A DNA stretch of 64,000 bases from Paracoccaceae bacterium (lineage in GTDB: Bacteria > Pseudomonadota > Alphaproteobacteria > Rhodobacterales > Rhodobacteraceae). The number at the start of each line of letters is the position of its first letter. Position 1 is the stretch's first letter. This document shows positions 1 through 64,000 of the stretch, piece by piece. The notes under the pieces were generated by a model. It saw only the letters and a list, made by a program, of their open reading frames with translations, was not told where the DNA came from and ran no database searches. Location: assembly GCA_023260655.1 (NCBI GenBank), contig JALQUU010000006.1, positions 1-64,000 of the forward strand, in the 5' to 3' direction. The position numbers were made by a program, and so were the translations under genes.

Positions 1-458
1 GTGCGCACTTCCCAGTCGGTGAAAACGCCCGAAATCCGCGCGCGGAAGCTTTCCGGCAGGCTCCCCATCTCTTGGCCCAAATTGCCCACGAGGCACCCGC
101 GCCGGAAACCGAACTTCGCCATCCCCGCCTCCGCATCGCCGGCGAAGGCTTTCAGCCGTTCCAATGGCGCGAGGCTTTCGTCCAGAAACCAGCGGTCGAG
201 CTTGGAGGCAAAATAGGCGGCATAGGCGTCGATCAGCGCCAGCCCGAAGGCCTCTTTGCTCTCGAAGTAATGATAGAACGAGCCCTTCGGCACCCGCGCC
301 GCACCGAGGATTTCCTCGATGCCAACCGCGCTGAAGCCCTTCTCGGTCAACACCGCCAAGCCTGCGCGCAACAGCCGCTCGCGCGTGCCATCCGGCAGGC
401 TCGGGTCTTTCCGTGGGCGGCCACGCTTGCGCGGCATAGGGGCGATTTCAGCTCTCAT
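1..458 (-). CDS. TetR-family transcriptional regulator, AcuR-like (3' end outside window)
   Basis: 152 codons are visible; the C-terminus lies beyond position 1. A basic N-terminal tail (PRKRGRPRKD) leads into a TetR helix-turn-helix at about residues 46-70, with VPKGSFYHYFESKEAF as the recognition-helix signature. The stretch GCLVGNLGQEM (about 121-131) is typical of AcuR-like regulators, which in Rhodobacter sphaeroides control acrylate/DMSP genes. Two in-frame ATGs exist, at 458 and 437; neither has a strong ribosome-binding site, and I take the longer. A 15-bp dyad sits just upstream (469-483), which suggests autoregulation. The gene lies 31 bp downstream of the SDR gene in the same direction, so it may be co-transcribed with the decarboxylase/SDR run. 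The ligand is not known from the sequence. Confidence 0.85.
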   Translation of the reverse strand, partial: MRAEIAPMPRKRGRPRKDPSLPDGTRERLLRAGLAVLTEKGFSAVGIEEILGAARVPKGSFYHYFESKEAFGLALIDAYAAYFASKLDRWFLDESLAPLERLKAFAGDAEAGMAKFGFRRGCLVGNLGQEMGSLPESFRARISGVFTDWEVR

Positions 459-468
459 GCCGAATTAC

Positions 469-483
469 TAGACCGACCGTCTA
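469..483. promoter_or_regulatory. Inverted-repeat operator candidate upstream of the TetR gene
   Basis: TAGAC-CGACC-GTCTA is a perfect 5-bp inverted repeat around a 5-bp centre, set between the SDR stop (490) and the TetR start (458). TetR-family repressors commonly bind such dyads next to their own gene. Autorepression is inferred, not shown. Confidence 0.5.
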
Positions 484-489
484 ATTAAT

Positions 490-1269
490 TCAACCGCGCT
501 CTTTGTTCACCGGCACCGTGTAGTTCAGCACCCGCCGCCCGCCGTCGGGATAGATCGTCTCGCCGGTGAAATACGAGGCATCGTCGGAGGCCAGAAACGC
601 CACTACCGAGGCGATCTCCTCAGGCCGCCCCATCCGACCAATCGGCGTGCGCGAAAGCACCACCTCTTCGCCGCCTGCACGGTTCATGAAGGCCCCCTTG
701 ATGATCTCCGTCTCGATCGTGCCCGGCCCCACGCCGCACACGCGAATACCATGCGGCGCGAAGGAAACCGCGGCTGTCGAGGTCACCTGATTCATCCCGC
801 CCTTGGAAATCGCATAGGTCGCCAGATTGGGGTTCGCGAGGCCCGAGTTGATCGACGACATGTTCACGATCACCCCGCCATCCCCTTGCTTTATCATCTG
901 CCGCGCCGCCGCTTGCGTGCCCATGAACGCACCCTTGAGGTTCACGCCGATCACCTTGTCGAACTCCTCCGGCGACACCTCGAGATAATCACGCACAATC
1001 GCGATGCCCGCATTATTCACCATCACATCGACCCGCCCGAACCGCTCCACCGCGAAGGCGATCAGCGCGTCGATATCCGCCTTCTTCGACACATCGCAAA
1101 GGCAGGCCGCCGCATTTGGCCCCAGTTCCGCCGCCGTCACCTCCACCATCGCCTGATCGACATCCCCGAGAACCACTTGCGCGCCCTCGGCCAAGAACCG
1201 CTCCGCGCAAGCCCGGCCAATGCCGCGCCCAGCTCCTGTGATCACAGCAACTTTTCCAGTAAACCGCAT
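490..1269 (-). CDS. SDR-family NAD(P)-dependent oxidoreductase
   Basis: 259 residues, classical SDR length. The cofactor motif TGAGRGIG is at 11-18, NNAG at 85-88, Ser at about 138-139 and YAISK (Tyr152, Lys156) complete the catalytic set. Acidic residues after beta-2 (GDVD) favour NAD. The start at 1269 (MRFTGK) begins the Rossmann fold at the expected distance; longer versions run into the upstream gene. It lies 11 bp downstream of the TPP-enzyme beta gene in the same direction, so it may reduce or oxidise the aldehyde made by that decarboxylase. The substrate cannot be read from the sequence. Confidence 0.9.
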   Translation of the reverse strand: MRFTGKVAVITGAGRGIGRACAERFLAEGAQVVLGDVDQAMVEVTAAELGPNAAACLCDVSKKADIDALIAFAVERFGRVDVMVNNAGIAIVRDYLEVSPEEFDKVIGVNLKGAFMGTQAAARQMIKQGDGGVIVNMSSINSGLANPNLATYAISKGGMNQVTSTAAVSFAPHGIRVCGVGPGTIETEIIKGAFMNRAGGEEVVLSRTPIGRMGRPEEIASVVAFLASDDASYFTGETIYPDGGRRVLNYTVPVNKERG

Positions 1270-1280
1270 CGGCGCTCTCC

Positions 1281-1868
1281 TCAGTTCGGTGCCAAGCCCA
1301 GATGGGCGCGGAACCTGTTCTTGATATAGGTGGCATCCCGCGAAGGCAGGCTGCGCGGTAGCGGCTCCGCCTTCACCTTTAAAACGAAAAGGCGCGGCCC
1401 TTTGGCTGGTTCTGCCAACCGCGCACACAGCCCCGCCACTTCGGATTGCTCGGTCAGAACCCCCGTTTCGGCAAAGCCCGCAGCAGAAGCCATCGCCGCA
1501 AGATCAACGCCCCGCCCCGTATGGCTCATCTGCATACCGGTTTCGCCGTAATGGCCGTTGTCGAGCACAATGATATCAAGATTGCGTACATCCGATATCG
1601 CAATGGTCGCCAGTGCCCCGAAGGCCATCAGCATCTCGCCATCGCCTGTTACCACCATCACCCGCTTTTCCGGCTGAGCCTGCGCGAGGCCGAAGCCCAT
1701 CAAAGCGGCCCCGCCCATCGCGCCCCAGAGGTAATAGTTTCGATCCGCGTCGCCTGCGGCATGCACATCATAGGCGGGCGAGCCAAGCCCCGTCACCACC
1801 AACGCCTCCGGATCAGCGGCCAGCAACTCGGCCACAGCCTCGCGGCGGTTCATCCCTGCGCTCACCAT
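1281..1868 (-). CDS. Thiamine diphosphate-dependent decarboxylase, beta (TPP-binding) subunit
   Basis: 195 residues, equal to the C-terminal third of pyruvate-decarboxylase-type enzymes. The TPP/Mg motif GDG (75-77) is followed by the partner Asn104 in LDNGHYGETG. The family resembles ComE/sulfopyruvate decarboxylase beta or the C-terminal half of phosphonopyruvate decarboxylase. The start ATG (1868) overlaps the alpha stop by 7 bp (ATGGTGA), as expected for two chains of one enzyme. With the alpha chain it should decarboxylate a 2-oxo acid, possibly sulfopyruvate; the exact substrate is inference. Confidence 0.8.
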   Translation of the reverse strand: MVSAGMNRREAVAELLAADPEALVVTGLGSPAYDVHAAGDADRNYYLWGAMGGAALMGFGLAQAQPEKRVMVVTGDGEMLMAFGALATIAISDVRNLDIIVLDNGHYGETGMQMSHTGRGVDLAAMASAAGFAETGVLTEQSEVAGLCARLAEPAKGPRLFVLKVKAEPLPRSLPSRDATYIKNRFRAHLGLAPN

Positions 1869-2401
1869 TTCTTTTTCCCCAAAAGCCGTTGCCCCAGCAA
1901 AACCGCTACCTGCTGATCCCCTTGGAACGCCATATTCGCAGCCTGCTCCACCGTCGCCACCAGATCCTCCGGCGTTTCCGCGCGGAACACGGTGATCCCC
2001 ACGGCTTCCAGCACGGATTGCGTCGCCCGCCCCATCGGCACTTGCCACGGATTGAACTCGTCCCACTCGCCGCGCATCGTCACCAGCATCAGAAGCGGCA
2101 TCCGCGCCTGCACAGGCAGCGACAGCATATTGATGCAATTCCCCACCCCCGACGACTGCATCAGAAGAACCGAGCGCATCCCCCCGAGCCAAGCGCCCGA
2201 AGCAATCGCCACGCCCTCTTCCTCGGTGGAGAGCACATTCGTCACCACCGCATTGTCGCCCGAAAAGCGCTTGATCAGGCTCGAATGGCCCGCATCGGGC
2301 ACATAGGCCATCAGCCCCACACCCGCCGCTTTCAATGTCTGATAGAGGGCTTCCGGCCAATCCTCTGCTGGCACCGAAGCTGCGCTTGATGTCGCGCTCA
2401 T
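1862..2401 (-). CDS. Thiamine diphosphate-dependent decarboxylase, alpha (PYR domain) subunit
   Basis: 179 residues matching only the N-terminal pyrimidine-binding domain of TPP decarboxylases. The expected glutamate is in STEEEGVAIASGAW (Glu60-62), and the domain core SGVGNCINML...PLLMLVTMRG is typical of ComD and phosphonopyruvate decarboxylases. It is the first gene of the run alpha-beta-SDR-TetR. Sulfopyruvate decarboxylase of this split type makes sulfoacetaldehyde in coenzyme M synthesis or in sulfonate breakdown in some marine Rhodobacteraceae. A phosphonopyruvate or other 2-oxo-acid substrate is equally possible. Confidence 0.8.
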   Translation of the reverse strand: MSATSSAASVPAEDWPEALYQTLKAAGVGLMAYVPDAGHSSLIKRFSGDNAVVTNVLSTEEEGVAIASGAWLGGMRSVLLMQSSGVGNCINMLSLPVQARMPLLMLVTMRGEWDEFNPWQVPMGRATQSVLEAVGITVFRAETPEDLVATVEQAANMAFQGDQQVAVLLGQRLLGKKKW

Positions 2402-2482
2402 TGCTCTCTCCCTTCGCTATTCCCCGCAGGCATTCGGAAGGTAGATCGCGCTTATTGCAAGCCCTATTGCGACTTTATGGGA

Positions 2483-3406
2483 TTATTGCTCCAGCGCCTC
2501 GGCAACCGCCAAGTCCGCCATCTGCAAAATCGCCTCGCGGCTCTCGGCCACCGCGATGAACCGCGCGTTGTGGCAGAACTTCGCGCCTTTCACGCCAGAA
2601 GCCGCCTCCAGCGCCGCATCTGTCAGCCCCGCCCAAGCGGCAGGCAAATCGGCGCGCTGCTCGAACGTGTCTTCTGAAAGCTTGATCCCGTTCAGCGCCC
2701 AATCGGTGTCACGCGGATGGATCACGAAAAGCAGGTGATCCGCCCCCGCCGCCGCAATCGCGCGGCGATAGGGCATGCCCATCGGCAGCTCCAGAACCCG
2801 CCCCGATCCGGCCCGAGCAATCGCATCCCGAACAATCGCCGCTGCCCGATGCTGCGCGGCATAGCTCTGCACAGCGGCTTCCACGAAGGCCCGCGCTATC
2901 GGCAAGGCCGCATGGAACGCCAGATCGTCGGCTTCCGGCGAACGGTCATCGAAGGCAGGCTTCAGGCTCTCCAACAAGACCGGCAGCGTCAGCCCCGCCA
3001 AAGGCCCTGCCACGGAAGGCGCTATCGCCCCGTTGTCTATCAGATCGATCGGCAGCACGAAATCGACATCCATCGCCGCATGGATCGGCGCGCGGTCCTC
3101 TACGAGCACGCCAAGCGCCTCCAGATAGCCCATGCCGTAAGCCGCCCAGATCAGCCCGAAGGAGCTATAGGGCTGGCCATCCGCCCGCAAAGGCGCGCCT
3201 TTCTGGTGATGGTCGAAAATATCCCGCGCCGGATCATAGGCCCGCCCCACGTCATAGATCACGCGGCCCGCCCCCGGCGTGATCCACGCCTCGTCCCGGC
3301 TCCGCACGATCTCCGCCGCCGGATAAAGCCGCGACAGCACCACTGTTGAAAGCAACTCATCGGCATGGAAACCACCGGAATGGGTCACGAGATGGGTGAT
3401 CGTCAT
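2483..3406 (-). CDS. MYG1-family protein (DHH-like metal-dependent hydrolase)
   Basis: 307 residues. The N-terminus THSGGFHADE (about 8-17) and DHHQKG (65-70) are the metal-binding signatures of the MYG1/UPF0160 family, related to DHH phosphoesterases; eukaryotic MYG1 is a 3'-5' RNA exonuclease. The start at 3406 (MTITH) places the first histidine at residue 9; an upstream ATG five codons earlier is possible. Nothing adjacent explains its role, and the bacterial function remains unproven. Confidence 0.85.
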   Translation of the reverse strand: MTITHLVTHSGGFHADELLSTVVLSRLYPAAEIVRSRDEAWITPGAGRVIYDVGRAYDPARDIFDHHQKGAPLRADGQPYSSFGLIWAAYGMGYLEALGVLVEDRAPIHAAMDVDFVLPIDLIDNGAIAPSVAGPLAGLTLPVLLESLKPAFDDRSPEADDLAFHAALPIARAFVEAAVQSYAAQHRAAAIVRDAIARAGSGRVLELPMGMPYRRAIAAAGADHLLFVIHPRDTDWALNGIKLSEDTFEQRADLPAAWAGLTDAALEAASGVKGAKFCHNARFIAVAESREAILQMADLAVAEALEQ

Positions 3407-3472
3407 GGGCCTACCCCCCAATGAAACGGGCGACCGATCAGGCCGCCCCTCTTCCTTACACTTCGCAAACGC

Positions 3473-3784
3473 TCAGTGCGTCCAAGCACCCCGGCGGTTG
3501 GTCGCGAAGTTCTCGCCATAGCCGCCTGCGCGAATGTTCGGCTGGCGCTCTTTCGGCTGCACCACCACGTAATCGATGCCCTTTTCCTTGGCATAGGCCT
3601 CGGCCGCTTCCTGGCTCTCGAAACGCATCTTCACCTGCGTCTGCGTGTCGGAAGACGAGGTCCAGCCCATCAGCGGGTCCACTTCCCGCGCCGAATCAGG
3701 GGCGAATTCCAAGGTCCAGTACTTGGTCTTGGCCGATCCCGAAGACATCGCCGTCTTGGCAGGTTTGAAAATGCGTGCACGCAT
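3473..3784 (-). CDS. NADH:ubiquinone oxidoreductase accessory subunit, NDUFS4/ETC complex I-like
   Basis: 103 residues starting MRARIFKPAKTAMSSG; the family motif TKYWTLEFAP and the core PLMGWTSSSDT are recognised, as is the tail NFATNRRGAWTH. Alphaproteobacterial complex I carries this peripheral-arm subunit, homologous to mitochondrial NDUFS4 (18 kDa). The start at 3784 is set by AGGAGG with 6-bp spacing; the frame remains open to 3820 but without such a site. It is encoded alone, away from a nuo operon, as is usual in Rhodobacteraceae. Confidence 0.9.
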   Translation of the reverse strand: MRARIFKPAKTAMSSGSAKTKYWTLEFAPDSAREVDPLMGWTSSSDTQTQVKMRFESQEAAEAYAKEKGIDYVVVQPKERQPNIRAGGYGENFATNRRGAWTH

Positions 3785-3875
3785 GGGAACCCTCCTGAAG
3801 TTGTGGGGGTTATCGGCCAAATTTGGCGTCCGGGCAAGTGCCCGTAACGCCGCAAGTTTGGGGAGAGGTACAAGC

Positions 3876-3933
3876 CTTGGCTGCCGGAGGTCCGCGGGGA
3901 GCGAGGGGTGGGTGCTTCGCCCCGGCAGCCAAG
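3876..3933. repeat. 12-bp perfect inverted repeat, possible stem-loop
   Basis: CTTGGCTGCCGG (3876-3887) is matched by CCGGCAGCCAAG (3922-3933) with a 34-nt GC-rich loop. No T-run follows on the plus strand, so an intrinsic terminator is unlikely. It could be a recombination scar or a structured 5' leader of a uvrB transcript. Confidence 0.5.
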
Positions 3934-4135
3934 TCTGCTGCTTGCCCGTATATCATTGCATGCAAAAGGCATCTTTACATAACAGTAATTTTCGTGCGTC
4001 GGCGGATTGTTGCGCGAAATCTTCGTAAAAGCACGCCGCACCCTGCTGATTTTTCGGGCATTTTTCGCTGCGCTGCGACATTTTGCGCGCAGTTGCAGCA
4101 TTGCTGCATTGCGGCGTTTCGCATGGGTTGAACAA

Positions 4136-4150
4136 GAACAAAAACAGATC
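4136..4150. promoter_or_regulatory. LexA (SOS) box-like sequence upstream of uvrB
   Basis: GAAC-N7-GATC is read on the plus strand; the complement GATC-N7-GTTC differs by one base from the alphaproteobacterial LexA consensus GTTC-N7-GTTC. It lies 46 bp before the uvrB start, a sensible operator position for an SOS gene. Binding is inferred and one half-site is imperfect. Confidence 0.35.
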
Positions 4151-4195
4151 AAATAGTAGGCTTCTGCCCGCCGGAGCAGCCAAGAGAGTCGCGCC

Positions 4196-6388
<2,193 letters not shown>

Positions 6389-6441
6389 GCCCAAGATTGA
6401 CAAACTTTGCCATAGAGCGCACCGTAATTGCGGAGGTGCCT

Positions 6442-6684
6442 ATGGCCACGATGAACGTCTCGCTTCCCGATCAGATGAAATCCTGGGCCGAAGAACAGGC
6501 CCAAGACGGGCGTTATGCCAATGTCAGCGATTATGTCCGTGACCTGATCCGCCGCGATCAGGAACGCCATGCAGCGATTGCCGAAATTCAAGCGCTTGTC
6601 GACGAAGCCTTGGAAAGCGGCCCCGCAGTGTCATTCGATGCCACCGCCTTCCTCGCCGCAAAGCGCGCAGGCCATGCCCGCTGA
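6442..6684 (+). CDS. parD: ParD-family antitoxin (ribbon-helix-helix)
   Basis: 80 residues starting MATMNVSLPDQMKSWAEE, the N-terminal beta-strand of the ribbon-helix-helix fold that binds DNA; YANVSDYVRDLIRRD follows as the dimer helix. The C-terminal part should wrap and neutralise the toxin. GGAGG lies 5 bp before the ATG at 6442. The stop overlaps the toxin start, so translation is coupled. ParD-type antitoxins repress their own operon; a -35-like TTGACA sits at 6397-6402, but I find no convincing -10. Confidence 0.92.
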   Translation: MATMNVSLPDQMKSWAEEQAQDGRYANVSDYVRDLIRRDQERHAAIAEIQALVDEALESGPAVSFDATAFLAAKRAGHAR

Positions 6685-6973
6685 ACTCCGGCTTACGCCC
6701 GCCGCACTGATCGACCTCGACATGATCTGGGAACGGACCGTCACGCGCTGGTCCGTCGAGCAAGCCGAAGCCTATATCCTCCAACTCAACGAGAGCTTTC
6801 GGCTCCTCTGCGACTTCCCGGAAATGGCGCGAGAACGAGCGGAAATCTCTCCGCCCATTCGCCTCCATCCAAGCGGTCGCCACCTCATTCTTTATCGCCT
6901 TGAGGCTGGGGCACTTGTCATCCTGCGAGTCGTCCATCAACGGCAGAACTGGTCGGCGTGGCTCTCGGAATAG
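6674..6973 (+). CDS. parE: ParE-family toxin (RelE/ParE superfamily)
   Basis: 99 residues. LRLTPAALIDLDMIWERT is the N-terminal RelE/ParE helix pair, and GRHLILYRLEAGALVILRVVH is the characteristic C-terminal beta-sheet region. ParE toxins poison DNA gyrase; this is known for the family and not shown here. The gene starts at 6674, 11 bp inside parD, the usual antitoxin-first layout. A copy of the dispersed 11-bp-periodic repeat begins 9 bp after its stop. Confidence 0.9.
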   Translation: MPAELRLTPAALIDLDMIWERTVTRWSVEQAEAYILQLNESFRLLCDFPEMARERAEISPPIRLHPSGRHLILYRLEAGALVILRVVHQRQNWSAWLSE

Positions 6974-6981
6974 CCGCACCA

Positions 6982-7043
6982 ACGTCATGACGCTTGCCAT
7001 ACGCAATCCAGACGCAATCCAGACGCGTCGGAAACGGGGTTTC
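6982..7043 (+). repeat. Dispersed 62-bp repeat with four 11-bp units, copy A
   Basis: The palindrome CGTCATGACG (6983-6992) is followed by four 11-bp units each ending in ACG: CTTGCCATACG, CAATCCAGACG, CAATCCAGACG, CGTCGGAAACG, then GGGGTTT. Nearly the same sequence occurs at 31165-31226 (minus) and 61902-61963 (plus), always between genes. Confidence 0.85.
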
Positions 7044-7169
7044 GCCCCGATTGTGCAGGTGCGGAAACCCCGTTACTTTGGGCCCATGGAACGGGAGTTT
7101 GCCATGGCCAGCCTTTTCACATCACCACGCGTGGCTTCGGCTGATGCCACAAGATATGGTGGTTGATCT

Positions 7170-8387
7170 GTGGCCCGCTCTCTAGGTCTGGCGGCCTACA
7201 TGGCCATCGCCCGCCGTTCCGATCCGGCGGCGGCGTGGCAGCCCTCCGGCCCGGCACCTGAAGGCGAAGTGATCTGGGGCCACGCCACCAGCCCCCAGCG
7301 CCTCGCCCTCCTCTGCCACCTCGCCACCCGCCTTTCCACCCAACGTCCAGACCTCGTAACCGTCCTGACCTATTCGGAAACCAGCCCGCCGGAAAAGGTC
7401 CATCAGGGCGTTACCGTAGAGGCGCGACCTGCGGAAAACCTGAAAGATATCAGGCGTTTCTTGGATCACACCCGCCCCCGCCTCTGCCTCTGGACAGGGG
7501 GGAACCTGCGCCCCGCACTGATTGCGGAAGCCGCCGCGCGGGACATTCCCCTGATGTTAATCGATGCCGATGAAACTGCCTTCGACGACGCCCGCTTCCG
7601 CTGGCTCCCCGACATCACCCGCGCAACGCTCAAACATTTCGACCTGATCTTCGCCGCCTCCGCCAATGCCGCACAACGCGTCCTGAAACTTGGAGCCGCA
7701 CCCGAAATCGTCACCATGACGGGCCCCCTGCAAGCCACGGGGGCAACGCTCCAAGGCGACGAAAAAGAACGCGACCGCCTCGGCCAGCTTCTCACAGGCC
7801 GCCCGATCTGGCTCGCATCGCGCATCGCGCTGACCGAGACCGAAGCCGTCTTGCGCGCGCACCGTCTTTCCTTGCGGGGCGCACACCGTCAACTCCTTGT
7901 TATCGTTCTAGAATCGGAAACGGACGGAGACGCGATAGAGGCCCAACTCGAAGCCGGCGGCTGGCGCTACGCGCGTTGGTCCCGTGGCGAGGACCCAACG
8001 GAGGCCACCCAAATCCTACTGGCGGACACCGAAGGCGAAATGGGCCTCTGGTATCGTTTGGCCCCCGTCACTTTCCTTGGCGGATCACTGGCCACAGGTA
8101 TCGGCGGGCGCGATCCCTTCGAACCCGCCTCCCTCGGCTCTGCCGTCCTCTACGGCCCGAACGTCGGCCGCCACCTCTCCGCCTATTCCCGCCTCGCCAG
8201 CGCCGGAGCCGCGCGCATCGTGAAAGACGCCGAAACCCTCGCCAGCGCCGTCCAGCGCCTCGCCGCCCCCGACCAAGCCGCCGCCATGGCCCATGCCGCA
8301 TGGGAAGTGGTAACCCAAGGCGCAGAAGCCACCGATCAGCTTCTCGACCTGATCCAAGACACGCTCGATCTGGCGGAGACCCCCTGA
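7170..8387 (+). CDS. waaA: 3-deoxy-D-manno-octulosonic acid (Kdo) transferase
   Basis: 405 residues with the WaaA/KdtA layout: N-terminal acceptor domain ([16 protein letters not shown]), a middle TGPLQATG linker, and a C-terminal nucleotide-sugar half with [24 protein letters not shown] and [19 protein letters not shown], the family's donor-binding signatures. It moves Kdo from CMP-Kdo to the lipid A precursor at the inner face of the cytoplasmic membrane. The start is GTG at 7170 ([11 protein letters not shown]). Its stop overlaps the lpxK start (TGATG), so two steps of lipid A/Kdo assembly are translationally coupled. Confidence 0.93.
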
Positions 8388-9382
8388 TGCAAGCCCCGAA
8401 ATTCTGGTTCACACCCCCTGAAAAGCCTGCCCTCGCGGCCCGCCTTCTGGCCCCTCTCGGAACAGCCTATGCCACCGCAACCGCGCGCCGCTTGGCTGGC
8501 ACAGAGCCGAAAAGCCTTTCTGTTCCAGTGATTTGCGTCGGTAATCTGAATGCGGGCGGCACCGGGAAAACCCCAACTGTGATCGCCCTCATGGACGAGT
8601 TGCGCCGCTTCCACGTGGAGCCGCATGTCGTGTCACGCGGCTATGGTGGCAGCACCGTCGGCCCGCTGGAAGTGGACCCCTCCCGCCATGCCGCCGCCAA
8701 GGTCGGAGACGAGCCCTTACTCCTCTCGGCCTTCGCCCGTGTCTGGGTCGCCAAGGATCGTGCCGCCGGTGCCGAAGCCGCAATCGCCGCAGGTGCCGGA
8801 GTGATCGTGCTGGACGACGGCTTCCAGAACCCCACCTTGAAGAAGTCGCTGTCGATCATCACCGTCGACGCTTCCAAAGGCTTCGGAAACGGCCGCTGCC
8901 TGCCCGCTGGCCCCCTGCGCGAGCCGGTTTCCACGGGGCTAGCGCGCGCCGATCTGCTCTTGTCCATCGGTGAACCCGAAGACCAAGTGAGGTTTGCCGC
9001 CGAATGGGCCAGCAAGATCACCATCCCGCACCTCACAGGCCGCCTCTCACCGCTCCAGACCGGCATGGACTGGTCCGGCACCCGCGCGCTCGCTTTCGCA
9101 GGCATCGGCCACCCCGAGAAATTCTTTGCAACGCTCCGCAGCCTCGGCGCGGATGTCGTACGCGCCGAAGCGCTCGACGATCACCAGCATCTCTCGTCGG
9201 CCTTGCTGACGCGGCTCGAAACCGAAGCGAAAGCGCGCGGGCTACAACTGGTAACAACCGAGAAAGACGCAGCGCGCCTGCCCCCCGCTTTCCGTACGCG
9301 AGTGATAACACTGCCCGTGCGCCTCGAAATCGCTGATCCGGCCCCCCTGCAAAGCGCACTGGCCCGAGTTTTCAAAGGCTAA
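8387..9382 (+). CDS. lpxK: Tetraacyldisaccharide 4'-kinase LpxK
   Basis: 331 residues, the usual LpxK size. The P-loop [11 protein letters not shown] is at 52-62, followed by VVSRGYGG and the acidic motif [11 protein letters not shown] that marks the family, with TEKDAARLP near the end. It phosphorylates the 4' position of the lipid A disaccharide at the membrane. The start ATG at 8387 overlaps the waaA stop; the same frame is open upstream inside waaA but without family similarity. Confidence 0.95.
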
Positions 9383-9461
9383 AATTGCGCGCAAATAGCG
9401 GTGCGGGCTTCATCGCCCGTTAGCGCCTGATCGGCAGATTGGCCCCAAACCGGAGCCAGTC

Positions 9462-10106
9462 ATGCACAGTATCAGCCCTTCCTTCGTCCGCCCCTATCCT
9501 GTTGTATTGCCGATAAAACATGGGCTCGACATTGCCCTGATCCTGCTTGCGGCCCCGCTATGGATGCCGCTCCTGCTGGTCATTTCTACGATGATCGCGG
9601 CGCAAGGTGGCAGCGTGTTCTTCTCGCAAATCTGGATCGGCCAGAACGGGCATCCTTTCCGCATCTGGAAATTCCGCACAATGCGCCCATCCGCCGAAGG
9701 GCGGTTAGCGGCGCTCCTGCAAATTCTGGACGTCCGCGAGGAATGGGAACGGCATGGGAAGCTTGTGAATGATCCCCGCCAAACGTGGTTCGGGCAAATA
9801 TTGCGGCGCCATTCCCTTGATGAATTGCCACAAATCTGGAACGTTTTACGTGGCGAGATGAGCCTTGTCGGCCCACGCCCGCTTCTGCCCGAAGAGCTTC
9901 GGCGCGAATACGGTGCTTTCGCGGCTACGGTTCTGCTCGTCCGCCCGGGTATGACAGGGGCGTGGCAGGTTTCGGGGCGCAATCGCCTGAGCTACGCCCA
10001 GCGCCTTGATCTGGACCTCGCCTATGCGCGCAACCCCTCTTTCAAGAGGGATCTGGCAATCCTCGCCCGCACAGTTCGGGCGATCCTGCGCGGCACAGGC
10101 CACTAG
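9462..10106 (+). CDS. Sugar transferase (polyprenyl-phosphate hexose-1-phosphate transferase family)
   Basis: 214 residues. One N-terminal membrane segment (about 22-46) precedes the catalytic core with FRIWKFRTM, the R/K-rich RRHSLDELPQIWNVLRGEMSLVGPRP signature (shown here in two overlapping parts) and RPGMTGAWQVSGRN. This family starts exopolysaccharide or O-antigen repeat units by loading a sugar phosphate onto undecaprenyl phosphate. It stands alone here, 79 bp after lpxK, with no glycosyltransferase cluster nearby, so the polymer is unknown. Confidence 0.9.
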   Translation: MHSISPSFVRPYPVVLPIKHGLDIALILLAAPLWMPLLLVISTMIAAQGGSVFFSQIWIGQNGHPFRIWKFRTMRPSAEGRLAALLQILDVREEWERHGKLVNDPRQTWFGQILRRHSLDELPQIWNVLRGEMSLVGPRPLLPEELRREYGAFAATVLLVRPGMTGAWQVSGRNRLSYAQRLDLDLAYARNPSFKRDLAILARTVRAILRGTGH

Positions 10107-10124
10107 GCCGCGCCGCGCATTGGC

Positions 10125-11237
10125 TCAATTGTCTTGGCCCAGCTTCGGCGATGGCGCATCAAGCACCAGTTCGGCACTGGAGAAGCGGAAGGGCGCGCGC
10201 ACGCCCGGCACGCCGCCGGGTGCGATCTGCATGCCGCGCGCTTGCACCTGAGGATCGGCAAACACTTCTGCCATATCGTTGATCGGGCCCGCCGGAATGC
10301 CATCCGCCTCGCAACCCGCCAATACCTCCGCCTTGGTGCGCTTGCGCGTTTCGGCCATCAGAAGCGCAATCATCTCGGGGCGGTTCGCCACACGATCCGA
10401 GTTCTTGAGGAACTTCGGATCGTTGCACATCCACTCCAGCCCCAGAAAACGGCACAGGCGCTGGTACTGCCCGTCATTCCCGGTCGCGATGATGATATGC
10501 CCATCAGCACAATCAAACACTTGATAGGGGGTCAGGTTCGGGTGGTAGTTGCCCGTGCGCCCAGGTGGGGTGCCCGTGGCGAGATAGTTCATCGCTTGGT
10601 TCGCCGTTACGGAAACAGCCGTATCCAGAAGCGCCATATCGATATGCTGGCCTTTCCCGGTGCTGTGGCGCTGGTGCAGGGCCGCAAGGATGCCCGCAAC
10701 AGAGTACACCCCGGTAAAGATGTCAGTAATCGCCACACCGGCGCGCTGCGGTTGGCCGTCAGGCTCGCCCGTGATCGACATCAAGCCGGACATGCCTTGG
10801 ATGATGTAATCATAGCCCGCACGATGCGCATAAGGCCCGGTCTGGCCGAAACCCGTGATCGAGCAATAGATCAAACCGGGGTTGATCTCCGCCAGAGACG
10901 GATAATCGAGGCCGTATTTTTTGAGGCCACCCACTTTGAAATTCTCGATCAGGATATCGGCATCCTTGACCAAAGCGCGCACGGCCTCTTGGCCTTCCGG
11001 CGTGCGGAAATCGACCGTGACAGACTTCTTCCCGCGATTGCAGGAGTGGAAGTAGGCGGCGGATTTATCGCCATCGCGCTCGATAAAGGGCGGGCCCCAT
11101 TGGCGGGTGTCATCCCCCTCCAGCGCCTCGACCTTGATCACCTCGGCCCCGAGATCTGCCAACGTCTGGCCAGCCCAAGGGCCCGCCAGAATCCGTGCAA
11201 GCTCGACGACCTTCAACCCAGCAAGCGGCGCAGCCAT
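10125..11237 (-). CDS. CaiB/BaiF-family (class III) CoA transferase
   Basis: 370 residues. The N-terminal motif LKVVELARILAGPWAGQ and EVIKVEALEGDDTR are typical; the catalytic aspartate is Asp172 in AITDIFTGVYS. Class III transferases move CoA between carboxylic acids through an aspartyl-CoA intermediate. It starts one base inside the stop of the DsbA-like gene (TAATG), so it is read from the dciA-dsbA transcript. CaiD-like and acyl-CoA ligase genes lie 5 kb away in the window, but a shared pathway is only a guess. Confidence 0.9.
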   Translation of the reverse strand: MAAPLAGLKVVELARILAGPWAGQTLADLGAEVIKVEALEGDDTRQWGPPFIERDGDKSAAYFHSCNRGKKSVTVDFRTPEGQEAVRALVKDADILIENFKVGGLKKYGLDYPSLAEINPGLIYCSITGFGQTGPYAHRAGYDYIIQGMSGLMSITGEPDGQPQRAGVAITDIFTGVYSVAGILAALHQRHSTGKGQHIDMALLDTAVSVTANQAMNYLATGTPPGRTGNYHPNLTPYQVFDCADGHIIIATGNDGQYQRLCRFLGLEWMCNDPKFLKNSDRVANRPEMIALLMAETRKRTKAEVLAGCEADGIPAGPINDMAEVFADPQVQARGMQIAPGGVPGVRAPFRFSSAELVLDAPSPKLGQDN

Positions 11238-11899
11238 TATTGCTCCAGCTTCTTGTCGAGGATGGCCTTGAGATCAGCGAAGGACATGTTCGAATGCTTC
11301 TCGCCATCGATGATCAGAGAGGGCGTGGAATTAATCTCGTCTGCCGCCGAATTGGCTTCCCACCATGCCACAAGCGATTCCGCTTTCGCGCCATCGGTGA
11401 GGCAGGTGTTCAGTTGCTCTTCCGTCAGGCCCGCAACCTTGCCGATCTTGCGCAGGTTGTCCGCGATCAGCGCCGGATCCCCACCGGCAATCCAGTCCTT
11501 CTGCTGCGAATAGAGCATATCCGAGATGCCGAAGAAGCGTGTCGGCGCGCAGCGCGCAACCATCGACGCCCAAAGACCGAAGCGGTCGAAATAGACATCG
11601 CGGTAGATGAATTTCACTTTGCCGGTCTCGATATATTCGGCCTTCAAGGACGGCATCACGGTTGCATGGAAGTTGGCACAATGCGGGCAGGTGAAGGAGG
11701 CGTATTCGACCAACGTGATCGGCGCGTCGTTCGAACCAAGCACCATTTCCACGATGCCAGCAGGTTCGGCAGGCGTTTCCGCATGGGCAGCGCCAAGCTC
11801 CGGCAGGCTTAGGGGGCTGTTGCGATCACGTGCGAGGAAAAGCCCTCCAACACCGGAAATAGCGGCAACCCCGGCCAACAAAAACGCTCTGCGGTTCAT
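11237..11899 (-). CDS. DsbA-family thioredoxin-fold protein
   Basis: 220 residues. A twin-Arg-like hydrophobic N-terminus (MNRRAFLLAGVAAISG) acts as signal or anchor; after a Pro/Ala-rich linker the thioredoxin fold opens with the CPHC active site at 71-74 in YASFTCPHCANFH. CPHC is the dithiol of DsbA, which introduces disulfides in the periplasm. The cis-Pro loop is visible as NSTPSLIIDGE in the C-terminal part. The start overlaps the end of the DUF721 gene (ATGA). Confidence 0.92.
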   Translation of the reverse strand: MNRRAFLLAGVAAISGVGGLFLARDRNSPLSLPELGAAHAETPAEPAGIVEMVLGSNDAPITLVEYASFTCPHCANFHATVMPSLKAEYIETGKVKFIYRDVYFDRFGLWASMVARCAPTRFFGISDMLYSQQKDWIAGGDPALIADNLRKIGKVAGLTEEQLNTCLTDGAKAESLVAWWEANSAADEINSTPSLIIDGEKHSNMSFADLKAILDKKLEQ

Positions 11900-12420
11900 A
11901 CTCTGTCCTTTCTCGACTGCCCCTCGCGGGATAAAACGTTCTGCGCCAGCGTTTCAAGCGCTGCCCGCAATGCCTCGCTGCCCACACCCGTTGTACTTTC
12001 ACGGGCTTTGGCAGAAATTTCGTCGCTCGGTTTCTTTTCGGCGGCCTTAGGTTTGGCATCTAAGGCCACTTGCCCCTCGGCAAATCCGGTCGCGGCGGTT
12101 TGCGTCACGCGGACGCGGGCGATCGCGTTGTAACCATAGGCCGCGTTCACCCGATCCCTGAGTTCCTCTTTCCGCATCTCCATCACAGGGGCCATCGCTC
12201 CCGTGGTTAGAACGGTCAGAGTGGGGCCTAAACCGCCTTCGCGTCCGTATTTCACATCCACAGGGCGCGCCAGTGCTGCCAGATCGGTGCCCACAATCTC
12301 GGCCCAATGTGTCAGCACCCGCGATACGGCAAAGCCACGGGATTCGCCCGCGCGCCGGATTTGCCCCTGCAAAAGGGCCCCCGCGCTCGAAAATCCTTTG
12401 CCTCGCTTCTGCTGTGCCAT
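11896..12420 (-). CDS. dciA: DUF721/DciA-family protein
   Basis: 174 residues. The core HWAEIVGTDLAALARPVDV, LTVLTTGAMAPVMEMRKEEL and NAAYGYNAIARVRVTQT is the DUF721 domain; the last 50 residues are low-complexity and charged. DciA is the ancestral loader/operator of the replicative helicase DnaB in bacteria that lack DnaC. It is divergently transcribed from mutY with a 79-bp spacer and leads the dciA-dsbA-caiB transcript. Confidence 0.85.
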   Translation of the reverse strand: MAQQKRGKGFSSAGALLQGQIRRAGESRGFAVSRVLTHWAEIVGTDLAALARPVDVKYGREGGLGPTLTVLTTGAMAPVMEMRKEELRDRVNAAYGYNAIARVRVTQTAATGFAEGQVALDAKPKAAEKKPSDEISAKARESTTGVGSEALRAALETLAQNVLSREGQSRKDRV

Positions 12421-12499
12421 CCTTGCCTCCGGCCGTTCCGCGCTATTCTATGCCCACGGGGATCAGGCGCCAGTCGGAAAAGAAAGAAAGACTTGAACA

Positions 12500-13567
12500 A
12501 TGCGTGAAACGACGGCGAGAGCCATCGACCTTCTCGACTGGTATGACGCGAACGCGCGCAGCTTGCCGTGGCGCGTGCCTCCATCGGAGAGCAAGGCAGG
12601 CGCGCGCCCTGATCCGTATCGGGTGTGGCTTTCGGAAGTGATGCTCCAACAAACCACCGTTGCCGCTGTGAAGGACTACTTCCACCGCTTCACCACGCGT
12701 TGGCCAACAGTTGCCGCTTTGGCGGCTGCCGGGGATGCGGATGTGATGGCCGAATGGGCAGGGCTTGGCTATTACGCCCGAGCCCGCAACCTCTTGAAAT
12801 GCGCGCGGGTGGTTGTGTCCAATTACGGGAGCGCTTTCCCGACAGATCGCGAAACGCTCCTCACCCTCCCCGGCATTGGCCCTTATACGGCTGCAGCGAT
12901 TGCGGCCTTCACCACGCAAGCGCGCGAAACCGTGGTGGATGGGAATGTCGAGCGGGTGATGGCGCGGCTTTACGATGTCCACACCCCACTGCCTGCCGCC
13001 AAACCCGAGTTGACCGCTCTGGCCGCCGCCCTCACGCCCGAAGATCGCCCCGGCGATTACGCGCAAGCGGTTATGGATCTTGGCGCTACGATCTGCACCC
13101 CGCGCAGCCCCGCTTGCGCGCTCTGCCCTTGGGTTTCGCCTTGCCTTGGCCGTCAGCGCGGCACCGCCTCCGACCTGCCGAAGAAGGCACCGAAAGCCGA
13201 GAAACCCACGCGCCATGGCATCGCCTATATTGCACGCCGCGCCGATGGGGCCTGGCTACTGGAAACACGGCCAGAAAGCGGGCTTTTGGGCGGGATGCTG
13301 GGCTGGCCCGGCACAAAATGGGCGGAAACGACACCAGCAGAGGCCCCACCTGTTCAAGCTGGCTGGCACGACCCCGGCCTCGAAGTGCGCCACACCTTTA
13401 CCCATTTCCACCTGCGCCTAGCCCTTCGCATGGCGAACCTTCCCCTTGAAGCGGAGCCTACGGAGGGCCAATTCCTTGCCAAGGCCGATTTCCGGCCTGC
13501 CTCCTTACCCACCGTCATGCGAAAGGCGTTTGACCTCGCGCAAGGCGTATTGGAAAACTGCCGCTAA
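12500..13567 (+). CDS. mutY: A/G-specific adenine DNA glycosylase MutY
   Basis: 355 residues. Catalytic Glu46 lies in LSEVMLQQTTVA, the helix-hairpin-helix LPGIGPYTA at 123-131, and catalytic Asp147 in VVDGNVERV. The iron-sulfur ligands Cys199, Cys206, Cys209 and Cys215 have the exact C-X6-C-X2-C-X5-C spacing. A C-terminal NUDIX-like domain (from about 235) recognises 8-oxoG. The enzyme removes adenine mispaired with 8-oxoguanine. Confidence 0.97.
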   Translation: MRETTARAIDLLDWYDANARSLPWRVPPSESKAGARPDPYRVWLSEVMLQQTTVAAVKDYFHRFTTRWPTVAALAAAGDADVMAEWAGLGYYARARNLLKCARVVVSNYGSAFPTDRETLLTLPGIGPYTAAAIAAFTTQARETVVDGNVERVMARLYDVHTPLPAAKPELTALAAALTPEDRPGDYAQAVMDLGATICTPRSPACALCPWVSPCLGRQRGTASDLPKKAPKAEKPTRHGIAYIARRADGAWLLETRPESGLLGGMLGWPGTKWAETTPAEAPPVQAGWHDPGLEVRHTFTHFHLRLALRMANLPLEAEPTEGQFLAKADFRPASLPTVMRKAFDLAQGVLENCR

Positions 13568-13597
13568 AACAAAATCATCGCATTGAAAGGCCAGCCG

Positions 13598-14731
13598 ATG
13601 ATCCCCGCGTCCCAAGTTGCCCGCTTTACCTCTGCCCTGCCATTCTGGCTTTCGCTCACCTTGTTGCCGATGGCGTGGATCGGGGCGGTGTATGGTGGCC
13701 TCTGGGTGCTCCTGCTCCTCGTCTGCACGTGGTATCTCTTCTCGGCACTCGACGCAGCGATCGGCCTGAACCTCGAGAATGCGGATCTTTCGACCAGCGA
13801 AGACCAGTTGTTCTTCTACCGCGCGGTCACCATCGTCTGGGTGCCGCTGCAGGCCATCACGCTCTACGGGATCATCTATTACGCGACCCGCGCCGAGCAC
13901 CTGAGCGGCTGGGAGCTTTGCGGACTCTTCTTTAGCGTTGGCATCATGACGGGCACGATCGGCATCAACTATTCCCACGAATTGATGCACCAGAAAGACA
14001 AGCGCGAGCAGTGGCTTGGCGACATCCTAGGCGCGATGGTCCTTTACTCGCACTTCCGCTCGGAGCACCTGAAGGTGCACCATATCTACGTCGGCACACC
14101 GGGCGATCCCGTGACCGCACGTTATAACGAGAGCTTCTTCCGTTTCTTCCCGCGCGTGCTCTACCAGTCGCTCGTTTCCGCCTTCAAAGCCGAAGCCGAC
14201 ATGCTGAAACGCCGGAACCTGCCATGGCACCACCGCTCGAACCCGTTCTGGCGCTATTGGGGCCTGCAAACGCTGATGTTGGCACTCGCACTCGTCGCAG
14301 GCGGCTGGCTCGGCCTTGGTCTCTTCATTTTTCAGGCTTTCATTGCCGTCTGGCAGCTGGAACTGGTAAATTATGTCGAGCATTACGGCCTCACCCGTAA
14401 GCACCTTGGCGAGGGCAAATACGAGCATGTCAAACCGCACCATTCATGGAATGCGGCGCATCGGGCCTCGAACTGGCTGCTCATCAACCTCCAGCGCCAT
14501 TCAGATCACCATTACAAGCCGGACCGCCGTTTCCCGCTCTTGCAGAATTACACCGAAGCCGAGGCGCCGCAGTTGCCTTTCGGCTACCCGATCATGGGGA
14601 TGGCCGCGATGGCGCCGCCGATCTGGCGCCGTGTTATGAACAAGCGCGTCCGGCGTTGGCGCGAGATGTATTACCCCGAGATCACGGACTGGAAGGCGTA
14701 TAACAAACACAAGACGCCAACCCCGCGCTGA
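13598..14731 (+). CDS. alkB: Alkane 1-monooxygenase, AlkB-type membrane di-iron hydroxylase
   Basis: 377 residues from the ATG at 13598, which has GAAAGG 7 bp upstream; an upstream TTG at 13583 is less likely. Four to six membrane segments carry the histidine boxes HELMH (127-131), HLKVHH (157-162) and LQRHSDHH (298-305), plus the AlkB-specific NYVEHYGL (258-265). It hydroxylates the terminal carbon of n-alkanes using rubredoxin as electron donor; no rubredoxin gene is adjacent. Its end is only 3 bp from the end of the convergent SulP gene. Confidence 0.93.
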   Translation: MIPASQVARFTSALPFWLSLTLLPMAWIGAVYGGLWVLLLLVCTWYLFSALDAAIGLNLENADLSTSEDQLFFYRAVTIVWVPLQAITLYGIIYYATRAEHLSGWELCGLFFSVGIMTGTIGINYSHELMHQKDKREQWLGDILGAMVLYSHFRSEHLKVHHIYVGTPGDPVTARYNESFFRFFPRVLYQSLVSAFKAEADMLKRRNLPWHHRSNPFWRYWGLQTLMLALALVAGGWLGLGLFIFQAFIAVWQLELVNYVEHYGLTRKHLGEGKYEHVKPHHSWNAAHRASNWLLINLQRHSDHHYKPDRRFPLLQNYTEAEAPQLPFGYPIMGMAAMAPPIWRRVMNKRVRRWREMYYPEITDWKAYNKHKTPTPR

Positions 14732-14734
14732 GGA

Positions 14735-16000
14735 TCAACGCTCGGGCGGCGTCCAACTCGGTGGCTGAACGCCCTTGCGCTTCATCCGTACCGCCAAGCC
14801 CATCGCTGTGCCAACCGCAATCGCGATGGTGAGATCGGTGAAAACGGTCAGCAGGAGCGTGACCAACATCACCCAGCGATCCCCTTTCGGTGCGCGCATA
14901 TAGGCGGGCCAGTTATGTGGCTCGGCCATGTTCCACGCTGTGAGGATCAATAGCCCCGCCAAAGCGGGCATCGCCATTTGGCTCGCCAAAGGCGCGAAAA
15001 GCATTATCATCGCCAAAACAGCCGCTGCGTGAACCATCCCGGAAACCGGCGTGAGGCCTCCGGCACGGATATTTGTTGCGGTGCGCGCAATCGCGCCTGT
15101 TGCAGGCAGCCCCATGAACAGCGCCGATGCCGTATTGGCCACACCCTGCGCCACGATCTCGGCGTTCGGGTGATGCGGTGTACCACCCGTCATCCGGTCG
15201 GCCACCATGGCCGAAAGGAGGCTCTCGATCCCCGCAAGGAACGCGATCACCAAGGCCGACGGCAAGAGCGTAATCAGACGCTCCATAGTGATTTCGGGAA
15301 GCGCCGGCATCGGCAGCGACGAGGGCAGGGTGCCGAAGCGGCTTTCGATTGTCGAAATCGGCAGCCCCAGTGCCCATGCCGCGAAAGAGGCCAGCGCTAC
15401 CGCAACGATCAGCCCCGGCCATTTGGGCGCAAGCTTACGGAAAAGCGTGATTAGAACCATTCCGCCCACGCCGATCAGAACGGCCGGAAGCGCAATCTCA
15501 CCCGCAGACTTCACGATCGCCAAGAGTTTCAGAGGCACCTCGGCCGGAAACGCGCGGCCATCAAGCCCCAGAAGATCGGGCAACTGGCTTATGGCGATGA
15601 TCACCGCAATCCCGATGGTAAAGCCATTGATCACCGCTTCCGGCACATAGCGCACCAAGGCACCCGCCTTGAGGAAACCGGCTACCATCAGGATCACACC
15701 CGCCATCAGCGTGGCCAGCACCAGCCCGTCAAAGCCGTGTGCGGCGATCACACCATGGACTACGACGATGAACGCCCCCGTCGGCCCGCCGATCTGCACA
15801 CGGCTTCCGCCCAAGGCCGAGATCAGAAAACCCGCCACTACGGCGGTGACCAGCCCGGTGCCGGGGTCTGCTCCAGAGGCAATCGCGATTGCAAGGCTCA
15901 GCGGCAAAGCCACCATCGCCACTGTTATCCCCGCAAGGATGTCAGCCCGCAGGCTCGCCAAACTGTAGCCCCGCAGGGCAGAAACAAGGGCTGGCGTCAT
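14735..16000 (-). CDS. SulP-family anion transporter lacking a STAS domain
   Basis: 421 residues, almost wholly hydrophobic, with 11-14 predicted membrane segments. The N-terminus LRADILAGITVAMVALPLS and IGGPTGAFIVVV are SulP signatures, and the later GLPATGAIARTATNIRAGG is also typical. Canonical SulP carriers have 500-600 residues with a cytoplasmic STAS domain; here the chain stops right after the last membrane segment with PPSWTPPER. Possible substrates are sulfate, bicarbonate or a dicarboxylate. No partner gene helps to choose. Confidence 0.88.
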   Translation of the reverse strand: MTPALVSALRGYSLASLRADILAGITVAMVALPLSLAIAIASGADPGTGLVTAVVAGFLISALGGSRVQIGGPTGAFIVVVHGVIAAHGFDGLVLATLMAGVILMVAGFLKAGALVRYVPEAVINGFTIGIAVIIAISQLPDLLGLDGRAFPAEVPLKLLAIVKSAGEIALPAVLIGVGGMVLITLFRKLAPKWPGLIVAVALASFAAWALGLPISTIESRFGTLPSSLPMPALPEITMERLITLLPSALVIAFLAGIESLLSAMVADRMTGGTPHHPNAEIVAQGVANTASALFMGLPATGAIARTATNIRAGGLTPVSGMVHAAAVLAMIMLFAPLASQMAMPALAGLLILTAWNMAEPHNWPAYMRAPKGDRWVMLVTLLLTVFTDLTIAIAVGTAMGLAVRMKRKGVQPPSWTPPER

Positions 16001-16078
16001 GATTTGGGATCTCCTTGGGGAAATCCTTCTGCCTGCAACAGGCTCTAATCAAGCGAAATTGATAAGGCCAATTCTGGC

Positions 16079-16864
16079 TCAGCGCCCCTTCCAGACCGGA
16101 TCACGCTTCTCGGCAAATGCCTTCGCGCCTTCCAACTGGTCTTCCGAGGAGTAGAGCACATCCACCGTAGCCAACTGCCGTTTCGTGATGCGGTTCATCA
16201 CATCCTGAAACTTGCTGTCTTCGGCGTCACGCACGATTTCCTTGATCGCCGCATAAACAAGGGGTGGACCCGACGCGATAAGCCGCGCCATTTCCCAAGC
16301 CGCATCCATCAAGCCATCCGCCGGAACGATGCGATTGATAAGCCCCCAGCGCGCCGCTTCCTCCGCTTCGATCCATCGCCCTGTCAGCAGCATTTCCATC
16401 GCGATGTGATAGGGAATCCGCTTCGGCAGCTTGATCGAGGCCGCATCCGCCACCGTGCCCGAGCGGATTTCCGGAAGCGCGAAACTCGCGTGGTCCGCCG
16501 CCAGAATGATATCTGCCGAGAGCGCCAGTTCCAGCCCGCCACCACAGCAAATCCCATTCACCGCCGCGATCACCGGTTTGTTCAGGCCCCGCAACTCCTG
16601 CATGCCACCGAAGCCACCAACGCCGTAGTCGCCGTCCACCGCATCGCCATCGGCTGCCGCTTTCAGATCCCAGCCGGGGCAGAAAAACTTCTGCCCCTCG
16701 CCGGTGATGATCGCTACCCGCAGTTCGGGATCTTCTCGGAACGCCGCGAAAGCCTTGCCCATCACCCGCGAGGTTGCGAGGTCGATCGCATTGGCTTTGG
16801 GGCGGTTCAGGACCACTTCGAGGATTGCGCCTTCGCGGCGGATACGGAGCGGCGTGTCTGTCAT
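16079..16864 (-). CDS. Enoyl-CoA hydratase/isomerase family, carnitinyl-CoA dehydratase-like
   Basis: 261 residues. The crotonase fold shows the oxyanion-hole stretches FFCPGWDLKA (about 60-69) and NGICCGGGLELALSAD (103-118), and a Glu at about 132 (ALPEIRSG). CPGWDLKA is characteristic of CaiD, which hydrates crotonobetainyl-CoA. The start overlaps the stop of the upstream acyl-CoA synthetase gene (ATGA), so both act on the same acyl-CoA. Carnitine or crotonobetaine metabolism is the best guess; another 2-enoyl-CoA is possible. Confidence 0.85.
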   Translation of the reverse strand: MTDTPLRIRREGAILEVVLNRPKANAIDLATSRVMGKAFAAFREDPELRVAIITGEGQKFFCPGWDLKAAADGDAVDGDYGVGGFGGMQELRGLNKPVIAAVNGICCGGGLELALSADIILAADHASFALPEIRSGTVADAASIKLPKRIPYHIAMEMLLTGRWIEAEEAARWGLINRIVPADGLMDAAWEMARLIASGPPLVYAAIKEIVRDAEDSKFQDVMNRITKRQLATVDVLYSSEDQLEGAKAFAEKRDPVWKGR

Positions 16865-18879
16865 GCTTGGGCCTCTCGGATCAGGGCATCGGCTGCCACG
16901 GCCGATGTCGGGGTGCAGAGAAGCGGATTGATTTCCACCTCTTCCACACGCGTTGCGTTTTCAACGACATAAGACTGGATCGCGTCTACCGCCGCAAGCA
17001 CGGCGGGCAAATCGGCAGCAGGCTTACCCCGGAAACCGGCGAGCAAGGGCCATGTTCGCAGGCGTTTGAGGGCGGTTTCCACATCTGCCTGCGTTGCCGG
17101 GATCAGAAGCGTTTGGGTATCGGCCAGAAGCTCGGTCATCGTGCCGCCTGCGCCCAGCGTCAGGCAAAACCCGTGCGCCGGATCGCGGGTAACGCCCACG
17201 AGAAGCTCCGACACTGCGCCCGGCACCATTTCCTCCAAGAGGAAGCTTTCCGCAGGCATCGCGGCCGCCGCGTCGGGCACCTCTGCCGGAGCCAATCCGA
17301 GCCGCACCAATCCAGCCTCGGATTTATGCGCGGCCCCTTCGCCTTTCAGCACCAAAGGCGCGTTCAACGCCTTGGCCAGAGCCGCCAATCCGGCCCGATC
17401 CGAGCGCTTGCCTGCGGGCACCCTCAACCCATATCCCGCCAACTTCGCTTTCGCTTCGGCCTCCGAAAGGGTTTCCGCCTCGCGCACGCCTCCGGGCAAT
17501 AACACAGGCTCTGCAGCGGGCAAGCGCGCCGAAGCCGAAGCTTCTGCCGCTGCAATCGTTTCGGATAAGCCATGCATCGGCATCACGCCGTTTTCGGCCA
17601 GATAGCGCGCCGTTTCCTCTGGCATGAGTTCCGGCAAAGTCGCCACAACAGCCACCCGCGTGCCACTGCCCTTGGCCGTGCCGATGGCGGCCTCGGTGGC
17701 GCAGGTCCAATCACTCGGATCTGTGTGCGGGTAGTCAACGATCAGCATCGTGAGCGCGATATCGGGATCGGTCATGGCCGAGAAGGCGCGGGTCATCGCG
17801 GCCGTGTCGCGCCAGATGTAGGTGTGGTAGTCGAGCGGGTTCGCCAAAGCTACCTTCGGCCCCAGCGCTGCCCTCAAATCCGCAGCTTGGCGGGGATTCA
17901 ATGGCGGAAACGAAACCGCCCGCCCGTGTGCGGTATCCGCTGCGAGGCTTGCTTCCCCGCCCGAACATGAAATCGACGCCAATCGCCCCGATTTCAGCGG
18001 CCCACCAAAATGCATCAGCTTCAGCGTTTCAAGAAACTCCGGCAGGCTATCAACCCGCGGCACACCAAGGCGCGCCAAGAAAGCCGCCGCCCCCGCATCG
18101 CCCCCCGCAAGGCTGGCCGTGTGGCTGACGGTGGCGGATTGCGCCTGCATTGAGCGCCCGACTTTCAGCGCCACCAGAGGCACACCTTTTTCCCATGCTT
18201 TCGCGGCCAAGGCTTCCCAAGCCCGCAAATCGGCAAACCCCTCGATATGGAGGCCGATGGCCGTCACGCGCGGGTCATCAAGGAGGGCGGCGGCGATTTC
18301 CGCCTGCCCTGTCTGGGCCATGTTCCCGCAGGTGACTACATAGGCCAAGGGCAAAGCACGGCGCTGCATGGTCAGGTTGATCGCGATATTCGAGGATTGC
18401 GTGAGGATGGCCACGCCGCTTTCCTGCCGCGTGCATCCATGCTGGTCAGGCCAGAGAAGCGCGCCATCGAGCGCATTGATGAAGCCATAGCAATTCGGCC
18501 CGAGGAAGGGCATCCCGCCCGCAGCCTCGACCAAGCGATCCTGCAAAGACGTGCCCGAGGCATCTTCCGCCGCAGCTTCGGCAAAACCCGAGGCGAAACA
18601 AACCGCGCCACCGGCTCCGATCTCCGAGAGGCCTTGCATCGCGGCAATCGTGGCTTCGCGGTTGATCCCGACGAAAGCCGCGTCGGGCGCTTCGGGCAGG
18701 CTGGAAAGCGACGGGATCGCTTTAATGCCGGCCACCGTTTCCGCCTTCGGGTGCACCGGATAGATCTTGCCCTGAAACCCCATGCGCTGCGATTGCAGGA
18801 TCACTTGCTCGCACCATGCGCCTCCCCCGATAACGGCAATCGAATGCGGACGGAAAAGGCGGTGGAGGGAACGGCTCAT
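16861..18879 (-). CDS. ADP-forming acyl-CoA synthetase (acetate--CoA ligase family)
   Basis: 672 residues with the fused domain order of ADP-forming acyl-CoA synthetases: CoA-binding Rossmann domain (about 1-130, starting PHSIAVIGGGAWCEQV), two succinyl-CoA-ligase-like domains (about 140-450) and a C-terminal ATP-grasp domain (about 460-665, with APLVLKGEGAAHKSEAGLV). It joins a carboxylic acid to CoA using ATP and giving ADP. It overlaps the CaiD-like gene by 4 bp and is first in that pair, so it probably activates the acid that the hydratase then handles. Confidence 0.88.
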   Translation of the reverse strand: MSRSLHRLFRPHSIAVIGGGAWCEQVILQSQRMGFQGKIYPVHPKAETVAGIKAIPSLSSLPEAPDAAFVGINREATIAAMQGLSEIGAGGAVCFASGFAEAAAEDASGTSLQDRLVEAAGGMPFLGPNCYGFINALDGALLWPDQHGCTRQESGVAILTQSSNIAINLTMQRRALPLAYVVTCGNMAQTGQAEIAAALLDDPRVTAIGLHIEGFADLRAWEALAAKAWEKGVPLVALKVGRSMQAQSATVSHTASLAGGDAGAAAFLARLGVPRVDSLPEFLETLKLMHFGGPLKSGRLASISCSGGEASLAADTAHGRAVSFPPLNPRQAADLRAALGPKVALANPLDYHTYIWRDTAAMTRAFSAMTDPDIALTMLIVDYPHTDPSDWTCATEAAIGTAKGSGTRVAVVATLPELMPEETARYLAENGVMPMHGLSETIAAAEASASARLPAAEPVLLPGGVREAETLSEAEAKAKLAGYGLRVPAGKRSDRAGLAALAKALNAPLVLKGEGAAHKSEAGLVRLGLAPAEVPDAAAAMPAESFLLEEMVPGAVSELLVGVTRDPAHGFCLTLGAGGTMTELLADTQTLLIPATQADVETALKRLRTWPLLAGFRGKPAADLPAVLAAVDAIQSYVVENATRVEEVEINPLLCTPTSAVAADALIREAQA

Positions 18880-18950
18880 GCGGCACCTGAGATTGATTTC
18901 TGCCTCAGGTTAGGCGCAGCGCAGCGCCATTTTCACCCCTCTTTGCGACA

Positions 18951-20390
18951 TCAGGCGGAAAAGCTGCGACGAGAGGCGAATGCCATGGGCAGGCCTTCCT
19001 CGACCACCTCCTTGGCGCGGTATTTCTCCAGCACCTCAAGGATTTGGGCCTTCCGAAGCGGCTTGGTGAGATAGGCATCCAGCCCGGCCGCCATCACCCA
19101 TTCACGGTCCCCTTCCATCGCATGCGCTGTCATCTCGACGATCGGTGTCTTGCTCAATGGGCCATCCATTGCCCGAATACGGCGCGTGGCTTCCTGCCCG
19201 TCCATCACCGGCATGGAGATATCCATGAAGATCAATTCCGGCCGGAAACTTTGTGCCATCGCCACCGCTTCCTCCCCATTATTGGCGAACCTCAGTTCCA
19301 ACGCCTGATCCTGCAGTATTTTCGAAAAGACGAGCTGGTTCGTCCGGTTATCCTCGGCGGCCAGAACACGCATCCGGGCATTGATAACAGGGGCGTCGTC
19401 ATTTCCGACGGGCTCTGGCGCATCGGCCATAGCCTCTACAAACGGCGCGGGCTCTCCGCACGCGCTCAGCGCAGCCAAGAGATCCTGCCGATGCACAGGC
19501 CTCGGGATCAGCGCTTGCACCAAGGGGCGCGCCGGATCGGTTTCGGCGTGGGGGACGTTTGTGGCCATCATCAGGATGGGTTGCTCCCACGCTTTGGCGC
19601 GGCAGGCTTCGGCAAATTCGAACCCGTCCATTTCCGGCATGGTCTGCTCGACGAGCACCAGATCCCAGCGTCCGCTTTCCATCTCGGCAAGAGCGTCCGC
19701 CGCCGATGGTACGGCCCGCACCAAGAGCCCGAGTTGTTCGAGCTGGCGAACAGTCACCGCACGCTGCGCCTCGCTGGGGTCGACCACCAAAGCCCGCTTC
19801 AATCCGGGAGCCATTTTCGGCGGCTGCACCTCCACTGCGCCGCTCACAGGAAGCGGCACACGGAACCCGAAGGTGGATCCCTTGCCCTCCACGGAATCCA
19901 CCCAGATCTGCCCACCCATCAGCCCGATGAGGCGCTTGGAAATCGCGAGCCCGAGCCCAGTTCCCTCGAACTTCCGGTTCCGGTCGTTTTCCACCTGATT
20001 GAACTCGCCGAACACATGCCCGACCATATCCGCCGGAATACCGATGCCCGTACCCTCGACAGCGATATGCACTTGCGCGGTTTCGCCTTCCCGCCCCGGC
20101 ACCCCCGTGACCCTGACAATCACGTGCCCCGACTGGGTAAACTTCACCGCGTTCCCCATCAGGTTGGTCAGCACCTGCCGAATGCGCCCGGGATCACCGA
20201 CGAAACCTGTCGGCAGGAACAGATCGTAATCGACGAGGAATTCGAGCTTCTTCTCCCGCGCCTTGGGCTGCAGGAGCATGACCACCTCATGCACGCAACG
20301 CTCCAGATCAAAGGGCTCGGGATGCAGCTTCAGCTTCTCGGCTTCGATCTTTGAATAGTCGAGAACATCATTGATGATCACCAGAAGGGT
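18951..20390 (-). pseudogene. Hybrid sensor histidine kinase, 5'-truncated remnant
   Basis: The frame encodes only the C-terminal part of a hybrid kinase. It begins inside the dimerisation domain, just after the missing H-box, at LLVIINDVLDYSKIEAEKL. The ATPase domain follows with the N-box GNAVKFTQ and G2 box GTGLGLAISKRL, but the G1 box reads EGTGIGIP where DTGIGIP is expected. A first receiver-like domain has Glu (VEQTMPEMDG) instead of the phosphoacceptor Asp; the second (MDISMPVMDG, AYLTKPLR) looks intact. At about 20390 the similarity stops, and the other strand becomes the penicillin-binding protein 1C remnant. No sensor domain or start exists, so the gene is probably non-functional, or the join is an assembly error. 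Confidence 0.8.
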
Positions 20391-20835
20391 GTGGATGGGG
20401 CGGCCCGATGGCAGCCCTGTGCCGGGTGCCTTCGGCGGAGACCTTGCCGCGCCCGTACTTTTCGAGGTGTTCCAGCGCATCAAACCCGCACTCACGCCAC
20501 TTCCACCGCCGCCGCCCGAAACGCTTCTGGAAGGCAGCACACTACCCCAGAACCTCCAACGCTTCCGCTCGCTCCTCGCGCCTTTCGATGCGGAAGGCGC
20601 GCCCGAACTGGCCTTTCCACCGGACGGTGCACGGATTGCCTTGGAGGCGGGTGGTCTCAACGTGAAATTGCGCGAAGGCCAACCGCCCTTCACTGTTCTG
20701 GCCGACGGCCACCCCCTGCGCCTTGGCGAGAGACGCCGCGAGTTCGAACTCACCGGACTTTCTAAAGGTTTCTTGCAGCTTTCGGTGATCGATTCCGAAG
20801 GGCGCACGGTGCGGGCATCGGTGGAATTGGAATAA
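20386..20835 (+). pseudogene. Penicillin-binding protein 1C (PbpC), C-terminal remnant
   Basis: Similarity begins abruptly at VWMGRPDGSPVPG, the end of the transpeptidase domain of PBP1C, and continues through AFGGDLAAPVLFEVFQRI into the C-terminal BiPBP_C beta-domain (LEGSTLPQNLQRF...GGLNVKLREGQPP) to the stop at 20833-20835. The glycosyltransferase domain and nearly all of the transpeptidase domain, including SxxK, are absent. The upstream ATG at 20371 lies in kinase-derived DNA and is not a real start. The gene was probably divergent from the kinase gene, and one deletion removed both 5' ends. Confidence 0.8.
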
Positions 20836-20864
20836 GGCGCGGCTTCGCCGCAAAAGGGCATCTC

Positions 20865-20911
20865 GGCGGCGGCATGTGCCGCCGCCTTGGAAGCCTCCGG
20901 CGGGGATATTT
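20865..20911. repeat. GC-rich palindrome followed by GGGGATATTT
   Basis: GGCGGCGGCA (20865-20874) and TGCCGCCGCC (20877-20886) form a perfect 10-bp inverted repeat; the tail CCGGCGGGGATATTT follows and ends at 20911. The same end, GGGGATATTT after GC-rich hairpins, recurs at 42571-42580, so this may be one member of a dispersed hairpin family. It lies between the PBP1C remnant and the convergent small gene. Confidence 0.45.
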
Positions 20912-20928
20912 CGAAAAGTGAGACTTGA

Positions 20929-21282
20929 TCAGTCGAGCTTGAAGTCGGCGTGGATGCCTTTGCCCTGATCCGAGATGAACCGAAGCGATTTGCCGTTGGC
21001 TTTCACCATCTGGCAATTGGGGCCCAGATTGCGGGAGCCCCAGAAGAGTTCGCGGCAGAAATAGCCGTTGGACCAGCGCCAAGCGCCTGTGACATCACGA
21101 CCTAGCGCGCGGCCGGAGATTTGGCCGGAGGGCGAGACCTGCAGGGAGATACCCGAGCGTGTGAGATCACGGGCCTGGACCAACGACAGGAAGGTGCCGC
21201 GATCTTTCACTGTCTGGAAGCCGTCGGCACCGGCGGGCAAGGCCCAAATGAAGGTCAGAACACTCAGAACCGTAATTCGCAT
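20929..21282 (-). CDS. Conserved secreted protein of unknown function, next to dapB
   Basis: 117 residues. A clear signal peptide (MRITVLSVLTFIWALPAGA, cut after about residue 19) is followed by a small beta-rich domain with the motifs GISLQVSPSGQISGRALG, TGAWRWSNGYFCRELFWG and LRFISDQG. Two cysteines (in YFCRE and NCQMV) could form a disulfide in the periplasm. Similar short proteins beside dapB in Rhodobacteraceae are sometimes labelled dihydrodipicolinate reductase, but this one has none of that enzyme's motifs. Function unknown. Confidence 0.8.
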   Translation of the reverse strand: MRITVLSVLTFIWALPAGADGFQTVKDRGTFLSLVQARDLTRSGISLQVSPSGQISGRALGRDVTGAWRWSNGYFCRELFWGSRNLGPNCQMVKANGKSLRFISDQGKGIHADFKLD

Positions 21283-21384
21283 CGCTCACACTCCGACATT
21301 GCTTGCCGCGCAAGTTGCATCCGGCGTGCCAACTCTCGCAGACTGCCGTTAACATTACGTGACAAGGTCGCGAGTGGATCAGCT

Positions 21385-22206
21385 TTAGCGGTCGTTCAGG
21401 CCCAGAACATCCAGCATGTTGTATTCACCGGGGTTACGCCCTTGGCCCCAGAGCACCGCTTTCAGCGCGCCACGGGCGAAGATGGAACGATCGGTGGCAA
21501 GGTGGCGCAGGACTACGCGTTCGCCAGCGGCGGCGAAGATCACATCATGTTCACCCACGATGTCGCCACCGCGAATCGCGGCGAACCCGATATGGCCTTT
21601 CTCGCGTTTGCCGATGATCCCGTCGCGACCGCGGTCAGAGACCGAGGCGAGGTCTACTCCACGGCCTTCGGCGGCAGCTTCGCCGAGCATCAGGGCCGTG
21701 CCGGAGGGGGCATCGACCTTCTGGTTGTGATGCGCTTCGACCACTTCGATATCCCAATCCGCATCGAGCGCGGCCGCGACGCGCTTCGTCATTTGCACGA
21801 GCAGGTTCACACCGAGGCTCATGTTACCTGCGCGGATGATCGTGGCATGGCGGGCGGCGGCGTTGATCTTGGCGAGATGCTCGCTTTCGAGGCCGGTGGT
21901 GCCGATCACATGCACGGCGCGAGCCTGTGCCGCGAGGGCCGCGAATTCGACTGTAGCGGCAGGCGCGGTGAAATCGATCACGCCCTGCGCTTTGGAGAAG
22001 GCTTCGAGCGCGTCATCCGTAACGGTGACGCCGATGCGCGCGCCGCCCATGACTTCGCCCAGATCCTGCCCGATCCAGGCATGGCCCGAGCGCTCGATGG
22101 CGCCCACGAGACGGCATTTGTCGGAGGCGAGGATTTCTTTCACGAGCATCCGGCCCATCCGGCCCGATACGCCCGTCACCACGATTCCCGGCAATCCCTC
22201 GCTCAT
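21385..22206 (-). CDS. dapB: 4-hydroxy-tetrahydrodipicolinate reductase DapB
   Basis: 273 residues. The NAD(P)-binding motif GVSGRMGR lies at 12-19, IGTTG at about 101-105 and the active-site sequence [13 protein letters not shown] at 159-171 (catalytic His, substrate Lys). The enzyme makes tetrahydrodipicolinate for lysine and meso-diaminopimelate of peptidoglycan. The start at 22206 (MSEGLPG) puts the Rossmann motif at the usual distance. It is divergent from rbfA, with an 83-bp spacer. Confidence 0.97.
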
Positions 22207-22289
22207 ATCCACATTCCTTTCCCGTTTGGCCCTCCATAGCGCCGAAGGCGGTGCTTGGCAAAGCCTCGCGCAGGCTCTATCTGCAAAGC

Positions 22290-22685
22290 ATGGCAAAGCA
22301 CACTTCCTCTGGCCCCGGCGCGGGCGGCAACCGGGCGCTCCGCGTGGGCGAGCAGATCCGGCGCACCCTCTCGGATATCCTGATGCGGGGCGAAATCCAC
22401 GACCCCGACCTCAATCGCCTGTCGATCACGGTAGGCGAAGTTCGTGTGTCGCCCGATTTGCGGGTGGCCACCGCTTTTGTTCTGCCACTCGGCGGTGATG
22501 GCAAAGAGGAAGCCGTGAAGCTTCTGGCGCGCCATGCCGGCGATCTGCGCCGCCGTGTGGGGGCTGTTCTGGGGATCCAGCATTCGCCCGAATTGCGCTT
22601 CCTTGCGGACGAGACATGGGACCGTATGGACGAGACCCGTCGCCTGCTTTCGCAAGACGCTGTGCGGCGCGATATCGAAAGCTGA
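22290..22685 (+). CDS. rbfA: 30S ribosome-binding factor RbfA
   Basis: 131 residues. [20 protein letters not shown] and [19 protein letters not shown] are the KH-fold signatures of RbfA, with [14 protein letters not shown] at the end matching the usual alphaproteobacterial C-terminus. It binds the 16S helix 1 region during 30S maturation and cold adaptation. The start at 22290 (MAKHTSSG) is chosen over an in-frame ATG at 22251 because the family begins here. The next gene starts 5 bp after its stop. Confidence 0.95.
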
Positions 22686-22689
22686 TCCG

Positions 22690-23421
22690 GTGCGGTGGCT
22701 CTTGGCCCTCGTTCTGGCGATCTGTCTACCGGGCGGAGCTTCGGCGCTCGAATGCCGGAGCGAGAACTACGAGGATCTCGCCTATAGCCTCTGCGAAGTC
22801 GATCTGGCGCGAGACGACTTGCGGCTGTTTCTACGCGACGAAGAGGGCCGCCCATGGGGGCACTTCACGCGGCTCGACAAGCATCTGAGCGAGAGCGGTA
22901 AGGCTCTCGTTTTCGGAATGAACGCAGGCATGTATCACCCCGATCGCTCGGCGGTCGGGCTTTACACCGAGGAAGGCCGCAAGGAAAAGCCGCTGGTACT
23001 CGGCGCGAGCGACAGCAACTTCGGGATGCTGCCGAACGGCGTGTTCTGCGTCGGCGCGGGCGAAGCGCGGGTTTACGAGACCACGGCTTTTGCCAAAGCG
23101 CAGCCCGAGTGCCGCTTTGCCACCCAATCCGGCCCGATGCTGGTGATCGACGGCGCTCTGCATCCGCGGTTCCTGCCGGAAAGCACCTCGCGCTATTTCC
23201 GTAATGGCGTGGGCACGAGCGAGAACGGCAAGACGGCAGTTTTCGTGATCTCGGACCAGAGTGTCACCTTCCACGAGTTCGCGCGCTTCTTCCGGGACAG
23301 GCTGGGGCTGAAATCCGCGCTCTATCTAGACGGGTCGATTTCACGCCTGCATGCGGTTTCGCTGGATCGCTCCGATCCAGGCTTTGCCATGGGGCCGATC
23401 GTGGGCGTGGTCGCACCGTAG
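22690..23421 (+). CDS. Phosphodiester glycosidase family (DUF2233/NAGPA-like) exported protein
   Basis: 243 residues from GTG at 22690. A signal peptide (about residues 1-19, ending GGASA) is followed by a NAGPA-type domain: VFGMNAGMYHPDRS, PNGVFCVG, QSGPMLVIDG and ALYLDGSISRLHAV are the conserved family blocks. NAGPA-like domains cleave phosphodiester-linked sugars; bacterial members are mostly uncharacterised. The start 5 bp after rbfA suggests co-transcription, but no functional link is evident. Confidence 0.85.
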   Translation: MRWLLALVLAICLPGGASALECRSENYEDLAYSLCEVDLARDDLRLFLRDEEGRPWGHFTRLDKHLSESGKALVFGMNAGMYHPDRSAVGLYTEEGRKEKPLVLGASDSNFGMLPNGVFCVGAGEARVYETTAFAKAQPECRFATQSGPMLVIDGALHPRFLPESTSRYFRNGVGTSENGKTAVFVISDQSVTFHEFARFFRDRLGLKSALYLDGSISRLHAVSLDRSDPGFAMGPIVGVVAP

Positions 23422-23481
23422 TAATGCGCGCCCTGCACGGGAGGCGTTGACCCTGCCGCCCTGCCTGCTACCAAGGCACGC

Positions 23482-24420
23482 ATGCTTGAGGTCTTCCTGA
23501 AAACACTTCCGTTCTTTGCCTTGATCGGCGTCGGCTATTTCGCCGGAAAGACCCGCTTTTTCACCGAGGAAGCCACCGGAGCGATCACGAAATTCGTATT
23601 CTATTTCGCGCTATCGGCGATGATTTTCCGGTTTTCGGCCAATCTCTCGCTGGGCGATCTGATCGACGTTATCTTCATCTCCGCCTACCTCTGGGGCACC
23701 GCCTTCGTTTACGGCATCGGCATGGGGGTGGCCTTCCTGCGCGGCCTTCGGGCAGACGAGGCCTCGGTAGAGGCGCAATGCGCGGCCATCGGCAATGTGG
23801 GCTTCCTCGGCATCCCGATGCTGGCACTTCTCATGGGCGAGAAGGCCGTGGGCTACGTGATGATCATCCTCTCGATCGACATGATCGTGTTCGGCTCGCT
23901 CATCGTGATCCTGATTACAGGCTCGAAAGAGGGGCGGATTTCCTTCGGCATTCTGCGTGCTGTCGGGCTGGGGCTGATCAAGAACCCGATGATCGTTTCG
24001 ATCATCCTCGGGCTGTCATGGTCCGCCACGGGTGTGCCGCTGCCAACACCCGTCATGGAGTTTGTTTCGACGTTGGGCGCAGCCGCTACCCCTGGTGCGC
24101 TTTTCGCCATTGGCGCATCGCTCGCTTCGAAATCTGCCGAGCGTTTTCAGGTCGCGGGCTGGCTTTCGTTCTGCAAACTGATCCTGCACCCCGCTTTCGT
24201 GGCTCTCGGGGCCTTGGTGCTTTTCCCGGTCGAGCCCTATGCGGCCTCGGTGATGATCGCGGCCGCCTCGCTGCCTGTGGCTGGAAACGTCTATATCCTC
24301 GCCCGCCACTATGGCGTCGCACCGCAGCGGGTTTCGGCCTCGATCCTGATTTCTACGGCTGTTTCGGTGCTGACCGTTTCGGCCATTATCGCATGGGTTT
24401 ATGTTCCGCCGCCGGTTTAA
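23482..24420 (+). CDS. AEC-family transporter (auxin efflux carrier superfamily)
   Basis: 312 residues with about ten hydrophobic segments. LPFFALIGVGYFAGKTRFF at the N-terminus, the broken helix GNVGFLGIPML (about 110-120) and the pseudo-repeat AATPGALFAIGASLA are the family landmarks. Bacterial AEC members export or import small organic acids such as malonate or malate. It is followed by fghA in the same direction after 43 bp; no substrate can be assigned. Confidence 0.9.
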   Translation: MLEVFLKTLPFFALIGVGYFAGKTRFFTEEATGAITKFVFYFALSAMIFRFSANLSLGDLIDVIFISAYLWGTAFVYGIGMGVAFLRGLRADEASVEAQCAAIGNVGFLGIPMLALLMGEKAVGYVMIILSIDMIVFGSLIVILITGSKEGRISFGILRAVGLGLIKNPMIVSIILGLSWSATGVPLPTPVMEFVSTLGAAATPGALFAIGASLASKSAERFQVAGWLSFCKLILHPAFVALGALVLFPVEPYAASVMIAAASLPVAGNVYILARHYGVAPQRVSASILISTAVSVLTVSAIIAWVYVPPPV

Positions 24421-24463
24421 CCCCGAGGCAAGCCTAGGCACCCCAGACACAAGGGAGAGTTCA

Positions 24464-25294
24464 ATGGAAACCGTTTCGGAAAACCGCTCGTTCGGGGGCA
24501 CCCAAGGCATTTATCGGCACCGCTCGAAGGCCACCAATTGCGACATGACCTTCGGCCTCTTCCTGCCGCAGGAAGCCGCGGAAGGCCCTGTTCCGGTGCT
24601 CTGGTATCTCTCGGGCCTCACCTGCACCCATGAAAACGCCATGGTAAAAGCCGGCGCGCAGCAATGGGCCGCCGAACAGGGCATCGCGCTGGTCTTCCCT
24701 GACACCTCGCCGCGCGGCGAAGGCGTGGCGGATGATCCGGCCTATGATCTGGGCCAAGGCGCGGGGTTCTATGTGAACGCCACCGAGGCACCTTGGGCTT
24801 CGCATTTCCAGATGTGGGATTACATCGCGGACGAGCTGCCCGCACTTCTCGCCAAGGAATTCCCGCTCGATATGGACCGCCAGTCGATCACCGGGCATTC
24901 CATGGGCGGGCATGGTGCGCTGACGCTGGCGATGGGGCTTAAGGGGCGGTTCCGCTCGGTTTCGGCCTTCTCGCCCATCTGCCACCCGACAACCACCGAT
25001 TGGGGCCGCAAACAGCTTGCCGCTTACCTCGGGCCGGACGAGGCCTCGTGGCTGCGCCATGATGCAACGCTGATGATGCGCGCCGAAGGGCTTGATATCC
25101 CGCTTCTGGTTGATACCGGGTCGAAGGACCAGTTCATGAGCCATCTGAAGCCCGAAGCCCTCGCCATGGCCGCGATGGAGCGCCGCATCCCCTGCACGCT
25201 GCGCCTCCAAGACGGCTACGACCACAGCTACTTCTTCGTCTCCACCTTCATCGAAGAACACATCGGCTTCCACGCAGAGGCGCTTTACGCGTGA
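24464..25294 (+). CDS. fghA: S-formylglutathione hydrolase
   Basis: 276 residues, the normal FghA length. The nucleophile Ser146 is in GHSMGGHG, the oxyanion stretch LSGLTCTHEN is at about 49-58, and the later Asp (DTGSKDQF) and His (GYDHSYFF) complete the esterase-D triad. It hydrolyses S-formylglutathione, the second step of glutathione-dependent formaldehyde oxidation; the dehydrogenase gene is not in the window. AAGGGAGAG precedes the ATG at 24464. Confidence 0.95.
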   Translation: METVSENRSFGGTQGIYRHRSKATNCDMTFGLFLPQEAAEGPVPVLWYLSGLTCTHENAMVKAGAQQWAAEQGIALVFPDTSPRGEGVADDPAYDLGQGAGFYVNATEAPWASHFQMWDYIADELPALLAKEFPLDMDRQSITGHSMGGHGALTLAMGLKGRFRSVSAFSPICHPTTTDWGRKQLAAYLGPDEASWLRHDATLMMRAEGLDIPLLVDTGSKDQFMSHLKPEALAMAAMERRIPCTLRLQDGYDHSYFFVSTFIEEHIGFHAEALYA

Positions 25295-25746
25295 GTGTGA
25301 TCTACGTCGATGCCGATGCCTGCCCCGTGAAGGAAGAAGCCGAGCGCGTCGCTACGCGGCACGGGTTGAAGATTTTCTTCGTCTCGAACGGCGGGCTACG
25401 CCCCTCGCAAAACCCGCTCGTGGAAATGGTGATCGTTCCCGACGGGCCGGATGTGGCTGATATGTGGATCGCTGAGCGTGCAGGCCCCGGCGATGTGGTG
25501 GTGACAGGTGATATCCCCTTGGCCGCGAAATGCGTGGTGACGGGGGCGAAGGTGATCAAACACAATGGCGAGCCGCTCACGGAATCGAACGTGCGCGAGG
25601 CCTTGGCGATGCGCGATCTGATGGCCGATCTGCGCGCCTCCGATCCCTTCCGGCAAGGTGGCGGCAAAGCCTTTACAAAGGCCGACCGCTCGCGTTTCCT
25701 CGATGCGTTGGAGCGCGCCGTGCGAGCGACGAAGGGGAATAAATGA
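25291..25746 (+). CDS. YaiI/YqxD family protein (DUF188, UPF0178)
   Basis: 151 residues beginning SVIYVDADACPVKEEA, the acidic PIN-like signature of DUF188. VVTGDIPLAAKCVVTGAKV and the GKAFTKADRSRFLDAL tail are typical. The family is thought to be PIN-domain nucleases, but no activity is established. It starts at GTG 25291, overlapping the fghA stop (GTGA), and its own end overlaps the next gene, so it belongs to the run fghA-DUF188-HAD-OCD-hydrolase. Confidence 0.9.
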   Translation: MSVIYVDADACPVKEEAERVATRHGLKIFFVSNGGLRPSQNPLVEMVIVPDGPDVADMWIAERAGPGDVVVTGDIPLAAKCVVTGAKVIKHNGEPLTESNVREALAMRDLMADLRASDPFRQGGGKAFTKADRSRFLDALERAVRATKGNK

Positions 25747-26360
25747 AACCGGAAATCGTCGTGTTCGACATCGGCAACGTGCTGGTCGAATGGCAGCCTG
25801 AAGCCTTTTTCACCGGCGTTGTCGGGGCCGAACGTACGAAGGCCTTTTTCAAAGCCGTGCCGATCCACCGGATCCATCACAAAGTGGACGAAGGTGCGCG
25901 GTTTTCGACCATCCTCGAAGCCGCTGAGGATTACCCCGAGTTCGAACTCGAACTCCGGATGTGGGTGGAAGACTGGTCCAAGCTCACCGCCAATGTGATC
26001 GAGCATTCCGTCCGCCTTCTGCGCGCGCTCCGTGCCAAGGGTATTCCGGTCTGGGCGCTGTCGAACTTCGGTGAGGAGCCCTTTGACCTCTCCTGCGAGG
26101 ATCATCCGTTCCTGACCGAATTTGACGGGGCGGTTATCTCGGGGCGGATCGGCGTGGCAAAGCCGGATGTCGAGATTTACGAGGCTCTGGAAGACGCCAC
26201 AGGCGTCTTGCGTTTGCGGCTTCTCTTCGCCGATGATCGGGCCGAGAATATCGCCGTCGCCAAGGCGCGCGGCTGGCAGACCCATCTTTTTGAAGGGCCC
26301 GAAGGCTGGGCCAAAGCACTGGTCGAAGCAGGGCTTCTGACCGAGGAGGAAGCACGATGA
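25743..26360 (+). CDS. HAD-family hydrolase (haloacid dehalogenase-like)
   Basis: 205 residues. Motif I is FDIGNVLVEW with nucleophile Asp9, motif II is WALSNFGEE, and Lys/Asp of motifs III and IV appear in AKPDVEIYEALEDATG and LFADDRAENIAVA. The helical cap of about residues 15-90 is that of subfamily IA. Likely a small-molecule phosphatase; the substrate is unknown. It overlaps both neighbours by 4 bp. Confidence 0.88.
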   Translation: MKPEIVVFDIGNVLVEWQPEAFFTGVVGAERTKAFFKAVPIHRIHHKVDEGARFSTILEAAEDYPEFELELRMWVEDWSKLTANVIEHSVRLLRALRAKGIPVWALSNFGEEPFDLSCEDHPFLTEFDGAVISGRIGVAKPDVEIYEALEDATGVLRLRLLFADDRAENIAVAKARGWQTHLFEGPEGWAKALVEAGLLTEEEAR

Positions 26361-27268
26361 GCCTCACGATTATCCCCTTTGCAGAAGGCGAAGCACGGCT
26401 TGACTGGATCGGCCTGACCGATGCTTTGGCGGCAGGCCATAAGTTGCCGAAAGCCGAGATCGCGGATACCTTCCTCTATCGCGGCAAAGATACGCTTCTG
26501 AACCGTGCGGCATGGATCGACGGGTTGGGGCTGGCAGTCAAATCCGCCACCATCTTCCCCGGCAATGCAGCCCGCAATGAACCCACGATCAACGGTGGTG
26601 TTACGCTTTATCGCGATAGCGACGGGGCCTTGGAAGCCTTGGTGGATTTCCACCTCGTGACCAAATGGAAAACCGCTGGCGACAGCCTGCTGGGCGCGCG
26701 CCGCCTCGCCCGCAAGGACAGCCGCAACATCCTCATCATCGGGTCCGGCACCGTGGCGCGTTCGCTGGTGGAGGCCTATTCGGCAGCCTTCCCCGATGCC
26801 CGTTTCACCGTCTGGAGCCGCACCATCGCCAATGCCGCAGCGCTCGCGAATACCGTTCCCGGCATGGCCGTGGCCGAGGATCTGGAACGCGCAGTGAAGG
26901 AGGCCGATATCATTACCTCCGCCACGATGGCGACTGAACCAAACCTGAAAGGCGATTGGCTGCAACCCGGTCAACACCTTGATCTGATTGGCGCTTACCG
27001 CCCCGACATGCGCGAGGTCGATGACGAGGCGCTGCGCCGTTCGCGGATTTTCGTCGATAGTTTCGACACCACCATCGGCCATATCGGCGAGCTGAAAATC
27101 CCGCTCGCGGAAGGCAAGATCGTGCGGGATGATGTGCTGGCCGATCTCTACGAGATGGAGAGCATGGTGCGCCGCTCGGATGACGAGATCACGCTGTTTA
27201 AAAATGGCGGCGGCGCGCATCTCGACTTAATGACCGCGCGCTACATCCTCGACCGGTTCCGCGCATGA
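26357..27268 (+). CDS. Ornithine cyclodeaminase/mu-crystallin family protein
   Basis: 303 residues. The NAD-binding motif IGSGTVARSLVEAY and the family stretches LGARRLARKDSRNI, VKEADIITSATMA and DLIGAYRPDMREVDDEAL are clear. Family members include ornithine cyclodeaminase, alanine dehydrogenase and ketimine or pyrroline-carboxylate reductases, so the exact reaction is open. It overlaps the HAD gene and the following hydrolase gene by 4 bp on each side. Confidence 0.87.
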   Translation: MSLTIIPFAEGEARLDWIGLTDALAAGHKLPKAEIADTFLYRGKDTLLNRAAWIDGLGLAVKSATIFPGNAARNEPTINGGVTLYRDSDGALEALVDFHLVTKWKTAGDSLLGARRLARKDSRNILIIGSGTVARSLVEAYSAAFPDARFTVWSRTIANAAALANTVPGMAVAEDLERAVKEADIITSATMATEPNLKGDWLQPGQHLDLIGAYRPDMREVDDEALRRSRIFVDSFDTTIGHIGELKIPLAEGKIVRDDVLADLYEMESMVRRSDDEITLFKNGGGAHLDLMTARYILDRFRA

Positions 27269-28167
27269 TCGGCTGGGCCGCCCTTGCCGCGCTTGTTGGC
27301 GCGCCCTTCGCCAAGGAAGCGATGCGGCGGCCGATGAACGATGCGGCGCGGCGTGTGGCCCCCGGCAAGATCGTGGCGCTTTCCCAAGGCAAAACCCACA
27401 TCCGCTGGATGGGCGCGGAAAGCGGGCCTGTGGTGGTGTGCGTGCATGGGCTGACGACCCCTTCGCGGGTCTGGGAAGGGTTGGCGGAGGAGTTGGGCGC
27501 GCGGGGCTATCGCGTGCTCGCTTACGACCATTTCGGGCGCGGGTTTTCCGATACCGTGCGCGGCCTTCAGAATCGTGCGTTCTTCCTGCGCCACCTCGCG
27601 GACATCCTTGCGCATGAGGGCGTGGAGGATGGATTTACCCTTGTCGGCTATTCGATGGGAGGGGCGATTTCCACGGCCTTCACGGTTGAAAATCCTCAGC
27701 GCGTGGGGCGTTTGGTGCTACTGGCACCTGCGGGCATGGGGCACGAATTGGGGCGCGTTGCGCGGCTCACGAAGCTGCCCATAATCGGGGATTGGCTGAT
27801 GCTCACGCTCTTCCCGCGCGGCCATCGCAAAGGCACCGAAGCCGAGCGCGCTTTGCCAACGTCTGTTCCGGGCATCGTCGATTACCAGCAGAACGAATTG
27901 ACGCGCCGGGGCTTTGTGCCTGCGGTTCTGTCGTCGCTGCGTGGCATCCTCTCGGAGCGCCAGGAGGCGGATCATAAAGCGATTTCCGGCAAGGTTCCGG
28001 TGCTGGCGGTTTGGGGTGATGTGGATCGCACGATCCCCCTGAGCCGTCGCAATGTTCTGGCCGAATGGAACCCAGACGCGCGCCATGCGGTGATCGAAGG
28101 GGCAGGCCATGGCCTGCCCTATACCCACACCAAAGACGTGATCGCGGCTTTCGATCAGGCGGGCTGA
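27265..28167 (+). CDS. Alpha/beta-fold hydrolase
   Basis: 300 residues. An uncleaved N-terminal hydrophobic stretch (about 1-15) precedes the fold. The oxyanion HG is at 61-62 (CVHGLTTPS), nucleophile Ser130 in GYSMGG, the acid in WGDVDRTIP and His in GAGHGLPYT. The substrate is unknown. It closes the fghA-led run and its last 13 bp overlap the convergent MFS gene. Confidence 0.88.
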   Translation: MIGWAALAALVGAPFAKEAMRRPMNDAARRVAPGKIVALSQGKTHIRWMGAESGPVVVCVHGLTTPSRVWEGLAEELGARGYRVLAYDHFGRGFSDTVRGLQNRAFFLRHLADILAHEGVEDGFTLVGYSMGGAISTAFTVENPQRVGRLVLLAPAGMGHELGRVARLTKLPIIGDWLMLTLFPRGHRKGTEAERALPTSVPGIVDYQQNELTRRGFVPAVLSSLRGILSERQEADHKAISGKVPVLAVWGDVDRTIPLSRRNVLAEWNPDARHAVIEGAGHGLPYTHTKDVIAAFDQAG

Positions 28168-29393
28168 GCGCCCGCCAGTTTCTCTTTCACCGGCAGGTGA
28201 ACCACTGCCGAGAAGGCACCAAACGCCACGCCAACCCACCAGACAGCCGTGTAGCTGCCATAGGCGTCATACATCCGCCCGCCAAGCCAGACGCCAATGA
28301 AGCTGCCCAGCTGGTGCGAGAAGAAGACGATGCCGTAAAGCGTGCCCATGTAGCGCAGCCCGTAAAGATGCGCGATGAGGCCCGAGGTGAGCGGCACGGT
28401 GGCCAGCCAAAGCGAGCCCATCAGCGCCGAGAAAATCAGCACGGTTGCAGGCGTCATCGGCATCATGATGAACCACGCCGCGATAAGCGTGCGGCCTGCA
28501 TAGATGCCCGCGAGGAGGTATTTCTTCGAGTATTTCTTACCGAGCCAGCCCGCCGTGAGCGTGCCCGCGATATTCGCAAGACCGATGATCGAGATGGAAA
28601 CCGCGCCCAAGGCGGAGGTGGTGGTCACGCCGAGGGAATGCAGGATGCCGTTGGACATGATCGGGCCGCAAATCTCGGTCACGAAGGCGGGGAAGTGCGC
28701 AGTGAGGAAAGCGAGCTGGTATCCGCAGGAGAAAAAGCCGAGGAAAATCAGCGTGTAAGACGGATCCTTGAAAGCGCGCTTCAGGATCGTGCCCATGCTT
28801 TCCTCAAGCTCGGCCTTGGTGGCGGCAACAGGTGCGCGCATGAAGGGCAGCGCCAGAAGCGAGGCGATGATCATGCCCGCGAAAACCACGAAAACCATCT
28901 GCCACGGCATCAAGGCCAGAAGCCCTTCAGCGAGCGGCGCACCGACTACCTGCCCCGCCGATCCGGCGGCGGTGGCAATGCCCAAAGACATCGAGCGGTT
29001 CTCGGCAGTCGAGGCTCGCCCCACAACGGCGAGGATCACCCCGAAGCCCGTGCCCGCCACACCGAAGCCCACGAGCCACGCATAGGCCTGCTGCTCGAAC
29101 GGGGTGGTGCTATAGGCCGTCAGCACGAGGCCCAGAGCGTAGGTCAATGCGCCAAGGATCAGCGCGCGGCGGTCGCCCAATCGTTCCGCGAAGGCACCGA
29201 AAATCGGTTGCCCGAAGCCCCATGCGAGGTTCTGGATCGCGATGGCGAGCGAGAACTCCGCGCGCGGCCAGCCGAATTCGTTGGCAATCGGGATCTGGAA
29301 CACGCCGAACGAGGCGCGGACCGCGAAAGAAATGAGGATCACAACACAGCCCGCGATCAGAACGGGTGTGAAGATAGACTGGTTACGTTCCAT
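28155..29393 (-). CDS. MFS transporter
   Basis: 412 residues with 12 hydrophobic segments. The start at 29393 (MERNQSIFTPVL) has AGGAG 7 bp upstream. GDRRALILGALTYALGL carries the loop 2-3 signature, and FGWPRAEFSLAIAIQNLAWG resembles the oxalate/monocarboxylate (OFA/MCT-like) branch. Neighbours give no substrate. It is convergent with the hydrolase gene and divergent from zapE. Confidence 0.87.
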   Translation of the reverse strand: MERNQSIFTPVLIAGCVVILISFAVRASFGVFQIPIANEFGWPRAEFSLAIAIQNLAWGFGQPIFGAFAERLGDRRALILGALTYALGLVLTAYSTTPFEQQAYAWLVGFGVAGTGFGVILAVVGRASTAENRSMSLGIATAAGSAGQVVGAPLAEGLLALMPWQMVFVVFAGMIIASLLALPFMRAPVAATKAELEESMGTILKRAFKDPSYTLIFLGFFSCGYQLAFLTAHFPAFVTEICGPIMSNGILHSLGVTTTSALGAVSISIIGLANIAGTLTAGWLGKKYSKKYLLAGIYAGRTLIAAWFIMMPMTPATVLIFSALMGSLWLATVPLTSGLIAHLYGLRYMGTLYGIVFFSHQLGSFIGVWLGGRMYDAYGSYTAVWWVGVAFGAFSAVVHLPVKEKLAGAQPA

Positions 29394-29482
29394 GGGAGCA
29401 ACTCCTGTGCGCGCGCGAACCCTTCTCCTTTCTTCGGGAAAGGTCAATCTCCCTTCCACATTTTCATTTGCCGCGCTATTTG

Positions 29483-30550
29483 ATGACTATGACCACGATG
29501 ACCGACCTCTACGAAGCGCGCCTTGCTGCCGGAACCCTCCGCGCAGATGACGCGCAGCGCGCAATCCTTCCGGAATTCGAGCGCGTTCGGGAAGAATTGG
29601 CGAAACCCGTTAAGAAAGGGTTTTTCCGACGGTCGGCACCGGAAGCGCCGAAAGGGCTTTACCTTTGGGGTGGGGTCGGGCGCGGGAAATCCATGATGAT
29701 GGACCTCTTCGTCGAGAGCCTCGACGTGCCGGTTCGGCGGGTGCATTTCCACGCCTTCATGCAGGAAATCCACGCAGGCCTCCACGCCGCGCGCGCCCAG
29801 AATGTGCAGGATGCGCTGGCCCCTGTGGCGGCGAAGGTGATTTCCGAAGTGCGCTGCCTCGCCTTTGACGAAATGCAGATTACGGACATCACAGACGCGA
29901 TGATCGTCGGGCGCTTGTTCGAAGCGCTGATGAAGGCTGGCGTGGCGATCGTGACCACCTCGAACCGCGTGCCGGATGACCTCTACAAGAACGGTCTGAA
30001 CCGCCAGCTTTTCCTGCCCTTCATCGCCCTTCTGAAAGAGAAGATGGCGGTGGTGGAAATGGCGAGCCCCACGGATTACCGCCAGAATCGACTGGCCGGC
30101 GAGAAGGTGTGGTTCGCGCCCTCGAACGATGCCTCGCGCGCGGTGATCCAGTCGATCTGGGAAGACATGACCGGGAAGGGGCCCGCCTCTCCCCTGCATA
30201 TCACCGTGAAAGGCCGGCGCGTGGATATTCCCGCCTACCGCAACGGCGTGGCGCGTGCTTCCTTCCACGATCTATGCGGCCAGCCCTTGGGGCCGGGGGA
30301 TTACCTTGCCATTGCCGATGCGGTTAAGGTGCTGATCCTTGAAGATATTCCGCGCCTGTCGCGCTCGAACTTCAACGAGGCCAAACGCTTCGTGACGATG
30401 ATCGATGCGCTTTACGAAGCGAAGGTGCGGCTCATCGCGTCTGCGAAAGCTGAACCGGAAATGCTCTATGTCGAGGGCGAAGGCGTATTTGAATTCGAGC
30501 GCACCGCAAGCCGACTGCGCGAGATGCAGGACGTGAACTGGGGCGCGTGA
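29483..30550 (+). CDS. zapE: AFG1-family ATPase, cell division protein ZapE
   Basis: 355 residues. Walker A GGVGRGKS is at about 63-70, Walker B in LAFDEMQITDI, and TTSNRVPDDLYKNGLNRQLFLPF holds the sensor region (given here in parts) typical of AFG1/ZapE. ZapE is an ATPase linked to Z-ring stability; mitochondrial AFG1 works in protein quality control. Several ATGs cluster at the start (29483, 29489, 29498); the choice is uncertain by five codons. A hairpin with TTTT covers the stop codon. Confidence 0.92.
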   Translation: MTMTTMTDLYEARLAAGTLRADDAQRAILPEFERVREELAKPVKKGFFRRSAPEAPKGLYLWGGVGRGKSMMMDLFVESLDVPVRRVHFHAFMQEIHAGLHAARAQNVQDALAPVAAKVISEVRCLAFDEMQITDITDAMIVGRLFEALMKAGVAIVTTSNRVPDDLYKNGLNRQLFLPFIALLKEKMAVVEMASPTDYRQNRLAGEKVWFAPSNDASRAVIQSIWEDMTGKGPASPLHITVKGRRVDIPAYRNGVARASFHDLCGQPLGPGDYLAIADAVKVLILEDIPRLSRSNFNEAKRFVTMIDALYEAKVRLIASAKAEPEMLYVEGEGVFEFERTASRLREMQDVNWGA

Positions 30551-30561
30551 GGCGCCCTTTT
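30541..30561 (+). terminator. Intrinsic terminator at the end of zapE
   Basis: GGGCGC (30541-30546), loop GTGAG, GCGCCC (30552-30557), then TTTT. The stem includes the zapE stop codon. The stem is short (6 bp) and the T-run only four, so strength is uncertain. Confidence 0.45.
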
Positions 30562-30661
30562 GCCGATGCTCTAGCGGCCTTCCGCCTATGGTTGATCTGC
30601 CCGCTTGCGAGGGGGGCTCGCCACATGGTTCATCTGCCGAAACCTTTCGCGGAGAGTTTTC

Positions 30662-31132
30662 GTGCGTGCGTTTCTGATCATCCTGTTTTGTGGCTTTCTG
30701 GCGGCTTGTGGCGGGGGCGACAAATCGTTGTTTGCCTCCGCTCCAGCCACCTTCTCCCCACCGCTCTACCCCAACGAGACCCCGGAATTGCGCGGGTTGA
30801 TCGAGAAATACGCGGCGCTTTACGAGGTGCCTGTGGAACTCGTGCACCGTGTGGTGAAGCGGGAAAGCACGCATAATCCGGCGGCGCGGAACGGGCCTTA
30901 CTATGGCCTGATGCAGATCCTTCCCGCCACCGCGCGCGGTATGGGCTATCAGGGCAAACCGGAAGGCCTTCTCGATGCCGAGACCAATCTCAAATATGCG
31001 GTGAAATACCTGCGCGGCGCGTGGCTGCTTTCCGACGGCTCGCACGACCGCGCGGTGCAGTGGTATGCGCGGGGGTATTACTATGAGGCGAAGCGGCGGG
31101 GGATGTTGAAGGAAACCGGGCTGCGGAGCTGA
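30662..31132 (+). CDS. Lytic transglycosylase domain lipoprotein
   Basis: 156 residues from GTG at 30662, with GGAGAG upstream. The lipobox LAAC (13-16) predicts lipidation of Cys16. The SLT-like domain shows catalytic Glu68 in VHRVVKRESTHNPAA, then GPYYGLMQILPATARGMGY and LRGAWLLSDGSHDRAVQWY. It cuts glycan strands of peptidoglycan in the periplasm. At 156 residues it is a minimal catalytic domain. The dispersed repeat copy B follows after 32 bp. Confidence 0.9.
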   Translation: MRAFLIILFCGFLAACGGGDKSLFASAPATFSPPLYPNETPELRGLIEKYAALYEVPVELVHRVVKRESTHNPAARNGPYYGLMQILPATARGMGYQGKPEGLLDAETNLKYAVKYLRGAWLLSDGSHDRAVQWYARGYYYEAKRRGMLKETGLRS

Positions 31133-31164
31133 TTTCCGCCGCGATTTCAGCCTGTTAACTTCTG

Positions 31165-31226
31165 AAAATCCCGTTTCCGAAGCGTATGGATTGCGTCTGG
31201 CAAGTGTATGGCTTGCGTCATGACGT
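31165..31226 (-). repeat. Dispersed 62-bp repeat with four 11-bp units, copy B
   Basis: On the minus strand: palindrome CGTCATGACG (31216-31225), then units CAAGCCATACA, CTTGCCAGACG, CAATCCATACG and CTTCGGAAACG down to 31172, followed by GGATTT. It is the reverse-oriented counterpart of 6982-7043 and 61902-61963 and lies between the transglycosylase and the convergent yghU gene. Confidence 0.85.
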
Positions 31227-31269
31227 AAACGCCGCGCGGGAGCTTTACGCCACCGCGCGGCGGGGCGGA

Positions 31270-32133
31270 TCAACCGCTGATCTTGTCTTGAGTCTTGGTG
31301 TCGAAATCCGAGGCGCCGTGGCGCTCGTGAAGCTGCGACGAGGGCTCTCCGAAAGCACGGTTCACCATGCGGCCCCGCTGCACGGCCGGGCGCGCGGCGA
31401 TCTTTTCGGCCCAAGCCATCAGGTGCTTATAGGAGGCCGTATCGAGGAACTCGGCCGCGTCATAAACGGTGCCCAGCGCCACTTGGCCATACCACGGCCA
31501 GATCGCCATATCGGCAATCGAATACTCCTCGCCCGCGATATAGGGGCGGGTGGCGAGAAGCTTGTCGAGCACGTCCATCTGGCGCTTGGTTTCCATGGTG
31601 AAGCGGTCGATCGGATATTGCCACTTCTCAGGGGCGTATTTGTAGAAATGCCCGAAGCCGCCGCCAAGGTAAGGCGCGGACCCCATCTGCCAGAAAAGCC
31701 AGTTGAGCGTTTCGGTCCGTTCGGAGCCGGACTTGGGCAGGAAGGCCCCGAATTTCTCGGCAAGGTGCAGAAGGATCGAGGCGCTTTCGAAGACGCGCGC
31801 GGGGGCATCGCCCGAACGATCCACCAGCGCGGGGATCTTCGAGTTGGGGTTCGCTTCAACGAAGCCGGAACCGAACTGGTCACCATCGCCGATCTTGATA
31901 ATCCACGCATCGTATTCCGCGCCTTTGTGACCAGCGGCAAGGAGTTCCTCGAACATCACAGTCACCTTCACGCCGTTCGGCGTCGCCAGCGAGTAAAGCT
32001 GGAACGGGTGCTTGCCGACGGGCAGTTCCTTGTCATGCGTCGCGCCCGAGATGGGGCGGTTGATCGAGGCGAATTGCCCGCCGGAGGGCACGTCCCATTT
32101 CCAGACTTTCGGGGGGGTGTAGGTGTCGGTCAT
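31270..32133 (-). CDS. yghU: Glutathione S-transferase family, YghU-like disulfide-bond oxidoreductase
   Basis: 287 residues, YghU length rather than the 200-220 of ordinary GSTs. The N-terminal extension (VWKWDVPSGGQFASINRP) and the motif LATPNGVKVTVMFEE, with the glutathione-activating Thr/Asn, are those of YghU/Nu-class enzymes. RVFESASILLHLAEK and the C-terminal YIAGEEYSIADMAIWPW complete the fold. YghU reduces disulfides using two glutathiones. The start at 32133 is supported by GGAG upstream. Confidence 0.9.
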   Translation of the reverse strand: MTDTYTPPKVWKWDVPSGGQFASINRPISGATHDKELPVGKHPFQLYSLATPNGVKVTVMFEELLAAGHKGAEYDAWIIKIGDGDQFGSGFVEANPNSKIPALVDRSGDAPARVFESASILLHLAEKFGAFLPKSGSERTETLNWLFWQMGSAPYLGGGFGHFYKYAPEKWQYPIDRFTMETKRQMDVLDKLLATRPYIAGEEYSIADMAIWPWYGQVALGTVYDAAEFLDTASYKHLMAWAEKIAARPAVQRGRMVNRAFGEPSSQLHERHGASDFDTKTQDKISG

Positions 32134-32282
32134 GTTCACGCTCCGCAGAATGATTTCCGAGAACCTAAGCATGCGTCCGGCGATATGCCAGAGGCGGCAA
32201 ACGCGGGTTCTGCGCACAAGGCTTGTGCGGCGTCTGGCGGAGGGCGCGCGGCGCGGGTAGGCTGGCGCACGAGAGGTGTGAC

Positions 32283-32618
32283 ATGGTGAAGATCTGGATG
32301 ATGCTCGTGGCTGCAATCGGCTTCGAAGTGGTGGGAACCTCGCTTTTGAAGCAATCGGCGGGGTTCACGCGGCTATGGCCCTCTTTGGGCACGGGCGCGG
32401 CCTATCTCGCCTCGTTCTGGCTACTGGCGCAGGTGCTGAAGGTGATGCCCGTGGGGATAGCCTATGCGATCTGGTCTGGCCTCGGGATCGTGCTGATTTC
32501 CGCGATTGGCTGGGCGGTCTTCAAGCAGCGCTTGGACTTGCCCGCCGTGTTGGGGCTGGCGATGATCGCAGCGGGGATCGTGGTGATCAACGTGTTTTCG
32601 AACACGACTGGGCATTGA
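32283..32618 (+). CDS. SMR-family small multidrug resistance/quaternary ammonium transporter
   Basis: 111 residues, four membrane segments. The essential Glu is Glu15 in AAIGFEVVGTSLLK, and MPVGIAYAIWSGLGIVLIS is the loop-helix signature of SMR proteins. These dimers exchange protons for cationic drugs or guanidinium. It is a single gene without a paired SMR partner, convergent with the IclR gene across a hairpin-rich spacer. Confidence 0.93.
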   Translation: MVKIWMMLVAAIGFEVVGTSLLKQSAGFTRLWPSLGTGAAYLASFWLLAQVLKVMPVGIAYAIWSGLGIVLISAIGWAVFKQRLDLPAVLGLAMIAAGIVVINVFSNTTGH

Positions 32619-32658
32619 AGCGAAACCGGATTGGCGGGAGCGCAAGCCTCTCCGTGTG

Positions 32659-32674
32659 ACCGTCCGCGGACGGT
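32659..32674. repeat. 16-bp perfect palindrome after the SMR gene
   Basis: ACCGTCCGCGGACGGT is a perfect palindrome without a loop, between the convergent SMR and IclR genes. It may be part of a bidirectional terminator or a protein-binding site; no T-run follows. Confidence 0.4.
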
Positions 32675-32686
32675 TAACAGCGCGAA

Positions 32687-32713
32687 GCGCCCGCCCGGGG
32701 GGCGGACGGGCGC
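32687..32713. repeat. GC-rich hairpin element, copy 1
   Basis: GCGCCCGCCC and its partner GGCGGACGGGCGC form an imperfect hairpin. The same arms with a different loop occur at 37196-37223, so this is a two-copy hairpin family in the window. Confidence 0.5.
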
Positions 32714-32773
32714 TCGGTGAGGCCCGATGCAGCCTTCGCTACGCTCAGACCGCGCCTCACCGGAGAATGCGCC

Positions 32774-33595
32774 TCACCCGATGCGGGCGACCGTGTTGAC
32801 CATCTGCAGAAGCTTCGGCCCCAGATCGCCTTCCAGCCGTTCCTTGCCCAGCACATAGGCCGGACCACCGAGGTTGAACACCAGAAGCGGCGTGTCGCCT
32901 TGCGGGCTGCGATAGGGCACGGCAACCGAGTTCACATGTGTCTGCCACTGGCCTACGTTGGCGTAGAAGCCGCGCTTGGCGATCTGTTCGGCGGCATCGG
33001 CGATGCCGTCTCGGATGGCGGGCCAATCCGCCGGATCGGTGCGCTCTTCGATACGCTCCATGATGAGCGCGCGTTCCGCTTCGGGGCAGGTGGCGATATA
33101 GGCGCGGCCCATCGCGGAACGGGCCAGCGAAATCCGTGAGCCCACATCGAGTTGCAGCGAGATCATGCCTTTCTTGGCGCGCGCAGCGGCGATATAGGTC
33201 ATGGTCATGTCATCGCGCCCACCAAGCGCCACAAGCACGCCATCGCCGCAATCATCCGCCAACTGCTGCATATGCACCTGCGCCGTGTCGCGCACGCGCA
33301 TGCCGCCCAAGCAGGCGTAGCCCAGAGACAGAACCGGCACGCCCATGCGGTAACGGCCCGTGCCTTCGTCATAAACGAGGTAGCCCAGTTTCAGGAGCGT
33401 GTAGGTCAGGCGCGAGACGGTCGAGTTCGGAAGCCCCGTGCGCTCGGCCAGTCCGCGGTTTCCGAGCCCCGCCTTGTCGGTGGGGGTGAAGGCGCGCAGG
33501 ATGTCGAGGCCGCGATGCAGCGCCGTAACAAACTGGCGATCACCATCTTCGCCTTCAGGGGTTTCGACAGCGGGATCGGAGGCGCGTTTTCTCAT
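32774..33595 (-). CDS. IclR-family transcriptional regulator
   Basis: 273 residues. An N-terminal winged helix-turn-helix (about 25-85, with LHRGLDILRAFTP, LAERTGLPNSTVSRLTYTL) is joined to an IclR effector domain (about 95-265, containing GSRISLARSAMGRAYIA and FYANVGQWQTHVNSVAVPY). It lies 55 bp downstream of the acyl-CoA synthetase gene on the same strand and is probably its regulator. The effector is likely an aromatic or carboxylic acid, as usual in the family; unproven. Confidence 0.9.
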   Translation of the reverse strand: MRKRASDPAVETPEGEDGDRQFVTALHRGLDILRAFTPTDKAGLGNRGLAERTGLPNSTVSRLTYTLLKLGYLVYDEGTGRYRMGVPVLSLGYACLGGMRVRDTAQVHMQQLADDCGDGVLVALGGRDDMTMTYIAAARAKKGMISLQLDVGSRISLARSAMGRAYIATCPEAERALIMERIEERTDPADWPAIRDGIADAAEQIAKRGFYANVGQWQTHVNSVAVPYRSPQGDTPLLVFNLGGPAYVLGKERLEGDLGPKLLQMVNTVARIG

Positions 33596-33650
33596 CTCAC
33601 GGTTCCTTCGGGTAAACGGGCGGGGGTGTACGGCAGGCAGGGCTTACGGG

Positions 33651-35330
33651 TCAAGATGCCTCCCCTGCGGCTTTTCTGCGATCTTCATCCTGCAACACCC
33701 GCCAAAGCACCTTTCCGGCCCCCGATTTCGGCAGGCTTTCAGTGAACACGATGGAGCGCGGGCATTTATAGGCGCTCATCTGGGTGTGACACCACTCGAT
33801 GATCTCCTGCTCGGTCACGCGGCCCTTGGCGGAGGGTGTGGGCACCACATAGGCGCGCACGCTTTCGCCACGGCGCGGATCGGCGGTGCTGATCACGCAG
33901 GCTTCGGCGATATCGGGATGGCGGAACATCAGGGCTTCCACCTCGGCCGGCCAGACCTTGTAGCCCGAGGCGTTGATCATCCGCTTCAAGCGGTCGACCA
34001 TGAAGAAGTAACCGTCTTCGTCGATATAGCCCAAGTCGCCGGTGCGGAAGAATGTCCGCCCGTTCCGTTCGAAGAACACCTCTGCCGTGGCTTCCGGGCG
34101 GTTCCAGTAGCCTAGGAAAACCTGCGGCGCGGAGGTGACGATCTCGCCCACCTCGCCTTGCGGCAGTTCCTCCAGCGTTTCGGGATTGACGATGAGGCTC
34201 GCCACGCCCTGCACCGGAATGCCAAGGCATTGCCGTTTCGGGCGATGCACGGGGTTCACATGGGTGCCCGCGATGGTTTCCGAAAGCCCGTAGCCTTCCA
34301 CGTAATCGAGCCCCGTGTACTGCTTAAGCTTCGCCGCAATCGCTTCGGGCATCGCCGCCCCGCCGCCGCCAATGGCTTTGAGCGAGGAGAAATCATAGCC
34401 CGCCACATCGGGATCGTTCACCATGTCGATCGCCATGGTGGCAATCGAACGCCAGCGCGTCACGCGGTAGCGCCGGATCAGATCAGCGGCATGGCGGCGA
34501 TCCCAGCGAGTGAGGATCACAATCGTGCCGCCCGAAATGAGCGAGCCGTTCATGCCCACCTGCATCCCCGTCACATGGAACATCGGCAGGGTGGCGAGGT
34601 GCACATCGGTTTCATCGGCGGATTGCCATTGGAGGCCGCCCACCAGAACCGCCATCGTGGTGTAATGCGAATGCATGCAGCCCTTAGGCGCGCCTGTGGT
34701 GCCCGACGAATAGGGCAGCACCGCGAGATCATGCGGCTCTGCGGTGGCGGCGCTCGGCACATAGCCTGCAGCGATGGCGGCTTCCCATTTCGTTACGCGC
34801 GGATCGGTGATCTGGCTGGAGCGGAGATCGGCGATGCCTGCGGGCAGGGGAATGCTGTCGGAGGGATCCGCGGCCTCGGCATAAGTTGCAGCGGCCAGCG
34901 CGGTGAGGTGGGTGCCCAAGAGGGGCAGCGCGAAGGGCAAAAGCTCCTGCCCTGCCAGCATCACCTTGGCACCTGTATCGGTGGCCAGATGCAGAAGCTC
35001 CGCCTCGCGGCTCATCGGGTTCACCGGCACCACAACCGCATCGGCGCGCAGGATCGCTTGGTAGCCTTCGACGAATTGCGGGCTGTTCTGCATGTAGAGC
35101 AGCACGCGGTCGCCCTTCGCCACGCCTTGCGCCTGAAGCCAACCCGCCAGCGCCTCGATGCGCGCCCAGAGCGCGCCATAGGTGGTTTCGCGGCCGTGAT
35201 AGATCAGCGCCGTCCGCTCGGGAAACCGCGCCGCGGCCTCGGCCACGGCAGAGGTCAGCGTTTGCGGCTCCATCACGAGATCATGCGGAACCTGGGGCGG
35301 CCAATGTTGGTAATGCAGCGGTGCGGCCAT
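33651..35330 (-). CDS. AMP-forming acyl-CoA synthetase (long-chain fatty acid--CoA ligase-like)
   Basis: 559 residues. The adenylate-forming signature is [19 protein letters not shown] (about 205-223), followed by [28 protein letters not shown] and the C-terminal lysine region [14 protein letters not shown]. It activates a fatty or aromatic carboxylic acid through an acyl-adenylate to an acyl-CoA. It is followed by an IclR gene and is divergent from the fructose-bisphosphatase gene with a 184-bp spacer. Substrate chain length cannot be read off. Confidence 0.9.
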
Positions 35331-35514
35331 GGATCAGGCACGCCCCCGACGGTGGCTTTTTTGCATATTTATTCCTCCCCTTTACTGGCAGGTTACACAA
35401 AGCAGCCCATGGATCAACAGTTTCGGAATATCTTTCCGCAAAGCGGGATTGGAAGGGTTGTTCTCATCCCCCGTGAATGGGGGTAGAAGGGCGCGACTGT
35501 ATCCGGAGGCCCCT

Positions 35515-36456
35515 ATGTCCATTGCACCTGTAGAGATGATCCCCGCCGATTTGCGCCCCGTTCTGGCCGCGCTTTGCACCGTGGGCCGCGACGTGGCGAA
35601 CGTGATCGCGAAAGGGCCCTTGGGGCAATCCCTCGCCGCCGCTGTTGGCGAGAACGCAGGCGGCGACGGGCAGAAAGCGCTCGACGTGATCGCGGACGAG
35701 ATGTTCGCCTCCGCCTTGGGTGCAGCGGGCGTGCGTTGGTATGCCTCCGAGGAACAGGATGACGCACTCGAACTGAACCCGAAGGGCGGCTACGCGCTGG
35801 CCATCGACCCGCTGGATGGCTCGTCGAACATCGATTGCAACGTCTCCATCGGCACGATCTTCTCGGTCCTGCCCGCCGAAGCCACTGCCGAGGCCAGCTT
35901 CTTGCGCCCCATGAGCGAACAGATCGCGGGCGGCTACATCATCTTCGGGCCGCAAACCGCGCTGGTCGTCACATGGGGCGAGGGCGTAGAGATGTTCGTG
36001 ATGGACCCCGCCTCGGGCGTCTTCACCCATGTCCCGGGTGAAATCGAGATCCCCGCCGCCACCAAGGAATTCGCTATCAACGCCTCGAACCGCCGCCACT
36101 GGTCCACGCCCGTGCACAGCTATGTGCAGAGCTGCGAAGCCGGAGACACGGGCCCCCGCGCCAAGAATTACAACATGCGTTGGGTCGCAAGCCTCGTGGC
36201 CGAAACCCACCGCATCCTCTCGCGCGGCGGAGTGTTCCTCTATCCGGGTGACGCGCGCAAAGGCTACGAACAGGGCCGCCTCCGCATGCTCTACGAATGC
36301 GCCCCGATTGCCTTCCTGATCGAACAGGCAGGCGGCCAAGCCACCAACGGCCGCACCCGCGTGCTCGACCAATCCGTCGACCGCCTCCACATGCGCACCC
36401 CCTTCGTCTTCGGGGCCGCCGAGGAAGTGGCAGAAGTGAAGCGGCTCTTCGGGTAA
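35515..36456 (+). CDS. fbp: Class I fructose-1,6-bisphosphatase
   Basis: 313 residues. The metal-binding loop [10 protein letters not shown] is at 98-107, with the acidic pair EE at 79-80, and the sugar-phosphate motif [19 protein letters not shown] lies in the C-terminal half. It removes the 1-phosphate in gluconeogenesis and, in autotrophic relatives, the Calvin cycle. GGAGG precedes the ATG at 35515 by 6 bp. Class II aldolase and rpe follow downstream after the yefM-yoeB pair. Confidence 0.96.
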
Positions 36457-36526
36457 GGGCCGCATTGATTAACGACATCGTAAGCTCTTCGTGTTTCCCT
36501 CATGGTGGGGCCTGCCAAGCCTGCCA

Positions 36527-36554
36527 TTGAATTGTACAAAATTCTGTGCATATT
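36527..36554 (+). promoter_or_regulatory. yefM-yoeB promoter with two operator cores
   Basis: TGTACA (36533-36538) and the near-match TGTGCA (36545-36550) lie 12 bp apart centre to centre, upstream of yefM. The E. coli yefM-yoeB operator also consists of a long and a short palindrome with TGTACA cores about 12 bp apart. A plausible -35 TTGAAT (36527-36532) and -10 CATATT (36549-36554), spaced 16 bp, enclose the first core and overlap the second, so binding would block the promoter. Confidence 0.65.
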
Positions 36555-36566
36555 GGGGGAGAGTAA

Positions 36567-36830
36567 ATGGAGAACGTGATGGACGTGATCACCTACACCG
36601 ACGCCCGCGCCTCGCTCAAAGAGGTGATGGACCGCGTGATCCACGATCGCGTGGAGGTCGTTGTCACCCGCAAGAAGCGGGAGGCCGTGGTGATGATCTC
36701 GCTCGATGAGTTCAACGCGATTCAGGAAACCCTGCATCTCCAGAAAAGCCCCGAAAACGTGCGCCGCCTGCATGCCGCAATCGCGCAGCTGGACGCGGGC
36801 CAAGGCATCGAGTGCGACATCGACCTGTGA
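36567..36830 (+). CDS. yefM: YefM/Phd-family antitoxin
   Basis: 87 residues. VITYTDARASLKEVMDRV and the block EVVVTRKKREAVVMISLDEF form the Phd/YefM DNA-binding and dimer domain; the acidic C-terminal tail should bind the toxin. GGGGGAGAG lies before the start at 36567; an in-frame ATG at 36579 is possible. It overlaps yoeB by 4 bp (GTGA). It should bind the upstream TGTACA sites and repress the pair, more tightly with YoeB. Confidence 0.93.
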   Translation: MENVMDVITYTDARASLKEVMDRVIHDRVEVVVTRKKREAVVMISLDEFNAIQETLHLQKSPENVRRLHAAIAQLDAGQGIECDIDL

Positions 36831-37096
36831 AACTGGTCTTCTCGGATTACGCTTGGGAAGATTATCTGTGGTGGCAGGCCGCAGGGAATGAAAAGGGTCT
36901 TGAGCGGCTCAATACATTGATCAAGACCGCCAAGCGGACCCCTTTCGAAGGCATCGGCAAGCCGGAACCACTCAAAGGGGATTTGAAAGGCTGGCGGTCA
37001 CGCCGGATCACGGATGAGCATCGAATGGTCTACCGTGTGCAGGGCAAGGGTGAGGCGCAAAGCCTCGAAATTGCGCAGCTGCGGTATCACTACTGA
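36827..37096 (+). CDS. yoeB: YoeB-family mRNA interferase toxin
   Basis: 89 residues from GTG at 36827. It follows E. coli YoeB closely: RTPFEGIGKPEPLKGDL, SRRITDEHRMVYRV and the C-terminal LRYHY. The catalytic residues correspond to Glu47, Arg66, His88 and Tyr89, all present, so the toxin looks active. YoeB binds the ribosome and cuts mRNA in the A site. It sits between fbp and the aldolase gene, interrupting a run of carbon-metabolism genes. Confidence 0.95.
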   Translation: MKLVFSDYAWEDYLWWQAAGNEKGLERLNTLIKTAKRTPFEGIGKPEPLKGDLKGWRSRRITDEHRMVYRVQGKGEAQSLEIAQLRYHY

Positions 37097-37195
37097 AGGC
37101 CGCACCCGTCCGCGGGTGGGCACACTGGCTTGAAATGCTTGGCGATTGATGGTGCCAAGTCCCTCCAACAGTTTTCATTGCGCGGCGCTGCAATC

Positions 37196-37223
37196 GCGCC
37201 CGCCCATTGGGGCGGACGGGCGC
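37196..37223. repeat. GC-rich hairpin element, copy 2
   Basis: GCGCCCGCCC, loop ATTG, then GGGCGGACGGGCGC; the arms equal those at 32687-32713. It lies in the 267-bp spacer between yoeB and the aldolase gene, along with further GC-rich imperfect repeats to about 37310. Confidence 0.5.
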
Positions 37224-37363
37224 GGCCCGGGCCGCTGCGCGGCTGTTCCGGGAGGGGGATTGCGCCCATTTGGCGCGTGGGGGGCAGGTAAGGCTCTCCC
37301 CCCTACCCATCCGCGCCAAACTCCGCTAGAAGCTGCCTGAACCCCAGACATTAGGAGTGACCC

Positions 37364-38428
37364 ATGGCCCTGATCACCCTTCGCCAGCTTCTCGACCATG
37401 CCGCCGAGAACGATTACGGCGTGCCCGCTTTCAACATCAACAACATGGAACAGGGCCTCGCGATCCTTAAAGCGGCGAAGGCCGTGGATGCTCCGGTGAT
37501 CCTGCAAGCCTCGCGCGGCGCGCGTAAATATGCGGGCGACGTGATGCTGAAGCATCTCATTCTGGCGCTTGCCGAAATGTTCCCCGAGATCCCGCTCTGC
37601 ATGCATCAGGACCACGGCAATAACGACGCGACCTGCCTTTCCGCGATCAAGCACGGCTTCACCTCGGTGATGATGGACGGTTCGCTCGAAGAAGACATGA
37701 AGACGCCCGCTTCCTACGATTACAACGTCGAGATCACCGCCCGCGTCACCAAGGCCGCCCATTGGGTCGGCGCTTCGGTGGAAGGCGAGCTGGGCGTTTT
37801 GGGGTCGCTCGAAACCCGGATGGCCGGCGAAGAAGACGGTTCGGGTGCGGAAGGCGTGCTTGATCACTCGCAGCTTCTGACCGACCCCGATCAGGCGGTG
37901 GATTTCGTAAAGCGCACCAAGGTGGACGCGCTGGCGATTGCTTGCGGCACCTCGCATGGCGCTTACAAGTTCACTCGCAAGCCCGATGGCGAAATCCTCG
38001 CTATGGATACGATCCGCAAGATCCACGAGAAGCTGCCGAACACGCACCTCGTGATGCACGGCTCGTCGTCTGTGCCGCAATACCTGCAGGACCTCATCAA
38101 CGCCTATGGCGGCAACATGCCCCAGACCTACGGCGTGCCGATCGAAGAGATCGAGCGCGGCATCAAGATGGGTGTGCGCAAGGTGAACATCGACACCGAC
38201 AACCGCATGGCGCTCACGGGCACCTTCCGCAAAGTGGCGATGGAGAACCCCTCGGAATTCGACCCGCGCAAGTTCCTCGTTCCGGCGATGGAAGAGATGG
38301 AAAAGCTCTGCCGCGACCGTTTCGAGCGCTTCGGCACGGCGGGCAATGCCTCGAAGATCAAGGCGATTTCCATGGACGACATGGCGGTGGCTTACGGCAA
38401 GGGCAAGCTTGATCCGGTGGTCGCATAA
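37364..38428 (+). CDS. fba: Class II fructose-1,6-bisphosphate aldolase
   Basis: 354 residues, the long Calvin-cycle-type class II form. [14 protein letters not shown] opens the barrel; the Zn site begins with HQDHG (81-85); [11 protein letters not shown] and [11 protein letters not shown] contribute the second and third metal-binding regions; [12 protein letters not shown] binds phosphate. It cleaves or forms fructose-1,6-bisphosphate in glycolysis, gluconeogenesis and the Calvin cycle. TAGGAG precedes the start. The stop shares one base with the rpe start (TAATG). Confidence 0.96.
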
Positions 38429-39102
38429 TGGCTGGCAAAACGCTGATCGCGCCCTCGATCCTCTCGGCGGATTTCGCCAACTTTGGGCGCGAGATCGAAG
38501 CGGTGGAAGCGCAGGGCGCGGACTGGATCCACGTTGACGTGATGGATGGGCATTTCGTGCCCAACCTCACCTTCGGCCCGCCGCTTTGCAAAGCCATCCG
38601 CAAGCACATCAAAACCGTGATGGACGTGCATCTGATGATCGCGCCTGTCGATCCCTATATAGAGGCCTTCGCCGATGCGGGTGCGGATTACCTGACCGCG
38701 CATGTGGAAGCGGGCCCGCATATCCACCGCACGCTGCAAGCGATCCGTGGCGCTGGCTGCAAGCCGGGTGTGGCGCTCAATCCGGGCACGCCAGCTTCGG
38801 CTGTGGCCGAGGTGCTCGATCTGGTGGGCCTCGTTTGCGTGATGACCGTGAACCCCGGTTTCGGCGGCCAGAGCTATATCGACATGACCGCGAAAGTGGC
38901 CGAGTTGAAGCGCATGATCGGGGATCGCCCTGTGCTGATCGAGATTGACGGCGGTATGACGCCTGTCACCGCGCCGGGCATCGTTGCGGCAGGCGCTGAT
39001 GTGCTGGTCGCGGGATCGGCCGTGTTCAAGGGCGGGTCGGTTTCCAATCCCGCGCCCTACGGCCAAAACATCCGCGCAATCCGCGCGTCGCTGGGCCAGT
39101 AA
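38428..39102 (+). CDS. rpe: Ribulose-phosphate 3-epimerase
   Basis: 224 residues. IAPSILSADFANFGREIE, the metal-binding HVDVMDGHFVPNLTFG, MTVNPGFGGQ and EIDGGM with the phosphate loop AGSAVFKGG are all in place. It interconverts ribulose-5-phosphate and xylulose-5-phosphate. It is translationally coupled to fba and is followed by a strong bidirectional terminator. Confidence 0.96.
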   Translation: MAGKTLIAPSILSADFANFGREIEAVEAQGADWIHVDVMDGHFVPNLTFGPPLCKAIRKHIKTVMDVHLMIAPVDPYIEAFADAGADYLTAHVEAGPHIHRTLQAIRGAGCKPGVALNPGTPASAVAEVLDLVGLVCVMTVNPGFGGQSYIDMTAKVAELKRMIGDRPVLIEIDGGMTPVTAPGIVAAGADVLVAGSAVFKGGSVSNPAPYGQNIRAIRASLGQ

Positions 39103-39121
39103 GCCACGCGAGAACCAAATG

Positions 39122-39148
39122 AAAAGGCGGGGGCAACCCCGCCTTTTT
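39122..39148. terminator. Bidirectional intrinsic terminator between rpe and panC
   Basis: AAAAGGCGGGG (39122-39132), loop GCAA (from 39133), CCCCGCCTTTTT (39137-39148). A-run on one side and T-run on the other let it serve both convergent transcripts. Confidence 0.9.
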
Positions 39149-39166
39149 GCGTTCCTGACGCCGCGA

Positions 39167-40009
39167 TCAGACAGCGATATTGTCGATCAAACGCACCCCT
39201 GCGAGCCACGCGGCGGCAAAGAGGCGGGAGGGGCGGTCGGCCTGTTCCATCAACTCCAGATCGGAGGCACCGCGCAGTTCGAGATAGTCGATCCCGGTGA
39301 AACCCGCCTGCTCCAGCTTGGCAGTGGCAGCGGGATAAAGCGTGCTCATCGCTTGGCCTTTACGCAGCCCAGCCGCGATTTCCTCCATCGCCTCGTTCAG
39401 GCGCGGGGCGTGGATGCGGGCGCGGTCTGACAGGAGCAGGTTGCGCGAAGACATCGCCAAGCCGTCTTCCTCGCGGATCGTCGTGCAGCCGATCACCTCG
39501 ATGTCGATATCGAGATCGCGCGCCATCCGCGTGACCACCTGCAATTGCTGGTAATCCTTCTCGCCGAAATAGGCGCGGTCGGCGGCGGTTTGCAGAAAGA
39601 GCTTCGCAACCACCGTAGCGACCCCGTCGAAATGGCCGGGGCGATGCGCGCCGCAGAGCTTGTTCGTGAGGCCCTCGACGCTCACCGTGGTGGCAAAACC
39701 CTCGGGATACATCGTGTCCCCATCCGGCACGAAGATCGCATCCACACCTATGGGCGCGAGCTTGCGGGCATCCTCGTTCTCGGTGCGGGGGTAGTTCTTC
39801 AGATCGTCCGGATTATTGAACTGCTTCGGGTTCACGAAGATCGTCACAATCACGCGGTCGCATTCGGCACGCGCACGGCGGGCGAGCGAGAGGTGGCCTT
39901 CGTGCAACGCGCCCATCGTGGGCACAACGCCGATGGTTTCACCCGCGCGACGCCACTGGCGGGTCAGCGCGCGCAATTCGGGAAGGGAGCGAATGATCGG
40001 AGCGGTCAT
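39167..40009 (-). CDS. panC: Pantoate--beta-alanine ligase
   Basis: 280 residues. The nucleotidyl-transferase motif [15 protein letters not shown] contains the HxGH-type site, followed by [21 protein letters not shown] and the KMSKS-like MSSRNLLLS. It makes pantothenate from pantoate and beta-alanine with ATP. The start overlaps the panB end by 4 bp. Confidence 0.97.
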
Positions 40010-40845
40010 TTTTTAGCGTCTTTCTGGGGGGCCTGATCGGCAAACACATGTTCGGAGCCGGGGAAGCGGCGGGCGCGCACATCCTCGGCATAGGCGGCAA
40101 GCGCCACCTGCATCTCGTCGCCGAGATTGGCGTAGCGCTTCACGAATTTCGGTTTGAACGCGGTGAAGAGGCCCAGCATGTCATCCACCACGAGGATCTG
40201 CCCATCGCAGCCCGCAGAGGCGCCGATGCCGATGGTGGGAACCGCCACTTCGGCGGTGATCCGGTCCGCCAGTTTTTGCGGGATCTTCTCCAGCACCACC
40301 GAGAACGCACCAGCCTCCGCCACGGCTTTCGCATCGGCCAGAATCGCCTCGGCCTGCTCGGCGCGGCCCTGCACCTTGTAGCCGCCAAGCGTGTTGATGG
40401 ATTGCGGCGTGAGGCCGATATGCGCCATCACTGGCACGCCCCGTTTCACCAGAAACCCGATGGTTTCCGCCATGGTGCGCCCGCCTTCGAGCTTCACCGC
40501 CGCCGCACCTGTTTCCGCCATCAGACGGGCGGCATTGCGGAAGGCTTGCTGGGGGCTTTCCTCGTAGGAACCGAAAGGCATATCGACGACCATCATCGCC
40601 TTCGTCAGCCCGCGCGCCACGGCTTTGCCGTGGAGGATCATCATCTCCATGGTCACGCCAAGCGTCGAGGGCAGGCCATGCAGCACCATGCCAACGCTGT
40701 CACCGACCAGCACAAAATCGCAATGCGCATCCATCGCAGCGGCCATCGGCGTTGTGTACGCCGTGAGCGAAACGATGGGGTGTTGGCCCTTCATCAGCCG
40801 GATATCACCCGGCAAAGGCGCGATTTTTTCTGCGGTCGCACTCAT
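40006..40845 (-). CDS. panB: 3-methyl-2-oxobutanoate hydroxymethyltransferase
   Basis: 279 residues. [28 protein letters not shown] (metal-binding Asp), [15 protein letters not shown] and [11 protein letters not shown] are the PanB blocks. It transfers a hydroxymethyl group from methylene-tetrahydrofolate to ketoisovalerate, the first pantothenate step. The ATG at 40845 has GGGAGGA at good spacing; an ATG three codons upstream is too close to that site. Confidence 0.97.
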
Positions 40846-41009
40846 GCGGCACATCCTCCCATGCTGCAGCGCGGCACGAGTAGCAGGGGCAAAGAAGCAA
40901 ATCCAGTAACTGTTTTCCCTAGCTTGATCCATGGGCGATTTGGCGCAACACTCGGCTCAGGAACGACAGTCGGCGCAAAGGGAGCCGCCTGCACCAAGGG
41001 AGACCGCAC

Positions 41010-42482
41010 ATGACCTACCGGAAATTCCTCGCCGCTTCCGCTCTGGCGCTTATTGCCTCCGGAGCCTGGGCCAAGACCGATATCATCGTTGGCATGCAGC
41101 TTGAGCCGCCGCACCTCGACCCGACCTCTGCCGCTGCAGGGGCCATCGATTCGGTGCTCTATTCGAACGTCTTCGAAGGGCTCACCCGCTTTGCCTCCGA
41201 TGGGTCCATCGTGGCAGGCCTCGCCAAGTCTTGGGACATTTCCGAAGACGGGCTTACCTACACCTTCCATCTGAACGAAGGCGTGAAGTTCCACGACGGC
41301 ACCGACATGAACGCCGAAGATGTGAAATTCTCGCTCGACCGCGCCCGCGCTGCGGACAGCCAGAACGCCCAGAAGGCGCTCTTCGCCGGTATCGCTTCGG
41401 TCGATGTGGTCGATCCCGCTACGGTGAAAGTAACGCTCAGCGCACCGAACGGAGCGTTCCTTTTCAACATGGCTTGGGGTGACGCGGTGATCGTTGCGCC
41501 CGAAAGCATCGAGAACATCAAGCAGGCCCCTGTCGGCACCGGCGCATTCAAGTTTGCCAACTGGGTGCAGGGCGACCGCATCGAATTGGCCAAGAACGAC
41601 GGCTATTGGGGCACGCCTGCGAAGCTCGACGCCGTGACCTTCAAATTCATCTCCGACCCCACAGCCGCCTTCGCGGCTGTGATGGCTGAAGATGTGAACG
41701 TCTTCGCAGGGTTCCCTGCGCCGGAAAACCTCGCGCAATTCGGGGCCGACCCGCGCTTCCTGGTGCTCGTTGGTTCGACCGAAGGGGAAACCATCCTCTC
41801 GACCAACAACAAGATGCCGCCCTTCGACAATGTGAAGGTGCGCGAAGCGCTGGCGCATGCGATCAACCGTCAGGAAATCATCGACGGCGCGATGTTCGGC
41901 TATGGCACGCCCATCGGCACCCATTTCGCGCCGCATAACCCCGATTACGTCGATCTGGCTGCGCAATCGGCCTATGATCCGGAACTGTCGAAGAAGCTGC
42001 TGGCGGAAGCGGGCTTCCCCGATGGCTTCAAGACTACGCTGAAACTGCCCCCGCCCTCTTACGCACGGCGCGGCGGCGAGATCATCGCGGCGCAACTCCG
42101 CGCAGTAGGCATCGAGACCGAGATTTCCAACCTCGAATGGGCGCAGTGGCTCGAAGAAGTGTTCAAGGGCAAGGATTACGGCCTCACCATCGTGAGCCAC
42201 ACCGAACCCGCCGACATCAACATCTACGCCCGCCCCGAATACTACTTCCAGTATGACAGCGCGGCCTTCCAAGGCCTGATGGCGGACCTGAACAACGCCA
42301 CCGATCCGGCCAAGCGTTCGGAAATCCTGAAAGCGGCCCAGAAGATGATCGCGGACGATTACGTCAACGGCTACCTCTTCCAACTCGCGGCCCTCTCGGT
42401 GGCGAATGCGAAGGTGAAGGGCCTCTGGACTAATGCGCCGACGCAGGCCACGGATCTGACGGCGGTCTACTGGGAAGAGTAA
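41010..42482 (+). CDS. ABC transporter periplasmic substrate-binding protein, peptide/nickel (SBP_bac_5) type
   Basis: 490 residues with a signal peptide (about 1-21, SALALIASGAWA). VGMQLEPPHLDPTSAA and SVLYSNVFEGLTRFASDG open the mature domain, typical of DppA/OppA-like proteins that bind peptides, glycosides or other solutes. It leads the cluster of two permeases, a fused ATPase, aldehyde dehydrogenase, sulfatase and SDR. The enzyme content argues against a simple peptide substrate. Confidence 0.93.
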   Translation: MTYRKFLAASALALIASGAWAKTDIIVGMQLEPPHLDPTSAAAGAIDSVLYSNVFEGLTRFASDGSIVAGLAKSWDISEDGLTYTFHLNEGVKFHDGTDMNAEDVKFSLDRARAADSQNAQKALFAGIASVDVVDPATVKVTLSAPNGAFLFNMAWGDAVIVAPESIENIKQAPVGTGAFKFANWVQGDRIELAKNDGYWGTPAKLDAVTFKFISDPTAAFAAVMAEDVNVFAGFPAPENLAQFGADPRFLVLVGSTEGETILSTNNKMPPFDNVKVREALAHAINRQEIIDGAMFGYGTPIGTHFAPHNPDYVDLAAQSAYDPELSKKLLAEAGFPDGFKTTLKLPPPSYARRGGEIIAAQLRAVGIETEISNLEWAQWLEEVFKGKDYGLTIVSHTEPADINIYARPEYYFQYDSAAFQGLMADLNNATDPAKRSEILKAAQKMIADDYVNGYLFQLAALSVANAKVKGLWTNAPTQATDLTAVYWEE

Positions 42483-42505
42483 TCGCTGTGCGAGCGGTTA
42501 CAGCT

Positions 42506-42580
42506 GGGGGGGCACGCCCCCCCGGACCCACGCGTTTAAAGCTGGGGGGCGCCGCCCCCCAGACCCCCCGGGGGATATTT
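42506..42580. repeat. Paired GC-rich hairpins ending in GGGGATATTT
   Basis: Hairpin 1: GGGGGGG, loop CACG, CCCCCCC (42506-42523). Hairpin 2: CTGGGGGG, loop CGCCG, CCCCCCAG (42542-42562). CCCCCCGGGGGATATTT follows. The GGGGATATTT end is shared with 20902-20911. Set between the binding-protein gene and the first permease, it may lower read-through so that the binding protein is made in excess. Confidence 0.6.
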
Positions 42581-42612
42581 AGACCAATGCGAAAGACAGG
42601 AGCGCGCGCGGG

Positions 42613-43560
42613 ATGCTGCGCTATGTAACCAAGCGGTTCCTCTCGCTCTGCGTGGCGCTGGTGGTAGCTTCGGCGGTGATTTTCACGCTGGTCGAAGTGG
42701 TGCCGGGGGATCCGGCATCGTTCATGCTGGGCATAAATGCGCAGGAAGATACGCTGGCCGCTTTGCGCGAGGAGTTGGGGCTGAACGGCTCGCTTCTGTC
42801 GCGCTATCTCGATTGGGTGGGCGGCATGGTGCGGGGCGATTTCGGCACCTCTTACACCTATCGGACCGATGTGGCGGGGATGATCGCGGACCGGATGCAG
42901 GTTTCCTTGCCACTGGCGCTTTATGCCTTGGCGCTGTCAACGCTCATCGCTTTTCCCGCAGGTATCTGGGCCGCCGCGCGGCGCGGGCGCGTGGGTGATG
43001 TGGCGGTGATGGGGGCCACGCAGCTCGGCTTGGCGGTTCCGAATTTCTGGTTCGCCATGCTCATGGTGCTCGTCTTCGCGATTAAGCTGCGCTGGTTTCC
43101 GGCGGGTGGTTTTGCCGGATGGGAGAAGGGGCTATGGCCGGGGCTGAAAAGCCTCACCCTGCCCGCCATCGCTTTGGCCCTGCCGCAAGCGGCGATTCTG
43201 ACGCGGGTCATGCGCTCGGCGCTCATCGATGCCTTGGGCGAGGATTACATCCGCACCGCCCGCGCCAAAGGGCTGACGCGCGGGCAGGCCCTGCGGCGGC
43301 ATGCGTTGCGCAATGCGCTCATTCCGGTGCTCACGATCATCGGCATGCAGTTTTCCTTTCTGTTGGCCGGCGCGATCATCATTGAAAACGTGTTCTTCCT
43401 GCCAGGATTGGGGCGGCTCGTGTTCCAGTCCATTTCGGCGCGCGATCTCATCGTCGTGGAATCGGTGGTGATGCTCTTGGTCTTCGCGGTGATCGTGGTG
43501 AATTTCGCGGTCGATCTGGCCTATGCGCTGGTAGACCCACGTTTGAGGACGCGCGAATGA
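42613..43560 (+). CDS. ABC transporter permease, DppB-like
   Basis: 315 residues, six membrane segments. The N-terminal pattern LVEVVPGDPASFMLG and the cytoplasmic EAA loop DYIRTARAKGLTRGQALRRH are those of DppB/OppB permeases. It pairs with the next gene to form the channel. The ends overlap by 4 bp with the next gene. Confidence 0.93.
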   Translation: MLRYVTKRFLSLCVALVVASAVIFTLVEVVPGDPASFMLGINAQEDTLAALREELGLNGSLLSRYLDWVGGMVRGDFGTSYTYRTDVAGMIADRMQVSLPLALYALALSTLIAFPAGIWAAARRGRVGDVAVMGATQLGLAVPNFWFAMLMVLVFAIKLRWFPAGGFAGWEKGLWPGLKSLTLPAIALALPQAAILTRVMRSALIDALGEDYIRTARAKGLTRGQALRRHALRNALIPVLTIIGMQFSFLLAGAIIIENVFFLPGLGRLVFQSISARDLIVVESVVMLLVFAVIVVNFAVDLAYALVDPRLRTRE

Positions 43561-44375
43561 AAGGGCGGGTTTCGCTTTGGCTGGGCCTCGGACTGACGCT
43601 CGTCTTCGCGCTGGCGGCGGCAGTGAGCTTCCTCTGGGTGCCGCAGGATGTGACGCAGCTCGCTATTGCCAATAAGATGAAGCCGCCCTCATTGGCGCAT
43701 CTTTTGGGCACCGATCACTTAGGGCGCGATATCCTCTCCATGATCATGGTCGGCGCGCGCACCTCGATTGCCGTGGCCTTGGTGGCGGTGGGCATCGGCA
43801 TGGGGCTGGGCGTGCCCTTAGGCCTCACAGCAGCCGCGCATCGGGGTGGCTGGCTTGACGAGATCATCATGCGCGGGAATGACCTTGTGTTTGCCTTCCC
43901 CTCGCTCATCATCGCCATTCTCATCACGGCTGTCTTCGGCCCCTCGGCGCTCAATGCGATCATCGCCATCGGCATTTTCAACATCCCCGTTTTCGCCCGC
44001 GTGACGCGCGGTGCGGCGCTTTCGCTCTGGACGCGGGACTGGATCATGGCGGCGCGGGTGGCGGGCAAGGGCAAGGCGCGGATTTCGGTTGAACATATCC
44101 TGCCGAATGTGCTGAACCTCCTGATCGTGCAGGGCACGATCCAGTTCTCGCTGGGTATCCTCGCCGAAGCGGGGCTTTCCTATGTGGGCCTTGGCGCGCA
44201 GCCGCCAACTCCCTCGTGGGGGCGGATGCTTGCGGAAAGCCAGACGATGATTTCCCTCGCGCCCCATATGGCGATTTTCCCGGGGCTCGCGATCCTCCTC
44301 ACTGTGCTCGGCCTGAACCTGATGGGCGACGGTTTGCGCGACTGGCTTGACCCCCGTTTGCGGAGGGCAAGATGA
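43557..44375 (+). CDS. ABC transporter permease, DppC-like
   Basis: 272 residues, six membrane segments. The DppC/OppC signature HLLGTDHLGRDILSMIMVGAR (as two parts around the Asp-rich turn) and the EAA-loop stretch IMAARVAGKGKARI are visible, then GLSYVGLGAQPPTPSWG. It overlaps the ATPase gene by 4 bp. Confidence 0.93.
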   Translation: MKGRVSLWLGLGLTLVFALAAAVSFLWVPQDVTQLAIANKMKPPSLAHLLGTDHLGRDILSMIMVGARTSIAVALVAVGIGMGLGVPLGLTAAAHRGGWLDEIIMRGNDLVFAFPSLIIAILITAVFGPSALNAIIAIGIFNIPVFARVTRGAALSLWTRDWIMAARVAGKGKARISVEHILPNVLNLLIVQGTIQFSLGILAEAGLSYVGLGAQPPTPSWGRMLAESQTMISLAPHMAIFPGLAILLTVLGLNLMGDGLRDWLDPRLRRAR

Positions 44376-45949
44376 GCCTCCTTCGGATCGAGAACCTGCA
44401 TATGGCGATCCACGGCTTTCCTGTGCTGAAAGGCGTATCGCTCGCCGTTGGGGTGGGCGAGGTGCTGGGGGTGATCGGGGAAAGCGGCTCGGGCAAGTCC
44501 ATGACCGCGTTTTCCGTGATGCAGCTTTTGCCGGAAGGCGCGGTGTGCACGGGCCGCATCCTCCTTGATGGCCGCGATGTGCTGGATGAGGACGAGGCCG
44601 CGCTTTGCCGGATGCGCGGGCGCGATGTGGGCATGGTGTTCCAAGAGCCGATGACCGCCCTGAACCCCCTGAAAAACATCGGTGCGCAGGTAGCGGAAAC
44701 CGTGCAGATCCATGCGCGCGTCGGCAAGGCCGAGGCTTGGGCGCGGGCGCGCGAGGCTTTGGCGCGGGCGGAACTTCCCGAAGAGCGCTTCCCGATGTCG
44801 CGCTTCCCGCATGAGCTTTCCGGCGGCCAGCGCCAACGCGTGGTGATCGCCATGGCGATTGCCTTGCGCCCGAAGCTTCTGATCGCGGATGAGCCGACCA
44901 CGGCGCTTGATGTCACCACACAGGCGCAGATCCTTGCACTCCTCGCGCGGCTTGCCCGCGAGGACGGGATGGGGCTCTTGCTCATCACCCACGATCTGGC
45001 CGTGGTGGCCGGCATGGCTGACCGGATCGCCATCATGAAGAACGGCGAGGTGGTGGAGGAAGGGCCGGTGAGCCTCCTGCAGGCGGGCTTGCAGCACCCC
45101 TATTCGCAGGCGCTTTTGGCGGCCTCCACCCATCAACCCGAGCGCGATGGCGGCGAGGATGGCGATGTCATCCTCAAGGCCGAAGGCGTGATCCGCGACT
45201 ATTCGGGCAAGCGGCACCTCTGGGGGAGGGCCGCACCCTTCCGCGCGGTGGATCAGGTGAGTTTCACCATCCGGCGCGGTGAAAGCCTTGGGCTTGTGGG
45301 CGAATCCGGTTGCGGAAAATCGACCCTAACACGGGCTCTTCTGGGGCTTGAGCCTATTCAGGGTGGCGCGATCACTTTCCGTGGCCAGCCCGTGCATCCT
45401 GCCATGGGCAACGAGATGCGGGCCGGAATGCAGGTGGTGTTTCAAGACCCCTACGGCAGTTTCAATCCGCGTTGGCGGGTGGAGAAACTCGTGTCCGAAC
45501 CCTTCCACCTGATGCCGGAGCAGCCGCAAAACGCGCGGGATCGGGTGGCGGAAGCCTTGGAGGCCGTGGGGCTTACCAGCGCCGATATGGAGAAATACAT
45601 TCACGAATTTTCCGGCGGCCAGCGCCAGCGCATCGCCATTGCCCGCGCCCTCATCACACGCCCTGATCTGATCGTCCTCGACGAGGCGGTTTCGGCACTT
45701 GATGTTTCGGTGCGTGCGCAGGTGCTGGACCTCTTGGCCGATCTCTCGGATCGCTTGGGTCTCACCTATCTCTTCATCAGCCACGATCTGAACGTCGTGC
45801 GCGCCATCACGGATCGGGTGATGGTGATGCAGCGCGGCCGGATCGTGGAGGAAGGCCCGACGGACCAGGTCTTCACCCATCCAAGCCATGATTACACGCG
45901 CCAGCTTCTCACAGCGGCGCCGAAACTTCCAGAAGGAGCCGCCGCATGA
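44372..45949 (+). CDS. ABC transporter ATP-binding protein, fused double ATPase (DppD-DppF type)
   Basis: 525 residues with two complete nucleotide-binding domains in one chain. The first has Walker A GESGSGKS at 36-43, signature LSGGQRQR and Walker B LLIADEP; the second has GESGCGKS, FSGGQRQR and LIVLDEAVS. In classical Dpp/Opp systems these are two genes, so fusion guarantees a 1:1 ratio. It powers the importer formed by the two preceding permeases. The start of the aldehyde dehydrogenase gene overlaps its end. Confidence 0.95.
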   Translation: MSLLRIENLHMAIHGFPVLKGVSLAVGVGEVLGVIGESGSGKSMTAFSVMQLLPEGAVCTGRILLDGRDVLDEDEAALCRMRGRDVGMVFQEPMTALNPLKNIGAQVAETVQIHARVGKAEAWARAREALARAELPEERFPMSRFPHELSGGQRQRVVIAMAIALRPKLLIADEPTTALDVTTQAQILALLARLAREDGMGLLLITHDLAVVAGMADRIAIMKNGEVVEEGPVSLLQAGLQHPYSQALLAASTHQPERDGGEDGDVILKAEGVIRDYSGKRHLWGRAAPFRAVDQVSFTIRRGESLGLVGESGCGKSTLTRALLGLEPIQGGAITFRGQPVHPAMGNEMRAGMQVVFQDPYGSFNPRWRVEKLVSEPFHLMPEQPQNARDRVAEALEAVGLTSADMEKYIHEFSGGQRQRIAIARALITRPDLIVLDEAVSALDVSVRAQVLDLLADLSDRLGLTYLFISHDLNVVRAITDRVMVMQRGRIVEEGPTDQVFTHPSHDYTRQLLTAAPKLPEGAAA

Positions 45950-47397
45950 CTGATCTCGCCCTTTGGTTCGACCCCTCGAAATGCCTCATCAACGGCGAAT
46001 GGGTCGCGCCCATCAAAGGCGGCACGCTGCCGCTTTACGATCCCTCGAACGGTGCCGAAATCGGCTCTATTGCACGCGGAACAGCCGAAGATATCGACGC
46101 CGCCGTGGCTGCTGCCGAAGCTGCCAGATCCGGCCCGTGGGGCCGCATGAGTGCCGCCGAACGTGGCCGCATCCTGATGCGCTTGGGCCGGATGGTGGAA
46201 GAGCGGGTGGACGATCTCACCCGCATCGAAGCCATCGACGTGGGCAAACCCCTGAAACAGGCCCGCGCCGATGCGGTCGCCTTGGCGCGCTACTGCGAGT
46301 TCTATGGTGGCGCGGCCGACAAGCTGCTGGGCGAAACCATCCCCTATCTCGACGGTTACACCGTTTACACGCTTCGTGAACCGCATGGCGTGACGGGCCA
46401 TATCGTGCCGTGGAACTACCCGATGCAGATCATCGGGCGCTCTGTAGGCGCGGCCTTGGCCACCGGGAATACCTGCGTGTTGAAACCCGCCGAAGATGCC
46501 TGCCTCACGGCGCTCGCCTTCGCCGATATGGCGAAAGCGGCGGGCCTCCCCGATGGTGTCTTGAACGTCGTGCCGGGGCTTGGTGCGGAAGCAGGCGCAG
46601 CGCTCACCGCCCATCCCGGCGTGCATCACATCAGCTTCACCGGATCGGTGGGCACAGGCATCATGGTGCAGGAAGCGGCGGCGAAAAACGTGGTGCCTGT
46701 GACGCTCGAACTTGGAGGGAAATCCCCGCAAGTGGTGTTCGGAGATGCCGACCTTGAGCGCGCGCTACCGTTCCTTGTGAACGCAGGCATCCAGAACGCG
46801 GGCCAGACCTGCTCGGCCTCCTCGCGCATTCTCGTGCACCGCTCGGTGCATGACGAGGTGCTCGAACGCATGGCGGCCCGCTATGGCGCGTTGCAGGTGG
46901 GCCCGGCGATGGCCGATCTCGACGTTGGGCCGCTCATCTCCGCCAAACAGCAAGGGCTTGTCAGCGGTTTCCTCGGCATGGCGGGCGATCTGGAAACTGC
47001 CGCGCAAGGTGTTTTGCGCGATGCGCCGAACGGCGGCTATTACGTGCGCCCCACGCTTCTCGCGGGCGTCAAACCGCATCACCCACTGGCGCAGAAAGAG
47101 ATTTTCGGCCCTGTTCAGGTGGTCATTCCTTTTGATGACGAAGACGAAGCCGTCGCGATTGCCAATGGCACGGACTATGGCCTCGTCGCCTCGGTCTGGA
47201 CGCAAGATGGCGGGCGACAAATGCGCCTCGCCCGCGCCATTTGCGCAGGGCAGGTCTTCCTCAACAACTACGGCGCAGGCGGCGGGGTGGAACTGCCCTT
47301 CGGCGGGCGCGGCAAATCGGGGCACGGGCGCGAGAAGGGCTTCGAGGCCATGTATGGCTTCACCACTCTGAAAACCGTGGCGGCTTGGCATGGATAA
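45946..47397 (+). CDS. NAD(P)-dependent aldehyde dehydrogenase
   Basis: 483 residues. The catalytic base Glu255 is in VTLELGGKSPQ and the nucleophile Cys289 in NAGQTCSASSR; the cofactor stretch is IVPWNYPMQII and FTGSVGTG. It oxidises an aldehyde to an acid and resembles betaine- and gamma-aminobutyraldehyde-type enzymes, though the substrate cannot be fixed. It overlaps both the ATPase gene and the sulfatase gene, so it is part of the same pathway. Confidence 0.93.
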   Translation: MTDLALWFDPSKCLINGEWVAPIKGGTLPLYDPSNGAEIGSIARGTAEDIDAAVAAAEAARSGPWGRMSAAERGRILMRLGRMVEERVDDLTRIEAIDVGKPLKQARADAVALARYCEFYGGAADKLLGETIPYLDGYTVYTLREPHGVTGHIVPWNYPMQIIGRSVGAALATGNTCVLKPAEDACLTALAFADMAKAAGLPDGVLNVVPGLGAEAGAALTAHPGVHHISFTGSVGTGIMVQEAAAKNVVPVTLELGGKSPQVVFGDADLERALPFLVNAGIQNAGQTCSASSRILVHRSVHDEVLERMAARYGALQVGPAMADLDVGPLISAKQQGLVSGFLGMAGDLETAAQGVLRDAPNGGYYVRPTLLAGVKPHHPLAQKEIFGPVQVVIPFDDEDEAVAIANGTDYGLVASVWTQDGGRQMRLARAICAGQVFLNNYGAGGGVELPFGGRGKSGHGREKGFEAMYGFTTLKTVAAWHG

Positions 47398-49012
47398 CCC
47401 CGCCCCGCAAAAGCGCCCGAACATCATCCTGATCCTTGTCGATGACATGGGCTTTGCCGACCTTGGCCTCTGCGGTTCGGAAATCAAAACCCCGCGGATC
47501 GACAGTATAGGCGAGCAAGGCGTCGCCATGAGCGCGATGTATAATTGCGCCCGCTGCTGCCCCACCCGTGCCTCGATGCTCACGGGGCTTTATCCGCACA
47601 AAGCGGGCATCGGCCATATGGGCGCGAACCTCGGCACGCCCGCCTATCAGGGCAGCCTCCGCAGAGATAGCGTGACCATTGCGGAATGCCTGCGCGAGGC
47701 GGGCTATTTCACCGCCATGTCCGGCAAATGGCACGTGGCGGGGGATTTCTGGGCGAGGCTGGTGGACAGCTGGCGCGTCGGCGCGCCCGAACATCCCACG
47801 CCGTGCCAACGCGGGTTCGAGCGTTTCTATGGCATTATCGATGGGGTCACGCATTTCTTCTCGCCCCATTACATGATGGAAGATGACGCGCGGATCGAGG
47901 TTTCGCCCACGGATTTCTACTTCACCGATGCCATCACCGACAAAGCTATCGGCATGATCGACGAGGGACTCGATCAGAACAAACCCTTCTTCCTTTACCT
48001 CGCCCATGCCGCGCCGCACTGGCCGCTGCACGCCCATGAAGAAGACATCGCGCAATATGAAGGGGTTTACCGGAAAGGCTGGGACAGCATGCGCGCCCAG
48101 CGGCACGAGGAAATGCAGGGGCGGGGCATTTTGCGGCACAAATGGGACCTTTCGCCGCGCGATCAGGCCGCCCAACCATGGGACACGGTGACCGAGAACG
48201 ACTGGGAAGCCCAGAAGATGGAGGTCTATGCGGCGATGATCTCCTGCATGGATCGCAATATCGGCCGCGTGCTCGATCACCTGAAAGCGCGCGGCGTGCA
48301 TGACGATACGCTGATCCTCTTCCTCTCAGATAACGGCGGCTGCGCCGAATTCATGGCCGAAGATGGCTGGGCGAAGTTCATGCCCGATATCACCAACGAT
48401 GGCCGCCAGATCGCCATGGGCAACCGCCCCGGCCTGCGCCCTGGCAATGCGCTCACCTACCAAAGTTACGACCTGCCATGGGCGAACGTCTCGAATGCGC
48501 CGTTCCGCCTCTTCAAGCACTGGGTGCACGAGGGCGGGATTTCCACGCCGCTTCTCGCGCAATGGCCTGCGCGCTTCGGGTCGGGCGGTGTGCATCATGA
48601 GCCGTGGCATGTGGTGGATATCCTGCCCACGATCCTCGAAGCGGCAGGCGCGGCCTATCCCGCCGAATATCGCGGCCATACCGTGCAGGACCGCGACGGC
48701 GAAAGCTTTCTGGCGGCGCTCGAATGCAAGGCGGCCGCCCGTCAGCAACCCATCGCATGGGAGCATGAAGGCAATGCCGCGATCCGGCTTGGCGGGTTCA
48801 AACTGGTGCGCCAGTTCGGCAAGGACTGGGAACTATACGACATGGACGCAGACCGCACCGAATTGAACGATCTGGCCGGAAAAAACGCGCCTTTGGAGGC
48901 GATGTTGAAACGCGAATACGAAGGCTGGGCCGAGCGTGTGGGCGTGATGGATTGGGCCATCGCGCTGCCGCGCTTGCTGAAAATCTGGCAAATGGACGAC
49001 GCGCACGGCTAA
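47390..49012 (+). CDS. Type I sulfatase (arylsulfatase-like)
   Basis: 540 residues. Metal-binding DD is at 18-19 (LILVDDMGFAD). The sulfatase signature CPTRASMLTG carries Cys57, to be converted to formylglycine (C-P-T-R at 57-60), followed by GLYPHKAGIG. SGKWHVAGDFW gives a His/Lys pair and LFLSDNGGCAEF the C-terminal metal ligands. No signal peptide is evident, so it should act in the cytoplasm on an imported sulfate ester. It overlaps the aldehyde dehydrogenase gene by 8 bp. A formylglycine-generating enzyme gene is not in the window. Confidence 0.95.
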   Translation: MDNPAPQKRPNIILILVDDMGFADLGLCGSEIKTPRIDSIGEQGVAMSAMYNCARCCPTRASMLTGLYPHKAGIGHMGANLGTPAYQGSLRRDSVTIAECLREAGYFTAMSGKWHVAGDFWARLVDSWRVGAPEHPTPCQRGFERFYGIIDGVTHFFSPHYMMEDDARIEVSPTDFYFTDAITDKAIGMIDEGLDQNKPFFLYLAHAAPHWPLHAHEEDIAQYEGVYRKGWDSMRAQRHEEMQGRGILRHKWDLSPRDQAAQPWDTVTENDWEAQKMEVYAAMISCMDRNIGRVLDHLKARGVHDDTLILFLSDNGGCAEFMAEDGWAKFMPDITNDGRQIAMGNRPGLRPGNALTYQSYDLPWANVSNAPFRLFKHWVHEGGISTPLLAQWPARFGSGGVHHEPWHVVDILPTILEAAGAAYPAEYRGHTVQDRDGESFLAALECKAAARQQPIAWEHEGNAAIRLGGFKLVRQFGKDWELYDMDADRTELNDLAGKNAPLEAMLKREYEGWAERVGVMDWAIALPRLLKIWQMDDAHG

Positions 49013-49051
49013 GCTCTGCGCAGGGAATTACGGGAGAGAGGGAGAACCGGA

Positions 49052-49792
49052 ATGAGACTTCAAGGGAAAACAGCGATTGTCACAGGCGGGGCCTCGGGCT
49101 TCGGCGCGGGGATTGTCCGCAAGTTCGCTGCCGAAGGCGCGCGGGTGCTGGTGGTGGATATCAACTCGGCAGGGGCCGAAGCGATGGCTGCCGAAGTAAA
49201 CGGCTTGGCCTTTGCCGCGAACGTGGCCGACAAGGGTAGTGTGGGCGCGCTCGTCGATTTCGCGCTGGAGCGGATGGGGCGGGTGGATATCCTCGTCAAT
49301 AACGCAGGCGTCACCCATTTGCCGAAGCCGATGGAAGAGGTCAGCGAGGACGATTTCGACCGCGTGATCGCGGTGAACTGCAAATCGATCTACCTCTTCG
49401 CACAAGCGCTTCTGCCGCACATGAAACGCAACGGTTCGGGCAATATCCTCAACATCGCCTCAACGGCAGGCCTCAGCCCGCGCCCGCGCCTCAACTGGTA
49501 TAACGCCTCCAAAGGCTGGGTGATCACTGCCACCAAAGCGATGGCCGTCGAACTCGCGCCCGCAGGCATCCGCGTGAACGCGCTTTGCCCTGTGGCAGGG
49601 GAAACCCCGCTTCTGGCTTCGTTCATGGGCGAGGACACACCGGAGATGCGGGCGAAGTTCCTCTCCACCATCCCGCTCGGCCGCTTCTCGACCCCCGAGG
49701 ATATGGGCAACGCCGCCTGCTACCTCTGCTCGGACGAGGCAAGCATGATCACAGGCGTCGCCATGGAAGTCGATGGTGGGCGCTGCATCTGA
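49052..49792 (+). CDS. SDR-family oxidoreductase (sulfatase operon)
   Basis: 246 residues. TGGASGFG (11-18) is the cofactor motif, LVVDIN after beta-2 favours NAD, NNAG marks the beta-4 end, and YNASK provides the catalytic Tyr/Lys. AGGGAGAACCGG precedes the start. Placed last after sulfatase and aldehyde dehydrogenase, it is the natural candidate for oxidising the alcohol released by the sulfatase to the aldehyde; this is inference from context. Confidence 0.92.
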   Translation: MRLQGKTAIVTGGASGFGAGIVRKFAAEGARVLVVDINSAGAEAMAAEVNGLAFAANVADKGSVGALVDFALERMGRVDILVNNAGVTHLPKPMEEVSEDDFDRVIAVNCKSIYLFAQALLPHMKRNGSGNILNIASTAGLSPRPRLNWYNASKGWVITATKAMAVELAPAGIRVNALCPVAGETPLLASFMGEDTPEMRAKFLSTIPLGRFSTPEDMGNAACYLCSDEASMITGVAMEVDGGRCI

Positions 49793-49811
49793 GCACCCAA
49801 GGGCATGGCGA

Positions 49812-50777
49812 TCAGGCGGTCGCCATGTCCTCCCCATCGTTCTGGCGGCGCATACGTGCCTCGGTGAGAACCGCTGTCACGACCAGCCCGTCCACAACCT
49901 CGCCCCGATCATGGCGCAGCGCCACAGGCGAGAGGCGCGGTGCGGCAAAGCCAGCCTCGGAAAGAAGCCGCGCGAGATAGGCTTCCGAATGCGCGTAGCG
50001 GCATGAGGGCATCAGGCGGAAATCGCCCAAACCTTCCGGCAATGTCTCTACGGTGAAGGCCAGCACGCCACCCGCGTTGAGGCTTGAGGCCGCCCAGCTC
50101 ACCACCCGCTCCAGAGCGCCCACATAGATGAACACATCCGCCGAGGTGATTAGATCGAACCGCGCGTCGGTCACGGCGAGATGCGCGATGTCCTGCACAT
50201 TCAGCGCGTCGTAAACGCCCTTCTCCGCCGCGCGCTTCAGCATCTCCGGCGAAAGATCACAGCCGCCAAGCCAGCCCGCATGAGGCCGGATCGTCGCGCC
50301 CATCAGGCCCGTGCCACAGCCGATATCCATCACATGGGCAAACTGGCTCCGGCCTTCCGCTAACAGCGCGTCACGGATCATCTCCGGGCCGCGATAGCCG
50401 AGGCTATCCACCAGCGAGGCCTCGAAACGCGGGGCATATTGGTCGTAAAGCGTGCGGATAAAGGCCGAGGGCATCGTTTCCGCCACGGGCACAGGCCGCA
50501 GCAATTCGATCCGCACCGAGGCACCCAGCTTATCCGCCGGATCAAGGCGGCGCACCTCTTCCCAAGCGCGGATCGCGGCCTCGGTCTCGCCTGCCGCAAG
50601 GTGCAATTCCCCCAAGCGGAACCAGCCCGCAGGCCAGTGCGGCACCAGTTCCAAGGCCTGCGCCATCAGCTCCGCCGCAGCAGCGGGATCACCGCTTTCG
50701 GCAAGGCCTTGGGCATAATCGGCACGTCTGTCGGCAACGGGATCGCCCGAGGTCAGGCGGAGAGGCGGCAACACCAT
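49812..50777 (-). CDS. Class I SAM-dependent methyltransferase with N-terminal TPR-like region
   Basis: 321 residues. The first 90 or so contain TPR-like helices (AELMAQALELVPHWPAGWFRLG, in parts, then LAAGETEAAIRAWEEVRRLDP). The methyltransferase domain shows motif I DIGCGTGLMG, then LSPEMLKRAAEKGVYD and FDLITSADVFIYVG. The family resembles eukaryote-like NDUFAF5/Coq-type and other predicted methyltransferases; the target is unknown. GGAGG lies 19 bp before the ATG at 50777, so the true start could differ. Confidence 0.85.
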   Translation of the reverse strand: MVLPPLRLTSGDPVADRRADYAQGLAESGDPAAAAELMAQALELVPHWPAGWFRLGELHLAAGETEAAIRAWEEVRRLDPADKLGASVRIELLRPVPVAETMPSAFIRTLYDQYAPRFEASLVDSLGYRGPEMIRDALLAEGRSQFAHVMDIGCGTGLMGATIRPHAGWLGGCDLSPEMLKRAAEKGVYDALNVQDIAHLAVTDARFDLITSADVFIYVGALERVVSWAASSLNAGGVLAFTVETLPEGLGDFRLMPSCRYAHSEAYLARLLSEAGFAAPRLSPVALRHDRGEVVDGLVVTAVLTEARMRRQNDGEDMATA

Positions 50778-50965
50778 GATGCACCACGATTGAGCACCTC
50801 CAAGCCGGAGGCGGCGCCATTCATCCAATTGCTATTGCCCTGTCAAGAGCCCGCGCGCGGGCCCGGCCTACGGGGTTGCACGTATTGATAGGATCGTGAG
50901 CCAACAGGGACACTGAACCTCGACAAACAGCCCATTTGAACGGGCTTGTCTGAGGGAGGAAATCA

Positions 50966-52144
50966 ATGAAACGCTCTATTCTGGCCGGGATGGTCTCGGT
51001 CATTGCGCTGTCTGTTCCGGCATGGGCCGACGTCAAGATCGCCCATGTTTACGGCAAGACTGGCCCCTTTGAAGCCTATGCCAAGCAATCGCATGACGGG
51101 CTGATGATGGGCCTCGAATATGCCACCGGTGGCACGATGGAAGTGAACGGCGAGAAGATCGTCATCATCGAGAAAGACACCCAGTTGAAGCCCGAGAACG
51201 GCAAGGCACTTCTGGCCGAAGCCTATGGCGACGATGATGTCGCGCTCGCGGTTGGCCCGGTTTCCTCGGGTGTGGCACTCGCCATGCTTCCGGTGGCTGC
51301 CGAATACGAGAAAATCCTGATCGTCCATCCCGCCGTGGCGGATTCGATCACCGGTGAAAACTGGAACCCCTATATCTTCCGCACGGGCCGCAACTCCTCG
51401 CAGGATGCGATTGCACAGGCCAAAGCCATGGCCGCCCCCGGCGTGAAGATCGCCACTCTGGCGCAAGACTACGCCTTCGGTCGTGACGGCGTTGCCGCCT
51501 TCAAGGAAGCCCTTGCAGGCACCGGTGCCGAAATCGTCCACGAAGAATACGCCCCCACCGACACCACCGATTTCACCGCCGCCGCAGAACGCGTTTTCAC
51601 GGCGATGAAAGACCTCGACGGGCCGAAGAAGCTCTTCGTTCTCTGGGCAGGCGGCGGCAACCCGCTGGGCAAAGTGAACGCGATGGACCCGGGCCGCTTC
51701 GGCATCGAAATGTCCACGGGCGGTAACATCCTCGCCGCGCTCAAGGGCTACAAGGATTTCCCCGGCATGGAAGGGGCGATCTATTACTACTACGAGATCC
51801 CGAAGAACCCCGTGAACGACTGGCTCGTCACCGAGCACCAGAAGCGCTTCAACAGCCCGCCGGACTTCTTCACCGCAGGCGGCATGGCCACGGGCATGTT
51901 CATCGTCGAAGCCCTGAAAAAGGCCGGATCGGCTGACACCGCCGCGCTCAGTGCTGCCATGGAAGGCCTCGAATGGGACACCCCCAAGGGCAAGATGGTG
52001 ATGCGTGCCGACGACCATCAGGCGCTGCAATCCATGTATCACTTCAAGATCGCGGTGAAGGATGGCGTGGAATGGGCCGTGCCGGAACTCGTCAAGGAAA
52101 TCGGCATCGACGAGATGCAGGTTCCGATCCGCAACAAGAAGTAA
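50966..52144 (+). CDS. ABC transporter substrate-binding protein, branched-chain amino acid (LivJ/LivK) type
   Basis: 392 residues. The signal peptide is about 1-21 (SVIALSVPAWA), then DVKIAHVYGKTGPFEAYAKQ, the start of a type I periplasmic-binding fold, with AVGPVSSGVALAMLPVAAEY in the first lobe. GAGGGAGGAAATCA precedes the ATG. It heads a livJ-G-F-H-M-like cluster that ends in a sugar isomerase gene, so the ligand may not be an amino acid. Confidence 0.92.
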   Translation: MKRSILAGMVSVIALSVPAWADVKIAHVYGKTGPFEAYAKQSHDGLMMGLEYATGGTMEVNGEKIVIIEKDTQLKPENGKALLAEAYGDDDVALAVGPVSSGVALAMLPVAAEYEKILIVHPAVADSITGENWNPYIFRTGRNSSQDAIAQAKAMAAPGVKIATLAQDYAFGRDGVAAFKEALAGTGAEIVHEEYAPTDTTDFTAAAERVFTAMKDLDGPKKLFVLWAGGGNPLGKVNAMDPGRFGIEMSTGGNILAALKGYKDFPGMEGAIYYYYEIPKNPVNDWLVTEHQKRFNSPPDFFTAGGMATGMFIVEALKKAGSADTAALSAAMEGLEWDTPKGKMVMRADDHQALQSMYHFKIAVKDGVEWAVPELVKEIGIDEMQVPIRNKK

Positions 52145-52182
52145 CGAAAGGCGGGCCGGAGGCTCTCCGGCCCACTCCCCCC

Positions 52183-52941
52183 ATGACCCTTCTCGAAACA
52201 CGTGATCTGACGGTGCGCTTCGGCGGCCATGTTGCGGTTGACGCCGTAACCTGCGCTTTCAAAGCCGGAGAACTCACTGCCATCGTCGGCCCGAACGGGG
52301 CTGGCAAGACCACCTATTTCAACCTGATCTCCGGCCAGATCCCCGCCACCGCAGGCGAGGTGCTTCTTGTCGGAAAGTCGCTCGCAGGGCTTTCCGTTTC
52401 GGCGCGCGCCCGCGCTGGCATCGGCCGCGCTTTCCAGCTCACGAACCTTTTCCCGAACCTTTCGGTGCGCGAGAACCTCCGCCTTGTGATGCAGCAGAAG
52501 GCTGGCATCGGCTTTGCCATGTTTTCCACTGCCAGCGCCCACCGCGCCGTGCTGGAGCGCGCCAACGAAGTGCTGAAAACCGTCCGCCTCGCGCAGAAAG
52601 CCGAGTTCCTCGTGAAGGAGTTGAGCCACGGCGACCAGCGCAAGCTCGAAGTCGGGATGCTGATCGCGCTCGACCCCAAGGTTTACATGTTCGACGAACC
52701 CACCGCAGGCATGAGCGCCGATGAAGCGCCCGTCGTGCTCGATCTCATCCGTGATCTGAAAGCCCGCCCCGACCGCGCCATCCTCCTCGTCGAACACAAG
52801 ATGGACGTGATCGCCCGCCTCGCTGACCGCATCATCGTTCTGCACAACGGCGCCCTGGTTGACGATGGCCCGCCTGCCGAGGTGATCGCCTCGGATGTGG
52901 TGCAGGAAGCCTATATGGGAAAGGCGCTCGATCTTGTCTGA
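52183..52941 (+). CDS. ABC transporter ATP-binding protein, LivG-like
   Basis: 252 residues. Walker A GPNGAGKT is followed by LTNLFPNLSVRENL, the ABC signature LSHGDQRKLEVGMLIALDP and Walker B-like VYMFDEPTAGMS. The signature LSHGDQRK is the LivG form. It is the first of two ATPases and its end overlaps the second by 8 bp. Confidence 0.94.
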   Translation: MTLLETRDLTVRFGGHVAVDAVTCAFKAGELTAIVGPNGAGKTTYFNLISGQIPATAGEVLLVGKSLAGLSVSARARAGIGRAFQLTNLFPNLSVRENLRLVMQQKAGIGFAMFSTASAHRAVLERANEVLKTVRLAQKAEFLVKELSHGDQRKLEVGMLIALDPKVYMFDEPTAGMSADEAPVVLDLIRDLKARPDRAILLVEHKMDVIARLADRIIVLHNGALVDDGPPAEVIASDVVQEAYMGKALDLV

Positions 52942-53659
52942 TCCGATCCTCTCGCTCGAAGGCGTCTACACCGACATCGCCCAATACCACATCCTGCAAG
53001 GCGTGGATTTCACCGTGCCGCGCGGGGCGGTCACCATGCTTCTGGGCCGCAACGGCGTGGGCAAAACCACGACGCTCCGCACCATCATGGGCCATTGGCG
53101 CGCGCGGGCTGGCAGCATCACCTTCGACGGCATCGATATCACCCGCCTCCCCACCCCAGCTATCGCGCGGATGGGCGTGGGATACGTGCCCGAAACCATG
53201 GGCATCTTCGCGGACCTGACGGTCGAGGAAAACATGATCCTCGCCGCCGCCTCCGGCCGCCTTGATCCCGCACGGCTCGAACGGATCTTCGCGGCCTTCC
53301 CGCCCCTGAAAACCTTCTGGAAAGGGCAGGCTGGCACGCTTTCCGGCGGGCAGAAACAGATGCTCTCCATCGCCCGCGCCATGGCCGAGGATCGCCGCCT
53401 TTACCTGATCGACGAACCCACCAAAGGCCTCGCGCCTGCCATCGTCGCCACCATGGCCGGAGCCTTGAAAGCGCTAAAAAACGAAGGCGCGTCTATCCTG
53501 ATGGTGGAACAGAACTTCGCCGTCGCCCGCGCCTTGGGCGATTTCGCCGTGGTGATGGACGATGGCCGCGTGATCTGGTCCGGCACCATGGCCGAGCTTG
53601 TAGGCGACGGCTTGCTCCAAGAGCGCCTGATGGGCCTCAGCCTCGCCGCAGGGCATTGA
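52934..53659 (+). CDS. ABC transporter ATP-binding protein, LivF-like
   Basis: 241 residues from a TTG at 52934, overlapping the LivG-like gene; no ATG or GTG gives a better start at this distance from ILSLEGVYTDIAQYHIL. Walker A is GRNGVGKT, the signature LSGGQKQMLSIARAM and Walker B LYLIDEPTKGLAPA. It pairs with the preceding ATPase. Confidence 0.92.
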   Translation: MSDPILSLEGVYTDIAQYHILQGVDFTVPRGAVTMLLGRNGVGKTTTLRTIMGHWRARAGSITFDGIDITRLPTPAIARMGVGYVPETMGIFADLTVEENMILAAASGRLDPARLERIFAAFPPLKTFWKGQAGTLSGGQKQMLSIARAMAEDRRLYLIDEPTKGLAPAIVATMAGALKALKNEGASILMVEQNFAVARALGDFAVVMDDGRVIWSGTMAELVGDGLLQERLMGLSLAAGH

Positions 53660-53669
53660 GGGAACCGAT

Positions 53670-54701
53670 ATGAGCACAGCCCCCACCCACGCGCCCCGCA
53701 TCGAACGCAAACCCCTTGCCCAACGCCTCGCGCCGCATCTGCCGATGCTGCTCATTCCCGCGCTGATGCTTCTGGGCCTCGCGCTGATCCCTTCCGTGCC
53801 CTCATGGCTCACCCTCACGGTCTCGGGCCTCGCGATGGGCATGATGATCTTCGTCATGGCCTCCGGCATGACCCTCGTTTTCGGCCTGATGGACGTGATC
53901 AACTTCGGCCATGGCGTGTTCATCTCCGTGGGCGCTTTCGTCGGCGTTTCGGTGCTTCTGATGCTCGACCATCTCACAGGCGCGCCCTCGATGGTCATGG
54001 CGCTTGCCGCCATACTTCTGGCCGTCATCGCCGCGATACTTGCTACGGGCGCGCTCGGCTGGGCCTTTGAACGCGTCATCGTCAAACCCGTCTACGGCGC
54101 GCATCTCAAACAGATCCTCGTCACCATGGGCGGCCTTATCGTGGTCGAACAACTCATCATCGTGCTCTGGGGGCCGGAAGAGATCTACATCCCCCGCCCC
54201 GAAGCCCTGAAAGGCGCAGTGACTTTCGCCGGAGCCGCGATGGAGAAATACCGCCTGCTGGCCGTGGGCGTGGGCGCGGCCCTCTTCCTCGCCATGCGCC
54301 TTGTCTTGCGCCGCACCAAGATCGGCCTGATCGTGCGCGCAGGTGTGGAAAACGGCGAGATGGTCGAAGCGCTGGGCTACCGCCTCCGCATGGTCTTCAT
54401 CGGCGTCTTTGTCGCGGGATCTGCGCTCGCAGGCCTCGGCGGCGTGATGTGGGGCCTCTATCAGGAGGTCATCACCGCCCATATGGGCCAGCAGATCATG
54501 ATCCTCATCTTTATCGTGGTGATCATCGGCGGGCTTGGCTCGGTCGAAGGCTGCTTCATCGGCGCGCTTCTCGTGGGCCTCTTGCAAAACTACGTGGCCT
54601 TCCTCGAACCGAAAGCCGCGCTCATCTCCAACATCGGCCTGTTGGTCGCGATCCTGATGTGGCGCCCGATGGGCATGATCCCGGTGGTAAAAGCGAAATG
54701 A
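53670..54701 (+). CDS. ABC transporter permease, LivH-like
   Basis: 343 residues, about eight membrane segments. MTLVFGLMDVINFGHGVFI is the LivH entry motif, IVRAGVENGEMVEALGY the coupling loop, and the tail IIGGLGSVEGCFIGALLVG is typical. The N-terminus is longer than in LivH of E. coli. It overlaps livM by 4 bp (ATGA). Confidence 0.93.
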   Translation: MSTAPTHAPRIERKPLAQRLAPHLPMLLIPALMLLGLALIPSVPSWLTLTVSGLAMGMMIFVMASGMTLVFGLMDVINFGHGVFISVGAFVGVSVLLMLDHLTGAPSMVMALAAILLAVIAAILATGALGWAFERVIVKPVYGAHLKQILVTMGGLIVVEQLIIVLWGPEEIYIPRPEALKGAVTFAGAAMEKYRLLAVGVGAALFLAMRLVLRRTKIGLIVRAGVENGEMVEALGYRLRMVFIGVFVAGSALAGLGGVMWGLYQEVITAHMGQQIMILIFIVVIIGGLGSVEGCFIGALLVGLLQNYVAFLEPKAALISNIGLLVAILMWRPMGMIPVVKAK

Positions 54702-55768
54702 TCGGCACGCTTCTCTCGGGCGACCTGCCCCGCTCCCGCATCCTCACCGCCCTTCTGGTGGTGATCTTTCTGGGCCTTGCACTGGCGCCTTTCCTGTTCC
54801 CCGGTGTGCGTTCGGTGGATACCGCCGCGCGCATCTCGATCTTCATCGTGCTCGTCGCCTCCTATGACCTCCTCTTGGGCTATGCGGGCATCGTCAGCTT
54901 CGCCCACACGATGTTCTTCGGCATCGGCGCTTACGGCGTCGCCCTCACCCTGCAAGCCATGGGGCGCGGGTGGGATGCCGTTCTGATCGGCACGCTTGCA
55001 GGCGCAGGCACCGCCGCCGCCATCGCGCTGGTGATCGGCCTTTTCTCGCTCCGCGTCCGCGCGATCTTCTTCGCGATGATCACGCTCGCTGTGGCCTCCG
55101 CCGTGGGCGTTCTTGTCTCGCAACTTTCCGGCCTCACTGGCGGCGAAGACGGGCTCAACATCCAGATCCCGCGCGAGCTTACCCCCGCCTTCAAATTCGG
55201 CGGCGAGCTTTGGGGCGTGAAGCTGAACGGCAAGCTTCTGGCCTATTACCTCGTGTTCGGCACCGCGCTCGTGCTCTTCCTCCTGATGCTGCGGATCGTG
55301 AACTCGCCCTTCGGCCGCACGCTTCTCGCCGTGCGCGAGAACGATTTCCGTGCCGAAGCGATCGGCTATCCCGTGGTCCGCTACCGCACCGCCGCCACCT
55401 GCCTTTCTGCCGCCATCGCGGCGCTCGCAGGTGCGCTCTATGCGCTTTGGCTCCGCTACGTCGGGCCGGAAACCGTGCTCTCGATGGAGTTGATGATCGA
55501 CATCCTCCTCATGGTCGTCATCGGCGGCATGGGCACGATCTGGGGCGCTGTGATCGGGGCCACGCTTTTCGTCATCGCCCAGAACTACCTTCAGGAAGTC
55601 ATGGGCTGGGCCTCCGCCGCCACCGAAGGCGTGCCGCTCCTGCCGAACCTCCTCGACCCCGACCGCTGGCTCCTTTGGTTAGGCTTGCTCTTTGTACTCT
55701 CCGTGTATTTCTTTCCTGCAGGCATAGTTGGGCGTTTGCGGGCAGGGAAATGGAACGATCCGAAGTGA
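54698..55768 (+). CDS. ABC transporter permease, LivM-like
   Basis: 356 residues, about nine membrane segments. YDLLLGYAGIVSFAHTMFFG, RTLLAVRENDFRAEAIGY and VIGGMGTIWGAVIGATLF are the LivM hallmarks. The ATG at 54698 overlaps the LivH stop. Its last 19 bp overlap the following sugar isomerase gene, so the two are almost certainly one transcript. Confidence 0.93.
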   Translation: MIGTLLSGDLPRSRILTALLVVIFLGLALAPFLFPGVRSVDTAARISIFIVLVASYDLLLGYAGIVSFAHTMFFGIGAYGVALTLQAMGRGWDAVLIGTLAGAGTAAAIALVIGLFSLRVRAIFFAMITLAVASAVGVLVSQLSGLTGGEDGLNIQIPRELTPAFKFGGELWGVKLNGKLLAYYLVFGTALVLFLLMLRIVNSPFGRTLLAVRENDFRAEAIGYPVVRYRTAATCLSAAIAALAGALYALWLRYVGPETVLSMELMIDILLMVVIGGMGTIWGAVIGATLFVIAQNYLQEVMGWASAATEGVPLLPNLLDPDRWLLWLGLLFVLSVYFFPAGIVGRLRAGKWNDPK

Positions 55769-56415
55769 ACGAGATTCTGGCTGAAGGCGCCGCTTTCATA
55801 GCCTCACATGGCTTCAAACTGCCGCCTTTCGCGTTCTGGGGCCCCGAACGGATGCGGCAAGAAGATGCCGCCGATCTCCGTTCGCGCGGGTTGGGCTGGG
55901 ACATCACCGATTACGGCGCAGGCCGGTTCGATGATCTGGGGCTTTTCCTCTTCACTCTTCGCAACGGCAAAGTGGCCGATCTCGCGCTGGGGCGAGGGAT
56001 GCTCTACGCCGAGAAGATCATGATCTCGCGGGAGCGCCAGATATCCCCGATGCATCGCCACAATCTCAAAGCCGAAGACATCATCAACCGCGGTGGCGGC
56101 GATCTGGTTTTGAAGCTCTATGCCTCCAACCCGGATGGCTACATAGACAAACAATCCCTCGTGCAAGTGCCCTCGGATGGGTTGATGCACACGCTGCCGG
56201 CAGGCGGCCATCTGCGCCTCAAACCGGGTGAAAGCGTTACTCTTATGCCCGGCGTCTGGCATGCGTTCTGGGCGGAAAAGGGCGACTGCCTAATCGGGGA
56301 AGTCTCCACCGTCAACGATGACAAATCCGACAATATTTTCGAGGCCCCCATCGGTCGCTTCCCCGCTATCGAGAACGATGTCGAGCCAACGCATCTGCTT
56401 GTCTGCGACTATTGA
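55750..56415 (+). CDS. D-lyxose/D-mannose isomerase family cupin enzyme
   Basis: 221 residues. The family is seen in LPPFAFWGPERMR, the metal-binding cupin motif PMHRHNLKAEDIINRGGG and LMPGVWHAFWAEKG with a second set of His/Glu ligands. Known members isomerise D-lyxose to D-xylulose and D-mannose to D-fructose. It starts inside the LivM-like gene and ends the importer operon, suggesting that the importer brings in a pentose or related compound; this is inferred from the overlap. Confidence 0.85.
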   Translation: MERSEVNEILAEGAAFIASHGFKLPPFAFWGPERMRQEDAADLRSRGLGWDITDYGAGRFDDLGLFLFTLRNGKVADLALGRGMLYAEKIMISRERQISPMHRHNLKAEDIINRGGGDLVLKLYASNPDGYIDKQSLVQVPSDGLMHTLPAGGHLRLKPGESVTLMPGVWHAFWAEKGDCLIGEVSTVNDDKSDNIFEAPIGRFPAIENDVEPTHLLVCDY

Positions 56416-56509
56416 GGGGCGGACCCTGCTCTAGAGCCCATACTTATCTTTACCAACTTGCACATTTTTGCGGCATCAGGCACGGATCGCGCCCAAGGGA
56501 GTGCTTACC

Positions 56510-57688
56510 ATGATCTTCGGACTCGTTATCCTCTGCGGCACCTATGTGCTGAGCCAATTCTTCCGCGCCTTTCTGGCGGTTCTCGCGGAAGTGCTGAAAA
56601 CCGATATCGGTGCCGCCGCCGACGATCTGGCCTTTGCCTCCGGCCTCTGGTTCCTCACCTTCGCGCTGATGCAGCTTCCCGTAGGCGAAGCGCTCGACCG
56701 TGTCGGCCCCCGCCGCACCGCCGCCACGCTTTTCCTTCTGGGGGGAGCAGGTGGCGCGGCACTTTTCGCGATGGCCACTGCGCCGTGGCATATCTCGGCC
56801 GCGATGGTGCTGATCGGGATCGGCTGCTCGCCCGTGCTCATGGCGTCGTTCTTCATCTTCTCGCGCGTCTATCCCGCCGCGATGTTCGCCACGCTTGGCT
56901 CGGTGATGATCGGCGTCGGCTCTCTGGGCAATATCGCAGGCACCGTGCCGCTCGCCAAAGCCATCGAAATCTTCGGCTGGCGCGAAACGCTCTGGGCACT
57001 GTCCGCGATCACCGCCCTCCTCGCCGTGGGCGTCTTCCTCTTCGTGAAAGACCCCGCGAAAGTGGAGCATACGCAGAAGGGCTCGGTGCTCGACCTCCTC
57101 AAGATGCGCGCGCTCTGGCCCGTCTTCCCGATGCTCTTGGTGAACTACCTCGCCGCAGGCGGGCTCCGCGGCCTCTGGGTTGGTCCTTACCTGTCGGACG
57201 TCTACGGCGCGACCAATGCCGTCGTTGGCCAAGCCACGCTCTACATGGGCCTCGCCATGATCGTCGGCACCTTCGTTTACGGCCCGCTCGACCGTTGGCT
57301 CGGCACCCGCAAATGGGTGATCTTCGGCGGCAACCTTCTGGGCACCCTCGGCATTGCCGCCCTCGCGCTCTTCCCCCTCTCGGGCTACTGGCCTTCGGTG
57401 CTCCTGATCGTGGTGATCGGCTTCTTCGGCATGTCCTTCCCCGTCATCATGGCCCATGCCCGCGCCTTCGTGCCGCCGCATCTCGCAGGCCGTGGCGTGA
57501 CCCTGATGAACCTCTTCGGTATCGGCGGCGTCGGCCTCTTCCAGGTGTTCACGAGCCGCGTCTACCGCGCCTATGACGGCCCCGATGTGGCGGCCCATGT
57601 GCCCTATCAGGCGGTCTTCGCGCTCTTCGCCATCAGCATGGCCGTGGGCCTTGCCTTCTACCTCTTCGCCCAAGATCGCACGGATTAA
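56510..57688 (+). CDS. MFS transporter
   Basis: 392 residues, 12 hydrophobic segments. The ATG at 56510 has AAGGGA 9 bp upstream. The segment SFFIFSRVYPAAMFATLGS and the loop signature DRVGPRRTAATLFLLGG place it in the MFS; it lacks a closer match to a family with known substrate. It follows the isomerase gene by 94 bp on the same strand and could export or import a related metabolite. Confidence 0.85.
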   Translation: MIFGLVILCGTYVLSQFFRAFLAVLAEVLKTDIGAAADDLAFASGLWFLTFALMQLPVGEALDRVGPRRTAATLFLLGGAGGAALFAMATAPWHISAAMVLIGIGCSPVLMASFFIFSRVYPAAMFATLGSVMIGVGSLGNIAGTVPLAKAIEIFGWRETLWALSAITALLAVGVFLFVKDPAKVEHTQKGSVLDLLKMRALWPVFPMLLVNYLAAGGLRGLWVGPYLSDVYGATNAVVGQATLYMGLAMIVGTFVYGPLDRWLGTRKWVIFGGNLLGTLGIAALALFPLSGYWPSVLLIVVIGFFGMSFPVIMAHARAFVPPHLAGRGVTLMNLFGIGGVGLFQVFTSRVYRAYDGPDVAAHVPYQAVFALFAISMAVGLAFYLFAQDRTD

Positions 57689-57792
57689 CGGGCCAAACCC
57701 CGCCCTGTGGCATCCCGCCCCTTCCCCAAGGGCCGCGTGTGCGCTAAGGGGGCGCGTCCTTTCCCGAGGACTGGAATCGAAAGGAGCCCCGC

Positions 57793-58815
57793 ATGGGTTA
57801 CAAGGTCGTCGTCGCTGGTGCCACGGGTAACGTGGGCCGTGAAATGCTCAACATTCTGGCCGAGCGCCAGTTCCCGGTGGATGAGATCGCCGCGCTTGCC
57901 AGCCGCCGTTCGCTGGGCACCGAAGTGTCCTTCGGCGACAAGACCCTCGTGACCAAGGACATCGAGAACTTCGACTGGTCCGGTTGGGACATGGCGCTCT
58001 TCGCCGTTGGCTCCGAAGCCACCAAGATCTACGCGCCGAAAGCGGCTGCCGCAGGCTGCGTCGTGATCGATAACTCCTCGCTCTACCGCTACGATCCGGA
58101 AATCCCGCTGATCGTTCCGGAAGTGAATGCCGACGCCATTCACATGTATAAAAACAAGAACATCATCGCCAACCCCAACTGCTCCACCGCGCAGATGGTC
58201 GTGGCGCTGAAGCCCCTGCATGACCGCGCCCGCATCAAGCGCGTCGTCGTTTCCACCTACCAGTCGGTTTCCGGCGCGGGCAAGGAAGGCATCGACGAGC
58301 TCTGGGACCAGACCAAAGGCATCTACGTGCCCGGTCAGGAAAAAGAGCCGAAGAAATTCACCAAGCAGATCGCCTTCAACGTGATCCCGCATATCGACGT
58401 CTTCATGGAAGACGGCACCACCAAGGAAGAGTGGAAGATGGTCGCCGAGACTAAGAAGATCCTCGACCCCAAGGTGAAAGTCACCGCCACCTGCGTACGC
58501 GTGCCCGTGTTCGTCGGCCACTCCGAATCGATCAACATCGAATTCGAGGAATTCCTCGACGAGGAAGAAGCCCGCGAAATCCTGCGCGAAGCCCCCGGCA
58601 TTCTCGTGGTCGATAAGCGCGAGCCGGGTGGCTACGTCACTCCGATCGAATGCGTGGGCGATTACGCCACCTTCATCAGCCGCATCCGTCAGGACAGCAC
58701 CGTCGAAAACGGCATCAACCTCTGGTGCGTCTCCGACAACCTCCGCAAAGGTGCCGCGCTCAACGCCGTGCAGATCGCGGAAGTGCTGGGCAACAAGGTT
58801 CTGAAGAAGGGCTGA
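57793..58815 (+). CDS. asd: Aspartate-semialdehyde dehydrogenase
   Basis: 340 residues. The NADP motif GATGNVGREM is at 9-18 and the catalytic Cys130 in NPNCSTAQM; SVSGAGKEGIDEL and RVPVFVGHSESINIE (with the active-site His) are diagnostic. It reduces aspartyl phosphate to the semialdehyde for lysine, threonine, methionine and diaminopimelate. AAAGGAG precedes the start. A clear terminator follows. Confidence 0.97.
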   Translation: MGYKVVVAGATGNVGREMLNILAERQFPVDEIAALASRRSLGTEVSFGDKTLVTKDIENFDWSGWDMALFAVGSEATKIYAPKAAAAGCVVIDNSSLYRYDPEIPLIVPEVNADAIHMYKNKNIIANPNCSTAQMVVALKPLHDRARIKRVVVSTYQSVSGAGKEGIDELWDQTKGIYVPGQEKEPKKFTKQIAFNVIPHIDVFMEDGTTKEEWKMVAETKKILDPKVKVTATCVRVPVFVGHSESINIEFEEFLDEEEAREILREAPGILVVDKREPGGYVTPIECVGDYATFISRIRQDSTVENGINLWCVSDNLRKGAALNAVQIAEVLGNKVLKKG

Positions 58816-58840
58816 TCCGCCGCTTTATCGCAATTGGAAA

Positions 58841-58864
58841 GGGGCGCTCCGAGCGCCCCTTTTT
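58841..58864 (+). terminator. Intrinsic terminator of asd
   Basis: GGGGCGC, loop TCCGA, GCGCCCC, then TTTTT (58860-58864). Textbook form, placed between convergent asd and the small membrane protein gene. Confidence 0.88.
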
Positions 58865-58874
58865 CATTCCTGCC

Positions 58875-59276
58875 TTACATCCCGAAGAGCGATAGCATCG
58901 CCCCGCCGAAGGCATATCCCGCCAGCGTGTGCAAAAGCTTCCACTCCGCCCGCGGCTTCGTGTGCCCGTCGAAGAACACCGTCGAAATCGCCGACATCAG
59001 GCCCATGTGGTAAAGCACAATCGCCGCCCAGAGCGCTTGCGCCTCCATACCGCCCAAGGCCCCGCCCACGTCCTGAAACGCACGCACCATGGCGATCCCG
59101 AGAAAGCCGAGCGGCATATAGAACGGTGCCAACCGCACCTGCTCCGCCATGCTCAACGGCGGCAGAACCGGAGCCTTCGGCTTCGGCCCCGCCTTGGGGA
59201 ACGCCCATTGCTCGACCTCCAGCCGCTCACCGCGCTGCAACCGGTCAAGACGATCCTGAAAACTCTGAACTGACAT
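58875..59276 (-). CDS. Conserved small membrane protein with SFQDRL N-terminal motif
   Basis: 133 residues. The N-terminus MSVQSFQDRLDRLQRGE nearly equals that of the next upstream gene (MAQQSFQDRINRLQ). Two or three membrane segments follow (about 52-68, 80-100, 112-132). It is not recognised as a known enzyme; the cytoplasmic N-terminal helix followed by membrane segments resembles small Rhodobacterales proteins of unknown function. The start at 59276 is set by the shared motif. Confidence 0.75.
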   Translation of the reverse strand: MSVQSFQDRLDRLQRGERLEVEQWAFPKAGPKPKAPVLPPLSMAEQVRLAPFYMPLGFLGIAMVRAFQDVGGALGGMEAQALWAAIVLYHMGLMSAISTVFFDGHTKPRAEWKLLHTLAGYAFGGAMLSLFGM

Positions 59277-59393
59277 ACCTGCTTCTCCTCGTTTTCGCCT
59301 GCTCCGGCTGAACCGCACCGGCGTTAACCAAGTTTTCGCATGGGTTTTGGGCTGTTTTTAGAAACAATTATGGCGCAGCTTGGGCCATTTTCC

Positions 59394-59621
59394 TCAGGAT
59401 AGATGCGGTGCCAACTCCGGATAAAGCACGTAAAGCGCGCCCATCAGGATCACCGCCAACACCAGAAACCCCAGCCGCGCACCCTTCTTCTGGCGCGCTT
59501 CCATCGCCGCACCGGGGCCGACAAAGGCCGACATCTCGCGCGCCTGACGCGCAGAGATGTTCACATGGGTGCTGCTCGATTGCAGGCGGTTGATACGGTC
59601 TTGGAAGCTCTGTTGGGCCAT
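59394..59621 (-). CDS. Short single-span membrane protein with SFQDRI N-terminal motif
   Basis: 75 residues. N-terminal MAQQSFQDRINRLQ, a polar middle (ISARQAREMSAFVGPG) and one C-terminal membrane segment (GFLVLAVILMGALYVLYP). It lies 117 bp upstream of the related 133-residue gene in the same direction. GAGGAGAGAGACAGC precedes the ATG. Function unknown. Confidence 0.75.
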   Translation of the reverse strand: MAQQSFQDRINRLQSSSTHVNISARQAREMSAFVGPGAAMEARQKKGARLGFLVLAVILMGALYVLYPELAPHLS

Positions 59622-59950
59622 GCTGTCTCTCTCCTCGGCGCGTCAATTCTCGCTAGGGATGAATTCCGGCATGATTGGGGCGGCACGGGGGAAAACTCCG
59701 GCTCAGAACCGCTCGGTGCGTAAAACCTCGCAATCGGTCAGGTGTTACGGTTGGAAGTGGCGGTTTGGGGAGGCGGAAGAGGCACTATCGCGGAAGTCTC
59801 CAGTCGTCAAAAATATCGACAAAGTGGAGCCGTTCCGCGCAGGGTCAAGATGCAAGTGCAGAAAAATTTTGCGGATGCAGAAAGGGCCCAACTTGATCAT
59901 CGTAAAGGTGACTAGATGGCCTTCCCCCTTTCTCGAAAAAATGCGTCGGG
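59622..59950. other. Non-coding stretch before the OLD-like gene
   Basis: About 330 bp without a supported gene. The sequence becomes AT-richer from about 59800 (for example AAAAATATCGAC and GAAAAATTTTGCGG). The promoter of the SFQDRI gene must be at its left end; the rest shows nothing recognisable. It may be part of an acquired segment that also holds the OLD-like gene. Confidence 0.5.
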
Positions 59951-61667
59951 CTATTCGCCATCCGCTAGACCTGCGAGAAGCCCACGAAGATCTTCACAGA
60001 TTGGAGTTTCCCGACATCCTTCATAGATTTTTGGCATATTGCGAAGCTTTGGCGCCTGCCCGACCTCGCAGACCGCATTCTGTAGTCCCTTACGCAAGGC
60101 TTCCTTAAACTCTTTTCCTTTTACAGTTTACAGTCGCCTGACAGAATTCACCTAGATCGTTCCAACGTTGGATAGTGTTAGCCTTATCGGGCAGGGATTG
60201 AACGGCTTTGTAATACGCTTCATTGAAGCTTGCGCTGATCGCGGCTTCATTAAGCCTGCTAAGCGCGTATTCGATGCCTTTTTCTGCGACTGCTTGGTCA
60301 ATTTCCATGCCTCTAGCGATGTGGTCGGGCGTATGGAAACAGCTTTCAATGTCTGAACCAGGGCTGGCCCAGACAGGTATGTCATGCTCTGTATATTTGC
60401 GATGGGCCTTCCAAGCAGATAAGTCGTCATCACTCATGAAATCACGGTCTCGATGAACCATCACTTTTACACCGTGCCGATCCCGCAATTTTGCCAAACG
60501 TTCACCGTCCGGGATACTAGACACACCAAAACAAGGCCAAATCACAGTCCTGTGCGCCAGATGCGGCCATTGGTCGATTATCGATTGTAGGTATGCAGTG
60601 TCGTCGTCCTCGGAGAACAATACGATGTCCTTGTCGAGCGCTCCCCATCCCATGCGCGCCCGCACTTCTGCCCCCTGATCTCTTATCGAGCCGTTCTCAA
60701 GCCAGACGATCTTGGTAGATTGGCCCGCGACACGGACAATTCGTGAAGAGTGTGTTGACACAACGATTTGCGTTTCTGGAAAGCTACTTAGTGCGGCTTC
60801 TAACGCTGAAACTAACCTCTCTTGGCTAGATTGGTGCAAATGCGCATCCGGTTCATCAATAAGGAGAAGGCGAGGCCGGAACGTCAGTAGGTAAGCGAAG
60901 ATTTGGGTCACTTGGAGCAGGCCAGTGCCTGCCATCTCGAGTGGGCGGCGCATCGTTGTGTAGTTGCTACCGCCATCTCCATATCTCATATCGGGGGTGT
61001 AAAACCAGGCTCGTATGAACGCGTCCCGTCGTTGATCGAATTTCACCCAGAACCGCACGCCTGGAATAACCTGACCAACAAGATCGGACAGCATAGTTAG
61101 TTCAACCGCGTTCTCGCCTGTGTTCATTTCATCAGAATGCGTGTTGAGAAGCATTTGCCGTAAGACTGACCCACCATCGCCCGATGCTGCCTTTCGCCTG
61201 AAGACCGGAGCGGCGAGTATGGTTTCATGCTCGGCTAGCCCTGCCAAGCCGGGAATATAAGCTGTTTGCGGCTCTTCCTTCGCGAAGTCTGCTGCTATAT
61301 CACCCTCTATTTCAACATTTACTCCAGCGTCATTCCCGAGTGACTTTAGCTTGATTGATCCTGTTTCTACGCCACGTCTTAAGGTCACGACCACAGGCTT
61401 CGTTGAGCTGCCCCCTCGTTCTCGACCTTGTAGAGTTGAGCGATGAGCCAGAGACCGGAAGTCTACAGAAGGTACGAAGTCCATAAGCTCGACTGGCAGC
61501 TTCTTGTTTTGTGCAAGAGACGCGCACCTAGATGCCCAATGGACAGCTTTAAGGACCGAAGACTTTCCAGAACCATTTTGGCCCACGAGAAGCGTGAGCG
61601 GCCCTAATGGAATGCTTCGGCAATCCTCTAGCCGCATAAAGTTCTCAATAGAGATTTGATCGATCAT
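59951..61667 (-). pseudogene. OLD-like AAA ATPase/TOPRIM protein, apparent frameshift near the 3' end (candidate defence nuclease)
   Basis: The main frame (61667-60105) gives 520 residues. An SMC-like ATPase opens with DQISIENFMRLEDC and Walker A VGQNGSGKSS; the signature region is RPLEMAGTGLLQVTQI, Walker B LLLIDEPDAHLHQ and the His-switch VVSTHSSRI. A TOPRIM-like domain follows with VLFSEDDDTAYL and HRDRDFMSDDDL, as in OLD-family nucleases. The stop at 60105 follows CQATVNCKRKRV. Dropping one A from the AAAA at 60119-60122 opens 55 more codons to a stop at 59951, reading GKEFKEALRKGLQNAVCEV at the start and EDLRGLLAGLADGE at the end, a plausible family tail. Base composition is lower in GC than its neighbours. 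OLD-type proteins act in phage defence (Gabija, PARIS, retron, single-gene OLD); no partner gene is visible. The frameshift may be a real inactivation, slippage or an error. Confidence 0.75.
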
Positions 61668-61973
61668 CACGCCACTCGCTTCGCGGGAATTGAAGTGCTT
61701 GTGACACTTTATAGTCGAGATACGTGAATGCAATCGTCGGTAAAGTTGTCGATCATTTGATTTGTATCCAGCGACAACGTTTGAGGATTGATGCGTCGCT
61801 TTGCGGGGGTATTGGAAGACAGTTCGCCACCCACAGCATTCAAGCCAGCGCGACGGCCCGTTGCGCCCACCAGAGCCTTACCCCACCAGCCCAGCCAAAT
61901 CACGTCATGACACTTGCCATACGCAAGCCAGACGCAATCCATACGCTTCTGAAACGGGTTTTGGCCTGATTTC
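61668..61973. other. Spacer between the OLD-like gene and the carbonic anhydrase gene
   Basis: 306 bp without a supported gene. It contains the promoter region of the OLD-like gene (minus) and the dispersed repeat copy C at 61902-61963, which ends 10 bp before the carbonic anhydrase stop. Nothing else was recognised. Confidence 0.6.
61902..61963 (+). repeat. Dispersed 62-bp repeat with four 11-bp units, copy C
   Basis: CGTCATGACA (61903-61912), then CTTGCCATACG, CAAGCCAGACG, CAATCCATACG and CTTCTGAAACG to 61956, followed by GGTTTT. It differs from copy A (6982) and copy B (31165) at only a few positions, keeping the exact 11-bp spacing. Confidence 0.85.
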
Positions 61974-62621
61974 TCAGACTTTGCGGAATCCGCCCGTTGA
62001 GGGATCGAACCATTCGAGGGAGCCTTCTCCCGTGTCGGTCCAGAGCCCGTGCAGGGTCAGCGTGCCGCTTTCCACGGCCTCTTTGACAAACGGGAAAGTC
62101 ATGAGATTCTCAAGGCTTACGATAACCGCCTGCCGCTCCAGCGCGCTGCGGCGTTCGGCTTCGGGAAGCTCTTTGACCCGCTCGAAACCGGGGCGGAGAA
62201 TGTCCATCCAGCGGCCCACGAAGGAGGATTTCTCCTCCAACTGCGGCGCATGACCCGTGCACATATCGTGGCACCCGTTCACCCCACCACATTTGCTATG
62301 CCCGATCACTATAACATGTGCCACCTTGAGCGCCGTGACCGCATACTCCACCGCCGCCGAAGTCCCGTGCTGCAACCCATCCGGCTTATGCGGCGGCACA
62401 AGGTTCGCAATGTTGCGGTGAATGAAGAATTCTCCCTGATCCGCCCCGAAAATCGAGGTCACATGCACGCGGCTGTCGCAGCAGGAAATCACCATCGCGC
62501 GCGGGTGCTGGCCGTGATCCGCGAGGTGGCGATACCACGCCTGGTTCTCTTGGTAGGTGGTCGCCTTCCAGCCTTGATAACGCTGCACCAGATAGGTCGG
62601 CAGAGGTTTTGCAAGGTTCAT
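61974..62621 (-). CDS. Beta-class carbonic anhydrase
   Basis: 215 residues. The zinc ligands lie in SCCDSRV (Cys47 or Cys48 with Asp49, Arg51) and VIGHSKCGG (His108, Cys111), the beta-CA arrangement. It interconverts CO2 and bicarbonate in the cytoplasm. AGGAG precedes the start at 62621. The SulP carrier in this window could in principle handle bicarbonate, but the two genes are 46 kb apart. Confidence 0.95.
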   Translation of the reverse strand: MNLAKPLPTYLVQRYQGWKATTYQENQAWYRHLADHGQHPRAMVISCCDSRVHVTSIFGADQGEFFIHRNIANLVPPHKPDGLQHGTSAAVEYAVTALKVAHVIVIGHSKCGGVNGCHDMCTGHAPQLEEKSSFVGRWMDILRPGFERVKELPEAERRSALERQAVIVSLENLMTFPFVKEAVESGTLTLHGLWTDTGEGSLEWFDPSTGGFRKV

Positions 62622-62770
62622 CTCGGAGGCTCCTGTTTCCAGCACATACAGTCCATTTAAGCCGTATTCGCGGAAATTTGGATGGAAAACAAGCGCACGC
62701 AGCAATCTTTTGGGAAGGGTTTTCGCCGCAGGATGCGCGAAGCCGTGGGGGCAGAAGTGAGGGTGAAGCT

Positions 62771-63151
62771 TTGGAACGGGTAACAATTCTGGCATTGAAG
62801 GAAGCTGTACGCGTGGATGCGGACAGGCTGGCGGGCATGTATGCCCAGCTGGGTGAGCGCAGCGCCGAAGACGCGGTTTGCCGCGCGATGGAGGATCTGG
62901 CCGTGCGGCTGGCCTCGGCGGAACGGATGCATCGCGCGGGCGATTGGGGCGGTCTGGCCGCTGCGGCACGGGGCATCCTGCCCATCGCCACTGAAATCGG
63001 CATGCCGCTTCTCGGGCAAGTCACACGAGATGTTTGTTCATGCCTTGAAAGCGGCGATGCCGTCGCCCTCGGAGCCACCCTCGCGCGGCTCCTCAGGGTA
63101 GGCGAACGCTCGCTTTATGCGGTCTGGGATCTTCAGGATCTCTCGATTTAA
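62771..63151 (+). CDS. Conserved short protein of unknown function
   Basis: 126 residues from TTG at 62771, which has GAGGGTGAAG upstream; the frame is open further left but its reading there overlaps the carbonic anhydrase promoter. The protein is almost entirely alpha-helical: ALKEAVRVDADRLAGMYAQLG, in parts, then AVCRAMEDLAVRLASAERM and LARLLRVGERSLYAVWDLQDLSI, in parts. No catalytic motif is visible. The aminopeptidase gene follows by 66 bp on the same strand. Confidence 0.7.
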   Translation: MERVTILALKEAVRVDADRLAGMYAQLGERSAEDAVCRAMEDLAVRLASAERMHRAGDWGGLAAAARGILPIATEIGMPLLGQVTRDVCSCLESGDAVALGATLARLLRVGERSLYAVWDLQDLSI

Positions 63152-63217
63152 TCGGGGTCTTGCAGGTGCCGCTGGCTCGTCTAGGCTGAGGTTGATTATC
63201 CAGCCACGGAGGGGACT

Positions 63218-64000
63218 ATGGCTCAGGGTCCGGGTTTTGCGGCAGAGGCCGAAGGCGCTGTTCCGCTCTATTTCGTTGAAACTGCGGAGTGGGACGCTTT
63301 CTTGAAAGGCCCCGGCGCCATTGCGGCGGCATGGGCGGAAACCACGGGCTTCAAGCCGCAGATCGGCAAGTCCCTTCTGGTGCCCAACGCCGATGGCTCT
63401 CCTGCTATGGCTATCGTCGGGCGGGGTGATGAAAAGCAGCGCCGCCGCGTGCGCTTCACTCTGGCGGGAGGCTTCGCGCAACTGCCCAAAGGCACATATG
63501 CCTTGGCCACCGAATTACCCGCAGAAGAGCTCGAAATGGAGGCCTTGGGTTGCCTCCTCACCGCCTATGCCTTTGACCGGTATCGCGCCCAGTCCGGCGC
63601 GTCCGCGCGCCTCGTTGCGCCGAAAGGCATTGATGCCAAGCGCGTGCAAACCCTCACCGAGGCCGAGTTCCTGACCCGCGATCTGGTCAATACGCCTACC
63701 GCCGATATGGGCCCCGCCCATCTGCAAGCCGCCGCCGAAACACTGGCTGCAGAGCATGGCGCATCCTGTTCAGCAATCATCGGTGATGCGCTTCTGGAGC
63801 AAAACTTCCCGATGATCCACGCTGTTGGCCGCGCTGCTGCGCCGGAAAATGCGCCGCGCCTTATCGAGATGCGTTGGGGCAAAAGCGGGCCCCGCCTCAC
63901 GCTTGTCGGCAAAGGTGTTTGCTTCGATACAGGCGGCCTCGACATCAAGCCCGCCGCTTCCATGGGCCTCATGAAGAAAGACATGGGCGGCGCGGCCAAT
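63218..64000 (+). CDS. Leucyl aminopeptidase family protein (M17), 3' end outside window
   Basis: 261 codons visible. GGAGGGG precedes the ATG at 63218. After an N-terminal domain, the M17 blocks EFLTRDLVNTPTADMGP, LTLVGKGVCFDTGGLDIKPA (metal-binding Lys and Asp) and GLMKKDMGGAAN appear. The NTDAEGR motif lies beyond the window. Zn/Mn-dependent removal of N-terminal amino acids in the cytoplasm is expected. Confidence 0.93.
   Translation, partial: MAQGPGFAAEAEGAVPLYFVETAEWDAFLKGPGAIAAAWAETTGFKPQIGKSLLVPNADGSPAMAIVGRGDEKQRRRVRFTLAGGFAQLPKGTYALATELPAEELEMEALGCLLTAYAFDRYRAQSGASARLVAPKGIDAKRVQTLTEAEFLTRDLVNTPTADMGPAHLQAAAETLAAEHGASCSAIIGDALLEQNFPMIHAVGRAAAPENAPRLIEMRWGKSGPRLTLVGKGVCFDTGGLDIKPAASMGLMKKDMGGAAN

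Follow-up and report, generated by a model that had tools for sequence, protein, structure and literature searches.

About 60 short DNA elements, each with a palindromic head, a run of 11-bp units and a tail, are dispersed at gene ends in the genome (G000) that contains the stretch of DNA analysed here (the window; 64,000 nucleotides), a Rhodobacteraceae MAG of 2.67 Mb in 265 contigs that is 77.5% complete. The first-pass annotation of the window described a three-copy repeat; the observation is confirmed as real, and is much larger than first described. A pattern with free NNN positions matches 58 copies in G000 (28 forward, 30 reverse), a lower bound given the incomplete genome, and the reversed pattern, run as a control over G000, matches none; in the window itself, a two-unit pattern gives 6 matches vs 0.04 in shuffled sequence. 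The prospect raised at the outset, that only three copies exist with none elsewhere, is clearly set aside by these 58 copies and by arrays in relatives. We tentatively favour, at somewhat less than an even chance, a reading of the sequences in which the elements would be helically phased arrays of half-sites for a putative sequence-specific gene-end protein that co-evolves with its sites. Short repeats between genes tend to be regarded as parasitic debris; in this abundant family the sites, palindrome, 11-bp spacing and unit core are constrained, and the unit is re-spelled in other lineages.

Anatomy of the element

Each element opens with the head palindrome CGTCATGACG, continues through two to four units of the form CNNNCCAKACR at exactly 11 bp, and passes via the tail CTTCGGAAA into G/T-rich DNA. 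Among 59 parsed G000 elements, the head is exactly CGTCATGACG in 48, and three units are present in 51. The head pairs two half-sites in inverted orientation (CGTCA/TGACG). Each unit is a direct half-site, with a consensus that differs by unit position: WWG-CCATACR in the first and CAATCCATACG in the last. Unit positions 2-3, in G000 and in its sister species G001, are AA, TT or AT, rarely others, and never TA. The window copies lie where they were first placed, at 6982-7043 (+), 31226-31165 (-) and 61902-61963 (+), and the repeats there match the earlier description; their parts are as follows.

6983..6992 (+), copy 1: head palindrome CGTCATGACG, the exact family head
6993..7025 (+), copy 1: three 11-bp units, CTTGCCATACG CAATCCAGACG CAATCCAGACG
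7026..7043 (+), copy 1: tail CGTCGGAAACGGGGTTTC; in the family consensus, CTTCGGAAA followed by G/T-rich sequence
31216..31225 (-), copy 2: head palindrome CGTCATGACG
31183..31215 (-), copy 2: three units, CAAGCCATACA CTTGCCAGACG CAATCCATACG
31165..31182 (-), copy 2: tail CTTCGGAAACGGGATTTT
31154..31159 (-), copy 2: flanking GTTAAC, +23 past the last unit, a distance common to numerous copies
61903..61912 (+), copy 3: imperfect head CGTCATGACA
61913..61945 (+), copy 3: three units, CTTGCCATACG CAAGCCAGACG CAATCCATACG
61946..61963 (+), copy 3: tail CTTCTGAAACGGGTTTTG

The initial account placed a 10-bp palindrome followed by four 11-bp units in every copy. The palindrome stands in copies 1 and 2 but is imperfect in copy 3 (CGTCATGACA), and the 11-bp spacing is exact, but the units number three. 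The supposed fourth unit, CKTCKGAAACG, ends in ACG in the window copies; because about half of the other copies have CTTCGGAAAT here, and because the block is displaced by exactly 11 bp in elements with two or four units, it is the tail. All three copies are intergenic, as had been stated: copy 1 is bordered by a ParE-toxin gene (parE) and by a waaA-like glycosyltransferase gene, copy 2 follows a GST gene and has a downstream ORF on its other side, and copy 3 follows a carbonic anhydrase gene and precedes an AAA-ATPase gene.

Outwards, the element reaches as far as GTTAAC motifs. These fall on its upstream side at -13, -24/-25 and -35, and on its downstream side at +23 to +26, +34 and +44. Beside elements, GTTAA/TTAAC is present at some 8-9 per kb, compared with 1.05 per kb overall at the same loci, an enrichment of about eight- to nine-fold. 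The phasing of these motifs is near-helical, with periods of 10-11 bp fitting about equally, so that 11 bp cannot be singled out as the period. At L021 (G000 C207:3909 and 4021) and L102 (G001 C78:5309 and 5389), two elements stand in tandem at a distance of about 80-112 bp, and L055, the G000 site matching the latter pair, carries a single element. An inverted repeat with perfect 11-bp arms, AACGGGGTTTC / GAAACCCCGTT, enclosing a loop of 20 nt (window 7033-7043 / 7064-7074), begins in the tail of copy 1, lies upstream of the waaA-like gene and is kept in G001 (L430).

Constraint, shared sites and lineage dialects

Across 16 orthologous sites in G000 and G001, the intergenic flanks differ at 14.9% of positions (275/1842) and the head and unit core at 1.3% (2/160) and 1.7% (5/288), respectively; the NNN unit positions (11.8%, 17/144) and tail (7.6%, 11/144) lie between. 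Either purifying selection or homogenisation among copies could account for the low divergence of head and core. At least 38 of 48 sampled G001 elements, and at least 27 of 51 sampled elements of a further relative, G003, occupy the same site as a G000 element (a preliminary count gave 24/30 and 18/30). The window copies are represented at G001 C302 (copy 1), G001 C691 (copy 2) and G003 C39 (copy 3), and several shared sites differ by whole units (L012/L112, L049/L106, L065/L116). Flank identity between G000 and G003 at shared sites is mostly 74-84%, and at these sites WWGCCATACR in the first unit gives way mostly to AAACCAGACG, and CAATCCATACG in the third mostly to TAAATCATACG. The CTTCGGAAA tail is lacking in G003, and its loss and the unit changes are concerted across shared sites. 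It is from this concerted re-spelling that we infer co-evolution of a protein and its sites; the alternatives would be homogenisation by gene conversion, or the repeated spread of new mobile families.

Exact matches to the pattern of the source genus were found in Pseudotabrizicola (mostly with four units), Donghicola, Pseudorhodobacter, Xinfangfangia and other Rhodobacteraceae. The three-unit CCAKACG pattern is present in 22 of 395 Rhodobacteraceae genomes, a survey in which most genomes are drafts and dialects far from those searched are missed; its counts, which are inflated by overlapping windows inside one array, reach at most 60/59 on the two strands. About 48 distinct loci are present in G202, a single-contig genome of the CCAKACG type. 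Outside the Rhodobacteraceae, the pattern gave two single matches only in approximately 380 alphaproteobacterial genomes. Upstream of lpdA, arrays with an 11-bp period occur in many genera with differing units, including CCAKACG in a dozen genomes, TCCGACG in G356, TATGYACG in G132, a TATGTAT-like unit in G090 and AAGARYTAYG in G004; in several genomes this region has no array. A sequence-blind self-match scan of seven samples from the family returned 15 places at lag 11, versus about 3 on average at the remaining lags not divisible by three, and 0 places in four alphaproteobacterial controls (400 kb). The contribution of each genome to the scan is thin (one or two arrays), except in G004, G090, G356 and the CCAKACG-type G202. 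Two dialects that depart from CCAKACG are strongly confirmed genome-wide: CCATACG-NNNNBCCGACR (GCCGACG) in G356, with 36/40 matches by strand (76 in total) over both contigs, and RAAGARYTAYG in G004, with 20/21 (41 in total), the reversed control giving 0 in each case. A search of a library of open-access papers found none on CGTCATGACG, CCATACGC or 11-bp repeats in Rhodobacteraceae.

Several further candidates were not retained. A replichore-polarised (KOPS-like) motif is at odds with the approximately equal forward and reverse counts, which are mixed along G202; GC skew from 20 sampled stretches is too noisy to place the origin. Regular domain spacing is unconvincing, with a CV of 0.74 in G202 (p=0.017 for regularity) and of 0.89 in G356 (not significant). 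As to a plasmid or phage origin, plasmid matches were none and phage matches were at chance level (E ~0.7). The partition factor proposed in the first-pass annotation likewise finds no support, as copies are spread across whole genomes on both strands.

Position behind genes and the proposed protein platform

Gene models from a home-made dicodon gene finder, with gaps of at least 60 bp as background, place 18 G000 elements in convergent, 4 in divergent and 34 in co-directional gaps (background 7, 28 and 53). Convergent gaps are thus over-represented (OR 5.5, p=5e-4) and divergent gaps under-represented (OR 0.16, p=4e-4). The median distance of the elements to gene 3' ends is 48 bp, compared with 115 bp to 5' ends. 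Among the 18 classifiable copies in G202 the convergent excess is absent. In co-directional gaps, the ratio of sense to antisense elements is 21:13 in G000 (not significant), 11:2 in G001 and 5:7 in G003. RNA folding of the elements gave no signal on either strand (z +0.41 and +0.09), and this, together with the weak orientation bias of 21:13, argues for an element that acts as DNA rather than as RNA.

The interpretation given in the first-pass annotation is partly supported: its proposal of a protein bound to one face of the DNA is still the best reading of the 11-bp phasing, the whole-unit steps, the constrained palindrome and core, and the lack of an RNA fold signal. The 11-bp steps, the inverted head followed by direct half-sites, the constraint and the weak orientation bias similarly suggest that such a protein would read duplex DNA. 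Each element may then serve as a platform for a putative sequence-specific DNA-binding protein, with a dimer seated on the inverted half-sites of the head and further subunits binding cooperatively on the direct half-sites CCAKACG, one per 11 bp, along one face towards the A/T-rich tail; the outer edges might be marked by the GTTAAC motifs in the same register. The gene-end position suggests that the complex, situated behind gene 3' ends and preferably between convergent genes, could form a boundary for transcription or supercoiling. The specificity of the protein and the spelling of the unit would co-evolve, so that lineages would differ in dialect at sites that are in part shared. A broader formulation, in which a family-specific gene-end boundary system of Rhodobacteraceae would comprise a fast-evolving putative protein and 50-100 sites that shift specificity together, with the dialects of different genera lying at orthologous positions, is possible but in our view rather doubtful. 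Against the platform, a factor with 50-100 sites should rarely switch specificity, and frequent dialect change is therefore unexpected; further, a convergent preference is known from pneumococcal short repeats too, where it is taken to show that parasitic insertions are tolerated (PMC3049150), G202 lacks the convergent excess, and several synteny breaks at element edges would also suit recombination or mobility.

Known protein-site systems offer partial parallels. The chromosome-organising sites matS, Noc and SlmA are short, protein-bound and dispersed, with tens per chromosome, but are single short palindromes of conserved consensus, whereas the elements here are arrays in phase, their core is specific to the genus, and the protein is putative. 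The stoperators of mycobacteriophages are numerous and scattered; these asymmetric binding sites halt transcription elongation (PMC9283540). They are, however, phage-borne single sites, in contrast to the arrays on bacterial chromosomes described here, which lack a strong orientation bias. If a protein is responsible, it would add a new chromosome factor, acting genome-wide, to those of a large, ecologically important bacterial family; if it and dozens of sites have changed specificity jointly, the family would constitute a natural experiment in such change. Should both the boundary and co-evolution readings hold, they would point to genome-wide protein-site co-evolution in bacteria, and to an unknown layer of chromosome organisation. 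The dialects would make such a recognition code testable through comparison and unit swaps.

Competing explanations

That the elements are non-autonomous MITE- or BOX-like repeats, copied in trans by an array-binding transposase and tolerated behind genes, we consider unlikely, but deserving of attention. Each genus would then harbour a separate family of recent amplification, and the sharing of sites would stem from insertion preference or old insertions. The BOX repeats of Streptococcus pneumoniae prefer convergent genes, a pattern interpreted as tolerance towards parasites; their modules of tens of bp fold into stem-loops, and a likeness to insertion-sequence ends has been proposed (PMC3049150). 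The present elements resemble BOX in that head and tail modules surround a variable number of tandem units, in their dispersal and in their over-representation between convergent genes, but differ in that the unit is 11 bp (one helical turn), that no stem-loop fold is seen, and that orthologous sites are re-spelled by lineage. REP/BIME and REPIN repeats are likewise intergenic and present in tens of copies, but REPs are imperfect hairpins (PMC3116915), whereas the present element does not fold. The tandem double elements at L021 and L102, two G003 elements that join the flanks of different G000 elements, and genes gained or exchanged at the head edge would all suit mobility. A mobile element was also among the original suggestions, but most sites are common to relatives (at least 38/48 and 27/51), concerted re-spelling in place goes beyond transposition alone, and no terminal inverted repeat, hairpin or surrounding longer transposon was seen. 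The flanking GTTAAC is itself palindromic and stands at variable distance, and no clean empty sites were found, the sole candidate for an element-free site (L466) being a rearrangement.

OmpR/PhoB-type regulators occupy direct repeats, spaced by about 11 bp, in a head-to-tail arrangement, and their operators are usually well conserved. It is less probable again that the elements are operators of a global regulator of this type, although exact 11-bp direct half-sites, usable in tandem as in the operators of this class including those of CtrA, a flanking GTTAAC in near-helical register and a conserved position before lpdA in many genera would fit. The CtrA consensus, TTAA-N7-TTAAC (as quoted in PMC4046655), has a spacing equal to an 11-bp repeat. 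Such operators lie at promoters, however, whereas the elements lie near gene 3' ends and avoid divergent promoter regions; moreover, the palindromic head is atypical, the unit core is not TTAA, and it varies between genera.

It is improbable, in our estimation, that the elements are sites of programmed or illegitimate recombination, in which the array would bind a recombinase and genes would be gained, lost or rearranged on the head side. The gap between uvrB and copy 1 (window 6385-6982) is nonetheless suggestive, as it holds parDE in G000, an unrelated gene in G001 (L430) and no gene in G003 (L072), where uvrB is only 119 bp from the element; homology between G000 and G001 resumes 3 bp before the head. 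A 730-bp insert lies to the left of L049, and where one flank only is kept, it is the right in 11 cases and the left in 2, such that breaks fall mostly on the head side. The G003 elements L072 and L451 are mosaics, each combining the left flank of one G000 site with the right flank of another. But of 44 control flanks, 9 likewise show a break within about 1.4 kb, leaving just a roughly two-fold excess at elements, G000/G001 sites are nearly all collinear, 32 of 39 on both flanks, and 60-bp repeats can recombine by ordinary homology. A synteny break is seen also at G000 L005 / G001 L466, and the left side of a gyrA-linked element is altered in G001.

An RNA-level element (a terminator, or a site of processing or protein binding within leaders or 3' UTRs) would suit the gene-end position and the mild sense bias of G000 and G001, but is the explanation we find hardest to credit, given the flat fold scores on both strands, an Rfam 15 search of the window with no match above the gathering score, the 5 sense to 7 antisense elements of G003, and ordinary hairpin terminators beside several copies.

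Two other repeats were seen. A second dispersed sequence, hairpin-like and approximately GGGGGCTCTGCCCCCCGnCTTCGCCTCCCCCCGGGATATTT (from L005), has 90-96% matches at about 8 further places in G001 and G003, and a similar sequence lies upstream of lpdA in G005, G006, G066 and G218. In the window, positions 42494-42569 hold two head-to-tail 38-bp repeats rich in G-runs and C-runs (GCGGTTACAGCTGGGGGGG...CCCCCC).
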